This document shows, one piece after another, positions 1 through 64,000 of a DNA stretch of 64,000 bases. Source of the stretch: Veillonellales bacterium (lineage in GTDB: Bacteria; Bacillota; Negativicutes; JAAYSF01); NCBI GenBank assembly GCA_039680175.1, contig JBDKTO010000041.1, forward strand, positions 1-64,000. The letters run 5' to 3'. A model generated the notes under the pieces. The model saw nothing but the letters and a program-made list of their open reading frames with translations. It was not told the origin of the DNA and did not search any database. Position 1 is the stretch's first letter. Each line of letters opens with the position of its first letter. The position numbers and the translations under genes were made by a program.

Positions 1-3000
1 CCGTCAGGCTGATATTCCCGTCTGTTGTCTTGACGGTGCCGCCTGCCTCGGTAATAAGGGCTTTGGCGTTAGTGACATCCACCTTGCCGTTAGCTTGATT
101 GATGGTTTTGATGGTTAATGTGTCTGAGGTATTCGTAAACTCAATGTCACCGGTTCCGCTATTGCCGGCGTTAAAGGCATGCACGGTATTGTCTTGTTTC
201 AGTTCCTGACCCGCAACGCTGTCGGTAGTCAGCAAAGCAGCATCCAGTATCTTTCCGCTGTCTGTTTCGGCAATGGCACTGCCGGCGGTAAGGCCGACCT
301 TGCCGGTGGTTTCAACATCACTGTTGAGAATGATGTCCCGGTCGGCTGCCAGCTCGATTGTTCCGCCGGCGCTTGCCACTGTTCCGTTAACTGCCACATC
401 GCTTTCCGCGCCTGTTGCTGTCAATGTTACCGTACCGGTTCCGCCGGCATTGACTGTTCCGTTGATGGTTTCGCTGCCGTCTGCTGCCGTCAGGCTGATA
501 TTCCCGTCTGTTGTCTTGACGGTGCCGCCTGCCTCGGTAATAAGGGCTTTGGCGTTAGTGACATCCACCTTGCCGTTAGCTTGATTGATGGTTTTGATGG
601 TTAATGTGTCTGCCGCGTTCGTAAACTCAATGTCACCGTTAGTTTGGTTTGTTGCCTCAAACGTTTTTACCGTGTTGGCCTGAGCGAGCTTCTGACCCGC
701 GACGCTGTCGGTGGTCAGAAGCGCGGCATCTGAGATGCGGCCTTGGGCTGTTTCGGCAATAGCTCTGCCGGCGCTGAGGCTGACGCTGTCCGTGGTTTGT
801 ACATCACTATTGAGAATGATGTCACGGTCGGCCTGAGCGGTAATATCGCCATCCGTTCCGTTCACTTTGCCATTGACCAGAACATCCTGCGCGGCTGCCA
901 GCTTTATTGCCCCGCCGGCGCTTGCCACTGTTCCGTTAACCGCTACATCGCTGGCTGCTCCGACTGCTGTCAGGGTTACCGTACCGGTTTTACCGGCGCT
1001 GACTGTGCCGTTGATGGTCTCGCTGCCACCTGCTGCCGTCAGGCTGATAGCTCCGTCTGTTGTCTTAACGGTGCCGCCCGCCTCGGTAATGAGGGCTTTG
1101 GCGTTGGTGACATCCACCTTGCCGTTAGCTTGATTGATGGCTTTGATGGTTAATGTATCTGCCGCGTTCGTAAACTCAATGTCGCCTGTTCCGCTATTGC
1201 CAGCGTTGAAGGCATGCACGGTATTGGCTTGTTTCAGGTTCTGACCCTTGACGCTGTCGGCGGTCAGCAAGGCGGCCTCCAGAATCTTCCCGCTGTCTGT
1301 TTCGGCAATGGCTCCGCCGGCGCTGAGATTGACATTGCCGGTGGTTTGTACATCATTGTTGATGGTTATGTCGCGATCGGCCTGGGCGGTAATATCGCCG
1401 CTGTCTCCGCTCACCTTGGCATTGACCAGGACATCCTGCGCGGCTGCCAGCTCGATTGCGCCGCCGTCGCTTGTCACTGTTCCGTTAACTGCCACATCGC
1501 TGGCTGCTCCGGTTGCTGTCAATGTTACCGTACCGGTTTTACCGGCACTGACTGTGCCGTTGACGGTCTCGCTGCCGCCTGTCGCCTTCAGGCTGATAGC
1601 ACCGTCGGTTGTCCTGACGGTGCCGCCGGTCTCGGTAACGATAGCTCCGGTGTTAGCGATATCAACCTTGCCGTTAGCCTGATTGATCGTTTTGATGGTT
1701 AAAGTGTCTGATGCGTTCGTAAACTCAATGTCGCCCTTCGTTTTGTTTACTGCCTGGAAGGTTTTTACCGTGTTGGCCTGATTCAGGTTCTGGCCATTAA
1801 CGCTATCGGTGGTCAGCAAAGCAGCATCCAGGATGCGGCCTTTGTCTGTTTCATCAATGGCTCTGCCGGCGTTGAGACTGACCTTGCCGGTGGTTTGTAC
1901 ATCATTGCTGAGGGTTATGTCGCGGCCGGCCTGGGCGGTAATATCGCCATTCGTTCCGCTCACCTTGGCATTGACCAGGACATCCTGCGCGGCTGCCAGC
2001 TCGATTGCGCCGCCGTCGCTGGTCACCGTTCCGTTAACTGCCATATTGCTTTCCGCGCCTGTCGCTGTCAGGGTTACCGTACCGGTTCCGCCGGCGTTGA
2101 CTGTGCCGTTGACGGTCTCGCTGCCGCCTGTCGCCGTCAGGCTGATAGCTCCGTCGGTTGTCCTGACGGTGCCGCCGGTCTCGGTAACGATAGCTCCGGT
2201 GTTAGCGACATCAACCTTGCCGTTAGCCTGATTGATCGTTTTGATGGTTAAAGTATCTGATGCGTTCGTAAACTCAATGTCGCCCTTCGTTTTGTTTACT
2301 GCCTGGAAGGTTTTTACCGTGTTGGCCTGATTCAGGTTCTGACCCGTGACGCTCTCGGTGGTCAGCAAGGCACCATCCAGGATGCGGCCTTTGTCTGTTT
2401 CATCAATGGCTCTGCCGGCGCTGAGGCTGACGCTGCCGGTGGTTTCAACATCATTGTTGATGGTTACGTCGCGGCCGGCCTGGGCGGTAATATCGCCGTC
2501 CGCTCCGCTCACCTTGGCATTGACCAGGACATCCTGGTCGGCTACCAGCTTGATTGCGCCGCCGTCGCTGGTCACTGTTCCGTTAACTGCCACATCGCTG
2601 GCTGCTCCGGTTGCTGTCAATGTTACCGTACCGGTTCCACCGGCGCTGACTGTGCCGTTGACGGTCTCGCTGCCGCCTGTCGCCGTCAGGCTGATAGCTC
2701 CGTCGGCTGTCTTGACGGTGCCGCCTGCCACGCTAATGATGGCGCCGGTGTTGGTGACATCAACACTGCCGTTAGCCTGATTGATGGTTTTAATAGTCAG
2801 TGTTTCTGCCGTGTTCGTAAGCTCAATGTCGCCGGTCGTTTTATTTGCTGCCTGGAAGGTTTTTACCGTGTTGGCCTGATTCAGTTTCTGGCCATTGACA
2901 CTATCGGTGGTCAGCAAAGCAGCATCCAGGATGCGGCCTTTGTCTGTTTCATCAATGGCTCCGCCAGCGGTGAGACTGACGTTGCCGATGGTTTGTACAT

Positions 3001-3900
3001 CACTGTTGATAGTTATATCGCGGCCGGCCTGGGCGGTAATATCGCCATCCGTTCCACTCACCTTGCCATTGACCAGAACATCCTGCGCGGCTGCCAGCTT
3101 GATTGCGCCGCCGGCGCTTGTCACCGTTCCGTTAACTGCCACATCGCTGGCTGCTCCGGCTGCTGTCAGGGTTACCGTACCGGTTTTACCGGCGTTGACT
3201 GTGCCGTTGATGGTCTCGCTGCCGTCTGCTGCCGTCAGGCTGATATTCCCGTCTGTTGTCTTGACGGTGCCGTCTGCCTCGGTAATAAGGGCTTTGGCGT
3301 TAGTGACATCCACCTTGCCGTTAGCTTGATTGATGGTTTTGATGGTTAAGGTGTCTGAGGCGTTCGTAAACTCAATGTCGCCCTTCGTTTGGTTTGTTGC
3401 CTCGAACGTTTTTACCGTGTTGGCCTGATTGAGCTTCTGACCCGTGACGCTATCAGTGGTCAGCAAGGCGGCATCCAGGATCTTCCCGCTGTCTGTTTCG
3501 GCAATGGTTCTGCCGGCGCTGAGGCTGACGCTGCCGGTGGTTTCAACATCACTGTTGATGGTTATGTCGCGGCCGGCCTGGGCGGTAATATCGCCGTCCA
3601 TTCCGTTCACCTTGGCATTGACCAGGACATCCTGCGCGGCTACTAGGTCGATTGCCCCGCCGGCGCTTCCCACTGTTCCGTTAACCGCCACATCGCTGGC
3701 TGCTCCGGTTGCTGTCAGGGTTACCGTACCGGTTTTACCGGCGTTAACTGTGCCGTTGATGGTCTCGCTGCCGCCTGCTGCCGTCAGGCTGATATTCCCG
3801 TCTGTTGTCTTGACGGTACCGCCTGCCTCGGTAATAAGGGCTCCGGTATTAGTGACGGTCACGTTGCCACTGTTTTGATTAATCCCGGTAATATTAAGTA
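1..3900 (-). repeat. Tandem 549-bp (183-residue) repeats within the TpsA gene
   Basis: The landmark CCGTCAGGCTGATA (or a one-base variant) recurs at about 1, 487, 1036, 1585, 2134, 2683, 3232 and 3781. Six intervals are exactly 549 bp and the leftmost is 486 bp. Each unit encodes the order ALITEAGGTVKTTDGNI, SETINGTVNAG, VAVNGTV, DVLVNGKVNG, DITAQADRDI, LDAALLTTDSV, DIEFTNASDTLTIK. Several 100-160 bp blocks are identical between copies, which suggests recent duplication or gene conversion. The array continues beyond the left edge. The short unit lacks 21 residues corresponding to the DVLVNGKVNG...DITAQ segment, near position 350. Confidence 0.92.
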
Positions 3901-6900
3901 AATCGACCGCATTAGCAAAAACGATATCACCTGTACCGGTATTGGCGGCTGAGAAGTTGCTAACCGAATTGGCGCCGGCTATATTCTGCCCTTCTTTACT
4001 ATTGGCCGCCAGTGTTTGCGCTGAAATCTTTCCCTTCTGCAGCTGGTTGATTTTACCGCCTGTGGAGGTAATATACACAGAGCCAGTTGTTTTCAAATTA
4101 TTAACCGTTGCATCATCACTTGCGGTTACATAAATTGGTGACGTTTTAGTTGTTGCCGACGATCCCTCTTCCATGTCAACCGCCTCACCAGTTAGCGTTA
4201 TGTCGCTATTGGCGTTAACCACCCCTTTAAGAACCAGCTGTCCATCAGCGTCAATAAACAATCGTTGACCGGAGGTCAAATCACCCACATTCAGTATGTT
4301 CGCGGTGCTTTGAACAAAAATGCCGTAACCATCAGCTGACGAAGCAGTTAATTTGCCTGATGGATTCACCGTCAGTGTAAACGGATTATCGCCTGTTCCT
4401 ACACTGCCGCCCTCGGCAAAGAGAGAAACATTTTCTCCTTCCAAGGCCATGGGTCGATCTCCCCGACTGTCGAGGATCGAACCCGCCGCTCTTAGGACAA
4501 TATCTCCCGTACTGTACATTTCTGCCACATTAAGGTTGCCTGTTTTCTCGGTAATGTAAATATTACCGCCTGCTCTGGCAGTCAATGCTGATAGTTCACC
4601 AAGGTCAATAAGCAACGGATCAGCTTTTGTACCAATGCCACTATCTCCGCCCTCCAAAATAGTACGGTTGCCCTGGATGGCTGCCTCTCCTGCAGTTGCT
4701 ACGTTATAGATACCATCTTTACCTTTTACACGAATAGAATCGCCGCTTTTAATGGTTTTCACATAAATAGGATCTTGCGAACCCAGGTAAACATTATTTT
4801 TCCCTTCCGCGGTGATTGTACCGTTAGCGGTAACGGAAATATTAATTGGCAAGCGATTGAGAATCGTAATTTGTTTCGTGTCATTATCCACCGATACATC
4901 GTCAGACTCAGCTGCCGCTAAAGCAATACGCGCATCATCATTCTTTAATGCATCCGGATTTGTTCCATCAATGACGATAGAACCGGAATCTTTGCCAATA
5001 CTACCATTGAGCGCTTTCAATGTAATATTACGGCCTTTCACATTGGGATCTTTGATCCGGGTTTCGGTACTGGTGGTTTGTTTGAAAAGAATACCGCTAC
5101 TGAGTGCGTAATTTAATTCGTTTTCTGTCCAGGCTGATCCTTGTGTCAGGCTTTGCTTTTCGCTGTCTGTAAGGACATAGACCCATGATGGGTTATAACT
5201 GGTATTGCCGTAAGCAGCATGGAGTCTCTGGTACTCGGCATCACCGCTTGGATTGGAGTAATCGTCAGCCTGGTAACCAGTGATGTTGCCGTTAGCATCA
5301 TACGTCGCCCGAACATTGCGCATCTGCCAGTATTTTTGATATTCGGCCTGCTTGGCTTGTTTATAGGCTTTGACAGTATTGTCAGCGCTCGTAGTTGCTC
5401 CCGTCCCGGTGAGCAGCATATTATCCCAAAGAGCTTGCAGTTGGGCAATGGTACGTGTGTCTTTTTTCTCTTCCGGATTGGCATCAATCATACTCCCGTT
5501 AGCCACTTCCAGACTGACATCGCCGCCGGCCGATTCAACCCGGATGAGCCGCATATCGCCGCTAGCCTGGCGAATGTTGATGTTGGCAGCTGCAGTAGCG
5601 TTAAGGCCAGCGCCGTCTTGGCTGCCGATATTCACATTCAGCGCCTGTACCGTACTGCCGGTACTGCCGATACCTCCCGAGGCAGATACAAGATCAATAC
5701 GGTTTCCTGTGATCACAGCATTATTGCCCGCTGCCGCCTGAAGGATGCTTCCATCCGCTGTCAGACTTACATTACCATTCGTTGCGGAAATATTGTTTAC
5801 CCGAACATCGCCGCTAGAGCTACCGAGGTAGATATTCCCGTTTGCACTGGTAGCTGTCAGCGCTCCGGAATTACCCGCAAGCTGCACCGCCACCGGCGTC
5901 AGACTGGAGCCGATACCGGTTCCGGCAGTAAGAGTAATATTGGGGCTGGTGATTGTGGTTAATCCTGCTGTTGCACTAATGGCTTTATCGGCTGATAACG
6001 TAGTCGTACCGGCTAAGTTGCGCACCGGTCCGGCCACAATTAGATTTTGCTTGCTAGTTACATTAATCTGCCCAGAGTCATAGCCGATAAAACTGACGGG
6101 GATGGAGAAATCTGCTTTCACGGAATGGGTATGGATGTCTTCGCTGCCCTTTACATACGTGTCTTTTACAAAATAATCGGTCCAACCGAAAATCCACCAA
6201 CCATGGGATTCAGACCAGGAATAACTACCTGCCTTTTCTTGTTGTGCTGTGTTAACATTCTTATAATCGTAACTATAATTGGCTGATTGGCCTGTTTGAG
6301 TCACATAGGTTCCGTTCGGCAGATTGGTAATAGGTCCGGAAGGTACTGTAACATCAGAAATTGTTGTGGCGTCCTTCCACGAAATCAGCCCTGCCCAACT
6401 GCCGCTTTTCTTAGTAATTTCTCTAGTTTCATTTTGTGCTTGCCCGCGGTTCCAAACATAATCTAAACCTGACTGAGGGGCATAGCTGGAGCTTCGGCTA
6501 TTAGCAGTTACTTGATCTGACAGCTGTTTGTTTCCTGCCGTCTGGACAGTTTGGACATCACTGCCCACGCGGGTAATGGTAGTCACAACCGGGCGCAATA
6601 CACCCGTTTCGTCCTGCGCTGACTTGCCGGTGTCAGTAATCCGGACCTTGCCTTCAATATTGCCGGTATCCATTCCGTTAAGCACAATATCATAGCCCGT
6701 ATTATTAGTCACATTGATCCGTCCGTAACCATCCAGCACCTTGATATTGCCGCCGCCGGTGTTCAGAATGATACCTGATAATTCAGCATAACCGCCTTGC
6801 ACCTTGACCGCATCGAGGACAATCTGATTGGTTTCAGGGTTAAAGTAAGCAAGAATTTTTCCGTTACCGCCATCGGATAACCGGTAACTGGTCAAACTGG

Positions 6901-9900
6901 CAGAATTGGACATACTTGGCTTGCCTGCTGCTATCCACTGCTGTTTAAGGCTATCAATGCGTGCATTCAAATCAGTATCCAAAGTTACGTCCCAGTCGGG
7001 AATGCCGCTTTGAATCGTACCGTTAATATTTAAATAGCGAGCGCTAAGATATACATTATTACCGGCAATCGTTGAACCTGTGCCCGCTTTGTAGGCATTG
7101 GATGTCGTGTCGGTTTTTCCTGCTTCAGCTGAATTCTGTTCAGATGCCCAAATGGACTGCGGATCACCGCCGACATTGTAGATGCCGTCAACATAAGACT
7201 GAACGACATCTCTGCCGGCCGAAATGTTGACCGTGTTGCCCACAATACTCGGAGCCGCCTTGCCATCTTGCCCCAATAGCTTGATACTGCCCTTGTTATT
7301 TTGCACCATAATGGTCCCAGTCGGATTGCTGATATTTCCTACCAGTTCAATATCCGGCACTGCAACGCCGGATATAGGCGAATAGGTGTTTTGTATGGTA
7401 ATCTTCGGTGTTGCACCGCTGCCGGCAGCCTCAATACTACTAAAGCTAGCCGACGGACTTCCAGACAAATTACGATCATTGATTTGAGCCAACGAACTTA
7501 CTTGCCCACCGTTAAAAATCAATTTGCCGCCTTTATCTTCGATTGTCAAATCATTGACACGCAGAAAGCTGCGGCTGTTATTAATAATGGTGATTTCTGT
7601 ATCATTCGGCGCTTTTAAGGAACCGCTACCGGACAAATAGTCAGCCTGAACGGTAATATCGCCGCTGCGTGCTTTAATATCATCTAAAGTTACATAATTT
7701 GCTCTTACATTTTTCAGTGCTACATAGACGGTATTTCCGGTAGCGTCTTGCAAAGCTTGCGCATAGCCGAGAGAAACCAGTTCCTGATAGATATAGTTTA
7801 TTTCTGAATCATAGGCTGCGTATGCAGTTGGATCTTTAGCATAAGCAGTACGCAATTTGAACAGGTTATCCAAGCGGGTAAAAGCATTGGATACTAAATT
7901 CTCGTCTTTGGCGGTAAAGGTTACACCGTCAGTCTGCTCCGCGATGATTGGCGTATAATAACCCGAATTAGCTTCTGTCAAAGAGTCGTTGCGCGGATCG
8001 TCATTGAGCACCAGCCGCTGTTTATTTTGAATACCGGCATGAAGCGCACCGTCCACGACGACCCCTGTGCTGGCTGTCGTCTTGCTAGTTCCGCCTTTAA
8101 TGTCAAGCGATACCTCACCACCACCAACTAAAGAGCTAAATGCGTTGGCAACAGCTGCGGCAAGTTGACGGTAGAGGTCTTTGCCGACACCCTGACCATC
8201 GGCTACAGCGGCTCCCTTATCAGTGATAAGGTTAATGTCGCCGACACTCAGCACATTGGCACCGCTGCCGACAGAGATCGTATTATTTTGTGTAATCAAA
8301 GCATCCGCTCCCGGCGAGGTACTGACCGGCAAAAGTGTTTTATTGAATAGGTCAGTACGCGCACTGGCATTGATGGTATTCTTAACGCCATCTCCATCCC
8401 GACCAGCCAGCAAATTAATATCACCATTCGCCCGGAAGTAAGTATTATCACCGACAATGATCTTATTCTGACTAGCTACTGTGGAAGCTGACGCCCCTTG
8501 GGCGGCTCCCGCCAAACCGTAGGTTTTCGCATTCGCGTCGGTGTCAACGGTTGCGTTGGTGCGAGCGCCGAGATTGATGGTTCCTACGCTGTTCATAGAA
8601 GCCCCGCTGCCTATCGTCACTTGTGCCAACACCGGTGCAGTAATAATTGACTCGGCCTTAGCAATGGCAATCGCTCCGCCAGAATCCAGCTTGGTCTGGT
8701 CATGGGCATCCAGATCGTTCACCGCAGTAAAGTTTGTTTGTCCCGGATTATCCGGGTCGCCTGTTATCGTAATCCTTGCATTATTACCGACTGTTACCTG
8801 GGTAGTATCGGTAATCGTCGATTGGCTGGAAGCTGCCGAACCGTTAAGCAGCCCGCCTGCCCCAGCGGAAACATTGAAGGCATTGTCTGCCAAAAGAGGT
8901 TTCCGTGCAATGTTGTTAGCCAATACATTGATGTTAAGAGCAGTGAGATTCGCTCCGGCACGAATGCCGGCATCCACCTGAGAGTTAACCGTATTAACAG
9001 CCGCTGCGCCGCTGGCGCCGACTAGAGCGGCATTTGTTGAATCCACTTTGCTATTGAAAGTTGCTCGATGAGTAGCGTCAACGGCAATGGTGTTCGCTGC
9101 CAGCAAGGTGTTTGATGAACCTCCGCCCAGTTCCGCTTTAGTAGTGCTGCTGTTGATGGTAGAGGCTTTAGCAGCTGTTCCCGCCACTAGCCCGCCGCTG
9201 CCGGAAACAGCGTCGGCATAAGTATCCTCCGTTGCTACCGCACTGACTTGTAATGTTCCGCCAATATTACCGCTAACTCCATCTTCAACCATAGCCGCTG
9301 TTGTACTGTCTGTGCTGGCCTGTGCACTGTTGGCACCTATAGCAATAAGACCGCCAACTATACCTGTCACGTCCGCTTGAGCTGATTCATTATTAGAGGC
9401 AATAATTGTTGTGTTGCTACGGATATTCAGCGCAGTATCTTCCCCGACCGAACTGCTGACTGTCGCTTTCAAATTAGCCGTACTTTGCGTTGCATTTACG
9501 CCGATTAAGCCGCCGCCGGCAGCACTAGCATAGCTTTTAGCGGTCACATTGCTGTCCGGTAGCAGTTGTGTAGCTGTAACGGAAAGGTCTTTTGCTTCAA
9601 TATCATTGGCGCTGCCAATCGTTGCTGTGATTGTTGGCTTAACATCCGTCGAAGCAAGAGATGCGCCCACTGATAATAGACCAACGTTCAAACCGTCCGC
9701 CTGGGCTTGTGCCTTTTCGGTTGAAACTGAGGCAACTTTTAAGTCCGCTACAGTCTTACTCGTAACATTGTCGCCAGTATGCGCATCGGCAGTCGTGTTG
9801 ATAACAATGTTTGCATCCGATCCGGATCCGGCAATGCCGCCACCGGCACCGGCTGTAGCATAGGCACTCGCAAACTCTGCTGCATTGGCGGTTACTGCTG

Positions 9901-12900
9901 CCGACTGAACCGCCTGTTGTTTACCAATCTCGGCTCCATCGCCAAGATAAGCTATTGCAGAGCCGCTCAGATTGCTGTGAATCACTGCCGCCCCCAGAGC
10001 ACCGCCAATACTGACGCTGGCGTTCAGTGCCCGGGACGAAAATGAATCAGATGCATCGGCACTCACAGCTAAATCAGGTGCTGCTGCATCACTTGCTTTA
10101 ATTAGCTTCCCATCAAAATGGGCTACGGTATCGCTCGCATCGGTTTGATACAACGTCGCGGCTCCAAGAGCGGCCACTAATCCTGCCTGACCGGCATATG
10201 CCTCGTTGCTCAGATTGTGGGTACGCTTAGCATTAACGGCGACCCCACCAGAAGTGGTGACGACCGTTCCTGTGCCAATTGACGCTGTGGTATCTGCATT
10301 AATGGAGGCAATACCCACTGCCCCACCAATGCTCGCGCCGCCAAGAGCGCCGCTGCCGGCTAATTGGTAGAAATCAAGATTTTCTTTGGCATTAACGGAT
10401 ACGCTTCCCGTATTCAGCCTGACATTATTGCCAATAAGCGCTGTTGTTCCACCCGGCACGAAGGTAGGTCGTGAACTAGCAATACCTTGTTCAACCGCTG
10501 CTGACACCTTGGTATTTGACGTAGCGGCACTAATGTTCGTTGCAGCATCGCTGGCCGAACTATTACCAATTTGCTTAAGAAAAGCGGAAACTTCTAAATT
10601 TTGAACCTGATTATCAATATCTTGCTGCGCAGTTACGCCATTAGAACTGGTTAAACTGGATTTCGCATCATTTCCTACCCCAGTGCCAATGGAATATACG
10701 GAGACACCACCGGCCACACCGACAAGACCGCCGGATGCGCTAGCAGCATAACTATCAATGTCTTTAGTAGATAGGGCATTCACATCCAGCATTTTATTTG
10801 CCTGAATCGCTGCGCCGTTGGCAATGTATGCCGATGTATCTGTGTTAATAATACCAATATCGACGCCACCTGCCGCACCGACTGCACCACCGGCTACCGA
10901 ACCTCCGACAGAAAACAGTTTTAAGTCATCGGCGGCAGTTATACTGACAGACTGGTTGCTTCCAGCGCCGCTTAGCGTATTGATATCCGCATCACCAATA
11001 TGCGCACCGGTATTGACGTTGATGACATTCGCCGCGGCTGAGCCTGCCGCACCAGCAAATGCTCCGACCGCACCACTGGCAGCGACAGTAAAGATGTCTT
11101 CTGTGCTGTCAGCTCGCACCGCTACGCCTTGTATGTTCTTGGTCACCCTGTTGGTGGCCGAAACGCCGTCAAACACCGTCATCTGCCCGGAGGCATTTGC
11201 CTTGGCATCTACCTTGGCGTTATCGGCAATATAAGCTTCCGTTGTTTTGGTTACATGATTCACATCAATCGAAGCACCGACACCGGCAATGCCGACACCC
11301 AAAGCTGCGCTGCCGGCAATGGATTTAATTTCGGTATCATCGGCTGCCGCGACTAATACGTTGTTATCTGCGGCGACTGACCCATCGATGTGTGCCAAAG
11401 TTGTGTTGTCAATAGAGTTTACGACCACCGCTCCCGCTACGGACAAGCTGGCTGATGCCGCTCCTGCTACCGCGGTAGATAAAATTGTCTCGCTGCTATC
11501 AGCAGTGACGGACATATTGTCCTTAGCCGTCATGCTCGCTCCTGTGCCAACGTTAGCTTCTGTTTCATTTTTAACAACAGATATATCTGCTCCCGGTCCA
11601 AGTGCAGCGGCACCAACGATTGCCACACCGCCTATTCCCAGATGATAGTAGTCGCTGCCAGCCGCCACACGCACATCTTGCCCTGCTGCAGTGGCATCGG
11701 TGTTATGTTGATTGATTCTCGCATTATTATCCACATAAGCATTAGTGGTATTTGTCACAACAGTCACTGAACCTGCAATCGCCGCTCCGGTACCGACAAC
11801 GCCGCCTGTAGCCTCATTCGCAACGCTGTCTTTTGACATCGCAGTTACAGCTACGCCTGAAAAAGAATCTTGTTCTTCACTCGTTGTGCGAAACTTAGTC
11901 AACAAATCCTTATTATCTGCCTTCGACAGGTATTTATCATCCGTGTTCAAACTCGGTGCAGTGACTACACCAGCTTCAGCCGTTTGCACGGCATACTGCT
12001 CAGTAAATTTGCCGGTAGCCGCGTCAATAGATTTTGAAGCATTTGCCTGCACATCGGCATTATTGTCAATATAGGCTTCCGTATCTTTTGTAATGACCGC
12101 CGCGCCGACCGATCCGCCTGCCCCGAGGCCGCCGACAGCCGAACCGGCAATCAAATTCATCGTATTGTCATCCTCTGCCGCTACGCGGATGCTGCCGTCA
12201 GCGGTCAGCACCGCACTATCTCCCACAAATGCCTTAGTCGTTGCATTCAACGTTTCCACAGCCCCTGCACCGGCCACGCTGCCGCCTCCAGCCGCTCCGC
12301 TTGCCGAAACATTAGTAATCTGCTCGTCTGACAACGCATCCACCAAGATGCTTCCGTCGGCATTTACTGTAGTCTGGCTGTCTGTCGCTGACCCGATATA
12401 AGCTTGAGTATCTTTCGTAATAACGTCGATACCCAAACCAGCGCCAACACCGGAACCACCGATTGATGCCGCCCCGCCGATGTTAACAATCGCAGTCGCA
12501 TCGGAAGCCTTGACAATCACATCTTTACCGGAATAGGCAGTTTCATTAATAACAGCATCTTGATCGATATGCGCTTTTGTTGCCGTATGCAGCACATTCA
12601 AGTTAATCGCACCGGAAATAGCCGTTCCGCCTGCCGAGCCTGCCACCCCAACGGTGTTTAGATTTTCACCGGCTGCAGCGTTAACCACTGTATCACCCTT
12701 CGCGTTAACAGCCGCTGTTGAACCAATATGCGCATCAGTTAAATGATCAATAACCCCAATATTCGCCGCAGCACCAAAAGCTCCGGCACCGCCGGCAACA
12801 CTGCCGGCGGCAGATTGCAGCTGCAGATTGTCTCGTGCATTAACGGCTGCATCACCGCCGGCGTTTATTTTCGCCCCTTCCCGAATCACGGCCGCTGTAC

Positions 12901-15900
12901 CGTGAGGCAGCGGTGAAACCGGTATGGTTTTATTCGCTACAACACTGGAAACAGAAATTGCTGCCGTCTTATCACCTACTGCCTTGCCAGCCTGTTCCCC
13001 AATATTTTTGGTCGTTCCGTCCTTATCTTTATAAGTATATGTATAGCTGCCAATCATCGACTCAGCTTTGTTATCCTGGACTTTACTATCGGTATCGCCT
13101 TGGGCGCTTGTTGACTTGCCGTCTTTATCTTTTACATCGAGATAAGAAAGCGCCTCGTCAGTCAATCCGCCGCCGATGGCGAGAACGGATACGCTGCCGG
13201 CAATGCCGACAACACCGCCGCCGGCACTGACTGTATTGACATGAATATCCTTCGTCGCCAGGGCGTTGACATCCACATCATTGTCTGCCGTCACATCGGC
13301 AGCGCCAATATAGGCGGTGGTATCGCCTACGATCACGCCGACATTAAAACTGCCAGCCACGCCGCCGGCGCCAACACCGGCAGACCCGGCTGCAGAAAAT
13401 AACTTAAGATCATCAACTGCGGTCACACTCACATCTTTGGCTGTGATCTTGGCATTATCGTCAATATAAGCCGCCGTATCCGCACTGATCACGTTGGCGA
13501 CGACCGTTCCGGCAACACCGGCATAAAGGGAGCCGCCGCCGGCTACAACCCCATCAATGACATTTTCTGTACTGGCAGCCTGAACAGCTAACCCTTGTAT
13601 GGATTTGCTTGCCCGCTGGCCTTCGGCTTGTGTCTTATTATCGGTTCCGGCATAGACAGTCTGAGTGGCGCCTAAATCCCCGCCCAACGCTTCAACTTCA
13701 GCGTTTTTACCAACATAGGCCTGCGTATCTTTGGTAATAACGTTCACATCAGCCGAGCCGCCTACCCCTGCGCCGTTGATGGAAAATCCAGCCCCGCCGG
13801 CGATAACGGCGATATTCGTGTCATCATCGGCAGCAAGGCGAACATTGTTGCCGGCTTTGACGACAGCTTTGGCATCCGCAGTGTCAGCCTCCTCAATATA
13901 GGCTTTCGTCGTATTGGTCAGAACATTGCCGGCCAATGATCCGGCCACGCCGGCATTGATGCCAACGGCGCCGACGGCAGTGACGGAAAAAATGCTTTCC
14001 GCCGCGTTTGCGGTCACAGCAATATCCTTTTGTGCCATAACTTGCGCCGTCTCAGCAATATAGGCTTCCGTGTCGGCGACGCGGACAGCAAGATCTGTCC
14101 CGCCACCGACGCCGGCTGTGCCGCCGCCGGCGAAAGCACCGGCCATCGCCAGGCGATGGAAATCGCTGCCCGCAGCTACCAATACAGACTGGGAGGCTTG
14201 TTCGCCGCTGTCCGCAGTGTTGATAACCGCGCCCGTGTCGATATGGGCTTTAGTCGTATTGACGATGACATTTGCGCCCAGTGAGCCTTGTACGCCGGCA
14301 GTACCGCCGCCTGAAGCGCCGACAGCGCCCGTGCGGACAGTGTCACGGGAAACCGCGCTGACGCCAACACCATGGATGTCCTGTTTTTGCGCCACAACCG
14401 GCTTAGTCAAACCCGGAATATCTATTTGATCAAAGGGAGCTTCGGTAATGCTGTCATTCTCCGGCGCTGCAATCTCATTCGTACCCGGCACATAGGTACT
14501 ATCCGTGGAAAACTTACCGTTTGCAACTTGCACGGCATCACCGTCACCATCGGCTTGTACAACTGCCTTATTACCGATATGCGCATCTGTGGTTTTGGTA
14601 ATGACGCTGACGCCGGCCGCGCCACCGACGCCGGCCGTGCCGCCGACAGCGACATTACCGGCCAGAAGATTCATCGTAGTATCGTCTGACGCAGAGGCTA
14701 CTGCACTGCCACCTGCATGAACCTGCGCGTTGTCGCCGATATAGCCATTGGTTTTATCGGTAATAACATAGACGACTCCAGAGCCGGCGACCCCGGCAGT
14801 ACCGCCGCCGGCAGCACTGGCCGCCGCTGCAGTAATGCTTTCAGTCGATTGAGCCTGAGTAACAACATTTTCTCCCGCATGAACGATTGTCTTTTTGTCT
14901 GATTCTGAATCTTTTATAGATGCTTCCGTATCTTTATCGATGACTTCAACTACTGCACCCGCGCCAACGCCGGTCGTACCGCCGAAGCTGACCGCGCCGC
15001 CGAAGCTTGCTATCGTTGTGTCATCGCTGGCAAGAATGTTAACATTCTTGCCGCCCGTCAATACTGTGCCTTGATCGATAAATGCTGTGGTATCGACAAT
15101 GACCGTCTCAACCACAGCGGAACCGGCGACACCTGCAGTGCCGCCGCCCGCACCGCCGGCAGCGATCGTATGGAGGGTTTCCGCAGCCGCAGCCGTGACA
15201 CTAGTATCCTGCCCGGCGTTGATGGCAACATTCTTGCCAATCCAAGCCTGTGTATCATCTTGGACGTTAGTTGTGCCAATAGCAGCGCCAATTCCAGCCG
15301 TACCTCCCACTGCAACGCTAGCAGCAACATTCAAAGCATTAAAGTCATTGTTCGCATGTACGGTCAGATTACCGGTCGTGTCAATCTCTGCATTATCAAC
15401 AACTTGGGCATACGCTTTATTTTCAGAAACAGCAGCCGTAGCAACACCCGCTATACCGGCGGTATTTGCTACGCCGCCGCCCAGACCAAAGACACCCACA
15501 TCCTGTTTGGCGTCAGCGGTCACACTCACTGAGCCGGACTGATTAATATCGCCGGCAAAAATACTGGATGTTTCACTGCTATTAATTATATCGGTGCTAA
15601 CTAAGCCAACGCCTGCATTGCCGGATGATAAAGCCACGCTGGTGACAAATGCTTTTGCGGTAGTATCGCTGCTGCTTTCAATAGTAACGGCATCGCTGGT
15701 TGAAACGGTTGTACCGCTGCCGATAGATGCCTTGGTTTGGTCTTGAAAATAATCTACTGCAGCAGCGCCGGTAACGGCTACTTTTCCACTGGCTGAGCCG
15801 GCAATTGCCTCTGTATAGTAATTGTTTTGGCCTAAAATCGATTGCAGGTTTTTAGCAGTGAGCGATTCTTTCAGCTTTTGCGGATCTTCGGTATTGAATT

Positions 15901-18900
15901 CAAAGGGATCAGGCCCTGTTACTTTATGGTTGTAAGCCTGCAGGTTAAGACTTTCGGCATCAATAACGCCACCGCTGCCGACTGCAGCAACGTACTGGTT
16001 ATCAGAAACTATCGTAGCAACAGAAGCGCCTACACCTGCGTTTTGCGATAAAGCAATACTCCACGCCTTGGCAGATAGTTTGCTGGTATTGTCCGTCGTC
16101 ACCGTGATATTGCCAGCCTTATCATCGGCAGTATTAATGATCCCATCGCCGTTCTGACCGGTGATGCTGACATTGTTTCCTACCGCTGCCTGAGTGACAG
16201 TCTGTGAATAGGCAACGGCCAATGCTCCGGCAACGCCGACCTTATCGCCGCCTGCGCCGGCCACGCCTTCTGCCGACAGTTTATTGACAAAGCTGTCTGA
16301 TTTATTTTGCAGCGATACAGCAGCAATATTAACATCGCCTTTTGCTTTTACCGTAGTATTATCGCCAATCGACGCCGTTGTATCATTGAGTGCAACACTT
16401 ATGCCAACCCCGACGCCGATGCCGGCTTTAGCTGTAGGATCAAGCGCGGCGCCGCTGCCGCGGGAACTAAAGTCTGATGTAGTATCAGCGGTGACGCTTA
16501 ATTTGCCGCCAGTACTGACTAAACGTTTAGACGCGCTATCTGCACCGCCGGTTATTCCTGCGTCTACATCATCATTGATGACGGACACCCCGACAGCAGC
16601 AGCGACATCGACTTTTTTGCCGCCACTGGTACCTTCTTGCTTATCTGCAGTGTCTTTTAACGCTTTAGAGCTGACATTTTTAGGATCAGAGGGTGCCGTT
16701 TCTCCGTCATCAAGCCCCTTAGCTCCTTTTGAACTGGCAGTAGCTACTGCTTCATAGGAACGGTCAGCAGAGGCAGCAATCGTAATGTCGCCTGCGGAGA
16801 CAACATCGCGGTTTATTGTCGCGGAAATAAGACCATTGCTGGTAATAACTGCTGCTGACGCACCAATTCCGACGCTGTCAGACTTGGTATCGCCGGTAGC
16901 GGTTGCTGTATGATCGCCGCTATTCGTGCTGCGAACTTCAATGGAAGCTGCGTCCAATTGGCTGCCGGTATCAATAGTAGCCTGGGTTGTTTGATTCAGT
17001 GTGGTTACCGCAGCCACTGCATCAATAGCAACACCGCCTGCAGCGCCGCCTGTCGCCTCGGTATTTGTATCACTGTCAGAAGAAGCGACGACTGACAAAG
17101 CACCCGCTTTTGTTAAATTTGCATTTTTGTCAATATCGGCTTTGACGTTATCAACTACAGTGTTTATCGCGACCGATGCGCCAATGCCAACCTTTCCACC
17201 GGTAACGCCTTCTTTCGTTGGCAAAGCCTTGGCTTCGCTATCACTTTGATTTTCTGCACGAATGACAACAGCGCCGCTGCCGGCATCGACTGTCGCATCA
17301 CTTGCTACTTCTGCCGTCGTCGAATTAACGACAGTATTTATGGCAACTGAGCCAGCAATGCCGACTTTAGACCCGCCTGCTCCTGAGGTGGCTTGTGCGC
17401 TGAAATTGCTTACCTTATCAGGCTGCTCAACTGTGCCGACATCCCGCATAGCGGCGGAAATCTCTAAACCCTTGACATTATGTTTGGCTGCCCCAAGCTT
17501 AGCTTCGTTAGTCACAGTCGCGACGTTTACGGCGACAGCTGCGCCGACGCCAACCTTATTGCCGTCAGTATCAACTTTCGAAACAGCCTTGCCTTCCGCA
17601 GTAGCGGCAGCGGCGCTGTTACTAGTTGTTTTGAGTTCCAGAGTTTTCCCTGATGTAATGGCTATCCCATCCGGTGTATAGGCTTTAGCGCTAGAGACAC
17701 CAATGTTGACGCCAACTGCCGCAGCAACACTGACAGAGCCTTCGCTGGTCTCAGCCTTAGGCGGTGCTGCCAGACTTGCCTTGGCCTTGTCTGACGCTTT
17801 ATCTTTAATTACATCTTTATTCGCAACTGTAGTTGTCTGATCCTGTACATTTTTATTAACATCTTTGTCACCATCTTGGACACTACCGTCATCTTTCGCC
17901 GCTTTACCGCCTGCCGCGCTGGCGATAACATCTGTCTTGGCTGCACTGGCGTTGTCAGCCTGGAAGCTGACGCCGCCATCGGCTCTTATGTCCCGTTTGG
18001 TGGTAGCTTCTGCCTCATCGACAGCCACTGTTAAACCGATAGCAATGCCGACTGCGGCTTTTTCACCGTCTGCCTGGCCTTCCGCCGTGGTTGTGCTGCT
18101 GCCGGCATTATCCGCTTTAACGGTAAGATCTCCGGTTATATTTAAAGGATCGCCGCTGCCCACTTTGGCTGACGCCTGGTTGTCGGCTATGGTTAAGGCC
18201 ACTACCGGCGTAACCGAGATGTTCCCGGCTGAGCCCGCTTTGGCTTCGGTGGTCAGAGTGTGACTTCCCGTTGCTGCCAAACTCACATCGTTGGCACCGG
18301 TTATCAGAGCACTATCTTCAATTTCCGCAGCAACATGATTGATTCCGATATTAACCGCAACCGATGCACCTACACCAACCTTGTCGCCTGAAGCGGTTCC
18401 TGAAGGCAGTGCATTAGCTGTGCTTACGCTTCTATTATCCGCAGCTATGTTGACATTCCCGCTTGTCTGTATATTGCCTAAACTTCCGATGGAAGCATTG
18501 CTTTCATTAACATTCACGTTAACAGCCAGTGCGCCCGCAACGCCAACATTATCTGCACCTGCGCCTGAGGAAACATTTGTCGTAAGGCTGCTTGTCGCCG
18601 GAGAATTATCAGCTTTATTCATTAGCGCCTTGACTGACAATCCGGAAGTTTCTACAGTTTGGTTAACATACGCTTTATTATCTGACGATACCTTATTGAT
18701 ACCTACCGCAACACCTACGCCGGTGGCACCCGCTTCCACAGCGCTGCCGTCAGCGGTAACTGCGGACTGATTGACGGCGTTACTTGTCACCTGAGCCTGA
18801 CCTGTTGAAGTTGATGCGGCTGCCGATTCCATATAGGCCTTCGTAACACTGGTGATATCATTTATTCCCAATGCCGCGGCCACAGTGACAGATCCATCAC

Positions 18901-21004
18901 TGGTCTTAGCATCATCCTGATATTCCGTAAGTTTTTTTTGTGTTTCGCTAGGGTCGGTTCCGGTTTGCGCTTGTGCACCCCTGACCGAGGAGATCGCTTC
19001 TGTCGTCACTGCATTTGATGAAAAAGCGTTGATGTCAATGGATTGAGACTGACTGATTTTGGTTTGTCCGGCAATACCCGCCTCGGTCGTGCTGTGGATA
19101 ACGCCAAAGCCGAGACTACCGCCGCCTGCGTTATTACCACTATTGGTTTGATCGGTATCACCTGAATTGTCTGCGGCCTTAGCCGAAACAGTAAGATCAA
19201 CTGTATTTTTGGCGGCCAAGCTGACTGCCCCGGCTGCGCTAACATCCGTTGTCCCATCAAGCTTTACACGGGCAGTGCTGTCCACCGTCGCACCGGCAAA
19301 GGCCGAATCGCCGGTCAAATTGGCAAGAAAGTCTGGTGTATTAGCAGTAATGTCTACATTGACAGTTGCCTTCATATTTACATCGCCACTTGCCACTATG
19401 GAACTATCCTTGACGTCGATAGTAGCAGACGGCGTTTTACTGTCAATACCCAATATAGCGTTGTTGCTATATGTTGATGCAGCATTAAAACTGACGTTGC
19501 CACCCTTAACAGTCGCTCCAGTCAGACTGATCGCTGCCCCATTTCCTAGTAAATCGGTAGCATTGAGAGTGATGTCACCGGCCGCATAGACGCCAGTTGC
19601 ATGAGCAAGCAAGCGTGAACCGCTGTTTAATGTAATATTGGGCGCTTCCAGCGTCAATTTGCCCGAGTTGCCGACAGATGCTGCCGCCATCTGATCCGCA
19701 GAGATGCCGCCATCAACTTGGCGTGTTGAAATAGTAATGTCTTGTGCCACAGTAATGCTATTATTTGCAATCAATGAATAGTTTGCGCCCTGGGTATATT
19801 GATTGTCTTTTACCACTTCGACATCATTGGGATCAACAAGAATTGAACCGCCCTTGCCTTGCTCAGCCCATGCCCTAAATTCCCCGCCTGCCAGCGTCAC
19901 TTTATCTTTAGCGCTGAACTCCACACTACCGCCGTCACCGGTTGTTCCACCGCGCACATCAATAATTGCACCGTCAGCGAAGGTCGCGCTGCGGCCGGCA
20001 AAGCTGTCAACTCTACCACCTGCAGAGTTGACTCCGTTTCCTTTAGCGGATATGACCGAGCCGGACTGCAGGTTGATATCCTGACCGGCTTTTATCGTAA
20101 TCGTCCCTGCTGCTAAATTGGCTGCGCCGTCAGTTGCAACAATGCCGCTGTTCGTTATATCGCCTGCTGCCACAATCTCAATAACACCATTTTCGGTTGA
20201 AACCTTTGCCGCACCATCTAAGCCTCTTACGTTCACTACGTCGCTGAAATTCGGTTTATTTACCTTAAATGCCGCGCCAGACATGATGGTGCCGCTATTG
20301 ACAATCGTTCCGGCTGCTAACCGAATATCCTTAACGGCATTCACTTTTCCCTGAACCGTTACGAAGCCATTCGCATCCACAGGAACGCTGCCGTTCAAAA
20401 TCATTGCTGTTCCTGCATCAGATGGATTACCATATTTATCGAATAAATTGTCCATAAACGGTTTAGTCGGCGTAATGACTGACAGGGAGCCCACGTTAAC
20501 CGCGCCGCTAGCTCCGACCACCATTCCATATGGATTTAAAAAGTATACATTACCGCCAATACGATTATCTTTTATTGAATTCAGCATGCCGTCGATCTGC
20601 GACCGACTGCCGTGAACGAAGTTTAGCAGGTTGCTTGTCCCACCTGGCAGATACAAATTAACCGTGTTTCCATTAAATACGTTAAAATAGGTAAACGAAT
20701 TAAATGCATTCTGCTTGCTGATTGTCGTTGTAGTTACATCGGTGATTTTATCCTTGATCGTTAGGCTCGTATGCGTCTTGCCGTCAATGACGATCTGCTC
20801 TGCGGCAAACGACAGCGATCCACTCCCCCAGAACATTCCTACTAGCAGCGCAGCAGCAATTTTTCGTGCCAAAAGCTTATTGCAATACCTTGGCCTGGCT
20901 TGATATTGCCTTTGTGGTTTATGCACCTTTTGTTTCCTTCTATAGGACATAAACGACGGTTTTCCTCTACTCCAGGCTCTGCGCCACTTTCTTTGTATTT
21001 TCAT
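1..21004 (-). CDS. Giant TpsA filamentous adhesin (LktA/FHA family), 3' end outside window
   Basis: The frame stays open from an ATG at 21004 to the left edge, at least 7001 codons without a stop; I checked the frame at about 18.4, 14.6, 10.9, 6.2 and 0 kb. GGGAGG lies 8 nt upstream; the ATG at 21008 is in a frame that stops after 13 codons. Residues 1-48 are very basic, followed by a hydrophobic stretch ending LSFA/AEQ near residue 67, an extended signal peptide typical of two-partner secretion. A TPS haemagglutinin-activity domain follows (NGNTVNLYLPGG, FLNPYGMVVG). The long middle consists of degenerate units such as GVGGAAGVSVITKTTDAHIG (glycine/alanine strand, ITKDT, AYIG), as in leukotoxin LktA-type adhesins. 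The C-terminal part seen here is tandem 183-residue repeats. It should be exported by Sec and then by a TpsB pore and act on the cell surface. The C-terminus and any anchor are not visible. Target and function are unknown. Confidence 0.93.
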   Translation of the reverse strand, partial: MKIQRKWRRAWSRGKPSFMSYRRKQKVHKPQRQYQARPRYCNKLLARKIAAALLVGMFWGSGSLSFAAEQIVIDGKTHTSLTIKDKITDVTTTTISKQNAFNSFTYFNVFNGNTVNLYLPGGTSNLLNFVHGSRSQIDGMLNSIKDNRIGGNVYFLNPYGMVVGASGAVNVGSLSVITPTKPFMDNLFDKYGNPSDAGTAMILNGSVPVDANGFVTVQGKVNAVKDIRLAAGTIVNSGTIMSGAAFKVNKPNFSDVVNVRGLDGAAKVSTENGVIEIVAAGDITNSGIVATDGAANLAAGTITIKAGQDINLQSGSVISAKGNGVNSAGGRVDSFAGRSATFADGAIIDVRGGTTGDGGSVEFSAKDKVTLAGGEFRAWAEQGKGGSILVDPNDVEVVKDNQYTQGANYSLIANNSITVAQDITISTRQVDGGISADQMAAASVGNSGKLTLEAPNITLNSGSRLLAHATGVYAAGDITLNATDLLGNGAAISLTGATVKGGNVSFNAASTYSNNAILGIDSKTPSATIDVKDSSIVASGDVNMKATVNVDITANTPDFLANLTGDSAFAGATVDSTARVKLDGTTDVSAAGAVSLAAKNTVDLTVSAKAADNSGDTDQTNSGNNAGGGSLGFGVIHSTTEAGIAGQTKISQSQSIDINAFSSNAVTTEAISSVRGAQAQTGTDPSETQKKLTEYQDDAKTSDGSVTVAAALGINDITSVTKAYMESAAASTSTGQAQVTSNAVNQSAVTADGSAVEAGATGVGVAVGINKVSSDNKAYVNQTVETSGLSVKALMNKADNSPATSSLTTNVSSGAGADNVGVAGALAVNVNVNESNASIGSLGNIQTSGNVNIAADNRSVSTANALPSGTASGDKVGVGASVAVNIGINHVAAEIEDSALITGANDVSLAATGSHTLTTEAKAGSAGNISVTPVVALTIADNQASAKVGSGDPLNITGDLTVKADNAGSSTTTAEGQADGEKAAVGIAIGLTVAVDEAEATTKRDIRADGGVSFQADNASAAKTDVIASAAGGKAAKDDGSVQDGDKDVNKNVQDQTTTVANKDVIKDKASDKAKASLAAPPKAETSEGSVSVAAAVGVNIGVSSAKAYTPDGIAITSGKTLELKTTSNSAAAATAEGKAVSKVDTDGNKVGVGAAVAVNVATVTNEAKLGAAKHNVKGLEISAAMRDVGTVEQPDKVSNFSAQATSGAGGSKVGIAGSVAINTVVNSTTAEVASDATVDAGSGAVVIRAENQSDSEAKALPTKEGVTGGKVGIGASVAINTVVDNVKADIDKNANLTKAGALSVVASSDSDTNTEATGGAAGGVAIDAVAAVTTLNQTTQATIDTGSQLDAASIEVRSTNSGDHTATATGDTKSDSVGIGASAAVITSNGLISATINRDVVSAGDITIAASADRSYEAVATASSKGAKGLDDGETAPSDPKNVSSKALKDTADKQEGTSGGKKVDVAAAVGVSVINDDVDAGITGGADSASKRLVSTGGKLSVTADTTSDFSSRGSGAALDPTAKAGIGVGVGISVALNDTTASIGDNTTVKAKGDVNIAAVSLQNKSDSFVNKLSAEGVAGAGGDKVGVAGALAVAYSQTVTQAAVGNNVSITGQNGDGIINTADDKAGNITVTTDNTSKLSAKAWSIALSQNAGVGASVATIVSDNQYVAAVGSGGVIDAESLNLQAYNHKVTGPDPFEFNTEDPQKLKESLTAKNLQSILGQNNYYTEAIAGSASGKVAVTGAAAVDYFQDQTKASIGSGTTVSTSDAVTIESSSDTTAKAFVTSVALSSGNAGVGLVSTDIINSSETSSIFAGDINQSGSVSVTADAKQDVGVFGLGGGVANTAGIAGVATAAVSENKAYAQVVDNAEIDTTGNLTVHANNDFNALNVAASVAVGGTAGIGAAIGTTNVQDDTQAWIGKNVAINAGQDTSVTAAAAETLHTIAAGGAGGGTAGVAGSAVVETVIVDTTAFIDQGTVLTGGKNVNILASDDTTIASFGGAVSFGGTTGVGAGAVVEVIDKDTEASIKDSESDKKTIVHAGENVVTQAQSTESITAAAASAAGGGTAGVAGSGVVYVITDKTNGYIGDNAQVHAGGSAVASASDDTTMNLLAGNVAVGGTAGVGGAAGVSVITKTTDAHIGNKAVVQADGDGDAVQVANGKFSTDSTYVPGTNEIAAPENDSITEAPFDQIDIPGLTKPVVAQKQDIHGVGVSAVSRDTVRTGAVGASGGGTAGVQGSLGANVIVNTTKAHIDTGAVINTADSGEQASQSVLVAAGSDFHRLAMAGAFAGGGTAGVGGGTDLAVRVADTEAYIAETAQVMAQKDIAVTANAAESIFSVTAVGAVGINAGVAGSLAGNVLTNTTKAYIEEADTADAKAVVKAGNNVRLAADDDTNIAVIAGGAGFSINGAGVGGSADVNVITKDTQAYVGKNAEVEALGGDLGATQTVYAGTDNKTQAEGQRASKSIQGLAVQAASTENVIDGVVAGGGSLYAGVAGTVVANVISADTAAYIDDNAKITAKDVSVTAVDDLKLFSAAGSAGVGAGGVAGSFNVGVIVGDTTAYIGAADVTADNDVDVNALATKDIHVNTVSAGGGVVGIAGSVSVLAIGGGLTDEALSYLDVKDKDGKSTSAQGDTDSKVQDNKAESMIGSYTYTYKDKDGTTKNIGEQAGKAVGDKTAAISVSSVVANKTIPVSPLPHGTAAVIREGAKINAGGDAAVNARDNLQLQSAAGSVAGGAGAFGAAANIGVIDHLTDAHIGSTAAVNAKGDTVVNAAAGENLNTVGVAGSAGGTAISGAINLNVLHTATKAHIDQDAVINETAYSGKDVIVKASDATAIVNIGGAASIGGSGVGAGLGIDVITKDTQAYIGSATDSQTTVNADGSILVDALSDEQITNVSASGAAGGGSVAGAGAVETLNATTKAFVGDSAVLTADGSIRVAAEDDNTMNLIAGSAVGGLGAGGSVGAAVITKDTEAYIDNNADVQANASKSIDAATGKFTEQYAVQTAEAGVVTAPSLNTDDKYLSKADNKDLLTKFRTTSEEQDSFSGVAVTAMSKDSVANEATGGVVGTGAAIAGSVTVVTNTTNAYVDNNARINQHNTDATAAGQDVRVAAGSDYYHLGIGGVAIVGAAALGPGADISVVKNETEANVGTGASMTAKDNMSVTADSSETILSTAVAGAASASLSVAGAVVVNSIDNTTLAHIDGSVAADNNVLVAAADDTEIKSIAGSAALGVGIAGVGASIDVNHVTKTTEAYIADNAKVDAKANASGQMTVFDGVSATNRVTKNIQGVAVRADSTEDIFTVAASGAVGAFAGAAGSAAANVINVNTGAHIGDADINTLSGAGSNQSVSITAADDLKLFSVGGSVAGGAVGAAGGVDIGIINTDTSAYIANGAAIQANKMLDVNALSTKDIDSYAASASGGLVGVAGGVSVYSIGTGVGNDAKSSLTSSNGVTAQQDIDNQVQNLEVSAFLKQIGNSSASDAATNISAATSNTKVSAAVEQGIASSRPTFVPGGTTALIGNNVRLNTGSVSVNAKENLDFYQLAGSGALGGASIGGAVGIASINADTTASIGTGTVVTTSGGVAVNAKRTHNLSNEAYAGQAGLVAALGAATLYQTDASDTVAHFDGKLIKASDAAAPDLAVSADASDSFSSRALNASVSIGGALGAAVIHSNLSGSAIAYLGDGAEIGKQQAVQSAAVTANAAEFASAYATAGAGGGIAGSGSDANIVINTTADAHTGDNVTSKTVADLKVASVSTEKAQAQADGLNVGLLSVGASLASTDVKPTITATIGSANDIEAKDLSVTATQLLPDSNVTAKSYASAAGGGLIGVNATQSTANLKATVSSSVGEDTALNIRSNTTIIASNNESAQADVTGIVGGLIAIGANSAQASTDSTTAAMVEDGVSGNIGGTLQVSAVATEDTYADAVSGSGGLVAGTAAKASTINSSTTKAELGGGSSNTLLAANTIAVDATHRATFNSKVDSTNAALVGASGAAAVNTVNSQVDAGIRAGANLTALNINVLANNIARKPLLADNAFNVSAGAGGLLNGSAASSQSTITDTTQVTVGNNARITITGDPDNPGQTNFTAVNDLDAHDQTKLDSGGAIAIAKAESIITAPVLAQVTIGSGASMNSVGTINLGARTNATVDTDANAKTYGLAGAAQGASASTVASQNKIIVGDNTYFRANGDINLLAGRDGDGVKNTINASARTDLFNKTLLPVSTSPGADALITQNNTISVGSGANVLSVGDINLITDKGAAVADGQGVGKDLYRQLAAAVANAFSSLVGGGEVSLDIKGGTSKTTASTGVVVDGALHAGIQNKQRLVLNDDPRNDSLTEANSGYYTPIIAEQTDGVTFTAKDENLVSNAFTRLDNLFKLRTAYAKDPTAYAAYDSEINYIYQELVSLGYAQALQDATGNTVYVALKNVRANYVTLDDIKARSGDITVQADYLSGSGSLKAPNDTEITIINNSRSFLRVNDLTIEDKGGKLIFNGGQVSSLAQINDRNLSGSPSASFSSIEAAGSGATPKITIQNTYSPISGVAVPDIELVGNISNPTGTIMVQNNKGSIKLLGQDGKAAPSIVGNTVNISAGRDVVQSYVDGIYNVGGDPQSIWASEQNSAEAGKTDTTSNAYKAGTGSTIAGNNVYLSARYLNINGTIQSGIPDWDVTLDTDLNARIDSLKQQWIAAGKPSMSNSASLTSYRLSDGGNGKILAYFNPETNQIVLDAVKVQGGYAELSGIILNTGGGNIKVLDGYGRINVTNNTGYDIVLNGMDTGNIEGKVRITDTGKSAQDETGVLRPVVTTITRVGSDVQTVQTAGNKQLSDQVTANSRSSSYAPQSGLDYVWNRGQAQNETREITKKSGSWAGLISWKDATTISDVTVPSGPITNLPNGTYVTQTGQSANYSYDYKNVNTAQQEKAGSYSWSESHGWWIFGWTDYFVKDTYVKGSEDIHTHSVKADFSIPVSFIGYDSGQINVTSKQNLIVAGPVRNLAGTTTLSADKAISATAGLTTITSPNITLTAGTGIGSSLTPVAVQLAGNSGALTATSANGNIYLGSSSGDVRVNNISATNGNVSLTADGSILQAAAGNNAVITGNRIDLVSASGGIGSTGSTVQALNVNIGSQDGAGLNATAAANINIRQASGDMRLIRVESAGGDVSLEVANGSMIDANPEEKKDTRTIAQLQALWDNMLLTGTGATTSADNTVKAYKQAKQAEYQKYWQMRNVRATYDANGNITGYQADDYSNPSGDAEYQRLHAAYGNTSYNPSWVYVLTDSEKQSLTQGSAWTENELNYALSSGILFKQTTSTETRIKDPNVKGRNITLKALNGSIGKDSGSIVIDGTNPDALKNDDARIALAAAESDDVSVDNDTKQITILNRLPINISVTANGTITAEGKNNVYLGSQDPIYVKTIKSGDSIRVKGKDGIYNVATAGEAAIQGNRTILEGGDSGIGTKADPLLIDLGELSALTARAGGNIYITEKTGNLNVAEMYSTGDIVLRAAGSILDSRGDRPMALEGENVSLFAEGGSVGTGDNPFTLTVNPSGKLTASSADGYGIFVQSTANILNVGDLTSGQRLFIDADGQLVLKGVVNANSDITLTGEAVDMEEGSSATTKTSPIYVTASDDATVNNLKTTGSVYITSTGGKINQLQKGKISAQTLAANSKEGQNIAGANSVSNFSAANTGTGDIVFANAVDLLNITGINQNSGNVTVTNTGALITEAGGTVKTTDGNISLTAAGGSETINGTVNAGKTGTVTLTATGAASDVAVNGTVGSAGGAIDLVAAQDVLVNAKVNGMDGDITAQAGRDITINSDVETTGSVSLSAGRTIAETDSGKILDAALLTTDSVTGQKLNQANTVKTFEATNQTKGDIEFTNASDTLTIKTINQANGKVDVTNAKALITEADGTVKTTDGNISLTAADGSETINGTVNAGKTGTVTLTAAGAASDVAVNGTVTSAGGAIKLAAAQDVLVNGKVSGTDGDITAQAGRDITINSDVQTIGNVSLTAGGAIDETDKGRILDAALLTTDSVNGQKLNQANTVKTFQAANKTTGDIELTNTAETLTIKTINQANGSVDVTNTGAIISVAGGTVKTADGAISLTATGGSETVNGTVSAGGTGTVTLTATGAASDVAVNGTVTSDGGAIKLVADQDVLVNAKVSGADGDITAQAGRDVTINNDVETTGSVSLSAGRAIDETDKGRILDGALLTTESVTGQNLNQANTVKTFQAVNKTKGDIEFTNASDTLTIKTINQANGKVDVANTGAIVTETGGTVRTTDGAISLTATGGSETVNGTVNAGGTGTVTLTATGAESNMAVNGTVTSDGGAIELAAAQDVLVNAKVSGTNGDITAQAGRDITLSNDVQTTGKVSLNAGRAIDETDKGRILDAALLTTDSVNGQNLNQANTVKTFQAVNKTKGDIEFTNASDTLTIKTINQANGKVDIANTGAIVTETGGTVRTTDGAISLKATGGSETVNGTVSAGKTGTVTLTATGAASDVAVNGTVTSDGGAIELAAAQDVLVNAKVSGDSGDITAQADRDITINNDVQTTGNVNLSAGGAIAETDSGKILEAALLTADSVKGQNLKQANTVHAFNAGNSGTGDIEFTNAADTLTIKAINQANGKVDVTNAKALITEAGGTVKTTDGAISLTAAGGSETINGTVSAGKTGTVTLTAVGAASDVAVNGTVASAGGAIKLAAAQDVLVNGKVNGTDGDITAQADRDIILNSDVQTTDSVSLSAGRAIAETAQGRISDAALLTTDSVAGQKLAQANTVKTFEATNQTNGDIEFTNAADTLTIKTINQANGKVDVTNAKALITEAGGTVKTTDGNISLTAADGSETINGTVNAGGTGTVTLTATGAESDVAVNGTVASAGGTIELAADRDIILNSDVETTGKVGLTAGSAIAETDSGKILDAALLTTDSVAGQELKQDNTVHAFNAGNSGTGDIEFTNTSDTLTIKTINQANGKVDVTNAKALITEAGGTVKTTDGNISLT

Positions 21005-21225
21005 ACATGATTCCTCCCTCTCCGCCCGCACTGTACATTCCGTAATAAACATAAACCGGCATCTCACCGATATTCCCGACAATCTAGCGTTAAAATAAAC
21101 TTTGCTATTATCTCTACTTTCCATAAACATCCTATTCTTAAATAAAATTATAACAAAATTTCCATAATTTTTAACTAATTAAGGAAAACTCGCAGGTTTT
21201 CTAGGAAAATTGACGAAAATAATTA

Positions 21226-21253
21226 AAAAACCATGTATCGTGGTGATACATGG
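21226..21253 (-). terminator. Intrinsic terminator after the LytTR regulator gene
   Basis: On the minus strand CCATGTATC and GATACATGG pair as 9-bp arms (21231-21253) and are followed directly by TTTTTT. It sits 27 bp after the regulator stop and about 220 bp before the adhesin start, so the adhesin probably has its own promoter in 21005-21225. That AT-rich stretch shows no clear -35/-10 pair or LytTR-type direct repeat to me. Confidence 0.7.
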
Positions 21254-21279
21254 CAAAATATTTCCCAGGCAAATATTCA

Positions 21280-22002
21280 CTATATGCTATTCAGCCAAGC
21301 GAAAAAGCTTTCCTTGGCCTTGTTTTTATAAGTCCGGCTGACGGGGATGACTGTGCTATCACTTAACACAAACTTATCGCCAGTGTATTGCTCAATATGC
21401 TGAAAATTGACAAGGAAGCTTTTATGCGGACGAATCCACATTTTTGATAAATAGCACTGTTCGAAACCATCCAACGTAGTATAAATAGCTACTCTTTCGC
21501 CTGCAGGCGCTAAAACAATCTCGACCTTATTCTTTTGGCTTTCTAGATAAAGAATATTTTGCATCGGTATTCGCTTTGTTACACCACCGCTGGTAATCAT
21601 GATGCTTTCTTTAGCTGCATCTTCTAGCTGGGCAATTGTTTTTTCCAGAAAAGCGATTATCTTCGGTTCATTTATAGGTTTAACCAGATAGCCCGCAGCA
21701 TTTACCTCATACCCTTCATAGACATATTCCGTAGAACTTGTTAAAAATACAATTCTAACCCTGTTATCCTGCTGACGGATTAACCGTGCGCAAGTCATGC
21801 CATTCATATCGCCCATAACTATATCCAAAAATATAATGTCAAAGCCCGGGCTTTTGTTCTCTACCACCGAGATTAGCTTTTCAGCACTATCATAGGCAAG
21901 TATTTTGCTGCTTATATGTTGATTTTGCAAATGGCTTTCAATCGTCTTACATATTTGAGTTCTATCTGCCTTATTGTCGTCACATACCGCTATCAATAAC
22001 AT
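21280..22002 (-). CDS. LytTR-family response regulator
   Basis: 240 residues, the usual length for AgrA/LytR-type regulators. The N-terminal receiver has the acidic pair D8-D9, the phospho-acceptor D60 (IIFLDIVMGDMNG), LTSS and the conserved lysine in VKPI. A C-terminal LytTR DNA-binding domain begins near residue 140 (RIPMQNILYLESQKNKVEI, then MWIRPHKSFLVNFQHIEQY). It is divergent from a GHKL sensor kinase 100 bp away, its expected partner, and is followed by a terminator and then, in the same direction, by the giant adhesin gene. Control of the adhesin is a reasonable inference from position, but no binding repeats were recognised. The start follows GGGTGAGA. Confidence 0.9.
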   Translation of the reverse strand: MLLIAVCDDNKADRTQICKTIESHLQNQHISSKILAYDSAEKLISVVENKSPGFDIIFLDIVMGDMNGMTCARLIRQQDNRVRIVFLTSSTEYVYEGYEVNAAGYLVKPINEPKIIAFLEKTIAQLEDAAKESIMITSGGVTKRIPMQNILYLESQKNKVEIVLAPAGERVAIYTTLDGFEQCYLSKMWIRPHKSFLVNFQHIEQYTGDKFVLSDSTVIPVSRTYKNKAKESFFAWLNSI

Positions 22003-22101
22003 AATTTCTCACCCGCTAATCATAATAGTAATTTTCAGTAAAAATGTACTATTGCTTTTATAAGGCTATTGTTAAATACACTATTTAATTATGGAGGCCA
22101 T

Positions 22102-23388
22102 ATGCTAGAAACTACAGTAGTAGTACTATATTTAACGGACATTATCTTTCTAACTACGAATATTCTGCTTCTACATATTTTCTTAACACCGAAACGTTCT
22201 TTATGGGTTCAAGCCATAGCCTTTATTGCCGCAGGGTTTACTGTACACTGGCTGCGCATTCTTTTGGAACCATTAGCACCCAATTTTTTGTTACGCGGCT
22301 TTATAACCGGACCATTATATCTGATTCCTTGTACGCTGCTTTTTAAGGAAAAACTTAATGCTATCGTTTTTGTTTTCTTCTTGATTTATTCTCTGACACA
22401 GTTTAATTACCTAATCTTCATGCATATCGATCGATTTTTATCTCCTACTATACCCGATACTTGGGTTATTTTAGGCCTTTTACTTGAATTTGCATTGTTA
22501 CCATTGATAAAAAAATACGCAGCACCCATTATTAAAAATATCATCGGGATCATAAATCAGCAAAATCACAGTTTTGTCTTTTTTCCCATTTTGTCTTTCA
22601 TCTTACTGGCTTTCTATGGTGTACAAGGAACTTATGTGTTATCTACTTTTATCCCCATAGTGTTATCTACTATAATTATTTTCTTTGCCTATTACCTAAT
22701 CGCTCTATCCATAGATCGGACCAGACGTCAGCAGCAGCTTGAGAAACAATTAGCTATGCAGCGTAACCACTATAGCAATCTAACTGAAAGTATTACCATG
22801 GCAAAAACAACCCGCCACGACTTACGCCATCATTTGGTAACAATGTTAGAATTATTGGCTAAAAAAGATGTTATTGCTACGCAAAAATATTTGAACCACC
22901 TATGTAAATTCTACGACGATAGTGCGATCCCCTCCGTGTGCCGCAACCAATCCGCCGATGCGCTCATCTGTCATTACTTAAAACTGGCTAAGCAACAAGG
23001 CATCTCCGTTGTCACCAATCTCAATATTCCTGACGATTTAGGCATTGATGAGTTAGAACTATGCGTTATTATCGGTAACTGTTTGGGAAACGCCCTCGAG
23101 GCCTGCAGTAAAATGAATACCTCTGAACCGCGTTTCATTGACATTAAAACTACAATAACTAAGGGATATCTAGTAATTAAAATTGCGAATTCATTTCGCG
23201 GTCTCGTTCAGCATCAGGATAATGGTTCTTATTTCTCCGAAAAAGGCCCTGAACACGGAATCGGCATTCCCAGTGTAAAATCACTAACTGCCAAATATCA
23301 GGGTCATTGCTTTATTTCCTTTGCGGAAGGCATTTTTAGAGTGTCTGTCTCTCTGAGACTCCCAAAAATTGTTACAAAGACACAGTAA
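22102..23388 (+). CDS. GHKL sensor histidine kinase (AgrC-like)
   Basis: 428 residues from the ATG at 22102, which has GGAGG 4-5 nt upstream; an upstream in-frame TTG at 22069 has no such site. The first ~200 residues hold about six hydrophobic segments, giving a polytopic membrane sensor. A coiled stretch (RTRRQQQLEKQLAMQRNHY) leads to the H-box TTRHDLRHHL, then a GHKL ATPase domain with N-box GNCLGNALEAC and G-box HGIGIPSVKSL. This is the organisation of peptide-quorum kinases of the AgrC/ComD type. It presumably phosphorylates the divergent LytTR regulator. No AgrB/AgrD-like peptide gene is nearby, so the signal is unknown. Confidence 0.88.
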   Translation: MLETTVVVLYLTDIIFLTTNILLLHIFLTPKRSLWVQAIAFIAAGFTVHWLRILLEPLAPNFLLRGFITGPLYLIPCTLLFKEKLNAIVFVFFLIYSLTQFNYLIFMHIDRFLSPTIPDTWVILGLLLEFALLPLIKKYAAPIIKNIIGIINQQNHSFVFFPILSFILLAFYGVQGTYVLSTFIPIVLSTIIIFFAYYLIALSIDRTRRQQQLEKQLAMQRNHYSNLTESITMAKTTRHDLRHHLVTMLELLAKKDVIATQKYLNHLCKFYDDSAIPSVCRNQSADALICHYLKLAKQQGISVVTNLNIPDDLGIDELELCVIIGNCLGNALEACSKMNTSEPRFIDIKTTITKGYLVIKIANSFRGLVQHQDNGSYFSEKGPEHGIGIPSVKSLTAKYQGHCFISFAEGIFRVSVSLRLPKIVTKTQ

Positions 23389-23461
23389 CGGTCCGTTAAA
23401 ATCGAAAGGGGTTCCGTGCCTCCTAGCGAGCTGTTACATATTACTTCGTCTCCAAAATATA

Positions 23462-23755
23462 CTATTTCTGGACCAGTTGAAACAGTTCATTGACATATTT
23501 CTTTTTATCGATCAGCTCGCTGCGCATTGTATGCAATAGCTCCAATAGGAAGGCAAAATCACCGTGCATAAAAGCAAGGCGCATTTGCAGAAATCGGGCG
23601 CAAAATAGTCACCGGTTTTCAGGAACCGCCCGGCTGCTTTTTGATACATATTCTGCCTATAACGGGAATCTTTTTCATTGGCGCTTCGACAGTGGTAAGC
23701 GGATAATCGAATACTCCGCTCAGGGCTTTTGTGATTCGCTTTGAGAAATATAAGT
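23462..23755 (-). pseudogene. Decayed gene remnant, C-terminal fragment
   Basis: Read on the minus strand, one frame gives NHKSPERSIRLSAYHC...AAGRFLKTGDYFAPDFCK and then runs into non-coding sequence, while a neighbouring frame continues MRLAFMHGDFAFLLELLHTM and ends KKYVNELFQLVQK before a TAG at 23462. Joined by one frameshift, they read as the helical C-terminal end of a single protein. No start or ribosome site is visible upstream. The family is not recognised; a regulator tail is possible. The rest of 23389-24179 holds only the inverted repeat at 23914 and the leader of the next gene. Confidence 0.3.
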
Positions 23756-23913
23756 TTTTTGTATTATATTGCCTCATTTTCGTCATTGATGTACCGCCTT
23801 GTGTGTTACTCGCGCTTTAACCTGTCTTTACACTTAAATCCATCTCAGATACATATTCCCACTCTATTCCTTTGCGTACAATGCGTGCTCTAGTATATTC
23901 TGCAGCGCATATA

Positions 23914-23950
23914 AAAGGCTCTCCCAGCAACAATTGCCAGGAGAGCCTTT
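23914..23950. terminator. Inverted repeat, weak bidirectional terminator candidate
   Basis: AAAGGCTCTCC and GGAGAGCCTTT form 11-bp arms around a 15-nt loop. Short T runs follow on both strands (CCTTTGTGTTT on plus, CCTTTTATA on minus), so it could end transcription from the histidine kinase gene or act as a spacer. The large loop makes this a weak call. Confidence 0.4.
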
Positions 23951-24179
23951 GTGTTTCACTATGCCTTAGCGCTTAAAGCTTCAGTCACTTTTCCCTCATC
24001 CAAAACTATTTCACATGCTGAAACTGCACCTTACCTTTTTCATTTAATTCGCAAAGGAATTATAGTAATTTTGGCGAATCAACAATTTATTGGTAATATT
24101 TCATATTTTGGGAATTCAATAAATTTACTTTGCCGAACCATTTTCCCCTGTTCAGCAAAAAACAAGGACGTGAACAACT

Positions 24180-25895
24180 ATGACCTTTTTAAAAAATTTT
24201 AACCTTTTAACCAAGATCATGGTATTTATCGCTATTCCGTCTATATTTTTAGTGTGTGTGGGAGCACTCGGATATCATTACACCGCCCAAATGAGCGATA
24301 GTATGGATGAAATGTACCAGGACCGCTTAGTCCCCATAAAGCTCCTCAATGAATCCCGAGCCAATTTCCGCCAGGTGAATGGAATCATCCTGGAGGAAAT
24401 TCTGACTAATACTGATCCGATAAAGGCTCAGCAGCGATCTTTGACCCTAAAAGAACTGTCGGCAGAAACTGATAAAACCTTGGCCGATTATGCGCATGGT
24501 AAACTTACCGACGATGAACGGGAACGAGTTGACAAAATACATAGTCTCATCCAAGGCTACCGCAGCGAATGCCGGAATGCGATTGCTATGTCCCAAACCG
24601 GCCAACGAAATGAAGCGTACATCTATTATCTCCAGAGCGCAAATCCTTACCTGAATCAACTCAATGCATTGCTGCAGGATTTGGCAGATTCTAACGATAA
24701 GGCCAGTAAAACAGCCGATGAGCAAGGCAATCAGAACGCCTGGGCTGCCGCTGCCATGATCATCATCCTGACGCTGATCTCTTTGGCCCTGTCCCTCATA
24801 ACCGGCATCGGGGTGGCTCGATTGATCACCAAACGGCTGAATAACGTGAATACGGTTCTCAAAGCGGTTGCCGGCGGCACCTTGACCAGTGAAGTTGCCG
24901 TTACCGATAATGATGAAATCGGGCAGCTGGGCATACACCTTAATGCCACAACCCACAGTCTCCGCTCCCTCATCAATGAAGTCGCCCAATCGGCTGAACA
25001 GGTAGCTGCCTCCGCCCAGCAAATTACCGCAAGCTCCGAGCAATCGACCGACGCCGCCAATCAAATCGCCGCTTCCATCACTACTGTAGCCCGGGGATCG
25101 GAAAAGCAGGTAACAGCGGTTGATACAGCCACTGCCGTTATTGAACAAATATCATCCGGCATCCAGCACTCCGCCGATACCTCCCACCAAGTATCCAGCC
25201 TAAGCGACAAAACAGCATTAGAAGCCCAAACCGGAGTACAGGCCGTGGATAAAGCCATCAGTCAAATGGCTCACATTGAATCTACCGTAATAAATTCCGC
25301 CAAAGTAGTCAGCAAACTTGGCGAACGCTCCAATGAGATCGGACAAATTGTAAATACCATCGCCAACATTTCCAGTCAAACCACCCTGCTGGCCTTAAAT
25401 GCCGCCATTGAGGCCGCCCGGGCCGGCGAACAGGGTCGGGGATTCGCCGTTGTTGCTGACGAAGTACGAAAATTAGCCGAACAGTCCCAGGAAGCGGCTA
25501 ACCAAATTACCGGCCTGATTACCAACATTCAAAGCGATACCGCTGCCGCCGTTCAAGCCATGACCAACGGCACCAGTGAAGTAAAAACCGGGACGGCGGT
25601 AGTCAATACCGCTGGCAACTCTTTTAAAAAAATCGCCGGTCTGGTGCAGCAAGTATCCCTGCAAGTGAAAAAAATGTCAACAACAATGCAGCAAATTGCC
25701 GGTGGCAGCCGTCAGATCGTATCCTCCATCCGGGAAATCGATATGATCTGCAAAAGCACTGCCAATCAAGTCCGGACGGTTTCGGCATCAACTGAAGAAC
25801 AATCCGCCGCCTTAGAACAAATGACTGTTTCCAGCCAAAGCTTGTCCCGCCTGTCTCAGCAGCTCCAGACCGCAATCGGCAAGTTCGCACTTTAA
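24180..25895 (+). CDS. Methyl-accepting chemotaxis protein with 4-helix-bundle sensor
   Basis: 571 residues. TM1 is near residues 12-33 ([20 protein letters not shown]), followed by a helical periplasmic 4HB_MCP sensor (~35-185) and TM2 near 187-212 ([17 protein letters not shown]). A HAMP domain precedes a full signalling domain with the hairpin-tip region [20 protein letters not shown] and then [20 protein letters not shown]. Like most receptors of this class it should report a small ligand or redox/energy state to a CheA-CheW array. No che genes adjoin it; the CheA at 47.9-50.6 kb is the nearest possible partner. It stands alone between terminator-like hairpins, with AAGGACGTG as ribosome site. 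Confidence 0.93.
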
Positions 25896-25972
25896 TCCAG
25901 ATAATCATTCGCTCCCCGTTTAAAGGCATCGACTGCATAATGACCAGAGGACGCAGTGCAAATAAATAAAGG

Positions 25973-26017
25973 AAACCAGGCCTAGCTTCCGTTTAATCAG
26001 GAGTTAAGCCTGGTTTT
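25973..26017 (+). terminator. Intrinsic terminator after the chemoreceptor gene
   Basis: AAACCAGGC ... GCCTGGTTTT forms a stem with a long inner part and ends in TTTT, 78 bp after the stop codon. It separates this gene from the convergent thiolase gene. Confidence 0.6.
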
Positions 26018-26159
26018 AGTATGAGGCTGCAACATAGATCTGTCATCGCGGCAATCTAAACTTTGACTGGAATCCCATGCCGTACCTGAAAGATTGCTTC
26101 GCTACGGCTTGGACTGACAAATTCAGTGCCACGTGCTATGAGCTATGAACCATGATCGC

Positions 26160-27338
26160 TTAATTTTTCCTTTCAACAATCATGGCTACGCCTTGGCCGC
26201 CGCCGATGCAAAGGGTAACTAACCCGGTTTCTTTATTCAGGTTTTTCATAGCATGCAGGAGAGTGGTAAGAATCTTGGTGCCGGTGGCCGCAACCGGATG
26301 CCCCAGTGCAATCGCTCCACCGTAGATGTTGACCTTACTTCTGTCCAGCTTTAATTCCCGGTCACAGGCAAGGGCCTGGCCGGCGAAGGCTTCATTGAGT
26401 TCAATGAGATCGATATCTTTTAATTCCATCCCGGCTTTTTTTAACGCAGCCGGAACAGCTACCGCCGGCCCTAGTCCCATCTGTTTCGGGTCTAACGCAA
26501 TGAAAGAGTAGGATTTAATGATCGCCATTGGCTGAATTCCCAGCTGGGCTGCCTTTTCTTCCGACATGGCGACAACCGCAGAAGCAGCATCGGATAAAGC
26601 ACAACTATTTCCCGCTGTTACTGTATCCCCTTTGCTAAATACCGGTTTTAATTTTGCTAATCCTTCCAAGGAAGTTTCCTTGTGCACTTCATCGGTAGCA
26701 AAAACCGTGATTCCTTTTCTCCCTTTAACTTCGATAGGAACGATTTCTTCTTTGAAAACTCCGCGTGTAACCGCTTCTTTTGTTTTTAATTGAGAAGCGA
26801 GCGCAAATTCGTCCTGTTCGCGACGGGAAATGTCGTATTTTTGATTGAGCAGTTCACACGTATCTCCCATAAACATTTCGGCTAAAGGGCACAAAAATCC
26901 GTCGGCATGCAGCACATCTTCCACGGACTTTTTGCCCATTCGATAGCCCCAGCGTGCTCCCGGCAGAATGTAGGGAACATTGCTGGGAGATTCAGTACCG
27001 CCGGCAACGACGATATCCGTTTCTCCCGCCCCGATGCTTAAAGCGGCAAGCTGCAAGGCTCTCAAGCTGGAGCCGCAGCGAATATTGATGGTAAACGCGG
27101 GTACGGTTACCGGCAGCCCGCTGTTTACGGCAGCGATTCTTGCCGGGTTTGCCCCGACCCCGGCCTGCCAGCCATTGCCGAAGATGACTTGGTCAACCAG
27201 TTCCCCTTCCAACTTGGCCCGTTTTACAGCTTCCTTTATTACAGCTGCACCAAGTTCAGGTGCGGTGACGCTTTTTAAAGAGCCGCCAAATTTTCCGCCG
27301 GCAGTTCTGACTGCACTGGCGATAACAACTTTTCGCAT
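26160..27338 (-). CDS. Acetyl-CoA C-acetyltransferase (thiolase II family)
   Basis: 392 residues, the standard thiolase length. The acylated cysteine is C88 (INIRCGSSLRAL); the C-terminal motifs are GGAIALGHPVAATG with the catalytic histidine and LCIGGGQG with the second cysteine. The usual GHPIGASG is GHPVAATG here, a mild variation. It would cleave a 3-oxoacyl-CoA such as acetoacetyl-CoA with CoA to give acetyl-CoA, or run in reverse. It is the last gene of a minus-strand set with a CoA-transferase and an aminotransferase, which favours the degradative direction. A hairpin without a T run (27365-27398) lies between it and the transferase gene. GGGAGGT precedes the ATG. Confidence 0.93.
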   Translation of the reverse strand: MRKVVIASAVRTAGGKFGGSLKSVTAPELGAAVIKEAVKRAKLEGELVDQVIFGNGWQAGVGANPARIAAVNSGLPVTVPAFTINIRCGSSLRALQLAALSIGAGETDIVVAGGTESPSNVPYILPGARWGYRMGKKSVEDVLHADGFLCPLAEMFMGDTCELLNQKYDISRREQDEFALASQLKTKEAVTRGVFKEEIVPIEVKGRKGITVFATDEVHKETSLEGLAKLKPVFSKGDTVTAGNSCALSDAASAVVAMSEEKAAQLGIQPMAIIKSYSFIALDPKQMGLGPAVAVPAALKKAGMELKDIDLIELNEAFAGQALACDRELKLDRSKVNIYGGAIALGHPVAATGTKILTTLLHAMKNLNKETGLVTLCIGGGQGVAMIVERKN

Positions 27339-27437
27339 AATATTTTACCTCCCAATATTATAATGGGCTGAGCTTGCCGGCTGCAGATAAACCGGCAGCT
27401 CCTGGCAATTTATGCGGGGAGTTGCCGGACAAAGTGC

Positions 27438-28211
27438 TTATTTTAAAACCATTCTCTCAGGATCGCATTCCGTTCGTAAAATATGAAGTTCATGTTCAGT
27501 CGGAGGTACAGCTTCCTTGGCCCGGGTCAGATCAATTGAAAAAGTAATTTCGGCTTGAATCATTTCAGGCGTAAACCCGGGATAATAGCTGTGAAGGTAC
27601 ATTTTTTTAGTGATATCATCAAAGCGGAAAGAAGCCTTATTGGTTATCACCATTGAAGGACCGCCGCCCGGCAGACCGGCTTTTTCCCTGGCACCGGGGC
27701 CATCTAGGAAGCCGGGGGTCGTTAAGTAGTCAAGCTTCTCCACAAACTTTCTTTTGCCTAAATCCATGAAAGCGATGGATTGACCGACTACGCTTCCGAT
27801 GTCGGCTGCTCCGCCGCTGCCGCTGAAACGCACAGTGGGATGAAAATAATCGCCGATTACCGTGGAATTTAAGTTTCCATAAATATCAATTTGCGCCGCT
27901 CCCAAAATAGACAGAGTTTTTTTGCCGGTAATCTGATTTTGTATTTGGTTAAAGGAATCCATTAAGCTGCCTAACCGTACTGTCCGGTACATCACTCTGG
28001 GATCGGATAAGCAAATCGGCATTTTATTAAATTCCACATCGGTAGCGCCTGTTTCAAAGAAGATGACCACAGCCGGCGAAGTAATCTTTTTTGTCGCTAT
28101 CGCCGCAAGGGTGGCTAATCCCGTACCGCACAATATGACATCGACGCCGGCATTTTTAATTTCTCTGGCGGCAATAATCGCCATCATTTCCTGACCTGTA
28201 TATGCTGTCAA
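27438..28211 (-). CDS. CoA-transferase subunit B (GctB-like)
   Basis: 257 residues, close to glutaconate CoA-transferase subunit B. The candidate catalytic glutamate is E53 in FFETGATD; the glycine-rich stretches GSGGAADIG and GLPGGGPSMVITN fit the family fold. With subunit A it should move CoA between short acids and acyl-CoA donors; related pairs act on glutaconate, 3-oxoadipate or acetoacetate, and sequence alone does not settle which. Retention of the glutamate argues against a hydrolase of the IpdAB kind. It starts at TTG with AAAGGAGGT upstream, 5 bp after subunit A, so the two are translationally linked. Confidence 0.88.
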   Translation of the reverse strand: MTAYTGQEMMAIIAAREIKNAGVDVILCGTGLATLAAIATKKITSPAVVIFFETGATDVEFNKMPICLSDPRVMYRTVRLGSLMDSFNQIQNQITGKKTLSILGAAQIDIYGNLNSTVIGDYFHPTVRFSGSGGAADIGSVVGQSIAFMDLGKRKFVEKLDYLTTPGFLDGPGAREKAGLPGGGPSMVITNKASFRFDDITKKMYLHSYYPGFTPEMIQAEITFSIDLTRAKEAVPPTEHELHILRTECDPERMVLK

Positions 28212-28216
28212 TTTGA

Positions 28217-29194
28217 TTACCTCCTTTCTAAATTCCGTTTGTATCCATATTCCGGATCTGCTTTAAGGTTTTCCAGTCTCTCAGTACCGATTAGCGAGAG
28301 AAATTCTTCACGATTTTTAACGCCAAAAACATATTTATCAAGATATTTCGGCCATTCTGCATCATCTTTGGCAACTGCGGGATACAGGGTTTTTAGAAAC
28401 CAGGGATCGTAATCATAGTACTGGGGTACAGCTGTAGGATAAGCACCCCAGGGTACTTCCACCACTGCACTGACCTGGAAACTGACGAGTTGATTTCTCT
28501 CGGGTTGCTTTCTTAGTTCATCCGTGTCCACAATTTCCTCACAAGTTACGATAACATTCTTGGCGGCTTTAGCCTGTTCAATATCGGCGTAGACTAGACC
28601 CATGAGCAGGACATTTCCGGCTTTATCGGCTTTTTGTGCATGAATGATGGTAACATCCGGCTGTAAGGCCGGTACTAACACCAGCCGATCCACCTTATCA
28701 GTCTCATTAAAGGGATTATCCATAACAATCAGTTTTTTTGCCGGCAGACAGGGGTTCTTTCGCCGGTATTCTTCGTCAAAACCCCATTTGTTGATGATAT
28801 CCGTTCCTAATGTAGCATAAGTCTGTAAAAAGGGCAGCCCCATCATGCCGGCTGTAAACCGTAAGACCATTTGATAGTTTGAATAGTCTTCAACTTTAAT
28901 TTTTCCCTGCTCGACGCTTTTGCGGAAACGGAAGCAAGTCGGTGCGAACCGTCCGTTGCCGCAGTAAGCGATTTCAACACTCTCCACGCAGCAGCCGCCA
29001 ATCAGCTCATCCACTGCCTGACCGTTGGAACAGGCAGCGAGATGAAGTCCCTTAACTTTGTGCCGGATCATTTCATGCACAGCCGCCATGGGACATTGTG
29101 TGGCAGAAAATCCCCCCAGCGAAATCAGAGCTCCGTCATGGACAAATTTTTCAATTGCGTCCGTTAACGTCATTATCTTGCTTGTATCATTCAT
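28217..29194 (-). CDS. CoA-transferase subunit A (GctA-like)
   Basis: 325 residues, matching glutaconate CoA-transferase subunit A in length. It has the N-terminal glycine loop GALISLGGFSATQ, the CoA-site-like GNGRFAPTC region and the C-terminal AAKNVIVTCEEIVDT and VPWGAYPTA segments typical of this class I transferase. It forms a hetero-oligomer with the adjacent subunit B. Between an aminotransferase and a thiolase, its probable job is to activate the oxo acid left by transamination as a CoA thioester. The substrate is not determined. Confidence 0.88.
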   Translation of the reverse strand: MNDTSKIMTLTDAIEKFVHDGALISLGGFSATQCPMAAVHEMIRHKVKGLHLAACSNGQAVDELIGGCCVESVEIAYCGNGRFAPTCFRFRKSVEQGKIKVEDYSNYQMVLRFTAGMMGLPFLQTYATLGTDIINKWGFDEEYRRKNPCLPAKKLIVMDNPFNETDKVDRLVLVPALQPDVTIIHAQKADKAGNVLLMGLVYADIEQAKAAKNVIVTCEEIVDTDELRKQPERNQLVSFQVSAVVEVPWGAYPTAVPQYYDYDPWFLKTLYPAVAKDDAEWPKYLDKYVFGVKNREEFLSLIGTERLENLKADPEYGYKRNLERR

Positions 29195-29220
29195 GTTTTC
29201 ACCCTTTCTTTTCCGTATCG

Positions 29221-30561
29221 CTATTTTTTTGAACCCAGTTCCCGGCCAAAATCAGTGAAACCGGCCACCAGCCCTTCGACGATTTCGTCCGCCTGATCCC
29301 GGGTGAGAATAAGCGGTGGTGTCAACAGGAAGTGATCGCCATTTACTCCGTCGGCGCCGCCGGTGCCGGGATACACAACAATGCCGTGGTTAAGGCAGGC
29401 CTGAGTAATTTTTTCCGCAACGCCGGCGTTTGCCGGGAAGGGTTCTTTTGTTTTTTTGTCACGGACGAATTCCACTCCCTGCATCAGGCCGATGCCCCGT
29501 ACATCACCGACAAACCAGAAGGGAAGCAGCTTTTCTTTCAATTGTCCCAGCAAATATTTGCCGATGGTTCGGGAATTTTCCACCAGCTTATCTTCAATAA
29601 TCGTGTTTACTACTGCCACCGAGACAGCTGCCGACAACGGGTTGCCGCCGTAAGTGTGACCGTGGGTGAACACACCGGAACCCTCCATGAATGCAGCAAA
29701 GATTTCGTCTTTTGCAATTACAGCGCCAAGGGGCGAATAACCGGAGCTCATACCCTTGGCGGCGCAAATCATATCGGGAACCACACCGAAGTCTTCGATA
29801 GCGAACAAGGATCCCGTCCGCCCAAAGCCGGCCATAACCTCATCGTCAATCAGCAGGATGTCATAGTGATCGCAGATCTGGCGGATGATTTTGAAATATT
29901 CCGGGTGAGGCACCAATGCGCCGCAGGCGGCACCGACAACCGGTTCAGCGATAAAGGCGGTGACGTATTCCGCACCTTCTATTTTCAAAATCCGTTCCAA
30001 ATCATGGGCGCAGGCTGCGCCGCAGGTTTCCGGCTGTTTGCCAAAGGGACAGCGGTAGCAATAACAGGGAGCTGCTTTCGGGAAGTTAAGCAGTAAGGGA
30101 GTATACTTTTTACGGCGTTTATCGCCGGTCATGGATAAAGAACCGATGGTATTACCGTGATAGGATTTCCAGCGGGAAATAATCCGGTATTTATTTGTTT
30201 TGTTGCCGTCTCTTTCCAGAAAATAACCCCGGGCCATTTTCAAGGCTGCTTCGGTAGCTTCCGAACCGCCGGAAACAAGATATAGTTTATTGAGTGAGCC
30301 AGGGGTCAGCCCGGCGATTAAATCCGCTAATTCCCGGATCGGTTTGGAAGTCCAGCGGGATAAGTGACTAAAGGCGATTTTCTTAGCCTGCTCGGTCATG
30401 GCCTGAATCACTTTAGGATTGGCATGACCAATATTCGATACGGCTGCTCCGGCACAGGCATCCAGATATTTTCTGCCATTTGAATCGTACAAATAGACGC
30501 CTTCGCCATGATCGATTTCCACAAGATCTTTATGCAGATTACGATAGAACACGTTATCCAA
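29221..30561 (-). CDS. Class III PLP-dependent aminotransferase
   Basis: 446 residues. Class III features: SGGSEATEAALKMAR phosphate-binding loop, the aspartate in LLIDDEVMAGFGRTG, the PLP lysine in CAAKGMSSGYSPLGAV, and HGHTYGGNPLSAA. A cysteine-rich insert (CYCYRCPFGKQPETCGAAC) is shared with one branch of clostridial and archaeal enzymes. The family includes omega-amino acid, beta-alanine and 2,2-dialkylglycine enzymes. With the downstream CoA-transferase and thiolase, a beta- or omega-amino acid substrate that yields a 3-oxo acid is plausible. It starts at TTG with AAAGGAG upstream and is the first gene of its operon, just after a dyad that may be the RpiR operator. Confidence 0.9.
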   Translation of the reverse strand: MDNVFYRNLHKDLVEIDHGEGVYLYDSNGRKYLDACAGAAVSNIGHANPKVIQAMTEQAKKIAFSHLSRWTSKPIRELADLIAGLTPGSLNKLYLVSGGSEATEAALKMARGYFLERDGNKTNKYRIISRWKSYHGNTIGSLSMTGDKRRKKYTPLLLNFPKAAPCYCYRCPFGKQPETCGAACAHDLERILKIEGAEYVTAFIAEPVVGAACGALVPHPEYFKIIRQICDHYDILLIDDEVMAGFGRTGSLFAIEDFGVVPDMICAAKGMSSGYSPLGAVIAKDEIFAAFMEGSGVFTHGHTYGGNPLSAAVSVAVVNTIIEDKLVENSRTIGKYLLGQLKEKLLPFWFVGDVRGIGLMQGVEFVRDKKTKEPFPANAGVAEKITQACLNHGIVVYPGTGGADGVNGDHFLLTPPLILTRDQADEIVEGLVAGFTDFGRELGSKK

Positions 30562-30591
30562 GAAAGACCACTCCTTTTGAATTAAATTTTT

Positions 30592-30618
30592 ATTTCATTA
30601 TATACTATAAAATGAAAT
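30592..30618. promoter_or_regulatory. Candidate RpiR operator and promoter core
   Basis: The dyad ATTTCAT-N13-ATGAAAT lies 31 bp before the aminotransferase start and overlaps TATA-rich -10-like sequence. RpiR-type regulators commonly bind GAAA/TTTC inverted repeats, and an RpiR-type gene is directly upstream. Assignment is by position and symmetry only. Confidence 0.45.
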
Positions 30619-30689
30619 ATTTCCATCATTTTTTTATGGAGAAAGGTCTACGTTTTTGTCTGGCTGCGTTATCTCTTACGTGTCAAAAA

Positions 30690-31532
30690 TTATTCTTCAT
30701 GGTAAACCGCATGCTGTTTCCAAAGTGCTTCCAGTTCCGAAAGCCGTTGACGGGTCTGCTGCGGATTTGTTTCGCTTACCGCAACGATAAGGGCATTCAT
30801 CAGGGATAAAGGAGCCGCAAGGGAGTCAATAAAATAGGCCATGTCCCGGTGGGCTAACAGTACCGTATCACCGTGCCTGACCAGTGGCGAGGTGTTGGTG
30901 TCGGTAATTACCAGTGTGCGGGCTCCCCGTTCCTTGGCAAACTGTAACCCATCCACGGTTAACTTCGTATAACGGGCGAAAGAAATTCCGATCACTAAGT
31001 CTTCCGGGCCGGCGTCGACTAACTCATCGACAAGCTTAATGGGGTTGCTGACCAGGGTGCAGTTTTTAAGGAGCATTTGAAGATAGTAATGAAGAAACGT
31101 ACCGAGTGCGGCTGCGCTGCGGAAACTGACAATATAAATTTTACGGGCATCGGCAATACAGGTTACTGCTTGTTGAAACCCGGCCATGTCCAGTTCTTCT
31201 ACTGTTCGGCGGATATTGATCATATCCCGGTCCATTACATCTTTTACCGGGTTTTCCCGGGGAGACTGCAACGATAATTGTAAGCGATCAACCGTAGTGA
31301 TCCGGTTTCTCACCATTTTACTCATGGCTTTAATCATATCAGGATAGCCATTATACCCCAGAGCTGTCGCAAATCGGGTAACCGTCGCTTCACTGACGCC
31401 CACATCTTTCGCCAAAGCTTTGGCCGTTTGAAACACAACTTTGTCGTAATTTTTAGATAAATACGTGGCCAGTTTTTTATTTTTAGGACTCATCTCATAA
31501 AAATTTTCCTGGATCCTTTTGAGAAATGACAC
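30690..31532 (-). CDS. MurR/RpiR-family transcriptional regulator
   Basis: 280 residues. The N-terminal helix-turn-helix (ALAKDVGVSEATVTRFATALGYNGY, ~38-62) is followed from ~residue 110 by a SIS fold (KIYIVSFRSAAALGTFLHYYL, VIGISFARYTK, LVITDTNTSPLVRHGD). RpiR proteins sense phosphosugars or other small metabolites through the SIS domain. It reads in the same direction as the aminotransferase-CoA-transferase-thiolase genes 128 bp downstream and is the likely regulator of that set, so its ligand may be an intermediate of that pathway. It starts at GTG; GGGAGG lies 11-12 nt upstream, slightly far. Confidence 0.92.
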   Translation of the reverse strand: MSFLKRIQENFYEMSPKNKKLATYLSKNYDKVVFQTAKALAKDVGVSEATVTRFATALGYNGYPDMIKAMSKMVRNRITTVDRLQLSLQSPRENPVKDVMDRDMINIRRTVEELDMAGFQQAVTCIADARKIYIVSFRSAAALGTFLHYYLQMLLKNCTLVSNPIKLVDELVDAGPEDLVIGISFARYTKLTVDGLQFAKERGARTLVITDTNTSPLVRHGDTVLLAHRDMAYFIDSLAAPLSLMNALIVAVSETNPQQTRQRLSELEALWKQHAVYHEE

Positions 31533-31724
31533 AATATTTTTGACCTCCCATCAATTTTAGTGCCGGCATTCATTCCATCTATTCTATTTCACCAGGGCAG
31601 CCGGTAATCCTTGTACTCCATAATAAATCAGCAGCTATCGACGTTAGCTGATATTTCTTAAGCTGGCGTTCGTTTATTTTGTCGGTGTTGTCATTCGCTG
31701 AATAGCATGTTTATAGCGTTAGTC

Positions 31725-31753
31725 TTGTAACATAAACGGTACTGTGCTAAAAT
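31725..31753 (+). promoter_or_regulatory. Sigma-A promoter of the sigma-54 activator gene
   Basis: TTGTAA, a 17-bp spacer and TAAAAT match the vegetative consensus well, with transcription expected near 31760. The transcript would run into the leader hairpin at 31784 within about 25 nt. The rest of 31533-31724 shows nothing further. Confidence 0.6.
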
Positions 31754-31783
31754 AATATTATTATAGTAGTAAGAAAGCGATGG

Positions 31784-31822
31784 AGCTTCTGCGTTTAGGA
31801 TTAATAGCGCAGAAGCTTTTTT
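31784..31822 (+). terminator. Leader terminator/attenuator before the activator gene
   Basis: AGCTTCTGCG and CGCAGAAGCT are perfect 10-bp arms around a 14-nt loop, followed by TTTTT, giving a complete intrinsic terminator 38 bp before the activator start. Directly upstream is AAGAAAGCGATGGAGCT, a near copy of the sequence before the symporter leader hairpin. An ATG inside the motif would open a 14-codon frame across the hairpin. Confidence 0.65.
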
Positions 31823-31860
31823 AGTCTATCAGAAAGTATAAACGGCTGGGGTGGTACTAC

Positions 31861-33552
31861 ATGACGGAAAGTATAGTGAAAGGACCATGGGGGATCATCG
31901 TATCCCCGGATATTTTGCAGTCAGCTATCCGCTCCTGGGGTCCTAAGCCTTTCTTTTTTGATGTTAGAGCCGCCTATCTTACGGGAGGTGCTCAAAACCG
32001 CAGTACACTCGAGGAAATCTGCACTTATTTTGAGACAAGGATTTTTAGTGATATAGGGGAATTCTGCAACAGTATTGAAACAGGATTTGTTTTAAACTTA
32101 GATACCTCGAACCTGGAATTGAGGAAATCTCTCCGGCAGCTGCAATCAAAAAATATAATCGTTTTAGACGGAAGCTTGGGTAAGTTAGTATGGAACTTTA
32201 TTGTCCAATTAGAAAAACAAACGTTACAACGGGAAATATTTTTTCAAGCGCTAAATTCTACGGTAGAGGGAATACAAATTGCGAATGCTCAGGGTTTGGA
32301 AATTTTTATCAACGATTCGCTGCTAAAAATGATAGACTTGAAACTGGAAGATCGTCTGGGCAAAAGTGTTTTTGAAGTTTCACCGGATGGAGGCATGGCA
32401 CGTGTATTGGAACAAAAAGTTCCGGTGAAAAATATTCGCAATCATCCACAAGGTACAGATGTGGAATTGATCAGTAATGCGGGGCCGATTTATATAAACG
32501 GCAAGTTTTCCGGAGCGGTTACGGTAGCGTACGATATTACCGAGTTAAGCCGATTAAGTAAGGAGCTGGAGGCAAACAAGCAGGCGGTGGCATTTCTTGA
32601 TAAAAAGGTAGGACATCTGGCTTCGGCAAAATATACCTTTGAAGATATTATAGGGAACAGTCAGCAAATACGAGCTGTGATTCAGCTTGCCCGTAAAGCT
32701 GCGGCCAGCGATCTGACGGTACTTATTCTGGGGGAAAGCGGTACTGGTAAGGAAATTTTTGCTCATGCTATTCATGACTCCAGTGTCCGAAGATCCAGGC
32801 CCTTTATTCCAGTGAACTGTGCCGCCATTCCCGAACAGTTGCTGGAAAGCGAATTTTTTGGCTATGAAAAAGGTGCGTTTACTTCTGCCACAGCCCGTAA
32901 GCTGGGATTTTTTGATTTGGCCAATACAGGTACATTGTTTTTGGATGAAATCGGTGACATGAATCTGAACTTGCAATCCAAGCTGTTACGGGTGCTGCAA
33001 GATAAAGAGTATATACGGGTTGGCGGAACGAAATCAGTGAGAGTGGATGTGCGTATTATTGCGGCCACCAATCGTGATTTGGTATCATTAGTGCACGAAA
33101 AAAAATTCCGTGAAGACTTGTTTTATCGGCTGAACGTCATCAACCTTACTATTCCGCCTTTACGGGAGAGAATTGCCGATTTGAAAAGCATAGCCGACTA
33201 TTTGATCCGCAGAATTGGGGCAAGAGTGGGAACCCGTATTCAGGGAATAAGCCAGGAGGCGCTGGACGCAATGGCCCCGTATCCCTGGCCCGGGAACATC
33301 AGGGAGCTGGAAAATGTTTTGGAAAGGGCCGTTTTTCTCTGTCAGGGAAATGTTTTAAAGCTGGAAGACGTTCATTTGCCCCAGATCTATACGGAAAAAT
33401 CCCGGGAAGGTGACAACGAAAAAGAAGCAATTACCAGGTATTTACAAACCTATGGTTATTCGGTAATCGGCAAGAAGGAAGTCGCCAGAAGGTTAAATAT
33501 GTCTTTAGCAACGCTGTATAATAAAATTAAGCTATATAAATTAAAAAAATAA
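31861..33552 (+). CDS. Sigma-54-dependent activator with PAS domain
   Basis: 563 residues. An N-terminal region (~1-125) of no recognised family is followed by a PAS-like domain (~120-225, ALNSTVEGIQIANAQG), a short coil, a sigma-54 AAA+ domain (~255-490) with Walker A GESGTGKE, Walker B GTLFLDEIGD and the arginine-containing FREDLFYRLNVI, and a C-terminal Fis-type helix-turn-helix (KKEVARRLNMSLATLYNKIK). There is no receiver, so it should answer a small ligand rather than a kinase. The sigma-54-contacting loop reads GAFTSA instead of GAFTGA. The next unit downstream has a good sigma-54 promoter and is its expected target. Confidence 0.93.
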   Translation: MTESIVKGPWGIIVSPDILQSAIRSWGPKPFFFDVRAAYLTGGAQNRSTLEEICTYFETRIFSDIGEFCNSIETGFVLNLDTSNLELRKSLRQLQSKNIIVLDGSLGKLVWNFIVQLEKQTLQREIFFQALNSTVEGIQIANAQGLEIFINDSLLKMIDLKLEDRLGKSVFEVSPDGGMARVLEQKVPVKNIRNHPQGTDVELISNAGPIYINGKFSGAVTVAYDITELSRLSKELEANKQAVAFLDKKVGHLASAKYTFEDIIGNSQQIRAVIQLARKAAASDLTVLILGESGTGKEIFAHAIHDSSVRRSRPFIPVNCAAIPEQLLESEFFGYEKGAFTSATARKLGFFDLANTGTLFLDEIGDMNLNLQSKLLRVLQDKEYIRVGGTKSVRVDVRIIAATNRDLVSLVHEKKFREDLFYRLNVINLTIPPLRERIADLKSIADYLIRRIGARVGTRIQGISQEALDAMAPYPWPGNIRELENVLERAVFLCQGNVLKLEDVHLPQIYTEKSREGDNEKEAITRYLQTYGYSVIGKKEVARRLNMSLATLYNKIKLYKLKK

Positions 33553-33780
33553 GGTTTATTAGAAATTAATAGAAATTTTTAGAATTTCTAGCTTAACTGC
33601 GATCAAAATAATAGACGAGGTTCGTTGCTTTAATGTCTTTGCGACCAGGTGATTGCTTCGATCATTAAATTCTATCTTTTTGTGCGGATGCTGCCACAGC
33701 AGGGTCTTTAGCAAGTACGTTAGACGGATTTAAAAAAAGTTAGCCATATTCCTCTAATACCAGTACTCTTCGCCTGGAAT

Positions 33781-33796
33781 TGGCATGAATTTTGCA
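33781..33796 (+). promoter_or_regulatory. Sigma-54 (-24/-12) promoter of the symporter unit
   Basis: TGGCATGAATTTTGCA matches TGGCACG-N4-TTGCA with one mismatch and the required spacing (GG at 33782, GC at 33794). Transcription should start near 33807. It lies between a sigma-54 activator gene and the symporter gene, so the regulator-target link is strong. No clear upstream activator repeat was found in 33560-33780. Confidence 0.85.
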
Positions 33797-33864
33797 TGTA
33801 TATTAATTAGCCAATCAAATCCGGCTGTATTTATCTAAAAAAATATATGTTTAAGTAAGCGATG

Positions 33865-33908
33865 AAGCTGCGGTATTGTGTATAACTACACAATACCGCA
33901 GCTTTTTT
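33865..33908 (+). terminator. Strong leader terminator/attenuator before the symporter gene
   Basis: AAGCTGCGGTATTGTGTA pairs perfectly over 18 bp with its complement across a 4-nt loop and is followed by six T residues. It lies about 58 nt after the predicted sigma-54 start and 155 nt before the symporter ATG, so most transcripts would stop unless the hairpin is overcome. The upstream AAGTAAGCGATGAAGCT is shared with the leader at 31773-31789. Confidence 0.75.
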
Positions 33909-34062
33909 ACATAAATAAGGCATAAGGCGTTCAGACAGACCCGGCAGGCTTCGTGCATGAGGAGGTGTGGCGACAGGTGGTGTGTATTAGAAAGGGCATA
34001 TTTGCAGGAAGCCGGCGTATAGACAGTAAGTAGCGAGAGAAAGAATGAGAGGAGTGAGTGGT

Positions 34063-35523
34063 ATGACGGTAACTGAGGTTGGTTCAATTGCCTTGTGGAT
34101 TTTTGCTGTTTTAATTCCGTTACAGTTAATTATAGGGGGGATAGCGGCGCGTAAAAGCAGTCAAAGTGCCAGCCATTATTTTATTAGTGGCAAGCAACTG
34201 CCGTTTTTACTGATATTTTTTGCGGATTTTGCTACCGTGATGGGAGTCGGAAATTTCATTGGTTATGCCGGAAAAGGTTATGAGATTGGGCTTAATCAGT
34301 TTTGGATGCTGGCGGGTGAGCAAGGCAGCAAAGTTATTTTCGCATTGTTTCTTGCTGGAATGATAGGTCGATACGCCTATACCACTTTCAATGAGTTCTT
34401 GGAAAAAGAAATGTTTCATGATAAATGGCTGCGTGCGCTGGGGGGGATTATGATGACCATACCGATGATTTGCTGGACCGGCGGGCAGGCAATCGGGATA
34501 GGCTCATTGCTTTCAGTAGTCATGGGAATCGATCCGGTATCCGGTATCTGGGTAGCCTCGCTTACAACAATTTTATACACAGTTATGGGAGGAATGTGGG
34601 CCATTGCCTGGACTGACTTGCTACAGGGTCTGATTCGCATCGTCGTGGGCGCGATTTTCTTCGTAGTTGTCTATCTTGGCGTGGATGGTGTCGGTGGAAT
34701 CAAAACAGCGGTTACTGCCGTAAAGCCGGAGATGTGGTCCATGACGACAATTGGGTTTGGTGCCGCGATTTCGTTATTTTTAACGCCATTATGTGGGCAA
34801 TTTACCTTTCAGGCTTGGTGGCAGAGATGTTTTTCGGCAAAAGATGCCAAAGCGGCGCAAAGAGGCTTTTTGTGGACAGCCTTTTTCGCAGTTCTGATGT
34901 GTTCTGCGAGTATTTTCGTGGGGATGGCCGCGTATACCATTAATCCTAATTTGCCGAAGGCGGACATGGCATTTAGCTGGATGCTCAACTCTTGGCTGGA
35001 TCCGGTATTGGCAGCATTACTGGTTGTTACCATTATCGGCGCAGATATGACTGTATCAGCAGGGCTGCTTAATTCCGGAGTGACATTGCTATTAATGGAT
35101 GTAATTAGACCCTTTTTCAAACCCAATTCCACTGATGCCGAATTGGTTAAAATGGGAAGGTGGTTTACCTTCATTCTTGGCGTTGGCGCTGTGGGAGTGG
35201 CCTTTTCCTTTCCGTCAGTACTTTCCGCTGCCCTGTTTGGTTTGGCAGTGACCGGTGGTGGCTTGTTTATGCCACTTGTTCTGGGACTGCTGTTAAGGAA
35301 TAAAAACGGTGTTACCTATATTACCAAGAGCGCTGCCATGGCATCCCTCTTCCTGGGCGGAGGGACTGCGGCAGTATTTCAATACGTACCATCGCTAACG
35401 AAGATGTTTGGCGGCGGTATAGTTCCAGGGGTATGTTTGTCAGCTATTATTACGATCGGGGTTAGCTATTTTGAGCACTCCCTTAGTAATAGTAAAGTGC
35501 CGGAGCATGAAACAGTGAAGTAA
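34063..35523 (+). CDS. Sodium:solute symporter (SSS family)
   Basis: 486 residues from the ATG at 34063, which has AGGAG 8 nt upstream; an in-frame ATG at 34045 lacks one. About 13 hydrophobic segments are visible. Family motifs include the early ADFATVMGVGNFIGYAGKGYE region and TVMGGMWAIAWTDLLQG. It should import an organic solute with sodium. As the first gene of a sigma-54 unit with an aminotransferase, a D-2-hydroxyacid dehydrogenase and an amino-acid oxidase, its substrate is probably an amino acid or N-substituted amino acid. Confidence 0.9.
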   Translation: MTVTEVGSIALWIFAVLIPLQLIIGGIAARKSSQSASHYFISGKQLPFLLIFFADFATVMGVGNFIGYAGKGYEIGLNQFWMLAGEQGSKVIFALFLAGMIGRYAYTTFNEFLEKEMFHDKWLRALGGIMMTIPMICWTGGQAIGIGSLLSVVMGIDPVSGIWVASLTTILYTVMGGMWAIAWTDLLQGLIRIVVGAIFFVVVYLGVDGVGGIKTAVTAVKPEMWSMTTIGFGAAISLFLTPLCGQFTFQAWWQRCFSAKDAKAAQRGFLWTAFFAVLMCSASIFVGMAAYTINPNLPKADMAFSWMLNSWLDPVLAALLVVTIIGADMTVSAGLLNSGVTLLLMDVIRPFFKPNSTDAELVKMGRWFTFILGVGAVGVAFSFPSVLSAALFGLAVTGGGLFMPLVLGLLLRNKNGVTYITKSAAMASLFLGGGTAAVFQYVPSLTKMFGGGIVPGVCLSAIITIGVSYFEHSLSNSKVPEHETVK

Positions 35524-35625
35524 ATAATACAGTTCGCGTCTATGGAGGTTTGGCCAAGGTGTTGCTGGTGAATTCTGGTGGCAGAAAATAGGCGTACTTA
35601 TTAGGAATTTAAGGGAGGCATCTTT

Positions 35626-36822
35626 GTGGAAAATGTACCTGTTATAGCAAGCAGGGTGGCTCAGATTCCCTTTGCGGGAATTCGCAAGGTATTTGAAAAA
35701 GCGAATAAAATGGAAGCCCAGGGACAAAAAGTAATTCACTTTGAAATTGGCCGCCCTGATTTTGATACACCGGAGCACATCAAAGCGGCGGCAAAAAGAG
35801 CGCTTGACAAGGGGTTTGTCCACTATGCTCCCAATAGTGGAATACCTCTATTGCGCGAAGCGCTGGCGATGCGGCTGCAAGCCGACAAGAAGCTACGTTA
35901 TCATCCGGATAAAGAAATCATGGTGACGGCAGGCGGTCAGGAGGCTTTGTATTTAAGTTTTATGAGTATTTTAAATGAGGGTGACGAGGTGATTCTTCCT
36001 GACCCCTGCTTTGGCCCATTCCCTTTGGCAGTACGACTGGCCGGCGGTGTTCCAGTCAAGATCCCGCTTCAACCGGATAAAAATTTTGCTTATGATTTCT
36101 CAGCCGTTAAAAAATCTCTTTCGGCGAAAACAAAAGCAATTATCGTAAATTCTCCTCACAATCCCACAGGGAGCGTGTTAACAGCGGAACAGTTAAAAGC
36201 AGTGGCTGATTTTGCAGCTGATAATGGTTTATGGCTGATATGCGACGATGCGTATGATCATATGGTCTACGACGGATGTTGTGTATCTCCTGCCGGATTT
36301 CCCGGAATGCGGGACCGAACGATTCTTTGCGGCTCATTATCGAAAACATATGCGATGACTGGTTGGCGTGTCGGGTATATAGCCGCTGTAGAACCGGTAA
36401 TTAGCGCCGCTGTTCGGCTCCAGCAGAATGTGATGCTGTCATTGTGCAGTTTTGCTCAGTATGGGGCGGCGGCGGGACTTACCGGACCGCAAGACTGTGT
36501 GGAGACCATGATGCAGGAATTTGCCCGGAGACGGCGACTCGTACTGGAGATGATTCCACAAATTCCCGGAATTGAATTAGCAGGAATTCCCCAAGGTGCT
36601 TTTTATGTTTTTCCCCGGATTACTCTATCCGGCATTACTTCCGCCCAGGTAGCTGAATATCTGCTTGACAATGCGGGAACTGCAGTAGTGGATGGCTCGG
36701 TATTCGGGGAAAGCGGGAATGGTCACTTTAGATTATCGTATGCCGCGTCCTATGAAGATTGTCGCGATGGATTGGAACGCATTGCCGAAGCAATGCGTGT
36801 TCTTACCAAAAAACAGAATTAA
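35626..36822 (+). CDS. Class I/II PLP-dependent aminotransferase
   Basis: 398 residues, the normal length. Fold-type I markers: FEIGRPDFDTPEHI at the N-terminus, TAGGQEALYL, NSPHNPTG, the aspartate in LICDDAYDHMVYDG, the PLP lysine in LCGSLSKTYAMTGWRVGY and the C-terminal FRLSYA arginine. Related to aspartate/alanine-type enzymes; the amino donor is not determined. It starts at GTG with GGGAGG 7 nt upstream. In this unit it could interconvert the amino and oxo acids produced by the FAD oxidase, with the neighbouring dehydrogenase removing the oxo acid. Confidence 0.93.
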   Translation: MENVPVIASRVAQIPFAGIRKVFEKANKMEAQGQKVIHFEIGRPDFDTPEHIKAAAKRALDKGFVHYAPNSGIPLLREALAMRLQADKKLRYHPDKEIMVTAGGQEALYLSFMSILNEGDEVILPDPCFGPFPLAVRLAGGVPVKIPLQPDKNFAYDFSAVKKSLSAKTKAIIVNSPHNPTGSVLTAEQLKAVADFAADNGLWLICDDAYDHMVYDGCCVSPAGFPGMRDRTILCGSLSKTYAMTGWRVGYIAAVEPVISAAVRLQQNVMLSLCSFAQYGAAAGLTGPQDCVETMMQEFARRRRLVLEMIPQIPGIELAGIPQGAFYVFPRITLSGITSAQVAEYLLDNAGTAVVDGSVFGESGNGHFRLSYAASYEDCRDGLERIAEAMRVLTKKQN

Positions 36823-37001
36823 AGTGAGCTATATTTAAATTTATTGGAATGAATAATCAGTGAAGCTGGAATCTGACCTTATTCGATTTTTGAAAGTATC
36901 TTTACTTTTTGGGGATAAATGCAAAACGTTAGCTCAGCAGGAACTGAATCAAGCGCGGGCATATATGCCGATGATACTATGCGAAAAGCGGAAGGGATTG
37001 G

Positions 37002-37988
37002 ATGAATTTGAAAACAGTATTAATTACGTCAAAAGAATTCGGCAGTCAAATCGATCAGGAACATAAAAATAGAGTGGAACAATATTTTATTCAAAACGGC
37101 TGGCATATCTTTTGGAACTCGGCGAAGACTGCTATGAGTGCGGGCGATATTATTAAACTGAATAGCCGGCATTCTCTGGATGCGATTCTGGTATATTCCA
37201 GTTCTGATGAAATCAACCGGGAGGTTTTCAAACATTGTACTAATTTGAAGGTTGTATCCCGACACGGCGTTGGTATTGAAAACATTGATACTGCCGCTGC
37301 CCAAGCGGCAGGGGTGCAAGTTAAAACTACGGATGATATGCCAGGATATGAAACGGTAGCCGACTTGACTTTTGCCCTGATGCTGTCGTTGGCGCGTAAA
37401 ATTCCGATGATTGACGCCAAATTACGGGACAATCGATGGTATCGCCCGATCAGCAGTGATGTTTGGGGGAAAACGCTGGGTATATTCGGATTGGGACGTA
37501 TTGGGAAAGCGGTTGCTAAACGGGCAAGCGGCTTTGATATGAATATCTTAGTAAATACCCGCCATCCGGATAAGGATTTTGTGGCTGAACATGGAATTAC
37601 GGTATGTTCCCGGGAGCAATTGTTAGCGCAATCAGACTTTATCAGTCTGCATTGTACGCTCAATGAAGAGACTAAACATATGATTAGTGCAAAAGAGTTT
37701 GCGTTGATGAAACCTACAGCCTATTTCATTAATTCCGCCAGAGCGGGCTTAGTCAATCAACGGGATTTGCTCACAGTGCTAAAGGACAGAAAAATAGCCG
37801 GAGCGGCTATTGATGTTTTTGAGAAAGAACCGGTGAGTAACGACCCTATTATTCAAACAGGATTGGATAATATTGTAGTTACGTCCCATGTAGGTTCTTA
37901 CACTTGGGATTCCCTGAAACGCATGGATTTTCTTGTTGCGGAGAATATCGTTGAAACAGTTGCCGGGTTCAGAAGTACGGCAGTGTGA
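37002..37988 (+). CDS. D-2-hydroxyacid dehydrogenase family protein
   Basis: 328 residues. NAD-binding motif GIFGLGRIGKAVAKRA (~165-180), the substrate arginine in INSARAGLVNQ, the glutamate in DVFEKEPV and the catalytic histidine in VVTSHVGSYTWDS give the complete D-isomer 2-hydroxyacid dehydrogenase active site. It lacks the ACT domain of long SerA proteins and resembles short phosphoglycerate- or hydroxypyruvate-type enzymes. It would reduce a 2-oxo acid to the D-hydroxy acid or oxidise it, with NAD(H). Start ATG after GGAAGGGAT. The 180 bp before it carries no convincing gene. Confidence 0.92.
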   Translation: MNLKTVLITSKEFGSQIDQEHKNRVEQYFIQNGWHIFWNSAKTAMSAGDIIKLNSRHSLDAILVYSSSDEINREVFKHCTNLKVVSRHGVGIENIDTAAAQAAGVQVKTTDDMPGYETVADLTFALMLSLARKIPMIDAKLRDNRWYRPISSDVWGKTLGIFGLGRIGKAVAKRASGFDMNILVNTRHPDKDFVAEHGITVCSREQLLAQSDFISLHCTLNEETKHMISAKEFALMKPTAYFINSARAGLVNQRDLLTVLKDRKIAGAAIDVFEKEPVSNDPIIQTGLDNIVVTSHVGSYTWDSLKRMDFLVAENIVETVAGFRSTAV

Positions 37989-38075
37989 AAAGATTTCTCT
38001 TCACTGTGTTGATATAGAAAATGAATGCCTATTTAGCTATAGACGGATAAGTTTAGAGTAAAGGGGGAACGAACG

Positions 38076-38426
38076 GTGAAAAAAGGGGGACTCGAGGTGG
38101 ATAAGTCAACAATCGTTTGCCGCTGCGAGGAAATTACTGTAGCAGATATCGAGAATGCAGTTGCCCAGGGAGCGCAAACGTTTGATGATGTCAAAAGACT
38201 GACACGGAGCGGCATGGGGCTCTGCCAGGGTAAGACTTGCCGAACTGTAATATCCGAGCTGATTGCACAAATCAGGGGAGAATCGGTGGCGGCTATTCCT
38301 GTTCCACATATGAGAATGCCGCTTCGCGCTATTCCCATCGGAATTTTAGCCGATCACTTTTCCGGAGGTTCTGCTATGCAATCGTTGCTGGCAGAATCAA
38401 AACCGGATGAAGGGCAGGAATCATAA
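38076..38426 (+). CDS. Bfd-like [2Fe-2S] protein, oxidase partner
   Basis: 116 residues. Cysteines C15, C17, C50 and C55 in the pattern CxC-x32-CxxxxC (VCRCEE ... GLCQGKTC) are the BFD-like [2Fe-2S] signature. The C-terminal half is a linker ending in IPHMRMPLR-like sequence found in small subunits that accompany DAO-type oxidases, such as opine oxidase and hydrogen cyanide synthase. It overlaps the next gene by 20 bp, so they are probably translated together and form a complex in which this cluster accepts electrons from the flavin. A second GTG at 38097 also has a ribosome site, so the start may be seven codons later. Confidence 0.88.
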   Translation: MKKGGLEVDKSTIVCRCEEITVADIENAVAQGAQTFDDVKRLTRSGMGLCQGKTCRTVISELIAQIRGESVAAIPVPHMRMPLRAIPIGILADHFSGGSAMQSLLAESKPDEGQES

Positions 38427-39501
38427 ATTGCGTAGAGATTATGAAACGATTATCGTTGGCGGCGGCGTGATTGGCAGCGGAATTGCCTATCATCTGTCTG
38501 AAGTTCAAACCGAGGGGATATTAGTTATCGATAAAGAGTTTCCTTTAAACGGGACATCGGGATCTACACAAGGCTGGGTCTGGGTGCAAAGTAAGACTCC
38601 CTCCTGGTATGGGGAACTTTCTATGTTTAGTGCCGAACTGTATGAATATCTGCCCAGAAAAATTGGCGATATTGAATATACGCGTACCGGCGGTATCGAT
38701 CCCTTTTTTACAGCAGAAGAGAGGGATCGAGCTTTGCGATTGGCTGAATCCCAATCCCAGGCTGGAATCGAGATGCATGTTTTGGATCGGGATGAAACAT
38801 TGGCACTAGAGCCTGCCTTGTCACCGAAAATTTTTGGCTCTATTCACAGTAATCTTGATGGGACTGTGAACCCCATGCGCTTAGTTGAACAGTACATGCG
38901 GGCGGCTAAAAAAAATGGTGTCATCTATGAGTACGCTAATCCCGTCATCAATATTGAGAAAAAGCAGGGGGAATTTATTGTAACGGCAAAGGCCGGGACA
39001 TTTTCCTGCAAGAAATTAGTCTTAAGTGCCGGTGTGTGGACCTGCGAGCTGGGTAAGCTGCTGGGAATCAATATTCCGGTTTATCCCGTGCGGGGACAAA
39101 TCATTATTACGGAACCGCTGGCGCCTTTGCTCAAGCATACGCTGTCATCAATGCGGCAAACCTGTAATGGTGAGATATTAATTGGCTATACCAAAGAAAC
39201 CGCCGGATTTGACCGGAGGACAACATTGGATGTAATCGAAGAGACCGCCAATTTTGGAGCTAAAATCGTACCGGCTTTGGCTGAAGCAAAAATGGTCCGT
39301 ACTTTTGCCGGCTTGCGTGTTATGCCGCAAGATGAATTCCCGATTATTGGCGGCGTTCCGGGTATCGAAAACCTTTTTATTGCAGCCTTGCATAGCGGGT
39401 TTACTTTATCGCCATTGGTCGGTACTATTTTAACAGAGCTTATTACGGAGGGAGAGACCTCCATACCGATAGACCGGTGCAATATAGCTCGCTTTGCTTA
39501 A
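38407..39501 (+). CDS. DAO-family FAD-dependent amine/amino acid oxidoreductase
   Basis: 364 residues. The N-terminal dinucleotide motif IIVGGGVIGSGIAYHL binds FAD; GSTQGWVWVQ and the C-terminal RTFAGLRVMPQDEFPIIGGVPG and ALHSGFTLSP segments are typical of the glycine oxidase/sarcosine oxidase/opine oxidase beta-subunit group. It would oxidise a secondary or primary amino acid to an imine, which hydrolyses to an oxo acid and an amine. The overlapping Bfd-like protein suggests a dehydrogenase passing electrons to a [2Fe-2S] centre rather than oxygen, which suits an anaerobe. No alpha subunit of the NAD-linked disulfide-oxidoreductase type is present. A TTG at 38428 is an alternative start. Confidence 0.9.
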   Translation: MKGRNHKLRRDYETIIVGGGVIGSGIAYHLSEVQTEGILVIDKEFPLNGTSGSTQGWVWVQSKTPSWYGELSMFSAELYEYLPRKIGDIEYTRTGGIDPFFTAEERDRALRLAESQSQAGIEMHVLDRDETLALEPALSPKIFGSIHSNLDGTVNPMRLVEQYMRAAKKNGVIYEYANPVINIEKKQGEFIVTAKAGTFSCKKLVLSAGVWTCELGKLLGINIPVYPVRGQIIITEPLAPLLKHTLSSMRQTCNGEILIGYTKETAGFDRRTTLDVIEETANFGAKIVPALAEAKMVRTFAGLRVMPQDEFPIIGGVPGIENLFIAALHSGFTLSPLVGTILTELITEGETSIPIDRCNIARFA

Positions 39502-39611
39502 AGATAGGTGGAGAAGAGTCTGAATATTGTTATATTTATCAAGCAAATCTTTGATTCCGAAGCCAAAATTGTAGTTGCCGGGAGGAACAATTGACGATTA
39601 TAGCTAGTGTT

Positions 39612-39655
39612 AAAGCCGGAACATTCTCAGGCTCCTGAGAATGTTCCGGCTTTTT
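39612..39655 (+). terminator. Terminator ending the sigma-54 unit
   Basis: AAAGCCGGAACATTCTCAGG pairs with its near-perfect complement across CTCC and is followed by TTTTT; the left flank also supplies a short A run for the convergent acetyltransferase gene. It closes the unit 110 bp after the last stop. Confidence 0.85.
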
Positions 39656-39670
39656 ATAACAGGAATAATC

Positions 39671-40303
39671 TTAAAGACGCAGCTTGTCTATTTCTCCATT
39701 CATGATCTGCGGCAGGAAATGCTGTATCTTTTCAACAGGCCAATCCCACCACTCGATCTGCTGCAGTTTCCGAATTGCTCCTTCATCAAAACGCTTTCTG
39801 ATTTCTTTCGCGGGAATTCCGCCGACCACGGTATACGGCGGAACATCCTTTGTCACGACCGCTCTCGTCCCGATGATCGCGCCGTTACCGATATTAACGC
39901 CGGACAGGATTACCGCTTCATAACCGATCCAGACGTCGTTGCCGATGACGATATCGCCTTTGTTGTCCCACGCGGAGGCGACGTCCTTTTTATCCAGCTC
40001 CCATTCTTCAAAGAAAATTGGGAACGGGTAGGTGGAAAGCGATTTCAGCGTGTGATTGGCACTTGTAAAAAGGAATTTTGCGCCGCAGGCAATAGAACAA
40101 AACTTCCCGATCCTCAATTTGTCTTTATTGACGGGATAGTGATACAGTACGTTGTTCTTCTCAAACTGTGTTGGATCTGAAACGAAATCATTGTACATCG
40201 TATAATCGTCGACAATGATGTTGGGATCTGTAATCACGTTTTTCAGGTATACGGTGTCAAAATCATTGGTCCGCGGATATATTTTATCAGCCGGAATAGC
40301 CAT
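39671..40303 (-). CDS. Vat-type hexapeptide-repeat acetyltransferase
   Basis: 210 residues, the length of streptogramin A acetyltransferases of the Vat group and related CatB enzymes. It shares their landmarks: [18 protein letters not shown], the active-site histidine in [59 protein letters not shown] and the C-terminal WWDWP. The left-handed beta-helix forms a trimer that moves acetyl from acetyl-CoA to a hydroxyl. Chromosomal members often have other natural acceptors, so resistance is not assured. It is a single gene bounded by a terminator on one side and an empty spacer on the other. GGAGG precedes the ATG. Confidence 0.88.
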
Positions 40304-40881
40304 AATAATCCTCCAATTTTATTTTTTATTCAACTCTTCCGGCAATTACAATACACCTTTTCACTCGACCACCAACTTTAAAGAATATATAAGCTAAGGT
40401 TTGCCAATCGGAAAACAGAACCATAAATTGAGAGCTGCCCTACACATTCGGCCTTGGCGCTTCATAACAACTGATTTTATATCGCAGTCCGGTAAAAGGG
40501 TACATCCGTCGATCGATTTAACACTGTCTTTCTTTAAGGAAACGGTTTTTACGCAAATACAAGTCACAGGCTAACAAAATTATGCGTATTTATCAGCCTA
40601 AGGACTGGGAGTGGCATACCAAACACATAAATTATTATATCATACGCCTCGACCTTTGAGCAATTATCAAGTGAATCCACTGGCACGCATTCTCAGAATG
40701 AGCGAATTATTCAATCGGATCCGCCAGGGCTGTCAAGGACCTGTACCCATAGTCCATTATAAGAAATATCCCGAATAATTACCGGGTTTAAAGGGTTATA
40801 CTATCGGAGTATGAATATTACGAAGTTACTTTCACAGAATATGGCTACTTATTTGTCAATCTTTCAGCCGAGGTATTTGTC
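40304..40881. other. Intergenic region without a recognisable gene
   Basis: 578 bp between the divergent acetyltransferase and glgC genes. Only very short frames are present, for example 25 codons from about 40582 with no ribosome site. No tRNA fold, riboswitch or strong hairpin was recognised. It must hold the promoters of both neighbours; TATACT near 40799 is a possible -10 for glgC without a good -35. Confidence 0.5.
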
Positions 40882-42060
40882 ATGCAAAAAAAAGAATGCG
40901 TTGCCGTAGTATTAGCCGGAGGAAGAGGCAGCAGGCTGAACACACTGACCACAACCCTGGCCAAACCTGCTGTGCCTTTCGGCGGCAGATATCGTATCAT
41001 TGATTTTACTCTGAGTAATTGTTATAATTCCCAGCTTGATACAATCGGCGTACTGACTCAGTACCGGCCCTTCGCGCTGCAGTGCCATGTAGAAGATGGA
41101 ATAGCGCCTGAACTGGCCAGCTGCACCGGTGGTGTTTTTATTTTATCTCCTTATCTTAAGGATGATGGCGGTGAATGGTATAAAGGAACTGCCAACGCCG
41201 TATACCAAAACATTGACTTTATCGACCAGTATTCTCCCCGGTATGTTTTAGTCCTATCCGGCGACCATATCTATAAAATGGATTACCGGTTCATCCTGCA
41301 ACAGCACCGGCTCAAACAAGCGGAAGCGACTATTTCGGTGATTCATGTACCCTGGAAGGATACCAGCCGCTTCGGTATTATGAATATCGGCGACGATTTC
41401 CGTATTCATGATTTTGAGGAAAAACCCCAAAACCCCCGCAGTAACTTGGCCTCAATGGGGATTTATGTATTTAACTGGCCTATATTAAAGCAATATCTCC
41501 TTGCCGATGAAAAAGAAACGGAATCCGGTCACGATTTCGGTAAAAACATAATTCCACAAATGCTCCAGGACGGCCGGAAGATGTTTGCGTATCCTTTTAC
41601 CGGTTATTGGAAGGACGTGGGAACGGTGGAAAGCTTCTGGCAGGCCAATATGGATTTGCTGGGAGATGAACCGTTACTTGCGCTGGACGATCCCCTGTGG
41701 CCAATTTATACGGTAGATTCCGTCCAACCGCCACAATGCCTTACCGAAGCGGCAATCACTTCTCAGGCACTAATTGGCGATGGCTGCATTGTTGCCGGCC
41801 ATGTGGACCATTCGGTTCTGTTACCGGGCGTCTGCATCGCTTCGGGGGCAATCGTCAAAAATTCAGTGATTATGCCGAATGCCAAAATTGGGGCGAACAG
41901 CAGAATATTCGGCGCAATTATCGGCAGCGGCGTCAGTATCGCCGAAAACTGCTGCATTGGCTGCAGCAGCAATGAAAAAATCACCGTGATCGGCGAACAC
42001 GCTGCTCACCTGCTGCATAGCAAAGCAGCAGACGATATATTATGCCGGGAGGATGGTTGA
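40882..42060 (+). CDS. glgC: Glucose-1-phosphate adenylyltransferase catalytic subunit
   Basis: 392 residues. The nucleotide-binding signature [23 protein letters not shown], the [11 protein letters not shown] segment, [16 protein letters not shown] and GYWKDVGT are all intact, followed by a left-handed beta-helix domain (~295-380). It makes ADP-glucose from glucose-1-phosphate and ATP for glycogen synthesis. The gene runs into glgD with a TGATG stop-start overlap and glgP follows, so synthesis and breakdown enzymes are co-expressed. The ribosome site is a modest GAGG. Confidence 0.95.
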
Positions 42061-43172
42061 TGGGCAATCTTATGGGAATTATTAATACCGTAGAAAGCAG
42101 CCAGATTTTAAGAGAAATGACGCTCCATCGCCCCCTTGCCACCGTTCCTTTTGGGGGAAAATACCGCATGATTGATTTTATTCTATCCGGAATGGTCAAT
42201 TCGGCTATTGACAATATCGGCATTCTTGCTCCCTATCAGCACCGGTCGCTGCTCGATCATTTACGTTCCGGCAGGGACTGGCAGCTGGGGCGAAAAAAAG
42301 ATGGACTGACCTTGCTGCCTCCCCCCTATGATCCAAAGGAAAAAGGGTTCGAATTCGACTGGCATCATTTTCACAGTAATCTGGACTTCCTGCAAAAAAG
42401 CCGGCAGGAATTTGTCATTGTGGCTTCTGCCGGTGTTATCGGTAATTTTGATTTTTCTCTGCCCTTCCGCTTTCATACAGAAGTCAAAGCCGACATCACT
42501 TGTTTATATCAAAAACAGCCGTCCGGCGATCAGGACTGTCCAAACTGCATTCTGCTGGATATCGGTAACGATAACAGGGTAACCGCGATCCAGTTTAATC
42601 CGTCTCAGGGGGACAATACAAATTTTTTTCTTGGCATGTTTATGCTGCGAAAAGGACTGTTAATCCAGCTTATTCAAACTTGTTTTGCCGAAAATGCTGC
42701 CGACTGCCTTTTTCGGGTGATCAGCAATCACTTACAGCAGTTAAAGGTCTACGCCTATCTTTATCCGGGACACATTGCCCGAATTCATTGTTTGCATAGT
42801 TATTACCGGCACAGCATGGACCTGCTGGACCCTCAGATATGGCGGGAACTGTTTCAGCCCGGTAAAATCTACACAAAAAGTAAGGATGAAGCTCCTGCTA
42901 AGTACGTTGGACAGGCCAAGGCAACAAATGCACTGGTAGCAGGCGGCTGCAGCATTAAAGGCACTGTCGACCACAGCATATTATTTCACCGGGTAATTGT
43001 AGACGAAGGAACTCACATTAAGAACAGCATTTTAATGCCCAACACCGCGGTGGCGAAGAACGCCTGTCTAGAGCACGTTATCTGTGATAAGGATGTTCGA
43101 ATTTCAGCCGGAATTTGTCTGAAAGGGAGCCGGGAGAATCCCCTGTTTCTAAAAAAGGGTACCGTCATTTAG
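42060..43172 (+). CDS. glgD: GlgD, non-catalytic ADP-glucose pyrophosphorylase subunit
   Basis: 370 residues from the ATG at 42060, which overlaps the glgC stop and has GGGAGGA 7 nt upstream. It is homologous to GlgC over its length (HRPLATVPFGGKYRMIDFILS, C-terminal beta-helix with VDHSILFHRVIVDEGTHIKN) but lacks the GGRGSRL nucleotide loop, as expected for GlgD. In Firmicutes GlgD joins GlgC in a heterotetramer and raises its activity. Confined largely to Firmicutes, it supports the taxonomic assignment. Confidence 0.93.
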   Translation: MGNLMGIINTVESSQILREMTLHRPLATVPFGGKYRMIDFILSGMVNSAIDNIGILAPYQHRSLLDHLRSGRDWQLGRKKDGLTLLPPPYDPKEKGFEFDWHHFHSNLDFLQKSRQEFVIVASAGVIGNFDFSLPFRFHTEVKADITCLYQKQPSGDQDCPNCILLDIGNDNRVTAIQFNPSQGDNTNFFLGMFMLRKGLLIQLIQTCFAENAADCLFRVISNHLQQLKVYAYLYPGHIARIHCLHSYYRHSMDLLDPQIWRELFQPGKIYTKSKDEAPAKYVGQAKATNALVAGGCSIKGTVDHSILFHRVIVDEGTHIKNSILMPNTAVAKNACLEHVICDKDVRISAGICLKGSRENPLFLKKGTVI

Positions 43173-43208
43173 TTTCTATTTTAAGCGCTTGGCCTGAGGA
43201 GGGTTTTT

Positions 43209-45644
43209 ATGCATCTTAGCAAAGAAATTTTTAAGAATCAATTTGTTGAAAAGCTGCTGTACCTGCACCAAAAAAACTTAGCAGAAACGTCCCGGCTTGA
43301 ACGGTACCAAGCTTTGAGCAGCCTCGTCCGTGATTATATCAGCAAAAAGTGGCTTGATTCCAACCGACAGTCGCGGCTAAAGGAACAAAAACAAGTCTAT
43401 TATTTATCCATCGAATTTCTCCTTGGCCGGATGTTAGGAATGAATCTGGTCAATTTAGGAATCTATGACCTGTGCCGGGATGCATTGGCTGAATTGGACA
43501 TTCGTCTGGATACCCTAGAGACGGTTGAAGAAGATCCCGGTCTCGGCAATGGCGGACTGGGACGACTGGCCGCCTGTTACCTTGACGCTATGGCAGCTGA
43601 GGGATTGCCGGGACATGGCTGCTGCATCCGTTATCGTTACGGTTTTTTTGAACAGAAAATCGTGAACGGCTGCCAAATTGAAGTACCGGATAATTGGCTA
43701 GCCGAAGGCTTCGCCTGGGAATTCCGCCGGCCGGAGGAATCGGTGCCGGTAAAATTCGGCGGCACAGTCCGAATGGTGTCGTCGGGAAAAGTGAGCTATA
43801 TCCTCGAAAATTATGAGATGGTGTCCGCTGTTCCGTATGATGTTCCCTTTTTAGGCTATAAGAATGACACGGTAAACACGCTGCGGCTATGGAGCGCCGA
43901 ACCGGTGCGAGAAAATCTCATATGCTCAGCGGCCAATGCTCTGGATTGCATTCGAACAATCGCCTATAAAAATAAAGTGGAATTACTGTCCAGCGTACTG
44001 TATCCTGATGACAGTTCTTACGAAGGCAAAGTATTACGCCTCAAACAGCATTACTTTCTCGTTTCAGCCAGTCTTCAAAGTATCCTCAACAACTGCAAAC
44101 AAAGGAAAATACCCCTGTCCGATCTGGCCAGCCATATTGCCATTCACATCAATGACACCCATCCGGTGCTGGCCGTTCCCGAGCTGATGCGAATACTGGT
44201 GGACGAAGAAGACATCGGCTGGGATGAAGCCTGGCAGATCACGCGGAATACTTTTTCCTACACAAATCACACGGTGCTGCCGGAAGCAATGGAAAAATGG
44301 TCTGCGGATATCCTCCAGCACTTTCTGCCCCGAGTCTATATGATTATCAACGAAATAAATGAGCGTTTTTGCCGGGAACTGTGGAACAAGTATCCGGGAA
44401 ACTGGGATAGGATCCGAGCAATGGCAATAATCGCCGATCATAACGTTCATATGGCTCACTTGGCCATCGTTGGCAGTCATAGTGTGAACGGCGTGGCTCA
44501 AATCCACACTGAAATTTTGAAGACACGGGTAATGAAAGATTTCTATCAATTTTATCCCGCCAAATTTAATAATAAAACAAACGGAGTAGCCCATCGCCGC
44601 TGGCTGCTAAAAGTAAACCCGGCCCTTGCCCGGCTGCTGAACGAAAGTATCGGCCCCAGCTGGATGCAGTTTCCCCGTCACCTGCTGAAACTGCTGGAGT
44701 ACACGGATGACGGAGCTTTTCAGGATAAACTGGCAGTAATTAAGAAAAACAACCGGCTAAAGCTTGCCAAATACATAAGAGACATGCAGGGAATTGATAT
44801 TAACGTTGATTCTATCTTCGATTCGCAGATCAAACGTATTCACGGCTATAAACGTCAAACTATGAACGTATTCCACATTATGCATCTCTACAATCTGCTG
44901 CGGGAAAATCCCGATTTAGACATAATACCGCGCACTTTTATTTTCAGCGGCAAAGCCGCTCCCGGATACTTTCTGGCAAAGCAAACCATAAAACTAATTC
45001 ATACCTTGGCTGCGGTCATCAACAACAATAAAGCCATCCGGGATAAAATCAAAATCGTATTTGTGGAAAACTATAATGTGTCAATGGCCGAATTGATTAT
45101 TCCCGCTTCCGACGTCAGCGAGCAAATTCCCACAGCCAGCCGGGAAGCCTGCGGCACCGGAAACATGAAGTTCATGCTGAACGGAGCGGTTACTATCGGA
45201 ACTCTTGATGGGGCAAACATTGAAATGCACAATCTCGTCGGCGATGCAAATATTATCACCTTTGGTCTTACAGCCGACGAAGTGCTGAATTACTACGAGC
45301 ACGGCGGCTATAATGCGTGGGATGTTTATCACAGCGATCCCCGGATCAAAACCGTGCTTGACCAGCTTATTAACGGTTTTCTTCCCGTTGACGCCGCTGA
45401 GTTTAAACCTCTGTTCGAATCGTTTCTCAACCATAACGACCAATTTTTTGTCCTCAAGGATTTCGGAGCGTACGCTGCGGCGCAAATTAGGCTGGAAAAG
45501 CAGTACCGAGATCAAAGAGTCTGGCTGAGCATGTGCGCTTGCAACATTGCTTATTCGGGTAATTTTGCCGGCGACCGGGTCTTTGCCGAATATGCACGGG
45601 ACATCTGGGAAATAAATCCGGCCGTCCCGGTAAAATGTTATTAA
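43209..45644 (+). CDS. glgP: Glycogen/alpha-glucan phosphorylase
   Basis: 811 residues, a typical length. Motifs: EEDPGLGNGGLGRLAACYLDAMA near the N-terminus, NDTHPVLAVPELMR, the KRIHGYKRQTMNV segment and the PLP-lysine region REACGTGNMKFMLNGAVTIGTLDGANIEM. The usual EASGTGNMK reads EACGTGNMK, a conservative change. It releases glucose-1-phosphate from glycogen with phosphate. Third gene of the glg unit, 36 bp after glgD, ended by a strong terminator. No glgA (synthase) or glgB (branching enzyme) is in the window. Confidence 0.95.
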   Translation: MHLSKEIFKNQFVEKLLYLHQKNLAETSRLERYQALSSLVRDYISKKWLDSNRQSRLKEQKQVYYLSIEFLLGRMLGMNLVNLGIYDLCRDALAELDIRLDTLETVEEDPGLGNGGLGRLAACYLDAMAAEGLPGHGCCIRYRYGFFEQKIVNGCQIEVPDNWLAEGFAWEFRRPEESVPVKFGGTVRMVSSGKVSYILENYEMVSAVPYDVPFLGYKNDTVNTLRLWSAEPVRENLICSAANALDCIRTIAYKNKVELLSSVLYPDDSSYEGKVLRLKQHYFLVSASLQSILNNCKQRKIPLSDLASHIAIHINDTHPVLAVPELMRILVDEEDIGWDEAWQITRNTFSYTNHTVLPEAMEKWSADILQHFLPRVYMIINEINERFCRELWNKYPGNWDRIRAMAIIADHNVHMAHLAIVGSHSVNGVAQIHTEILKTRVMKDFYQFYPAKFNNKTNGVAHRRWLLKVNPALARLLNESIGPSWMQFPRHLLKLLEYTDDGAFQDKLAVIKKNNRLKLAKYIRDMQGIDINVDSIFDSQIKRIHGYKRQTMNVFHIMHLYNLLRENPDLDIIPRTFIFSGKAAPGYFLAKQTIKLIHTLAAVINNNKAIRDKIKIVFVENYNVSMAELIIPASDVSEQIPTASREACGTGNMKFMLNGAVTIGTLDGANIEMHNLVGDANIITFGLTADEVLNYYEHGGYNAWDVYHSDPRIKTVLDQLINGFLPVDAAEFKPLFESFLNHNDQFFVLKDFGAYAAAQIRLEKQYRDQRVWLSMCACNIAYSGNFAGDRVFAEYARDIWEINPAVPVKCY

Positions 45645-45664
45645 TTGAGTTCTATCCCTTACAT

Positions 45665-45694
45665 GCTAAAAACCCGCAGCTGCGGGTTTTTAGC
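45665..45694. terminator. Bidirectional terminator between glgP and the cyclase gene
   Basis: GCTAAAAACCCGCAGC and its exact complement form a 30-bp palindrome with A/T runs on both sides of the GC core, so it can stop transcription from glgP (plus) and from the convergent receiver-GGDEF gene (minus). Confidence 0.9.
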
Positions 45695-45710
45695 ATTGCT
45701 GTCCGCTCCC

Positions 45711-46658
45711 TCACATCGCCAAATAACTTACCACACAGTTCTTTGACTGCAGTTTGCCTTTATACAAAGCCTGATCGGCATTTTTAATACTTGCGTCAAG
45801 CCCTGTCGCCTGAGTTATTTCCGCTACCCCCAGTGTGACTGTCACCGGAAACTTTTTTCTCCGGCAGTAAAAAGGTGCTGTCTCAATCACTGTTCGTATT
45901 CGTTCGGCAATAATCTGACCATCCTTTAACCCAGCATCCGTCAGCAGCAGCAAAAACTCTTCACCGCCCCAGCGAGCCACTGCCGTATCTTCCCGCACCA
46001 CCGACTTTATCAAAGCAGCGACTTCTTTTATCACCAAATCGCCGCAATCATGCCCATAGGTATCGTTTACCTGCTTAAAATCATCAATATCAGCCAAAAT
46101 AATCGCTGCCTTGCCTGTATTTTGCTCTAAGTTATCAACCGCGCTTTTAATCTGCTGGATCATACTTCTTCTGTTGGCAAGACCGGTCATATAATCTGTC
46201 ATGGCAGCCAGCCGAAACTTTTCCATTACCTGCCCTAACTCCCGGTTCTTCAATTCCAGTTCCCTGGCATATTCCAGCAAAATTTCCTTGGATTTTTTCA
46301 GTTCTAGATGAACTTTAATTCGGGCGCACAATTCCGGGGAAAAAAACGGCTTCGTAATATAGTCCTGTCCCCCGGCTTCAAATCCCCGGACTACTTCCCG
46401 GGAATCGGCAACCGCGGTAATAAAAATCACAGGGATATCGGCCATCGGTTTTTGGCTTTTCAATTTTTTACAAACGGAAAGGCCATCCATACCCGGCATA
46501 ATGATATCCAGCAGGATCAAATCCGGCCTGATTTCATGCGCCAGTTTCAGGGCTGTTTGACCATCCAAGGCCTCCATAATTTCATATCTATCGCCTAAAA
46601 ACCGGCGAATTATTTTTATTTCCACCGGACTATCGTCGACAATTAAAATTTTTGCCAT
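45711..46658 (-). CDS. Receiver-GGDEF diguanylate cyclase (WspR/PleD-like)
   Basis: 315 residues from the ATG at 46658, which has GGGAGAAG just upstream; a longer frame to 46682 would overlap the previous gene. The receiver has D8-D9, phospho-acceptor D51 (LILLDIIMPGMDG) and the KPF lysine. After a coiled linker (~120-150) comes a GGDEF domain with the active motif WGGEEFLLLL and TDYMTGLANRRS, so it should make c-di-GMP. The product-inhibition site is altered: R is at the right place but the fourth residue is T (REDT in place of RxxD). It is the last gene of the CheA-like cluster and its natural output, as WspR is in the Wsp system. Confidence 0.92.
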   Translation of the reverse strand: MAKILIVDDSPVEIKIIRRFLGDRYEIMEALDGQTALKLAHEIRPDLILLDIIMPGMDGLSVCKKLKSQKPMADIPVIFITAVADSREVVRGFEAGGQDYITKPFFSPELCARIKVHLELKKSKEILLEYARELELKNRELGQVMEKFRLAAMTDYMTGLANRRSMIQQIKSAVDNLEQNTGKAAIILADIDDFKQVNDTYGHDCGDLVIKEVAALIKSVVREDTAVARWGGEEFLLLLTDAGLKDGQIIAERIRTVIETAPFYCRRKKFPVTVTLGVAEITQATGLDASIKNADQALYKGKLQSKNCVVSYLAM

Positions 46659-46671
46659 TCTTCTCCCTGCT

Positions 46672-47919
46672 TTAATTTTCAAAATATTGTATTATACCCG
46701 CCAGCAGATTCGCCTCTTCCTGGCCTTGTTCCCCCCGAATCCAGTCGACAAGCCGCTTATTATTGGCTATCGCCTTCACCTTGCCGGAATGGCTGTGGAT
46801 TACCGCAATCATTTCATTTATTTTGTCCAGCAGGGGCGGCTCCAATTTCGCCATCCTACCAAAATCAAGCAATACCCGGGGAGTACCTTGTAAATGTTCT
46901 TCCAGTTCCAACGCTAAGGATCGGCAGCTGGTCAGGGTGAGGCTGTGACTCAAATGTACCTGAACCACCCCGTCCTGAACGGAAATCGCATACGGCGGCA
47001 AAAGCGTATTGGAATCATTTCCCAGAACGGTTGACAGTTCCTCGGCCTTTTTCAGCTTCCGGACCCGTTCCCGATGCTGTTGCAAATTATCATCCTGCTG
47101 CAGGATATTATTAAGCACGACCGCTACCTTTTCCTGGCGGATCGGTTTTAGAATAAAGTGCCGGGCTCCCCGCTCCAGGGCATCAAGTATTCCCCGGCGG
47201 GATTCCATGGCACTCACGACGATAATCTTGGCAGCGGGATAGGCCGCAATAATTTTTGAAATTGCTTCCGCCCCGCCCAGCCCGTCCATTGTCAGATCCA
47301 TCGTCACCACATCCGGTTTCAGCCGGGTATACTCTACAAAAGCCTGGGCGCCATTGGCCGCCTCGCCGGCAACAGTATGCCCCAAGGCGGTGACGATTCC
47401 CCGCAGGCAGTTTCGGGCCACTGCGGAATCATCCACAATCAGCACCCGCGCCGGGATTTTTTTATGGTCCCGCTGCGGAACTTTTTGTCCTGTCCCCGGA
47501 GAGGCGGCAGCGTCCCGCAAACTGCGCACAAGAGCAAGGTGCTTCTGCTTGTCAAATTTTTGCTGCAAAACATTATTTAATACCGCTGAAAGCATGTCCT
47601 GTGAAACCGGCTTCACCAAAAAATGCCGGGCTCCCCGTTCCAGAGCGTCGAGTATCAGCCGTTGATCCCGACGGGCGCTGACCATAATAATGCGCGCTTC
47701 CGGATAAGCGAGAAGAATTTTAGAAGTAGCCTGAACCCCGTCATGCACAGCCATTGTCAAATCCATGGTAACTACATCCGGCTTCAGCCTGACATATTCG
47801 GCAAAAGCTTCGCTGCCGTCGGCTGCTTCGCCGGCAACCTCATGGCCGAGAGATATTACCATCTTGCCCAGCATCCCTCTTGCCGTAGCCGAATCGTCCA
47901 CAATCAAAATCCGCGCCAT
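46672..47919 (-). CDS. Double-receiver protein with C-terminal STAS-like domain
   Basis: 415 residues. Two tandem CheY-like receivers (~1-120 and ~160-280) are close copies of each other: each has ILIVDDSA, a phospho-acceptor in VVTMDLTM (D53 in the first), ALERGARHF and a KP lysine. In both, the proline that normally follows DLTM is missing (DLTMAVHDG, DLTMDGLGG). The last ~110 residues (VQVHLSHSLTLTSCRSLALEL, RVLLDFGRMAKLEPPLLDKI) resemble a STAS/anti-sigma-antagonist fold. No output enzyme is visible, so it may be a phosphate sink or a scaffold between the CheA hybrid and the cyclase. It lies 6 bp after cheA and 13 bp before the cyclase start. Confidence 0.85.
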   Translation of the reverse strand: MARILIVDDSATARGMLGKMVISLGHEVAGEAADGSEAFAEYVRLKPDVVTMDLTMAVHDGVQATSKILLAYPEARIIMVSARRDQRLILDALERGARHFLVKPVSQDMLSAVLNNVLQQKFDKQKHLALVRSLRDAAASPGTGQKVPQRDHKKIPARVLIVDDSAVARNCLRGIVTALGHTVAGEAANGAQAFVEYTRLKPDVVTMDLTMDGLGGAEAISKIIAAYPAAKIIVVSAMESRRGILDALERGARHFILKPIRQEKVAVVLNNILQQDDNLQQHRERVRKLKKAEELSTVLGNDSNTLLPPYAISVQDGVVQVHLSHSLTLTSCRSLALELEEHLQGTPRVLLDFGRMAKLEPPLLDKINEMIAVIHSHSGKVKAIANNKRLVDWIRGEQGQEEANLLAGIIQYFEN

Positions 47920-47925
47920 CCTGTC

Positions 47926-50637
47926 TCACCCCCTCTGTCTCGGTTCCGCTCTTTTTCCCAGGACTTCATGAATACTCTCCAGCAGTCTGAGCCGGTCAAA
48001 CTTATACTCATAGATATCAAATCCCGCCCGCAGACCTTTGTCCCTATTTACCTCGCCGGTTAAAGAAGTAAGAGCAATCACCGGCAGCTGCCGCAGTTTT
48101 TCATCGGCACGAATGGCCCGCACTAACTCAAATCCATTCATAAGCGGCATTTCGATGTCGCTGATAACCACATCTACCCGGGATTGCCGCAACTTTTCCA
48201 ATGCCTGGCGGCCATTTTCAGCCGAAAGCACCTCATATCCGTCACTTTCCAGATAACTTTTGACTACTTTCAAAAAGAACGGCGTATCTTCCACCAGCAA
48301 TATAGTATTTTTTTTCTCTGCCGCCCCTTGGCCTTCATCTCGCTGAATCGGACGATGGTAATATTCCGGTGCGGCCTTAGCAAATAGTTCATGTATATTC
48401 AATAAGGTGACCACCGTGCCGTTAATCATTGCCGACCCCAGGATACCGGTGCCGCAAACCCCGTCTTTATCCAGAGACACCTGGGTATATAAGGCATCTT
48501 CAATTTTTTCAGCAAGAATTCCCACTGTATACTTCACCAATTTTGGCAGGATAATATAGACTTTGTCCAGATGATTCTTTTTCCGTGAAAGCGGTAAATG
48601 ATGCTCCGGCCGTATGACCCGGATTGTCTGCCCCTGGTAAAAAATATAATATCTTGAACCAATTTTTTGCAGCCGAGATACTTCTGTTGCTACAATCCGG
48701 GACACCATTGCCAAATCCAAGCCCAGTGTTTCACCGCCGGAACAATTAAACAGCAGCAAATATTGTTTTTCTGCCCCAATAGGTTTCATCGCATCGTTAG
48801 CCGCCAAAGAAGTATCCTGGATAAAGGAAATTCCGGCGCGGCGCCGGATTCTTTCAGTATCTAGAATCATTGAAATGCTGCCGTCGCCCAGTACTGTCAC
48901 GCCGGAATACAAGCCGCAATTTCCCAGTACCGTTGAAAGGGGTTTTACCAGAATTTCTTCCGTGTCGTAAACCGAATCAACAACCAGCCCATAGACCATG
49001 CTGCCTGCCTTGATCACCAATACACGCAGCAGCTGCTCCGTATTGGCAAAGGCTTTAACGGCAGCTGCTGCCGGCGGCGTTTCTCCCGCAAGTATATCCG
49101 CCAGTCTGACCAAAGGAAACAGTCGTCCCCGCAGACGCAGAACCGGCCGGTTCTGTACCACTTCAACTCTTTTTTCACCGGTTTCGCCTGGCTGGATCAG
49201 CAGCAGCTCCCGGACATTCGCCTGAGGAATGACAAATGATTTACCATCCACAGCCACGATAAAAGCAGAAATAATGGCCAATGTTAACGGTAAAATCAAG
49301 CGGAAAGTAGTTCCCTTCCCCGGATCGGAAAAGACCTCAATCTTGCCGCCGAGTTTTTCAATGTTGGTCTTTACCACATCCATCCCTACGCCACGACCGG
49401 AAATATCGGTAATTTCCTCCGCCGTTGAAAATCCGGGAGTCATAATCAGATTTATGATATCGGCCTCATCCAAAGCCTTGCTCTCATTTTCACCTATCAG
49501 CCCTTTTTGCACCGCCTTGGCTCTCACTTTTTCCACATCAATGCCGGCGCCGTCGTCACAAACATCCACCAGCACTCTGCCGCTTTCGTGGTAAGCGTGC
49601 AATACCAGAGAACCGGGGATTGGCTTATGCTTCTCTGCCCGGATTTCCGCCGTCTCTATGCCATGATCCAGGGCATTTCGCACTAAATGGGTCAGGGGAT
49701 CAACCAAGGCCTCAATCAACGAACGATCCAGCTCTACCTCCAGGCCCTGCATCGTCAGGTCAACTTCCTTATTTACTTTATGGGACAGATCTCGGACAAT
49801 GCGGGGGAATTTATTAAACACATTGGCAATAGGCTGCATCCTGGTTTGCATAACCTTTTTTTGCAGGTTGGTGGTCAGTTCGTCAATACTTCTGGCTACC
49901 AATTCCAGCTGAGGAACCCGGTCGCCGTTTTCCTGGGAAATCCGCAGCAGCTGGTTGCGCCGCAGCACCATTTCTCCCGCCAAATTCAGCAAGTCGTTCA
50001 GCAAGCCCACATTCACCCGGATACTGTCTTTCACCATGATTTCCCGGGGAGGTACGGCATCCTTCCTGGCAACCGGTACCGCCGCATTATCCTCCTTTAC
50101 GACAGCCCGCTGGGACGATTTGTCGCAATGAGCGGCAGGATCCTCCCTTTTTTCTAAAACCGGCGCATCGTTACTCGTTAACTGATTCCATACGTCCCAG
50201 ACTGAAAAAAGCCCGGATTGATCAACCGGCTTCGTTTGTGGTACTGCTAAAAATCTTTTGATAGCGGCGACCTGCTCGGTAATATCGTATTTTTCACCAG
50301 CGGCCGGCGACATGTTGATGAGTTTCTTCAGCATGTCGCCGGCCGACAGCATAGCATCTATCATTTCAGAGTTGACTTTCAGTCTATGTTCACGAAACTC
50401 GCCAAATAAATTTTCCAGGCAATGAGACAACTCTACAATTTTATTGAGTCCAAAAAAGCCGGCAGTACCCTTAATGCTGTGGGCGGCACGAAAAATTTCG
50501 TTGATAGTACCGTCATCCTCTTCTCCTTCTTCCAAGCGCAACAGACCTGCCTCGATTGTCTCAAGATGAGCCTTTGCTTCCGTGACAAATTCTTTTAAAA
50601 GCTCACTGTCCGTTTCCAACTCCATCACCTGCCGCAT
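47926..50637 (-). CDS. CheA-type hybrid histidine kinase with two CheW-like domains and receiver
   Basis: 903 residues. Hpt domain with phospho-histidine H53 (AAHSIKGTAGFFG); a linker without an obvious P2 domain; dimerisation P3 (~200-265); ATPase with LVRNALDHGIE, DDGAGID, TDISGRGVGMDVV and GKGTTFRLILPLTLAI; a first CheW-like domain (~470-605); a second one (~640-770, QYLLLFNCSGGETLGLDLAMVSRI); and a receiver (~785-895, phospho-acceptor in VVISDIEMPLMNG). This matches WspE/FrzE-like CheA-receiver fusions, with an extra CheW-like domain that could replace a separate adaptor. It follows the chemoreceptor gene by 10 bp. The exact start is uncertain; neither ATG (50637, 50625) has a strong ribosome site. 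Confidence 0.93.
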   Translation of the reverse strand: MRQVMELETDSELLKEFVTEAKAHLETIEAGLLRLEEGEEDDGTINEIFRAAHSIKGTAGFFGLNKIVELSHCLENLFGEFREHRLKVNSEMIDAMLSAGDMLKKLINMSPAAGEKYDITEQVAAIKRFLAVPQTKPVDQSGLFSVWDVWNQLTSNDAPVLEKREDPAAHCDKSSQRAVVKEDNAAVPVARKDAVPPREIMVKDSIRVNVGLLNDLLNLAGEMVLRRNQLLRISQENGDRVPQLELVARSIDELTTNLQKKVMQTRMQPIANVFNKFPRIVRDLSHKVNKEVDLTMQGLEVELDRSLIEALVDPLTHLVRNALDHGIETAEIRAEKHKPIPGSLVLHAYHESGRVLVDVCDDGAGIDVEKVRAKAVQKGLIGENESKALDEADIINLIMTPGFSTAEEITDISGRGVGMDVVKTNIEKLGGKIEVFSDPGKGTTFRLILPLTLAIISAFIVAVDGKSFVIPQANVRELLLIQPGETGEKRVEVVQNRPVLRLRGRLFPLVRLADILAGETPPAAAAVKAFANTEQLLRVLVIKAGSMVYGLVVDSVYDTEEILVKPLSTVLGNCGLYSGVTVLGDGSISMILDTERIRRRAGISFIQDTSLAANDAMKPIGAEKQYLLLFNCSGGETLGLDLAMVSRIVATEVSRLQKIGSRYYIFYQGQTIRVIRPEHHLPLSRKKNHLDKVYIILPKLVKYTVGILAEKIEDALYTQVSLDKDGVCGTGILGSAMINGTVVTLLNIHELFAKAAPEYYHRPIQRDEGQGAAEKKNTILLVEDTPFFLKVVKSYLESDGYEVLSAENGRQALEKLRQSRVDVVISDIEMPLMNGFELVRAIRADEKLRQLPVIALTSLTGEVNRDKGLRAGFDIYEYKFDRLRLLESIHEVLGKRAEPRQRG

Positions 50638-50647
50638 CCGGGATTTT

Positions 50648-52849
50648 TCATGCCTTAAATCTTCCTATTAGCTCTTTCAGTTGATTTGCCAGCTCGCCCG
50701 ATTCATGAGCACTCTCGCTCACCTGGGAAGCTTTTGTCGCCGTGTCGCCAATCGCCTTATCGGTCTCCTGCATACTCAGGGAAATATCCTGAGTCCCTTT
50801 AGCAATTTCCTGAGTCGCCTGAGAAATATTATTCATAATGGACTCCATTTCACCCATGCTGCGTGCTACCTCGTCCGCTTTCTGCGAAATTTCCGCATTG
50901 GTATGAACCATAGCTTCCACGCCGCCGGCCGCTTCCGCCGCATTCTGTGAAACCCGCTGAGTCTTGTCGGCAATAGCGGTCACTTCCCGGCTGATCGTCG
51001 TCACATCACCGGTGCTCGACTCAGGCTTCTCCGTACCTTCCGTTGCCGGTTCGCCGACAGCCGCTGCAATCGTCTGAGTAATATCCATGGTCTCCGCAAT
51101 TACTTCGGTAATTTTTCCGACTACGGTCACCGCTTCCCCCATATCATTTTGCATCTCTTCAATTTGCTGCCCGATCCGTCCGGCTTCCTCGGTGGTCCGT
51201 TTTGACAATTCCTTGACTTCCCCCGCCACTACGGCAAAACCTTTTCCGGCTTCACCGGCACCGGCCGCCTCAATCGTGGCATTCAGAGCCAGCATATTGG
51301 TCTGTTCGGCAATATTGCGGATTACAGCCACGATTTTGCTGATTTGTTTCGATGAGGCACTTAATCTTTGGATCATATCGTTAGTTTCCTGAGAACGAAT
51401 TTTTGCTTCTGCTGTAATAGCGATGGAATGTTTGCAGGACGATGCCACCTCCTGGGCAAAAACCGATACTTGCTGAATGCTTTGGGAAACTTCATTGATT
51501 ACAGTACTAACCTCTTTTACGTCCCGCTCCACACTTTCCGATGCCTCCGCCGCTTTTTTCGCGGCAGACGACATTTCTTTGGCCCGCAGGGAAACGGATT
51601 CCACGCTGTGACTGGCCTGCTCCGTTGAACTGGCGTTTTCCTCCGTTCCTGCCGATATTTGCTCTACCGAAGCGCTTACCATGCCCACCGTGGCACTCAT
51701 TTCCTGGCTGTTGGCCGCTACAGTTGATGCAATATCAATCAGCTTATTGGAACTGCCCTGCAGCTGCACGGTGGAATGATAAATGTCATTGAGCATTTCC
51801 CGCAAATCACCAACCATTTTGTTAAATCCGGCGGCAAGCCGGGAAATCTCGTCCTCTCCCTGAACTTCTGCCTGGACCGTAAGATCGCCGTTTGCCAGCA
51901 ATGCCACCTGCTGCTCCAATTTTTCCAACGGTCCTGTAATGCGGCGCGCTACAATAAAGGTTACGCCGATTACCAGCAAAATCGACACCAAAGCGATGGC
52001 AATAAACAACTCCCTTAAATAAACCAGAGGCTGAAAAACAACCGCCTGATCCACATTAATACACAGCGTCCAATGAGTCGACGGTATTTGCTTATATACC
52101 ATAATCATATCTGTGCCGTTTTCTTTAAAATATTGAAAACCCTGTTCTTTTTCCTGAATTTCTTTCGCCACACCGGCAATATCTTTCAACTTCTCTATTT
52201 CAAAAATATTTTTACCCAGCACTGCGGCATCGGGATGAGCCAGGATAAATCCCTTACGATCCGTTAAAAACGCATATCCATGGCCGTCCAGGTTAATATC
52301 CCTGACAATATCCACTAAAGTGTTCAGCATAATATCGCTGCTTACCACACCCCGGATTTGCCCGGACGGTGACCATACAGGCAGCGCGGCCGACACTTCC
52401 AGCTTTTGCGTTTCTTCATCAACGTATGGATCGGTAAATACGGTCCGCTTCTGTTGAATGGCTTCTTTGTACCATATGCGGGTACGGGGATCAAAACCTG
52501 CCGACGGTACCCAGCCGCTTCCGCTGACCAGCTTTCCCTCCGCCGATCCGAAATAAACATCATTTAAATCCTGATCCACGTTTTTATAGCCAGCCAGCAG
52601 GGAAGCCGGTACTTGTCCGTTCCCGGCGGCGGACTGTATGGTCCCCGCGGTATTTTCAACCACTTTTTCTTTCCCAATCAGCCAGCCGTCCAATTTATTG
52701 ACATGAGCACTTGCTGTGGCTGTCATTTGTTTTTCGATGTTTTCAGTTAAACGATCTTTAGTAAAGAAATATCCCGCCGAGGCAGCTGCCAATACTATAA
52801 TTGCCGCTATAGCCGAAAAAACCAATATCATCTTCGTCCTGATACTCAT
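50648..52849 (-). CDS. dCache-type methyl-accepting chemotaxis protein
   Basis: 733 residues from the ATG at 52849, which has AGGAGG 9 nt upstream; the ATG at 52867 contains that site and is probably not used. TM1 near 8-30, a periplasmic double Cache sensor (~35-275, with [39 protein letters not shown] and [15 protein letters not shown]), TM2 near 282-305, HAMP, and a signalling domain with the core [34 protein letters not shown]. Cache domains bind amino acids, organic acids or amines. Its position directly before the CheA hybrid makes it the input of that pathway. The core has [11 protein letters not shown] where [11 protein letters not shown] is usual. Confidence 0.93.
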
Positions 52850-52883
52850 AACAACAATCCTCCTCATCAGAATTGTAACCTAT

Positions 52884-52900
52884 CTCATCCGACTGATGAG
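52884..52900. promoter_or_regulatory. Small inverted repeat in the WD40-receptor spacer
   Basis: CTCATC-N5-GATGAG lies in the 90-bp gap between the WD40 gene and the chemoreceptor gene. It has no T run, so it could be an operator or RNA processing hairpin. No sigma-28 type promoter is visible in the gap. Confidence 0.3.
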
Positions 52901-52939
52901 AATATTAACGATTCTATACGTCCATTCGACTAATTCTCC

Positions 52940-54754
52940 CTATTTCCTGTCGTTATTTTTGTTCTTTTCCGAAACATTCCAAATTTTAACCGTCCTGTCT
53001 CTGCTGCCGGAAGCTAAATAACGCCCGTCGGGCGACCAGGACAGAGACTGCACCCAGGACGAGTGCTCTTCTCCCCTCAGTATATCCTGCTCCTGCCACT
53101 CTTTGCCCCACACCTTAACCCGGGCATCTTCCCCGCCGGAGGCCAGGTAGCGGCTGTCCGGGGACCAGGCAAGACAAAGCACGCCAAAATAATGGCCGGA
53201 AAGTATGGCTGCATTTTCCCAAGTCGCCGTATCCCATATGCGAATCATTGCATCCCAGCTGCCGGAGGCCAGATAGCAGCCGTCAGGGGACCAAGCCACG
53301 CTGACTACACCGTAAGAATGCCCCGGTAAGCTAAGAAATTCCTGCCATGCTGCCGTATCCCATATTTTTACTGTGGTATCCCGGCTGCCAATGGCTATAT
53401 ATTTCCCGTCCGGCGACCACATCACAGCCTCCAGACCGGCACCCAATATAAAGGTTTTATCTTGGATCCAGGTGCTGGCATTCCATATTACCACTACTCC
53501 GTCCGGGCTGCCAGCTGCCAGCAAAGTTCCATCCGGCGACCAGGCCAGGGAGCGAATACAATTTTTTTGCCCTTTGAGGACAATCGTTTTCTGACCGTCT
53601 AAAAAGCAGCGTACCTGCAAAAGATTCTCTTCGCCGCCTATGGCCAAATACCGGTTATCCGGCGACCAGGCCAGCGTTCTAATCCCGGCATAGCAGTTTT
53701 CAATATCCGGCAATGCTTCTTTGAGTGAATCATCTACTATATCAAGCGCGCCGTTCCACCTGCCAACTGCCAGATACCGGCCGTCCCGGGACCACGCCAC
53801 GCTTTGTATTCCATATAAATATCCGGCTATAGTAACCGACTCCCGGCCTGCTTTTATATCCCATACCTGAATACTGGCGTCCTGGCGGCTCATAGCCAAA
53901 TACAAATTATCCGGCGACCAGGCCACGGCTTCCACTCCGCCGAAGCCGGTAAAAACGGCAGCCGCCTGCCGGGCGGATAGGCTCCACAGCCTGGCTGAGC
54001 CGTCCCAGCTGCCGGACAAAATATATTCTCCGTCCGGCGACCAGACTACGCTTTCCACCGCATTGTCATGACCGCTTAGAACCGTGTCCTCACCGGTACC
54101 CATTTCCCAGAGTCTCAGCTCGTTATCCCAGCCGCCGGATACCAAATAGCGTCCGTTCGGCGACCAGGCTACCGTTCTTATCGGATCTTCCTGTTCTGCC
54201 AATATAAAATTTTTCTGCCAATCCTCTGTGTCCCACAGCCGGATGAGCCCATCCCAGCCGCCTGATACCAAATACAGCCCCGTCGGCGACCAATCAACTG
54301 CATAAACCTGTCCGGTATGGGCGTTAATCGCCGCCGTTTTTCGCCAATTTTCCTGCCGGCTCCAGACGATAATATCGCCAGCCTGTGTTCCGGCAGCCAA
54401 ATAGCAGCTGTCCGGCGACCAGGCCGCGGCTTCCACTCCCGCCGGATGCTCCAGCATCGCCAAGGGCTGCCAGTTGTCTGTATTCCAAATAATAATGCGC
54501 TGATCCCAGCTGCCGGATGATAATAACTTGCCGTCAGGCGAAAATGCCAGACAGCAAACGGCAGCGTCATGCTGTGCCAAAATCGGCAATTCGCTTCCCT
54601 TACGGATATCCAGAATTTTAATGTTGTCATCATTGCTGCCTGATGCCAGATATCGTCCATCGGGCGACCAAGCCAGCGACTGTACCGAATCAAAGTGCAA
54701 ATTCAATACCGGCTGCCGTGGGTTATACTTTCTGTCATCTGCCGAAAAAGACAT
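52940..54754 (-). CDS. WD40-repeat protein, 14 repeats (two beta-propellers)
   Basis: 604 residues made almost entirely of 14 WD40 repeats of about 41 residues, each with a core like VQSLAWSPDGRYLASGSWD and a closing IRIWDT or KIWNV. Fourteen repeats fit two seven-bladed propellers. Repeats 8 and 9 are the most worn (end in DIVDD and QVRC). No signal peptide, membrane segment, kinase, NACHT or other domain is attached, so it is probably a cytoplasmic scaffold. It starts 17 bp after tpsB with GAGG upstream and precedes the chemoreceptor gene, which ties it to both the secretion pore and the signalling genes. The partner proteins are unknown. Confidence 0.93.
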   Translation of the reverse strand: MSFSADDRKYNPRQPVLNLHFDSVQSLAWSPDGRYLASGSNDDNIKILDIRKGSELPILAQHDAAVCCLAFSPDGKLLSSGSWDQRIIIWNTDNWQPLAMLEHPAGVEAAAWSPDSCYLAAGTQAGDIIVWSRQENWRKTAAINAHTGQVYAVDWSPTGLYLVSGGWDGLIRLWDTEDWQKNFILAEQEDPIRTVAWSPNGRYLVSGGWDNELRLWEMGTGEDTVLSGHDNAVESVVWSPDGEYILSGSWDGSARLWSLSARQAAAVFTGFGGVEAVAWSPDNLYLAMSRQDASIQVWDIKAGRESVTIAGYLYGIQSVAWSRDGRYLAVGRWNGALDIVDDSLKEALPDIENCYAGIRTLAWSPDNRYLAIGGEENLLQVRCFLDGQKTIVLKGQKNCIRSLAWSPDGTLLAAGSPDGVVVIWNASTWIQDKTFILGAGLEAVMWSPDGKYIAIGSRDTTVKIWDTAAWQEFLSLPGHSYGVVSVAWSPDGCYLASGSWDAMIRIWDTATWENAAILSGHYFGVLCLAWSPDSRYLASGGEDARVKVWGKEWQEQDILRGEEHSSWVQSLSWSPDGRYLASGSRDRTVKIWNVSEKNKNNDRK

Positions 54755-54771
54755 CCCTAAGCCTCATTCCT

Positions 54772-56466
54772 TTAAAAGCGCTTGGTAACTTGCACCCACA
54801 GCCGTCCGTTCTTATCCGTGTCTGATCTGGCTTCGCCTGAACCGATTTTCCAGGCGTAGTGAACCTTGGCTGTTAAGTTGTTGGACCCTGTCCAAACCAT
54901 GCCCAGCCCTGCGCCCTGAAGCGTACGGTGATTGGCACCTGACCCCGGCAGGGGATCTTTATTAATGGCTACCGAACCAAGATCATAAAAACCGACAAGC
55001 TGAAAACTCCCGGAAGGCCTGTGGGGAATCGGCAAAGACCAATGCAGCTCGCTGCTAAAAAGATAGCCTTTATCCCCGGAAGCCTCTCCCTTAGGATAAG
55101 CCCGAACACCATAAGGTCCGCCCAATGACAATTTTTCCGACGAATCAAGGTTTCTTGTGGCAATCTGACCGTTAAAAACAGAAACCATTGACAGCCGATC
55201 ATTGATATACTGCTGCCGCGCCGTCGTCATATTCCACTTGCCAAAGGAACCGGGAGTCCCCGCCTGCCGGGAATTTGAGTCGCCGGCATGCAGCTTGCCG
55301 CGGCTATAACTTAGTGAATAGCTATTGGCGCCACCTCCTCCCCAGGAATCCATACTGTCCCCATTCAGGGTAAACGCCACGATATCGCTGTGCTTATCGG
55401 TCGTTGTTCCACTTACCGTATCCTGCAATTTTTTATAAGAATAATTGACCTGTCCATATAAATTAGCCATGCGTGAGCGATGAAAAGTACAGTCATAGGC
55501 AATGCTGGTCGTATCGGCTGTACCACTGGCATTGAGACTGGAAAAAACATTTCCCAGTTCATAGTGCATGCGGGAATAATTCAATTCCAGCTTGCCGCCC
55601 TGCACCTGAAAGGGAAGCTGATAGGAAATACTGCCGCTTGCCAGTCCGCCGCCGGTAGTCACGCCATAAAACGAAAACAAATCCCCCTGCTGGGAAGGAT
55701 TAAGAACTGTTACCGACGTGCTGATTTCATTTTTACCGGTAAACCGGTTGCCGTAGTTATCAACGCCGATACTGCCGGAAACGGTTTCTCCCTTAGGATT
55801 AATATCCAGGATAAGGTTGGATGTCCCCGGATTATTCCCCGGTGCCAACGTAGCCTTCGCCTCTACTCCGGCCAAATCCGTCATCAGCCACAACGCTTTA
55901 TCCAAGGCGTCCTTTTCGATATACCGACCGGCTTTTACTGTGCCTAATTCCCTGCTGATAACAGTATCGGATAGTCCGGTTTTCTTGCGGACAATGATTT
56001 GATCATACCGTCCGACAATAACGGCGATCTCAGCGATACCATTTTCCAGCCGCTGTGCCGGCACATAGGCCCGGGCCATCATATAGCCGCGGCGATGATA
56101 ATAGTCCGTAATACGACCGGCAAGCTTCTCCAGATCGGCAAGGGAAACTTGCTCGCCTGTGCCGTCGGCGATAAGCCTCAGCAATTCCGTCTCACTAAAT
56201 ACAGTTTGTCCGGTGATGCGAAATCCTTTTACCGGGAACCTTTCCCCGCGATCGCCTTGAATCGGCGGCCGGTAAGCTTCTTCAATCTGAATTTTTTCTT
56301 CTTGTTTTTGAGGTAAGTTCAGTTCCGGTCGTTTTAATTCCTCCAAAGTTTTTCCGGCATCAGGAGCTTCCGCGGCCAATGCTGCCACCGGACTGAGAAG
56401 ACAAAACACCGAAAGCGCTGCCCCGCAGACTTTCGTTCGCTTGTCTCTGGTGCGCTGCTTGGACAA
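54772..56466 (-). CDS. TpsB/ShlB-family outer-membrane secretion pore
   Basis: 564 residues from a TTG at 56466 with GGAAGG 8 nt upstream. A longer frame to 56577 would start inside the terminator of the preceding gene and add a hydrophobic stretch before the real signal peptide. Signal peptide VCGAALSVFCLLSPVAALA/AEA; then a POTRA domain (VKGFRITGQTVFSETELLRLI ... YYHRRGYMMARAYVPAQRL, with the POTRA_2 type G-Y-x-x-A pattern), a linker, and a 16-strand barrel with the L6-loop-type segment GGPYGVRAYPKGEASGDKGYL and a C-terminal strand ending VTKRF, an outer-membrane insertion signal. It should export a TpsA protein. No tpsA adjoins it; the giant adhesin 34 kb away is the obvious candidate. Confidence 0.93.
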   Translation of the reverse strand: MSKQRTRDKRTKVCGAALSVFCLLSPVAALAAEAPDAGKTLEELKRPELNLPQKQEEKIQIEEAYRPPIQGDRGERFPVKGFRITGQTVFSETELLRLIADGTGEQVSLADLEKLAGRITDYYHRRGYMMARAYVPAQRLENGIAEIAVIVGRYDQIIVRKKTGLSDTVISRELGTVKAGRYIEKDALDKALWLMTDLAGVEAKATLAPGNNPGTSNLILDINPKGETVSGSIGVDNYGNRFTGKNEISTSVTVLNPSQQGDLFSFYGVTTGGGLASGSISYQLPFQVQGGKLELNYSRMHYELGNVFSSLNASGTADTTSIAYDCTFHRSRMANLYGQVNYSYKKLQDTVSGTTTDKHSDIVAFTLNGDSMDSWGGGGANSYSLSYSRGKLHAGDSNSRQAGTPGSFGKWNMTTARQQYINDRLSMVSVFNGQIATRNLDSSEKLSLGGPYGVRAYPKGEASGDKGYLFSSELHWSLPIPHRPSGSFQLVGFYDLGSVAINKDPLPGSGANHRTLQGAGLGMVWTGSNNLTAKVHYAWKIGSGEARSDTDKNGRLWVQVTKRF

Positions 56467-56530
56467 AAAGAATCCCTTCCTTCTAAAAATTCGCGTACTG
56501 TTTTTACAATAACTTATTATAGACACTAAA

Positions 56531-56554
56531 ACAATCACCCATTTGGGTGATTGT
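56531..56554 (-). terminator. Terminator after the GDT1-type transporter gene
   Basis: ACAATCACCC and GGGTGATTGT are perfect 10-bp arms around a 4-nt loop; on the minus strand TTTT follows. It lies 46 bp after the transporter stop and separates that unit from tpsB. Confidence 0.7.
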
Positions 56555-56599
56555 CTAGGTTTTAACAAAAAAAGCACGGTTTATCCCCTGTGGGGAAAT

Positions 56600-57274
56600 T
56601 TATTTTTCCGGATGAACTTCCGGTTCTGCCTTTTTTGTTTCCATTTTGGCTGCCAGATAAATCAGCGCAATGATGGCAGCCACACTGCCAAGCATGACCG
56701 GCATGGTTAATAGCGGCTTAGGAATGGATTCATACAAACCGAAAACGCCGAACAGAATGAAAATAATCGCTGCCGTCCATTTTACCACTCTCTCGGGAAT
56801 TCGTTTGCCCAAAACTATGCCTATCAGGATCCCGATTCCATCGGCAAGCATCATGCCGGTCGTCGTACCCAGCCAGACCGGAAGAATCGTATTAAACTGA
56901 GCCGCAAGAGCAACCGTTGCTAACTGTGTTTTGTCCCCCATTTCCGCCATGAAAAAAGCGATAGTCACTGTCCAAAAAGGGCTGTATTGCGCAGCACGCT
57001 CTTCCCCGTTCAGTTCATCGCCCCGGATGGTCCAGAGGCCGAACAGGATAAAAGAACCGGCGGCAGCAATTTGTATATACTGCATCGAAATAAAATGAGT
57101 GAGATAGTTTCCTACCACCACGGCCAGCAAATGGTTTACCACCGTAGCCGCGAATACCCCCCACATAACGGTCTGCCACCGGTACCGGGTGGCAAACGCC
57201 ATGGCCAGAAGCTGGGTTTTGTCCCCCATTTCCGCCAGCACTACAAAAATAAAAGCTGTGATAAAAGCTGTCAT
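56600..57274 (-). CDS. GDT1/TMEM165-family (UPF0016) cation transporter
   Basis: 224 residues with two homologous halves, each carrying the family signature: LAEMGDKTQLLAMAFATRY near the start and MAEMGDKTQLATVALAAQF in the middle. Six to seven membrane segments are visible. Family members move Mn2+ (bacterial exporters such as MneA) or Ca2+ across membranes, so a manganese export role is likely. It lies 60 bp after ktrA in the same direction with AAAGGAGG before the ATG. No manganese riboswitch fits in that short gap. Confidence 0.92.
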   Translation of the reverse strand: MTAFITAFIFVVLAEMGDKTQLLAMAFATRYRWQTVMWGVFAATVVNHLLAVVVGNYLTHFISMQYIQIAAAGSFILFGLWTIRGDELNGEERAAQYSPFWTVTIAFFMAEMGDKTQLATVALAAQFNTILPVWLGTTTGMMLADGIGILIGIVLGKRIPERVVKWTAAIIFILFGVFGLYESIPKPLLTMPVMLGSVAAIIALIYLAAKMETKKAEPEVHPEK

Positions 57275-57334
57275 TGTTCCTCCTTTGCAATAGCTGTGAT
57301 TCCATATTACATCCTCCCAGCCATAAAAATCGAC

Positions 57335-57994
57335 CTAAGAATGAGCGTCTTCAAACCGCTGTATACCCAAACTATCCCCAACCAGGATTAACTTATCCTC
57401 CGGCATGAATTTTTCCATCGGGTCCGGTGAAAGCAGCAGTTTATCTTTGCGTCTTATCGCAATAACCGTAATTCCATATTTACTCCGCAAATCAGCTTCC
57501 ACCAAGTTGCTGGTCACTAATTTAGCAGGAACTTCCACCTCGATGATTCCTAAATCCGGTGCAAGCTCAAAATAGTCAATTACATTGGCTGATAATAAAT
57601 TATGGCCAATGCGCCGCCCCATATCCCGTTCCGGAAACACTACCCGATCCGCCCCTATTTTTTCCAGCATCCTGCCGTGCAAAACACTGTCCGCCTTGGC
57701 AATAATATAAGGGACACCAATTTCTTTTAACAGCAGCACCGTTAAAACACTGGCCTGCACATCATGTCCTATAGCTACAATCACAATGTCAAAATTACGA
57801 ATGCCAAGAGATTTTAAAACATTCTCATCGGTTGTATCGGCAACAACCGCGTGGGTAAAACTATCCGACAATTTTTGGATGCGATCATGATTCGAATCTA
57901 CCACCAATACTTCATGCCCCGCCTTAGATAAAGTTGTCGCAACACTTGTCCCGAATCTTCCTACGCCAATCACTGCATATTGTTTCTTTTTCAT
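57335..57994 (-). CDS. ktrA: Potassium uptake regulatory subunit (KtrA/TrkA, RCK)
   Basis: 219 residues: an RCK-N Rossmann domain (YAVIGVGRFGTSVATTLSKAGHEVLVVD, VVADTTDE, IVAIGHDVQASVL) and an RCK-C domain (~135-219). This is the cytoplasmic gating ring of a Ktr potassium transporter, which binds ATP/ADP and in many species c-di-AMP in the RCK-C part. It follows the membrane subunit by 12 bp and is translated with it. Confidence 0.93.
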   Translation of the reverse strand: MKKKQYAVIGVGRFGTSVATTLSKAGHEVLVVDSNHDRIQKLSDSFTHAVVADTTDENVLKSLGIRNFDIVIVAIGHDVQASVLTVLLLKEIGVPYIIAKADSVLHGRMLEKIGADRVVFPERDMGRRIGHNLLSANVIDYFELAPDLGIIEVEVPAKLVTSNLVEADLRSKYGITVIAIRRKDKLLLSPDPMEKFMPEDKLILVGDSLGIQRFEDAHS

Positions 57995-58006
57995 TGATAT
58001 CCCTCC

Positions 58007-59368
58007 CTACCCTATAATTACTTTGCCGTCCGGATAACGCAGCAATGACTTTCTTGACTTTAACGCCAAGGACATCAGCAATGTCATCGTTCCCACCCGG
58101 CCAACGAACATGGTCAAGATCAGCCCTGCCTTACCAAACGAAGTGAGATAAGGCGTGATTCCTGTTGTCAGGCCAACCGTACCAAAACTGGAAACCACAT
58201 CAAACAATATTTGAAGTGCTGAAAATGACTCCGTAAAGGTCATTACCAGCGTTACGATAATCACCAATCCAAGGGAAATCATCACAACAGTAAATGCTTT
58301 ATAAACAACTTGCTGGGGAATGGTGCGGTGGAATAAACAGGGATCTTTTCGTCCGGTTACAGAGGCGGCAAGGGATGCTGTTAAGACAGCAAAAGTAGAA
58401 GTTTTAATTCCCCCGCCCATAGAGCAGGGGGATGCGCCGATAAACATCAGTATGACCAATATAATAAGCGAACCGTCTTTCATCGCTCCGATATCAATGC
58501 TGTTATATCCGGCCGTCCGGGCAGAAACCGCCTGAAAGAAGCTGGCTAAAACCTTGCCGCCGGCCGTAAGTTCTCCCATAGTTCTCTCATTAGCATATTC
58601 ACCCATAAAAAGAAAAACCGTGCCGGAAAAAATGAGAACCAGGGTGGTGGCAAGTACTATTTTGCTATGTAAGGAAAGCCGCCGGGAAGAAGGAAAATGC
58701 ACAATGTCGGCAATTACCGGAAAGCCGATGCCCCCGATAATAATCAATCCCGCTACGGTTAAATTAATCGTAACATCCTCAACATAAGCAGTCAGACTTT
58801 TATAATTTCCCAGCAAGTCAAAACCGGCGTTACAAAAAGATGACACGGCATGCCAATACCCATAATAGATACCTAATGAGCCAAAATCCTGATAAAACCG
58901 GACGGCAAGGATCGAACCGCCGATAAACTCAATAATCACAGTTGCCTTTATCACATAAATAACCAGCCGGACAACTCCCGCTAAATCGAACTGGTTGGTC
59001 GCTTCCTGAATCAGCAGCCTCTCCCTCAAATTAATTCTTTTACCGCTCAGCACGACAAACAAGGTGGCTACCGTCATAACCCCCAGTCCGCCTACCTGAA
59101 TCAGCATAATGATCACCAGCTGACCGAAGACCGTAAACCGGGTTCCCGTATCCACCACTACCAGTCCGGTAACACAAACGGCAGATGCAGCGGTAAATAA
59201 TGCATCAATAAAGCATAGACCTTCTCCTGTTTTCGAGGCAAATGGCAGCATCAGCAACCAAGCTCCAAATAGTATGAATCCGGCAAATCCGAGAGTAATA
59301 ATCTGATAAGTAGTCAAATGCCACTGGGTCTGACCTAATATTTTTGTAAAACTATAGGGAATGCTCAC
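58007..59368 (-). CDS. ktrB: Potassium transporter membrane subunit (KtrB/TrkH)
   Basis: 453 residues. Four pore-loop repeats are visible, each with its selectivity glycine: AVCVTGL, SSFCNAGFD, SARTAGYNS and SSFGTVGL. The length and the KtrA partner next to it fit KtrB rather than the longer TrkH. It imports K+ with Na+ dependence in characterised systems. It starts at GTG with GGAGAG upstream. Together with ktrA and the GDT1-type gene it forms a cation-homeostasis unit. Confidence 0.93.
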   Translation of the reverse strand: MSIPYSFTKILGQTQWHLTTYQIITLGFAGFILFGAWLLMLPFASKTGEGLCFIDALFTAASAVCVTGLVVVDTGTRFTVFGQLVIIMLIQVGGLGVMTVATLFVVLSGKRINLRERLLIQEATNQFDLAGVVRLVIYVIKATVIIEFIGGSILAVRFYQDFGSLGIYYGYWHAVSSFCNAGFDLLGNYKSLTAYVEDVTINLTVAGLIIIGGIGFPVIADIVHFPSSRRLSLHSKIVLATTLVLIFSGTVFLFMGEYANERTMGELTAGGKVLASFFQAVSARTAGYNSIDIGAMKDGSLIILVILMFIGASPCSMGGGIKTSTFAVLTASLAASVTGRKDPCLFHRTIPQQVVYKAFTVVMISLGLVIIVTLVMTFTESFSALQILFDVVSSFGTVGLTTGITPYLTSFGKAGLILTMFVGRVGTMTLLMSLALKSRKSLLRYPDGKVIIG

Positions 59369-59408
59369 TGCGATTCTCTCCTATCTGTACGCTAGAGAAA
59401 CACCTGTT

Positions 59409-59837
59409 CTAGTTTTTGTTGATCAAAATTAATCCAGCCAAACAAAGGACGACTCCCAGCATTTTGTTGAGAGCAAACCCTTCTTTATAAAACAATATTC
59501 CCACAGGAATCAGCATAATGGCGAGAATAATATTGGCTACCAATGACCCTACGCTGATATTCCACCCTGCCCGGTAGGCCATTAAATAACCGAATTCAAG
59601 CCCGACAATAGAAACCCCTAAAGCAGCGCTGGTCCAGTTTAATCCTTTAAAGGATTGCAGCAATCCGTCGCCGGTTTTATAAAATTGCAAAGCCACAAGC
59701 GTCAAGGCAGCTGCCGTTAAATAAGTAATGAACAGGGAAGCAAAGGGATTCACAGTTTGAGGCGTTGATTTCTGACATATATTATATACAACATTAGAGG
59801 CAACAATAAGAACAATGGAAAACACATACATAAACAT
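59409..59837 (-). CDS. Small EamA/DMT-type membrane protein
   Basis: 142 residues with about four to five hydrophobic helices and the EamA ending VGILFYKEGFALNKMLGVVLCLAGLILIN. It is a single EamA half (usual DMT transporters carry two), so it should work as a dimer, like SMR proteins. The substrate is unknown. It reads in the same direction as ktrB, 40 bp upstream of it, and could be the first gene of that transcript. Confidence 0.85.
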   Translation of the reverse strand: MFMYVFSIVLIVASNVVYNICQKSTPQTVNPFASLFITYLTAAALTLVALQFYKTGDGLLQSFKGLNWTSAALGVSIVGLEFGYLMAYRAGWNISVGSLVANIILAIMLIPVGILFYKEGFALNKMLGVVLCLAGLILINKN

Positions 59838-60201
59838 AAAGAACCCCGCTTATTTTCTGCAATATAACTAGGCTTTATAGATAATTATACACAAAAACCG
59901 CCAAGAATAAAGGGAAAGTGTCATTTTAAAGCTTCAGTCGGTCAATATGACCGGCGTTTTTGCCAGCCCCTTAGCGTAAGACCCGGCAGTAACCCTTTTT
60001 GCTGGTGCCTTCAGCTGCATTGCGTCCATGGCAAAAACAAATGGAATCATTCTGGTTGCAGGTACCTCCCCTGGGTACATTTACATGGATGCTGGATAAA
60101 TATTCGGTTCATAATAATTCCGGAACTATCAAAAATAATCCGATATAGTTGCAATCTTACTGCTATAGCGGCTGCGAAAAAAAAGGCAGGTACAAACGTA
60201 T
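59838..60201. other. Intergenic region with one terminator-like hairpin
   Basis: 364 bp between the divergent EamA-type and TerC-family genes. GTCGGTCA-ATA-TGACCGGC (59937-59955) followed by GTTTTT is an intrinsic-terminator shape on the plus strand, although no plus-strand gene precedes it; it may end a short leader or antisense transcript. I looked for the yybP-ykoY manganese element often found before TerC-type genes and did not find its conserved core. A minus-strand frame at 60035-59940 (AMDAMQLKAPAKKGYCRVLR then stop) may be a gene remnant. Confidence 0.45.
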
Positions 60202-60867
60202 ATGGATTATTTGCTTGGACTCATCAGCATTATTGCAGTAAATCTGTTGCTAAGCGGCGATAATGCTTTGGTTATTGCACTGGCAAGCCGGAGACTGGCG
60301 CCTAAACAGCAACAGCGGGCCCTTGTCTGGGGAAGTGCCGGCGCAATCATCTTGCGTGCACTGTTAACGTTTGCAGCAATTTTTTTGCTGCAAATCCCTT
60401 ATTTACAAATGGCCGGCGGTTTGGCGCTGCTATGGATTGCCGTAAAGCTTATCGCGGATGAGGGGGAACGCCGGCAAGAAACCTTCCTGGCAAAAAATAC
60501 GTTAGCGGAAGCAATACAAACCATTATTGCCGCTGATCTTTTGATGAGTCTTGATAATGTCATCGCTATCGCCGGTGTGGCAAAAGGGAATGTGAGTTTG
60601 CTGATAGCAGGGCTGGCTGTCAGTATTCCGATTATTATTGGCGGCAGCAAACTCATCGGTATGCTTATGAATAAATGGCCGGCTATTATTACGATTGGCG
60701 CCGCCTTCTTAGGCTGGACTGCCGGTGAAATGGTAATCGCCGATAAAAAAGTTTTGCCTTTAGCGCTGCAATATCCCTGGCTTCATTGGGGGATACCGAT
60801 TTTCTTTGCTATTGTGGTGGTGATCGCCGGCAAGGCATTGAGCCAACATAAGCATACTATTGCTTAA
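60202..60867 (+). CDS. TerC-family membrane protein (YjbE-like)
   Basis: 221 residues with about seven membrane helices. It has the paired TerC motifs with acidic residues inside helices: LLSGDNALVIALASR near the start and DLLMSLDNVIAIAGVAKGN in the middle. Related Bacillus proteins (YceF/YkoY, YjbE) are linked to metal handling, with manganese loading of exported enzymes proposed. A GDT1-type transporter lies 3 kb away, consistent with a manganese theme. The ribosome site is weak (GGCAGG, 12 nt upstream). Confidence 0.9.
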   Translation: MDYLLGLISIIAVNLLLSGDNALVIALASRRLAPKQQQRALVWGSAGAIILRALLTFAAIFLLQIPYLQMAGGLALLWIAVKLIADEGERRQETFLAKNTLAEAIQTIIAADLLMSLDNVIAIAGVAKGNVSLLIAGLAVSIPIIIGGSKLIGMLMNKWPAIITIGAAFLGWTAGEMVIADKKVLPLALQYPWLHWGIPIFFAIVVVIAGKALSQHKHTIA

Positions 60868-60931
60868 TATTAGTTCGTTATACCGGCACCTGCCGATCTT
60901 TGGCGATACCATGCATTACATTGCCGGCACT

Positions 60932-60972
60932 AAAAAACACTACTTGCAAAATTTTCCGCAAGTAGTGTTTTT
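60932..60972. terminator. Bidirectional terminator between TerC-family and HD genes
   Basis: AACACTACTTGC and GCAAGTAGTGTT form 12-bp arms, with TTTTT after on plus and an A run before, so it can serve both convergent genes. Confidence 0.85.
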
Positions 60973-60986
60973 GCTGCTGTTTTGAA

Positions 60987-61502
60987 TCAATCCGGATACT
61001 TATTTTTTGCCAGCAGCTTACCGGCCGCAGTCCGAAGATTTTTCGCGAAAATACCCGGCAGCTTTTCCCGCTGACGATCCAGTCCGTCTTCCTGGATATT
61101 GACCATTAAATCGGCTTCCCAGATGATCTGGAAATCAAGGCCGTCATTCTTCGACCAAGTGTGATGTCCGCCGACAATATAGGTTACCCGCTGGATGTCC
61201 GCTTCCTGTTCGCCTTGCCGAACCATGATTTTCCGCACAATCGCCGGACCTTCCTTTTCCTGATAAGGCCCGGCGGAAGAATGATACTTCTGTTCCGCCG
61301 CCTTAATGCCCACATCATGGAGCAAGGCCGTAATTGTAACGATTTTACGAAGAGCTGCGTCAACCTTCTCGCCATCCATAATGGTTTCGGCAATATTCAG
61401 CACCTTAAGGGCATGTTGAATTCGCCGCTGATCCGGCCCGAAATGTTCTTTGAGCTCTTTTATATATTTCTCCCGGTAATTCATCAAAGTATTATTTTCC
61501 AT
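60987..61502 (-). CDS. HD-domain phosphohydrolase
   Basis: 171 residues. Metal ligands of the HD fold are present: H30 (RRIQHALKVL), the HD pair in ITALLHDVGIK, then VGGHHTW and the later aspartate in IIWEADLMVN. The family hydrolyses phosphomonoesters or nucleotides; no partner domain shows the substrate. It is a single gene, ended by the terminator at 60932-60972 and 74 bp downstream of the Crp/Fnr gene in the same direction, so the two could be co-transcribed. Confidence 0.88.
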   Translation of the reverse strand: MENNTLMNYREKYIKELKEHFGPDQRRIQHALKVLNIAETIMDGEKVDAALRKIVTITALLHDVGIKAAEQKYHSSAGPYQEKEGPAIVRKIMVRQGEQEADIQRVTYIVGGHHTWSKNDGLDFQIIWEADLMVNIQEDGLDRQREKLPGIFAKNLRTAAGKLLAKNKYPD

Positions 61503-61576
61503 CTATTTTCGCTCCCTTCAGCCTCGCAGCTTAATTTCATTATATCCTCCGGATAAATACACCGCCGTGACCTTAG

Positions 61577-62272
61577 TTACCCTTCTGCCGTTTCTTTCAA
61601 AGCCGCCAGATTCTTAATGCGAACACTGGACTGATAAAAATCAATGCTGCCTTCGTCCCTCATCCGGCACATCTCCCGGGAAAGAGACTCCCGGGATACA
61701 TTCAAAAATCCGGACAGCTCGCTGCGGTTCAACGGCAGTTCAAAAATTTCTTTTCCGCACCACTGATACTGCTCCAGCAGATAGGTGCTGATTTTTTCCC
61801 GCAGGCTTTTCATCGAAAAGTATTCGATTCGCCGGTTCAGCATCACCGCCCGGTCGGATATAATCCGCAGCATATTATAAATCAGCGCCCTATGACCGCC
61901 GCAGTTATGGCTGCAGCTTTCCACCATTTTATCCACCGGCAGAAAGAGAACGCGGCAATCGGTCTTGGCGTACACCGATGCCGGCCAAACCTTCCGGGAA
62001 GAAAAGGCTGCCATCTCGCCAAACAGATCACCGGTCTGCAGCATGGATATTACCACCCGTTTTCCGGTTACACTTTCTTTAATCACCGGTGCTTTACCGG
62101 ACAGCAAAATCCCCACCCCGGCAAAAGATTCACCCATCATGGCAATATAGCTGTTTTTATGGTAGCTGTGAACTTGAGGCTGTAAACAAACCAGCATGGC
62201 TTTAAGCGTATTCGGAGCGATTCCTGCAAATAACAATGACTCTGACAATACCGGGACCCATTTTTCATCCAT
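61577..62272 (-). CDS. Crp/Fnr-family transcriptional regulator
   Basis: 231 residues: a cNMP-binding-type beta-barrel (~15-125, GVGILLSGKAPVIKE, SMLQTGDLFGEMAAFSS), a dimerisation helix, and a C-terminal winged helix-turn-helix (ELPLNRSELSGFLNVSRESLSREMCRM, ~175-205). It has no N-terminal cysteine cluster like Fnr. Two cysteines (C110-type CRVLFLP and CSHNCGG) sit near the dimer helix. It diverges from a ferredoxin-type gene, with a GTAAC-N4-GTTAC palindrome between them that is probably its own operator. Nitrosative or redox sensing (HcpR-like) is a possibility rather than a conclusion. Confidence 0.9.
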   Translation of the reverse strand: MDEKWVPVLSESLLFAGIAPNTLKAMLVCLQPQVHSYHKNSYIAMMGESFAGVGILLSGKAPVIKESVTGKRVVISMLQTGDLFGEMAAFSSRKVWPASVYAKTDCRVLFLPVDKMVESCSHNCGGHRALIYNMLRIISDRAVMLNRRIEYFSMKSLREKISTYLLEQYQWCGKEIFELPLNRSELSGFLNVSRESLSREMCRMRDEGSIDFYQSSVRIKNLAALKETAEG

Positions 62273-62290
62273 GGATGCTCACCTTTTTTA

Positions 62291-62304
62291 GTAACCACGG
62301 TTAC
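62291..62304. promoter_or_regulatory. Palindromic operator between Crp/Fnr and ferredoxin genes
   Basis: GTAACCACGGTTAC has perfect 6-bp arms (GTAACC/GGTTAC). It is 18 bp before the Crp/Fnr start and 67 bp before the 4Fe-4S gene start, in the right place to control both. It resembles the GTAAC/GTTAC sites proposed for HcpR-type Crp/Fnr regulators of clostridia. Confidence 0.6.
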
Positions 62305-62370
62305 CGTATTTTTAGTTTAAGTTTATTATACTGGGTTACAGAAAGCAATATAGCAGAGGAGGTTCCCTTT

Positions 62371-63087
62371 ATGAAGCGGAAAATTGTCAAAATCAATGAG
62401 GAAAAATGCAACGGCTGCGGTCTCTGCATCAACGCCTGCCGGGAAGCTGCCCTCCGGCTGGTAGACGGGAAAGCCGCACTGGTAGCGGAATCTTATTGCG
62501 ACGGCTTGGGAGCCTGCCTGCCCGATTGCCCTACCGGAGCGATCGAAATCGAAGAACGGGAAGCGGATTCCTTTGATGAAGCGGCGGTAAATCAGAACCT
62601 CGAGACGAATCATCACCAGCCAGAAGAGCTGCTATGCGGCTGCCCTGGCACTCATGCCGAAAAAATCGTCAGAGAAACTTCACCCCGGCCTGCGACCAAT
62701 GTTAAAAAAGCCCCGGTTCCATCGGAGTTGCGGCAATGGCCCTGCCAAATCAAGCTGGTCCCCGTTAACGCCGACTACTTTGAAAACGCCAGTCTGCTTA
62801 TTGCCGCCGACTGCACCGCTTTTGCCTATGGCAGCATTCATCCGGATTTTATCCGCAATAAAATCACTCTCATCGGCTGCCCCAAACTGGATAACGTCAA
62901 TTATGCCGAAAAGCTGACTGAACTATTAAAAGCCCATAAAATCAAAAGCATTACCGTACTGCGCATGGAAGTCCCCTGCTGCGGCGGGATTGCGGCTGCC
63001 GTGAAGGAAGCGCTGAAAAACAGCGGCACCCTCATTCCCTGGCAGGTTGTAACCATCACTACGGATGGAAATATCAAAGACGAGTAA
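62371..63087 (+). CDS. 2x[4Fe-4S] ferredoxin-type protein with C-terminal domain
   Basis: 238 residues from the ATG at 62371 with AGAGGAGG upstream; the frame opens earlier at 62236 but that part overlaps the divergent regulator gene and its operator. The N-terminal ferredoxin domain has CNGCGLCINAC ... and CDGLGACLPDCPTGAIE, enough for two [4Fe-4S] clusters. A linker with CGCPG leads to a C-terminal domain (~115-238) with CPxxxxLxxxN-like and VPCCGG motifs, seen in electron-transfer proteins of anaerobes. It is likely an intracellular electron carrier under control of the divergent Crp/Fnr regulator. Electron partners are unknown. Confidence 0.9.
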   Translation: MKRKIVKINEEKCNGCGLCINACREAALRLVDGKAALVAESYCDGLGACLPDCPTGAIEIEEREADSFDEAAVNQNLETNHHQPEELLCGCPGTHAEKIVRETSPRPATNVKKAPVPSELRQWPCQIKLVPVNADYFENASLLIAADCTAFAYGSIHPDFIRNKITLIGCPKLDNVNYAEKLTELLKAHKIKSITVLRMEVPCCGGIAAAVKEALKNSGTLIPWQVVTITTDGNIKDE

Positions 63088-63192
63088 AAAATTAAATAAA
63101 CGTAAAAGCAGCGAAAAATGAAATGCCTCCCTGATAAAATTCACTGCGGTTCATTCCATTCTTTTGGGCGGATAATTCAAGGTTATTCTCTA

Positions 63193-63263
63193 TTGTACTC
63201 CTTCAAATTCGCGGGTATAATGTTAATAAACAATAGTTATTATTCATTAACATTATACCCGCG
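63193..63263 (+). promoter_or_regulatory. Sigma-A promoter overlapped by a 54-bp dyad, before the NADH dehydrogenase gene
   Basis: TTGTAC (63193), a 17-bp spacer and TATAAT (63216) form a near-consensus promoter. The -10 lies inside the left arm of a perfect 18-bp inverted repeat: CGCGGGTATAATGTTAAT (63210-63227) and its complement (63246-63263), separated by 18 nt. The right arm ends at the GGAGG ribosome site. The symmetry suggests a repressor operator covering the promoter. Confidence 0.75.
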
Positions 63264-63275
63264 GAGGAATCTACT

Positions 63276-64000
63276 ATGACAATTCAATTTAATTCCCAAC
63301 CCCATCTGGTAATCGTCGGTGCCGGTTTTGGCGGTATTCGTGCGGCTCGGGCACTGGTTAAGGCGGATATACGGATCACCCTGATCGATAAGCACAATTA
63401 TCACCTGTTCCAGCCGCTGCTTTATCAAGTATCTACTGCCGGCCTATCCGTTGACGATATTGCCTATCCAGTAAGAGCTGTGCTGCGGGACCAGGAGAAT
63501 ATCGAGTTCCGCATGGCGGAAGTCTTGGGGATTGATTTTGCAGAAAAAAGCATTTTAACCGATACCGGCAGCATTGCTTATGATTACCTGCTGCTGGCCA
63601 CCGGCGGTATGACGAACTATTTTGGGATGGAATCCGTGGCGGCCAATACTTTTTCTATGAAGACATTAGATGAAGCGGTTACGATTCGCAACCATGTATT
63701 GAAAATGTTTGAACTGGCATCACAGGAACAAGACGCCGACAAACGGCGCGCCCTCCTTACCTTTGTGGCTGTAGGCGGCGGACCGACCGGCGTCGAGTCG
63801 GCCGGTGCGTTGTCGGAGCTTATTTATTATGTTCTGGCTAAGGAATATCATCACCTTAACTTTAAGGAAGTCCGCATTATGCTTGTAGAAGCCTCCGACA
63901 GCCTGCTGCCGGCAATGCCGGCCGATTTGCGGGATGCCACGGTGGAAACGTTGATCCGAAAGCATGTGGAGGTTCGCCTCTGCGTACAGGTGACGGATTT
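63276..64000 (+). CDS. ndh: Type II NADH dehydrogenase, 3' end outside window
   Basis: The frame is open to the right edge (241 codons seen). ATG follows GGAGG by 8 nt. Both nucleotide-binding folds are visible: FAD motif LVIVGAGFGGIRAARAL at the N-terminus and the NAD motif FVAVGGGPTGVESAGALSEL near residue 165. HNYHLFQPLLYQVSTAGLS and YDYLLLATGG are typical of Ndh-2 and related FAD-dependent quinone reductases. It would oxidise NADH at the inner face of the membrane without proton pumping; the C-terminal membrane anchor lies outside the window. The promoter dyad suggests tight control, perhaps by redox state or oxygen. Confidence 0.92.
   Translation, partial: MTIQFNSQPHLVIVGAGFGGIRAARALVKADIRITLIDKHNYHLFQPLLYQVSTAGLSVDDIAYPVRAVLRDQENIEFRMAEVLGIDFAEKSILTDTGSIAYDYLLLATGGMTNYFGMESVAANTFSMKTLDEAVTIRNHVLKMFELASQEQDADKRRALLTFVAVGGGPTGVESAGALSELIYYVLAKEYHHLNFKEVRIMLVEASDSLLPAMPADLRDATVETLIRKHVEVRLCVQVTD

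Follow-up and report, generated by a model that had tools for sequence, protein, structure and literature searches.

A BFD-DAO gene pair in a Veillonellales bacterium may form a second catalytic half for a split amino-acid dehydrogenase whose α subunit is encoded elsewhere in the genome

The described systems closest to the one analysed here are the heteromeric enzymes OdhABC and OoxBA, the dye-linked L-proline dehydrogenases, heterotetrameric sarcosine oxidase (SoxAB) and glycine oxidase (ThiO). In Bradyrhizobium, the arrangement OdhB1-C-A-B2 is an experimental case of one α/γ common to two β subunits, and an Arg-X-Trp sequence of β has been tied to FMN (both from the available part of PMC4575208). 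Archaeal dye-linked L-proline dehydrogenases are αβγδ heterotetramers, according to the accessible portion of PMC8704557. Here, we analysed a 64,000-nucleotide stretch of the genome of an anaerobic-type Veillonellales bacterium (the window) with a gene set that probably degrades an unusual amino acid. No publication on this system was seen in the one literature collection searched. The five genes named in a first-pass annotation were all borne out by profile search, and a σ54-dependent activator was found upstream as well.

The window features given here with coordinates are all on the + strand. The operon begins with an SSF-family sodium:solute symporter (34045..35523; PF00474, 107 bits), which probably starts at ATG 34063; its alignment with the symporter of a paralogous operon on contig C96 of the same genome (69% alike) starts at residue 7. 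There follow a class I/II aminotransferase of the aspartate-aminotransferase type (35626..36822; PF00155, 242 bits), a D-2-hydroxyacid dehydrogenase of the glyoxylate-reductase/PGDH type (37002..37988; PF02826, 197 bits), a BFD-like [2Fe-2S] protein resembling a δ subunit (38097..38426; PF04324, 53 bits; PF17806 SO_alpha_A3, 51 bits) and a DAO flavoprotein resembling a catalytic β subunit (38407..39501; PF01266, 226 bits). The GTG start of BFD at 38097 agrees with relatives, GTG 38076 being a possible alternative, and the BFD and DAO genes overlap by 20 nt. A terminator-like hairpin with a T-run 3′ of the DAO gene (39612..39655) was read by eye from the sequence and is absent from the list of a simple terminator scan.

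The window DAO is 70% identical to the C96 DAO, 69% to that of locus L024 and 58% to that of Oceanobacillus. Close relatives (E 1e-60) were found in the window's phylum sample (398 genomes; 60 relatives) only in G000 itself, and in the class of G448 (82 genomes) only in G448. The GxGxxG FAD motif of DAO is present (G18, G20 and G23, invariant in 29 sequences), and the BFD cysteines C8, C10, C43 and C48 are all kept, being invariant in 16 sequences of an alignment that left out L055, L060, L062, L065, L068, L071 and L072. The window BFD (model pLDDT 81) is 75% identical to the C96 BFD. The DAO model (pLDDT 89.7) gave VIA Z scores of 44.4 (4ysh), 43.3 (3ad9) and 43.2 (1y56_B), so that the fold search separates no family among glycine oxidase, sarcosine oxidase and proline dehydrogenase.

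The pairing of DAO with a Bfd-like protein had been said to recall opine oxidase and hydrogen cyanide synthase. Superfamily membership holds, and the window DAO has the W[VI][QH]xK and HSGxTL motifs in common with OoxB, at 28.5% identity (31.1% to the pTiS4 protein). The window's relatives are heteromeric with α and Fer2_4, as are OdhABC and OoxBA. In contrast to those enzymes, the window operon has neither α nor Fer2_4, its BFD is a separate δ-like gene instead of the α C-terminus, and it has Arg-X-Phe where they have Arg-X-Trp. Arg-X-Phe occurs in 26/26 rows of the window's clade (VRTF in the window), and Arg-X-Trp in all eight opine-type and all seven proline-type rows; equating VRTF with the Arg-X-Trp position given in the available part of PMC4575208 is a placement made in this analysis. 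In the larger tree, which included eight opine-type proteins, left out the partial duplicate L073_18667 and drew a program warning of long branches, the DAO clade was sister to the opine-type proteins with weak support (76/19), and its union with proline dehydrogenases was disfavoured (p-AU 0.0185). In a smaller tree made earlier, in which just two rows were of the opine type, the clade was placed with proline dehydrogenases (82/68). SbnB/ornithine-cyclodeaminase-family genes adjoin DAO in two relatives and lie about 3 kb away in a third. On these comparisons, "opine-like" is a plausible description of the window enzyme.

The resemblance to other members is partial. Compared with the dye-linked L-proline dehydrogenase of P. 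horikoshii (1y56), the BFD-A3 protein of the window is separate and matches the C-terminus of 1y56_A (E 6.7e-8), with the β fold at Z 43.2 to 1y56_B. Identity as a proline dehydrogenase was weakly favoured by the first tree and is less likely by the motifs and the larger tree. No P5C dehydrogenase was present among the window genes scanned (26-40 kb); other operons of the class have one, e.g. L066. The window BFD has the BFD and A3 (PF17806) domains of SoxA, and the β fold reaches Z 43.3, but the SoxB model TIGR01373 scores only 89.1 bits against a cut-off of 529, and SoxA is represented by a fragment match of 33 bits.

The α subunit had been reported as missing. This stands for the window, where neither Fer2_4 nor α gave a match at E 1e-4 (30-41 kb), and no remnants of α, Fer2_4 or a racemase above chance were found between the window genes. 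It does not stand for the genome, which has one α (E 1e-10) and two DAO genes, each with a BFD gene. The single α lies on C96 in one complete paralogous operon with Fer2_4, α, BFD, DAO, EtfBA and a membrane Fe-S oxidoreductase; directly 3′ of the C96 DAO are EtfB, EtfA and a NarI-like/4Fe-4S/CCG protein, a membrane protein with two more distant relatives. The earlier view that the missing α points to an anaerobic electron route for the window unit is not supported; an ETF/quinone route is likely, but as a property of the complete C96 operon. α and Fer2_4 adjoin BFD-DAO in 25/25 related loci examined, and α is present in 16/16 of a narrower set. The assembly has 4.33% contamination; C96 is unlikely to be a contaminant, since its tetranucleotide use (1-19 kb) correlates with that of the window at 0.96, whereas none of 17 foreign loci exceeds 0.88. 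At the head of the C96 operon, immediately following a perfect -24/-12 site, is another asd-lysC-dapA set. This set duplicates an asd-lysC-dapA cluster on contig C1, and its LysC is only 45% identical to the C1 copy, with a changed C-terminal (ACT) region.

The reading that we prefer, and hold tentatively, is that the window pair is a paralogous catalytic half that uses the C96 α, Fer2_4 and EtfBA in trans on a secondary or N-substituted amino acid. Within the opine/D-hydroxyproline/L-proline dehydrogenase superfamily, DAO would be the β and BFD the δ subunit of a split amino-acid dehydrogenase that contains flavin, and the two would form a second β-δ pair with a changed pocket, paralogous to the complete C96 enzyme. 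The symporter would import the substrate, from which β would take two electrons, and hydrolysis of the imine would give an amino acid or amine and a 2-oxo acid. The pair would most likely assemble with the one α encoded on C96 and with the Fer2_4 there, and electrons would pass from this complex to EtfBA, the membrane Fe-S oxidoreductase and quinone. Such sharing would resemble the Bradyrhizobium case, and in the plasmid clusters L106 and L108 two DAO genes flank one α. Gln61 and Gly56 of the window DAO are unique among 26 rows, while opine-type rows have Gln in 7/8 and Gly in 5/8. Otherwise invariant columns are changed at 9/131 positions in the window DAO, hardly more than in the C96 DAO (8/130; L064_7991 and more distant rows left out of the count), so neofunctionalisation is not proven by this comparison. 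Weighing against the preferred reading are the weakly supported union with opine oxidases and the contrary placement in the first tree, which lowered our confidence in it, as well as the Arg-X-Phe of the clade, a terminator that may silence the operon (see below), and glycine oxidase as the best match in both sequence and fold.

The aminotransferase and hydroxyacid dehydrogenase may process the products of hydrolysis, as the first-pass annotation had proposed. Both genes are present, but the proposal is weakened because they form a separate module that six other genomes in this class carry without DAO, which makes a role on DAO products a guess. The aminotransferase (best solved relatives 1dju, 1gd9 and 1j32) is 71-78% identical to its counterparts in six genomes of the class other than this one, and the dehydrogenase (6bii, 1wwk and 2dbq, within 1 bit of each other) 64-76%. 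The window pair corresponds to the module minus its middle gene. No protein match to a remnant of a second hydroxyacid dehydrogenase was obtained in the gap between the two genes, and the DNA ahead of the window dehydrogenase matches four genomes that possess the second hydroxyacid dehydrogenase gene.

The elements required for σ54 control were found together, with a terminator 3′ of the promoter. A near-consensus -24/-12 promoter, TGGCATGAATTTTGCA (33781..33796), would place the transcription start near 33807. The 64 kb contain 7 sites with at most one mismatch, while shuffled sequences average 2.82 and reach 7 in 2/100 cases, so as a bare pattern the site is weak evidence and the context carries the case; it scores highest of 7 scored sites within 30.5-40.3 kb. 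The genome encodes RpoN (443 bits, cut-off 277), and the activator (31861..33552; 563 aa, AAA+ and Fis-type HTH; PF00158, 241 bits) scores 442 bits with a PrdR-like model, below the cut-off of 795. Over its last ~440-450 aa it is 46% identical to the L024 activator and 45% to that of C96. Both the window and C96 operons have a σ54 site and an activator, and L024 has a weaker site. The window activator carries GAFTSA, whereas the 4 further distinct activators caught by the pattern all have GAFTGA; NorR with Ser at this position remains able to activate, according to the available part of PMC2941729. The promoter had been said to drive the operon. Site, activator and RpoN support this, but a strong intrinsic terminator had been overlooked: an 18-bp perfect stem with a TAAC loop and T-run (33865..33908, absent from the simple scan's list) has the promoter on one side and the symporter on the other, so that, in the absence of readthrough, the promoter may not drive the operon. 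A folding energy of -70.9 kcal/mol (z -3.66) was computed for the leader (33807-34044), and no riboswitch matched Rfam at gathering score in the 21-64 kb searched.

A somewhat unlikely alternative is that the enzyme dehydrogenates not an opine but a primary amino acid, either glycine or a D-amino acid such as D-aspartate, with the C96 racemase giving the D-form. Glycine oxidases are the closest solved sequences, 4ysh being both the best single-sequence match (132 bits) and the best fold match, and ThiO (TIGR02352) is the best NCBIfam match; its score of 141.2 bits, however, is far under the cut-off of 250.8, the window has an overlapping partner BFD gene, and the motifs and larger tree agree with OoxB. 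An Asp/Glu-racemase-family gene precedes the symporter in C96 and L024 and is nearby in L037, but is absent from the window. Malate synthase G lies 15 bp 3′ of DAO in L140 and likewise follows it in L142, which suggests a glyoxylate product (the two DAOs are 98% identical and count as one event), and the window dehydrogenase is glyoxylate-reductase-like. N-carboxymethyl opines would also yield glyoxylate.

We consider it unlikely that the β-δ pair works without α and Fer2_4, passing electrons from DAO through the BFD [2Fe-2S] cluster to ETF, ferredoxin or another carrier, which is close to the idea of the first-pass annotation. The clean absence of both genes from the operon and the retained BFD-DAO overlap are consistent with it, as is the β subunit of D-HypDH, catalytic by itself in the available part of PMC4575208. 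According to the same source, as far as available, P. putida OdhB by itself is almost inactive, and so is OdhBC when α is lacking; moreover, all 25 relatives examined keep both genes, and the genome offers an α.

It is improbable that the operon is a decaying or silent hybrid, made of a duplicated SSF-BFD-DAO minus α and Fer2_4 plus the aminotransferase-dehydrogenase module, with the terminator severing and perhaps silencing it, for although the module lacks its middle gene and the activator has GAFTSA, the reading frames of the activator and of all five operon genes are open and of normal length, the BFD cysteines are kept, the DAO model is confident and the Ser variant of NorR still activates.

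In the Oceanobacillus family, xsc is found in 7/15 DAO-positive versus 22/144 DAO-negative genomes (Fisher p 0.0075, uncorrected for kinship) and adjoins the operon in L056 and L065 among 12 wide loci. A link to taurine (tauropine or N-methyltaurine) is thus a lead for these relatives only.

The σ54-linked second asd-lysC-dapA set calls for explanation. It is very doubtful, yet conceivable, that both σ54 operons belong to a single regulon for the oxidation of an N-substituted or cyclic amino acid, with electrons passing by way of ETF and the membrane oxidoreductase to quinone, and that the C96 asd-lysC-dapA set runs in reverse to form ATP. DapA or DAO would release aspartate semialdehyde, Asd would convert this to aspartyl phosphate and NADPH, and aspartokinase would form ATP. 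The reverse direction is pure conjecture; if true, a lysine-pathway enzyme would be carrying out substrate-level phosphorylation.

If the window pair does share the C96 α, the two separately regulated operons would be a natural case of subunit exchange, in which one electron-transfer half serves two catalytic halves with different substrates. This would offer a direct test of substrate gain in the opine/proline dehydrogenase superfamily. The C96 operon is itself a concrete candidate for how such a dehydrogenase may work without O2, with ETF passing electrons to a membrane Fe-S oxidoreductase.

Profile searches bore out the five genes assigned to this unit in the first-pass annotation (symporter, aminotransferase, D-2-hydroxyacid dehydrogenase, BFD-like [2Fe-2S] protein and DAO flavoprotein) and also detected an activator gene before them. 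The BFD protein has an SO_alpha_A3 segment in addition to its BFD domain, and the last ~80 residues of the P. horikoshii L-proline dehydrogenase α subunit (1y56_A) match it (E 6.7e-8); it is therefore the C-terminal end of an α subunit existing as a separate protein. In this it resembles the δ subunit named in the S2 Table legend of PMC4575208, and is likewise comparable to the αβγδ complexes of PMC8704557. The BFD and DAO genes overlap by 20 nt. The predicted DAO model is confident (pLDDT 89.7), and its fold matches glycine oxidase (4ysh, Z 44.4), sarcosine oxidase β (3ad9, Z 43.3) and proline dehydrogenase β (1y56_B, Z 43.2).

The α subunit had been called missing, which is true of the operon and unusual, although the cell does encode one. 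No match to α or Fer2_4 was found in the window at 30-41 kb, and a search for remnants of either found none left there, whereas matches to both adjoin BFD and DAO in 25/25 related loci (a Bacillota MAG (L024), Oceanobacillus profundus (L025), contig C96 of the same genome, and further sets of 12 and 10). The weakest α matches (L147 and L148) have 22-23% identity (E about 1e-12), and a single frame encodes both α and BFD in L148. In the Oceanobacillus family, 15/159 genomes had a match, with α at 16/16 places in these narrower loci. A genome search located a second DAO, 70% identical to that of the window, on C96, where the order is asd, lysC, dapA, an Asp/Glu-racemase-family gene, SSF symporter, Fer2_4, α flavoprotein, BFD, DAO, EtfB, EtfA and a membrane protein that combines NarI-like, 4Fe-4S and two CCG parts. 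Two distant relatives of this membrane protein exist. The symporters of the two operons are 69% alike and the BFDs 75%. This α is the only copy in the genome (searched at E 1e-10). Despite an assembly contamination figure of 4.33%, C96 is unlikely to be a contaminant, since its tetranucleotide use and that of contig C1 agree with window positions 21-43 kb (0.92-0.96, compared with 0.61-0.88 for 17 foreign loci).

The asd, lysC and dapA genes heading the C96 operon (L026 1416-4613) lie directly behind a perfect -24/-12 site. By NCBIfam they are bona fide, all above the cut-offs (asd_B 449 bits, cut-off 324; DapA 344, 206; aspartate kinase subfamily 308, 209). C1 holds the other such set (L081 6028-9240; 65%, 45% and 61% identity, respectively), preceded by a gene read by eye as dapB. 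The C-terminal (ACT) region of the C96 LysC is changed.

Six other genomes of the class encode dehydrogenases 64-76% identical to that of the window, and 10/150 genomes in the class, the window's own included, pass E 1e-60. All six carry, two genes upstream of the dehydrogenase, an aminotransferase 71-78% identical to that of the window, with a second, distant hydroxyacid dehydrogenase in between; DAO, α and BFD had no match in these stretches. A seventh dehydrogenase locus (L138, 50%) lacks such an aminotransferase. The intergenic DNA before the window dehydrogenase (36859-36900), perhaps a small reading frame broken here, shows 86-91% identity across 43 bp to four of the other genomes. Given these loci and the conserved upstream DNA, the window operon looks like a mosaic, in which a native aminotransferase-dehydrogenase module minus its middle gene occupies the place of Fer2_4 and α in relatives. 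The window dehydrogenase is as close to glyoxylate reductase as to phosphoglycerate dehydrogenase. The aminotransferase and the dehydrogenase may process DAO products.

Elsewhere in the window, one open frame of 7043 codons (2-21130, - strand) encodes a giant protein running off the edge. Profile searches of 26160-31532 (- strand) gave an RpiR regulator, a class III aminotransferase, two CoA-transferase subunits and a thiolase, apparently a set for catabolism of a β-amino or 3-oxo acid. A hexapeptide-repeat acyltransferase (39671-40303, - strand) presumably resembles streptogramin-type (Vat) acetyltransferases.

A good -24/-12 promoter had been proposed to drive the operon. The site (TGGCATGAATTTTGCA, 33781-33796) is near consensus, but a strong intrinsic terminator with 18 perfect pairs and a T-run (33865-33908) stands between it and the symporter, 137 bp before that ORF. 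The bare count of such sites is not convincing by itself (at ≤1 mismatch the window has 7, shuffles average 2.82 and 2/100 of them reach 7). The site is instead supported by its context: 229 bp separate it from the end of the upstream activator gene, the genome encodes RpoN, and the arrangement recurs before the operons of C96 (TGGCACGGATATTGCA, perfect under the score used, 98 bp upstream of asd) and L024 (TGGTATGTTTTTTGCA). The terminator was read from sequence and fold and was absent from the list of a simple scan, which also gave no σ70-type site in the stretch from the terminator to the symporter; Rfam families gave no match at gathering score. Attenuation at 33865-33908, or a second promoter downstream, may operate. 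An ATG-TAA frame of 7 codons, starting at 33862, overlaps the terminator's 5′ arm and loop. The activator (31861-33552) reads GAFTSA, compared with GAFTGA in the 4 other distinct activators caught by that pattern. Ser at the same position leaves NorR partly regulated although it is active in the absence of its signal (PMC2941729).

In a tree of 38 DAO proteins, the window protein groups with those of C96 and L024 (100/97) within a 16-member clade (100/99). With weak support (76/19), this clade groups with eight opine-type proteins from plasmids, among them OoxB, and a join to proline-dehydrogenase-type proteins of the class is disfavoured (p-AU 0.0185); an earlier 31-row tree, which had only two opine-type rows, placed it with the proline type instead (82/68). 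Both trees drew a warning about long branches. We take one of the eight to be NoxB from its place on pTiC58 beside arginase. W[VI][QH]xK-type and HSGxTL segments, the former varying in L146 and L109, tie the window's kind to the opine-type group; the proline type has neither. In a 48-protein alignment, Arg-X-Phe was present in 26/26 proteins of the window's kind (16 by tree, 10 by profile score and motifs), in contrast to Arg-X-Trp in 8/8 opine-type and 7/7 proline-type proteins, which marks a separate subfamily. Three residues are unique to the window DAO among its kind: Gln61, Gly56 and Phe332. At these positions the other 25 have His, Ala and one of Ile, Val or Met, respectively; opine-type proteins have Gln at the first in 7/8 and Gly at the second in 5/8. 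Since these residues lie in segments lining the flavin/substrate side of superfamily members, a substrate change is likely, even though total departures (9/131 columns) hardly exceed those of C96 (8/130).

Several neighbours bear on the substrate. L147 and L148 have genes of the SbnB/ornithine-cyclodeaminase family directly behind DAO, and in L146 the family is represented about 3 kb ahead of the operon; scores against SbnB are 294-303 bits (cut-off 327). Sponge-type opine dehydrogenases belong to this family (PMC4575208). L139 encodes a PotABCD/PhnSTUV-like transporter akin to the one in the pTiS4 cluster (identities 41% and 44%). Malate synthase G lies 15 bp behind DAO in L140 (8041-10215) and likewise in L142 (8473-10647), both from Oceanobacillus-order genomes and counted as one event with their DAOs 98% identical; its adjacency points to glyoxylate as a product. 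The xsc gene adjoins two loci and is enriched in DAO-bearing genomes (p 0.0075, uncorrected for kinship). The main alternative is that glycine or a D-amino acid is the substrate, in line with the Asp/Glu-racemase-family genes in C96, L024 and L037. Together, the SbnB-family, transporter, malate synthase G and xsc leads speak for an N-substituted amino acid that would be cleaved oxidatively.

Subunit sharing of this kind was demonstrated in Bradyrhizobium (PMC4575208). The same paper found the activity to be that of a dehydrogenase, not an oxidase, and NAD(P)+ not to be used. For the window and C96, the anatomy, homology, paralogy and α copy number are shown, and the sharing is proposed by comparison. 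Most likely, the window β-δ pair (DAO and BFD) would join α and Fer2_4 supplied in trans from C96, with the two operons probably regulated in common, and electrons would leave via EtfBA and the membrane protein to quinone.
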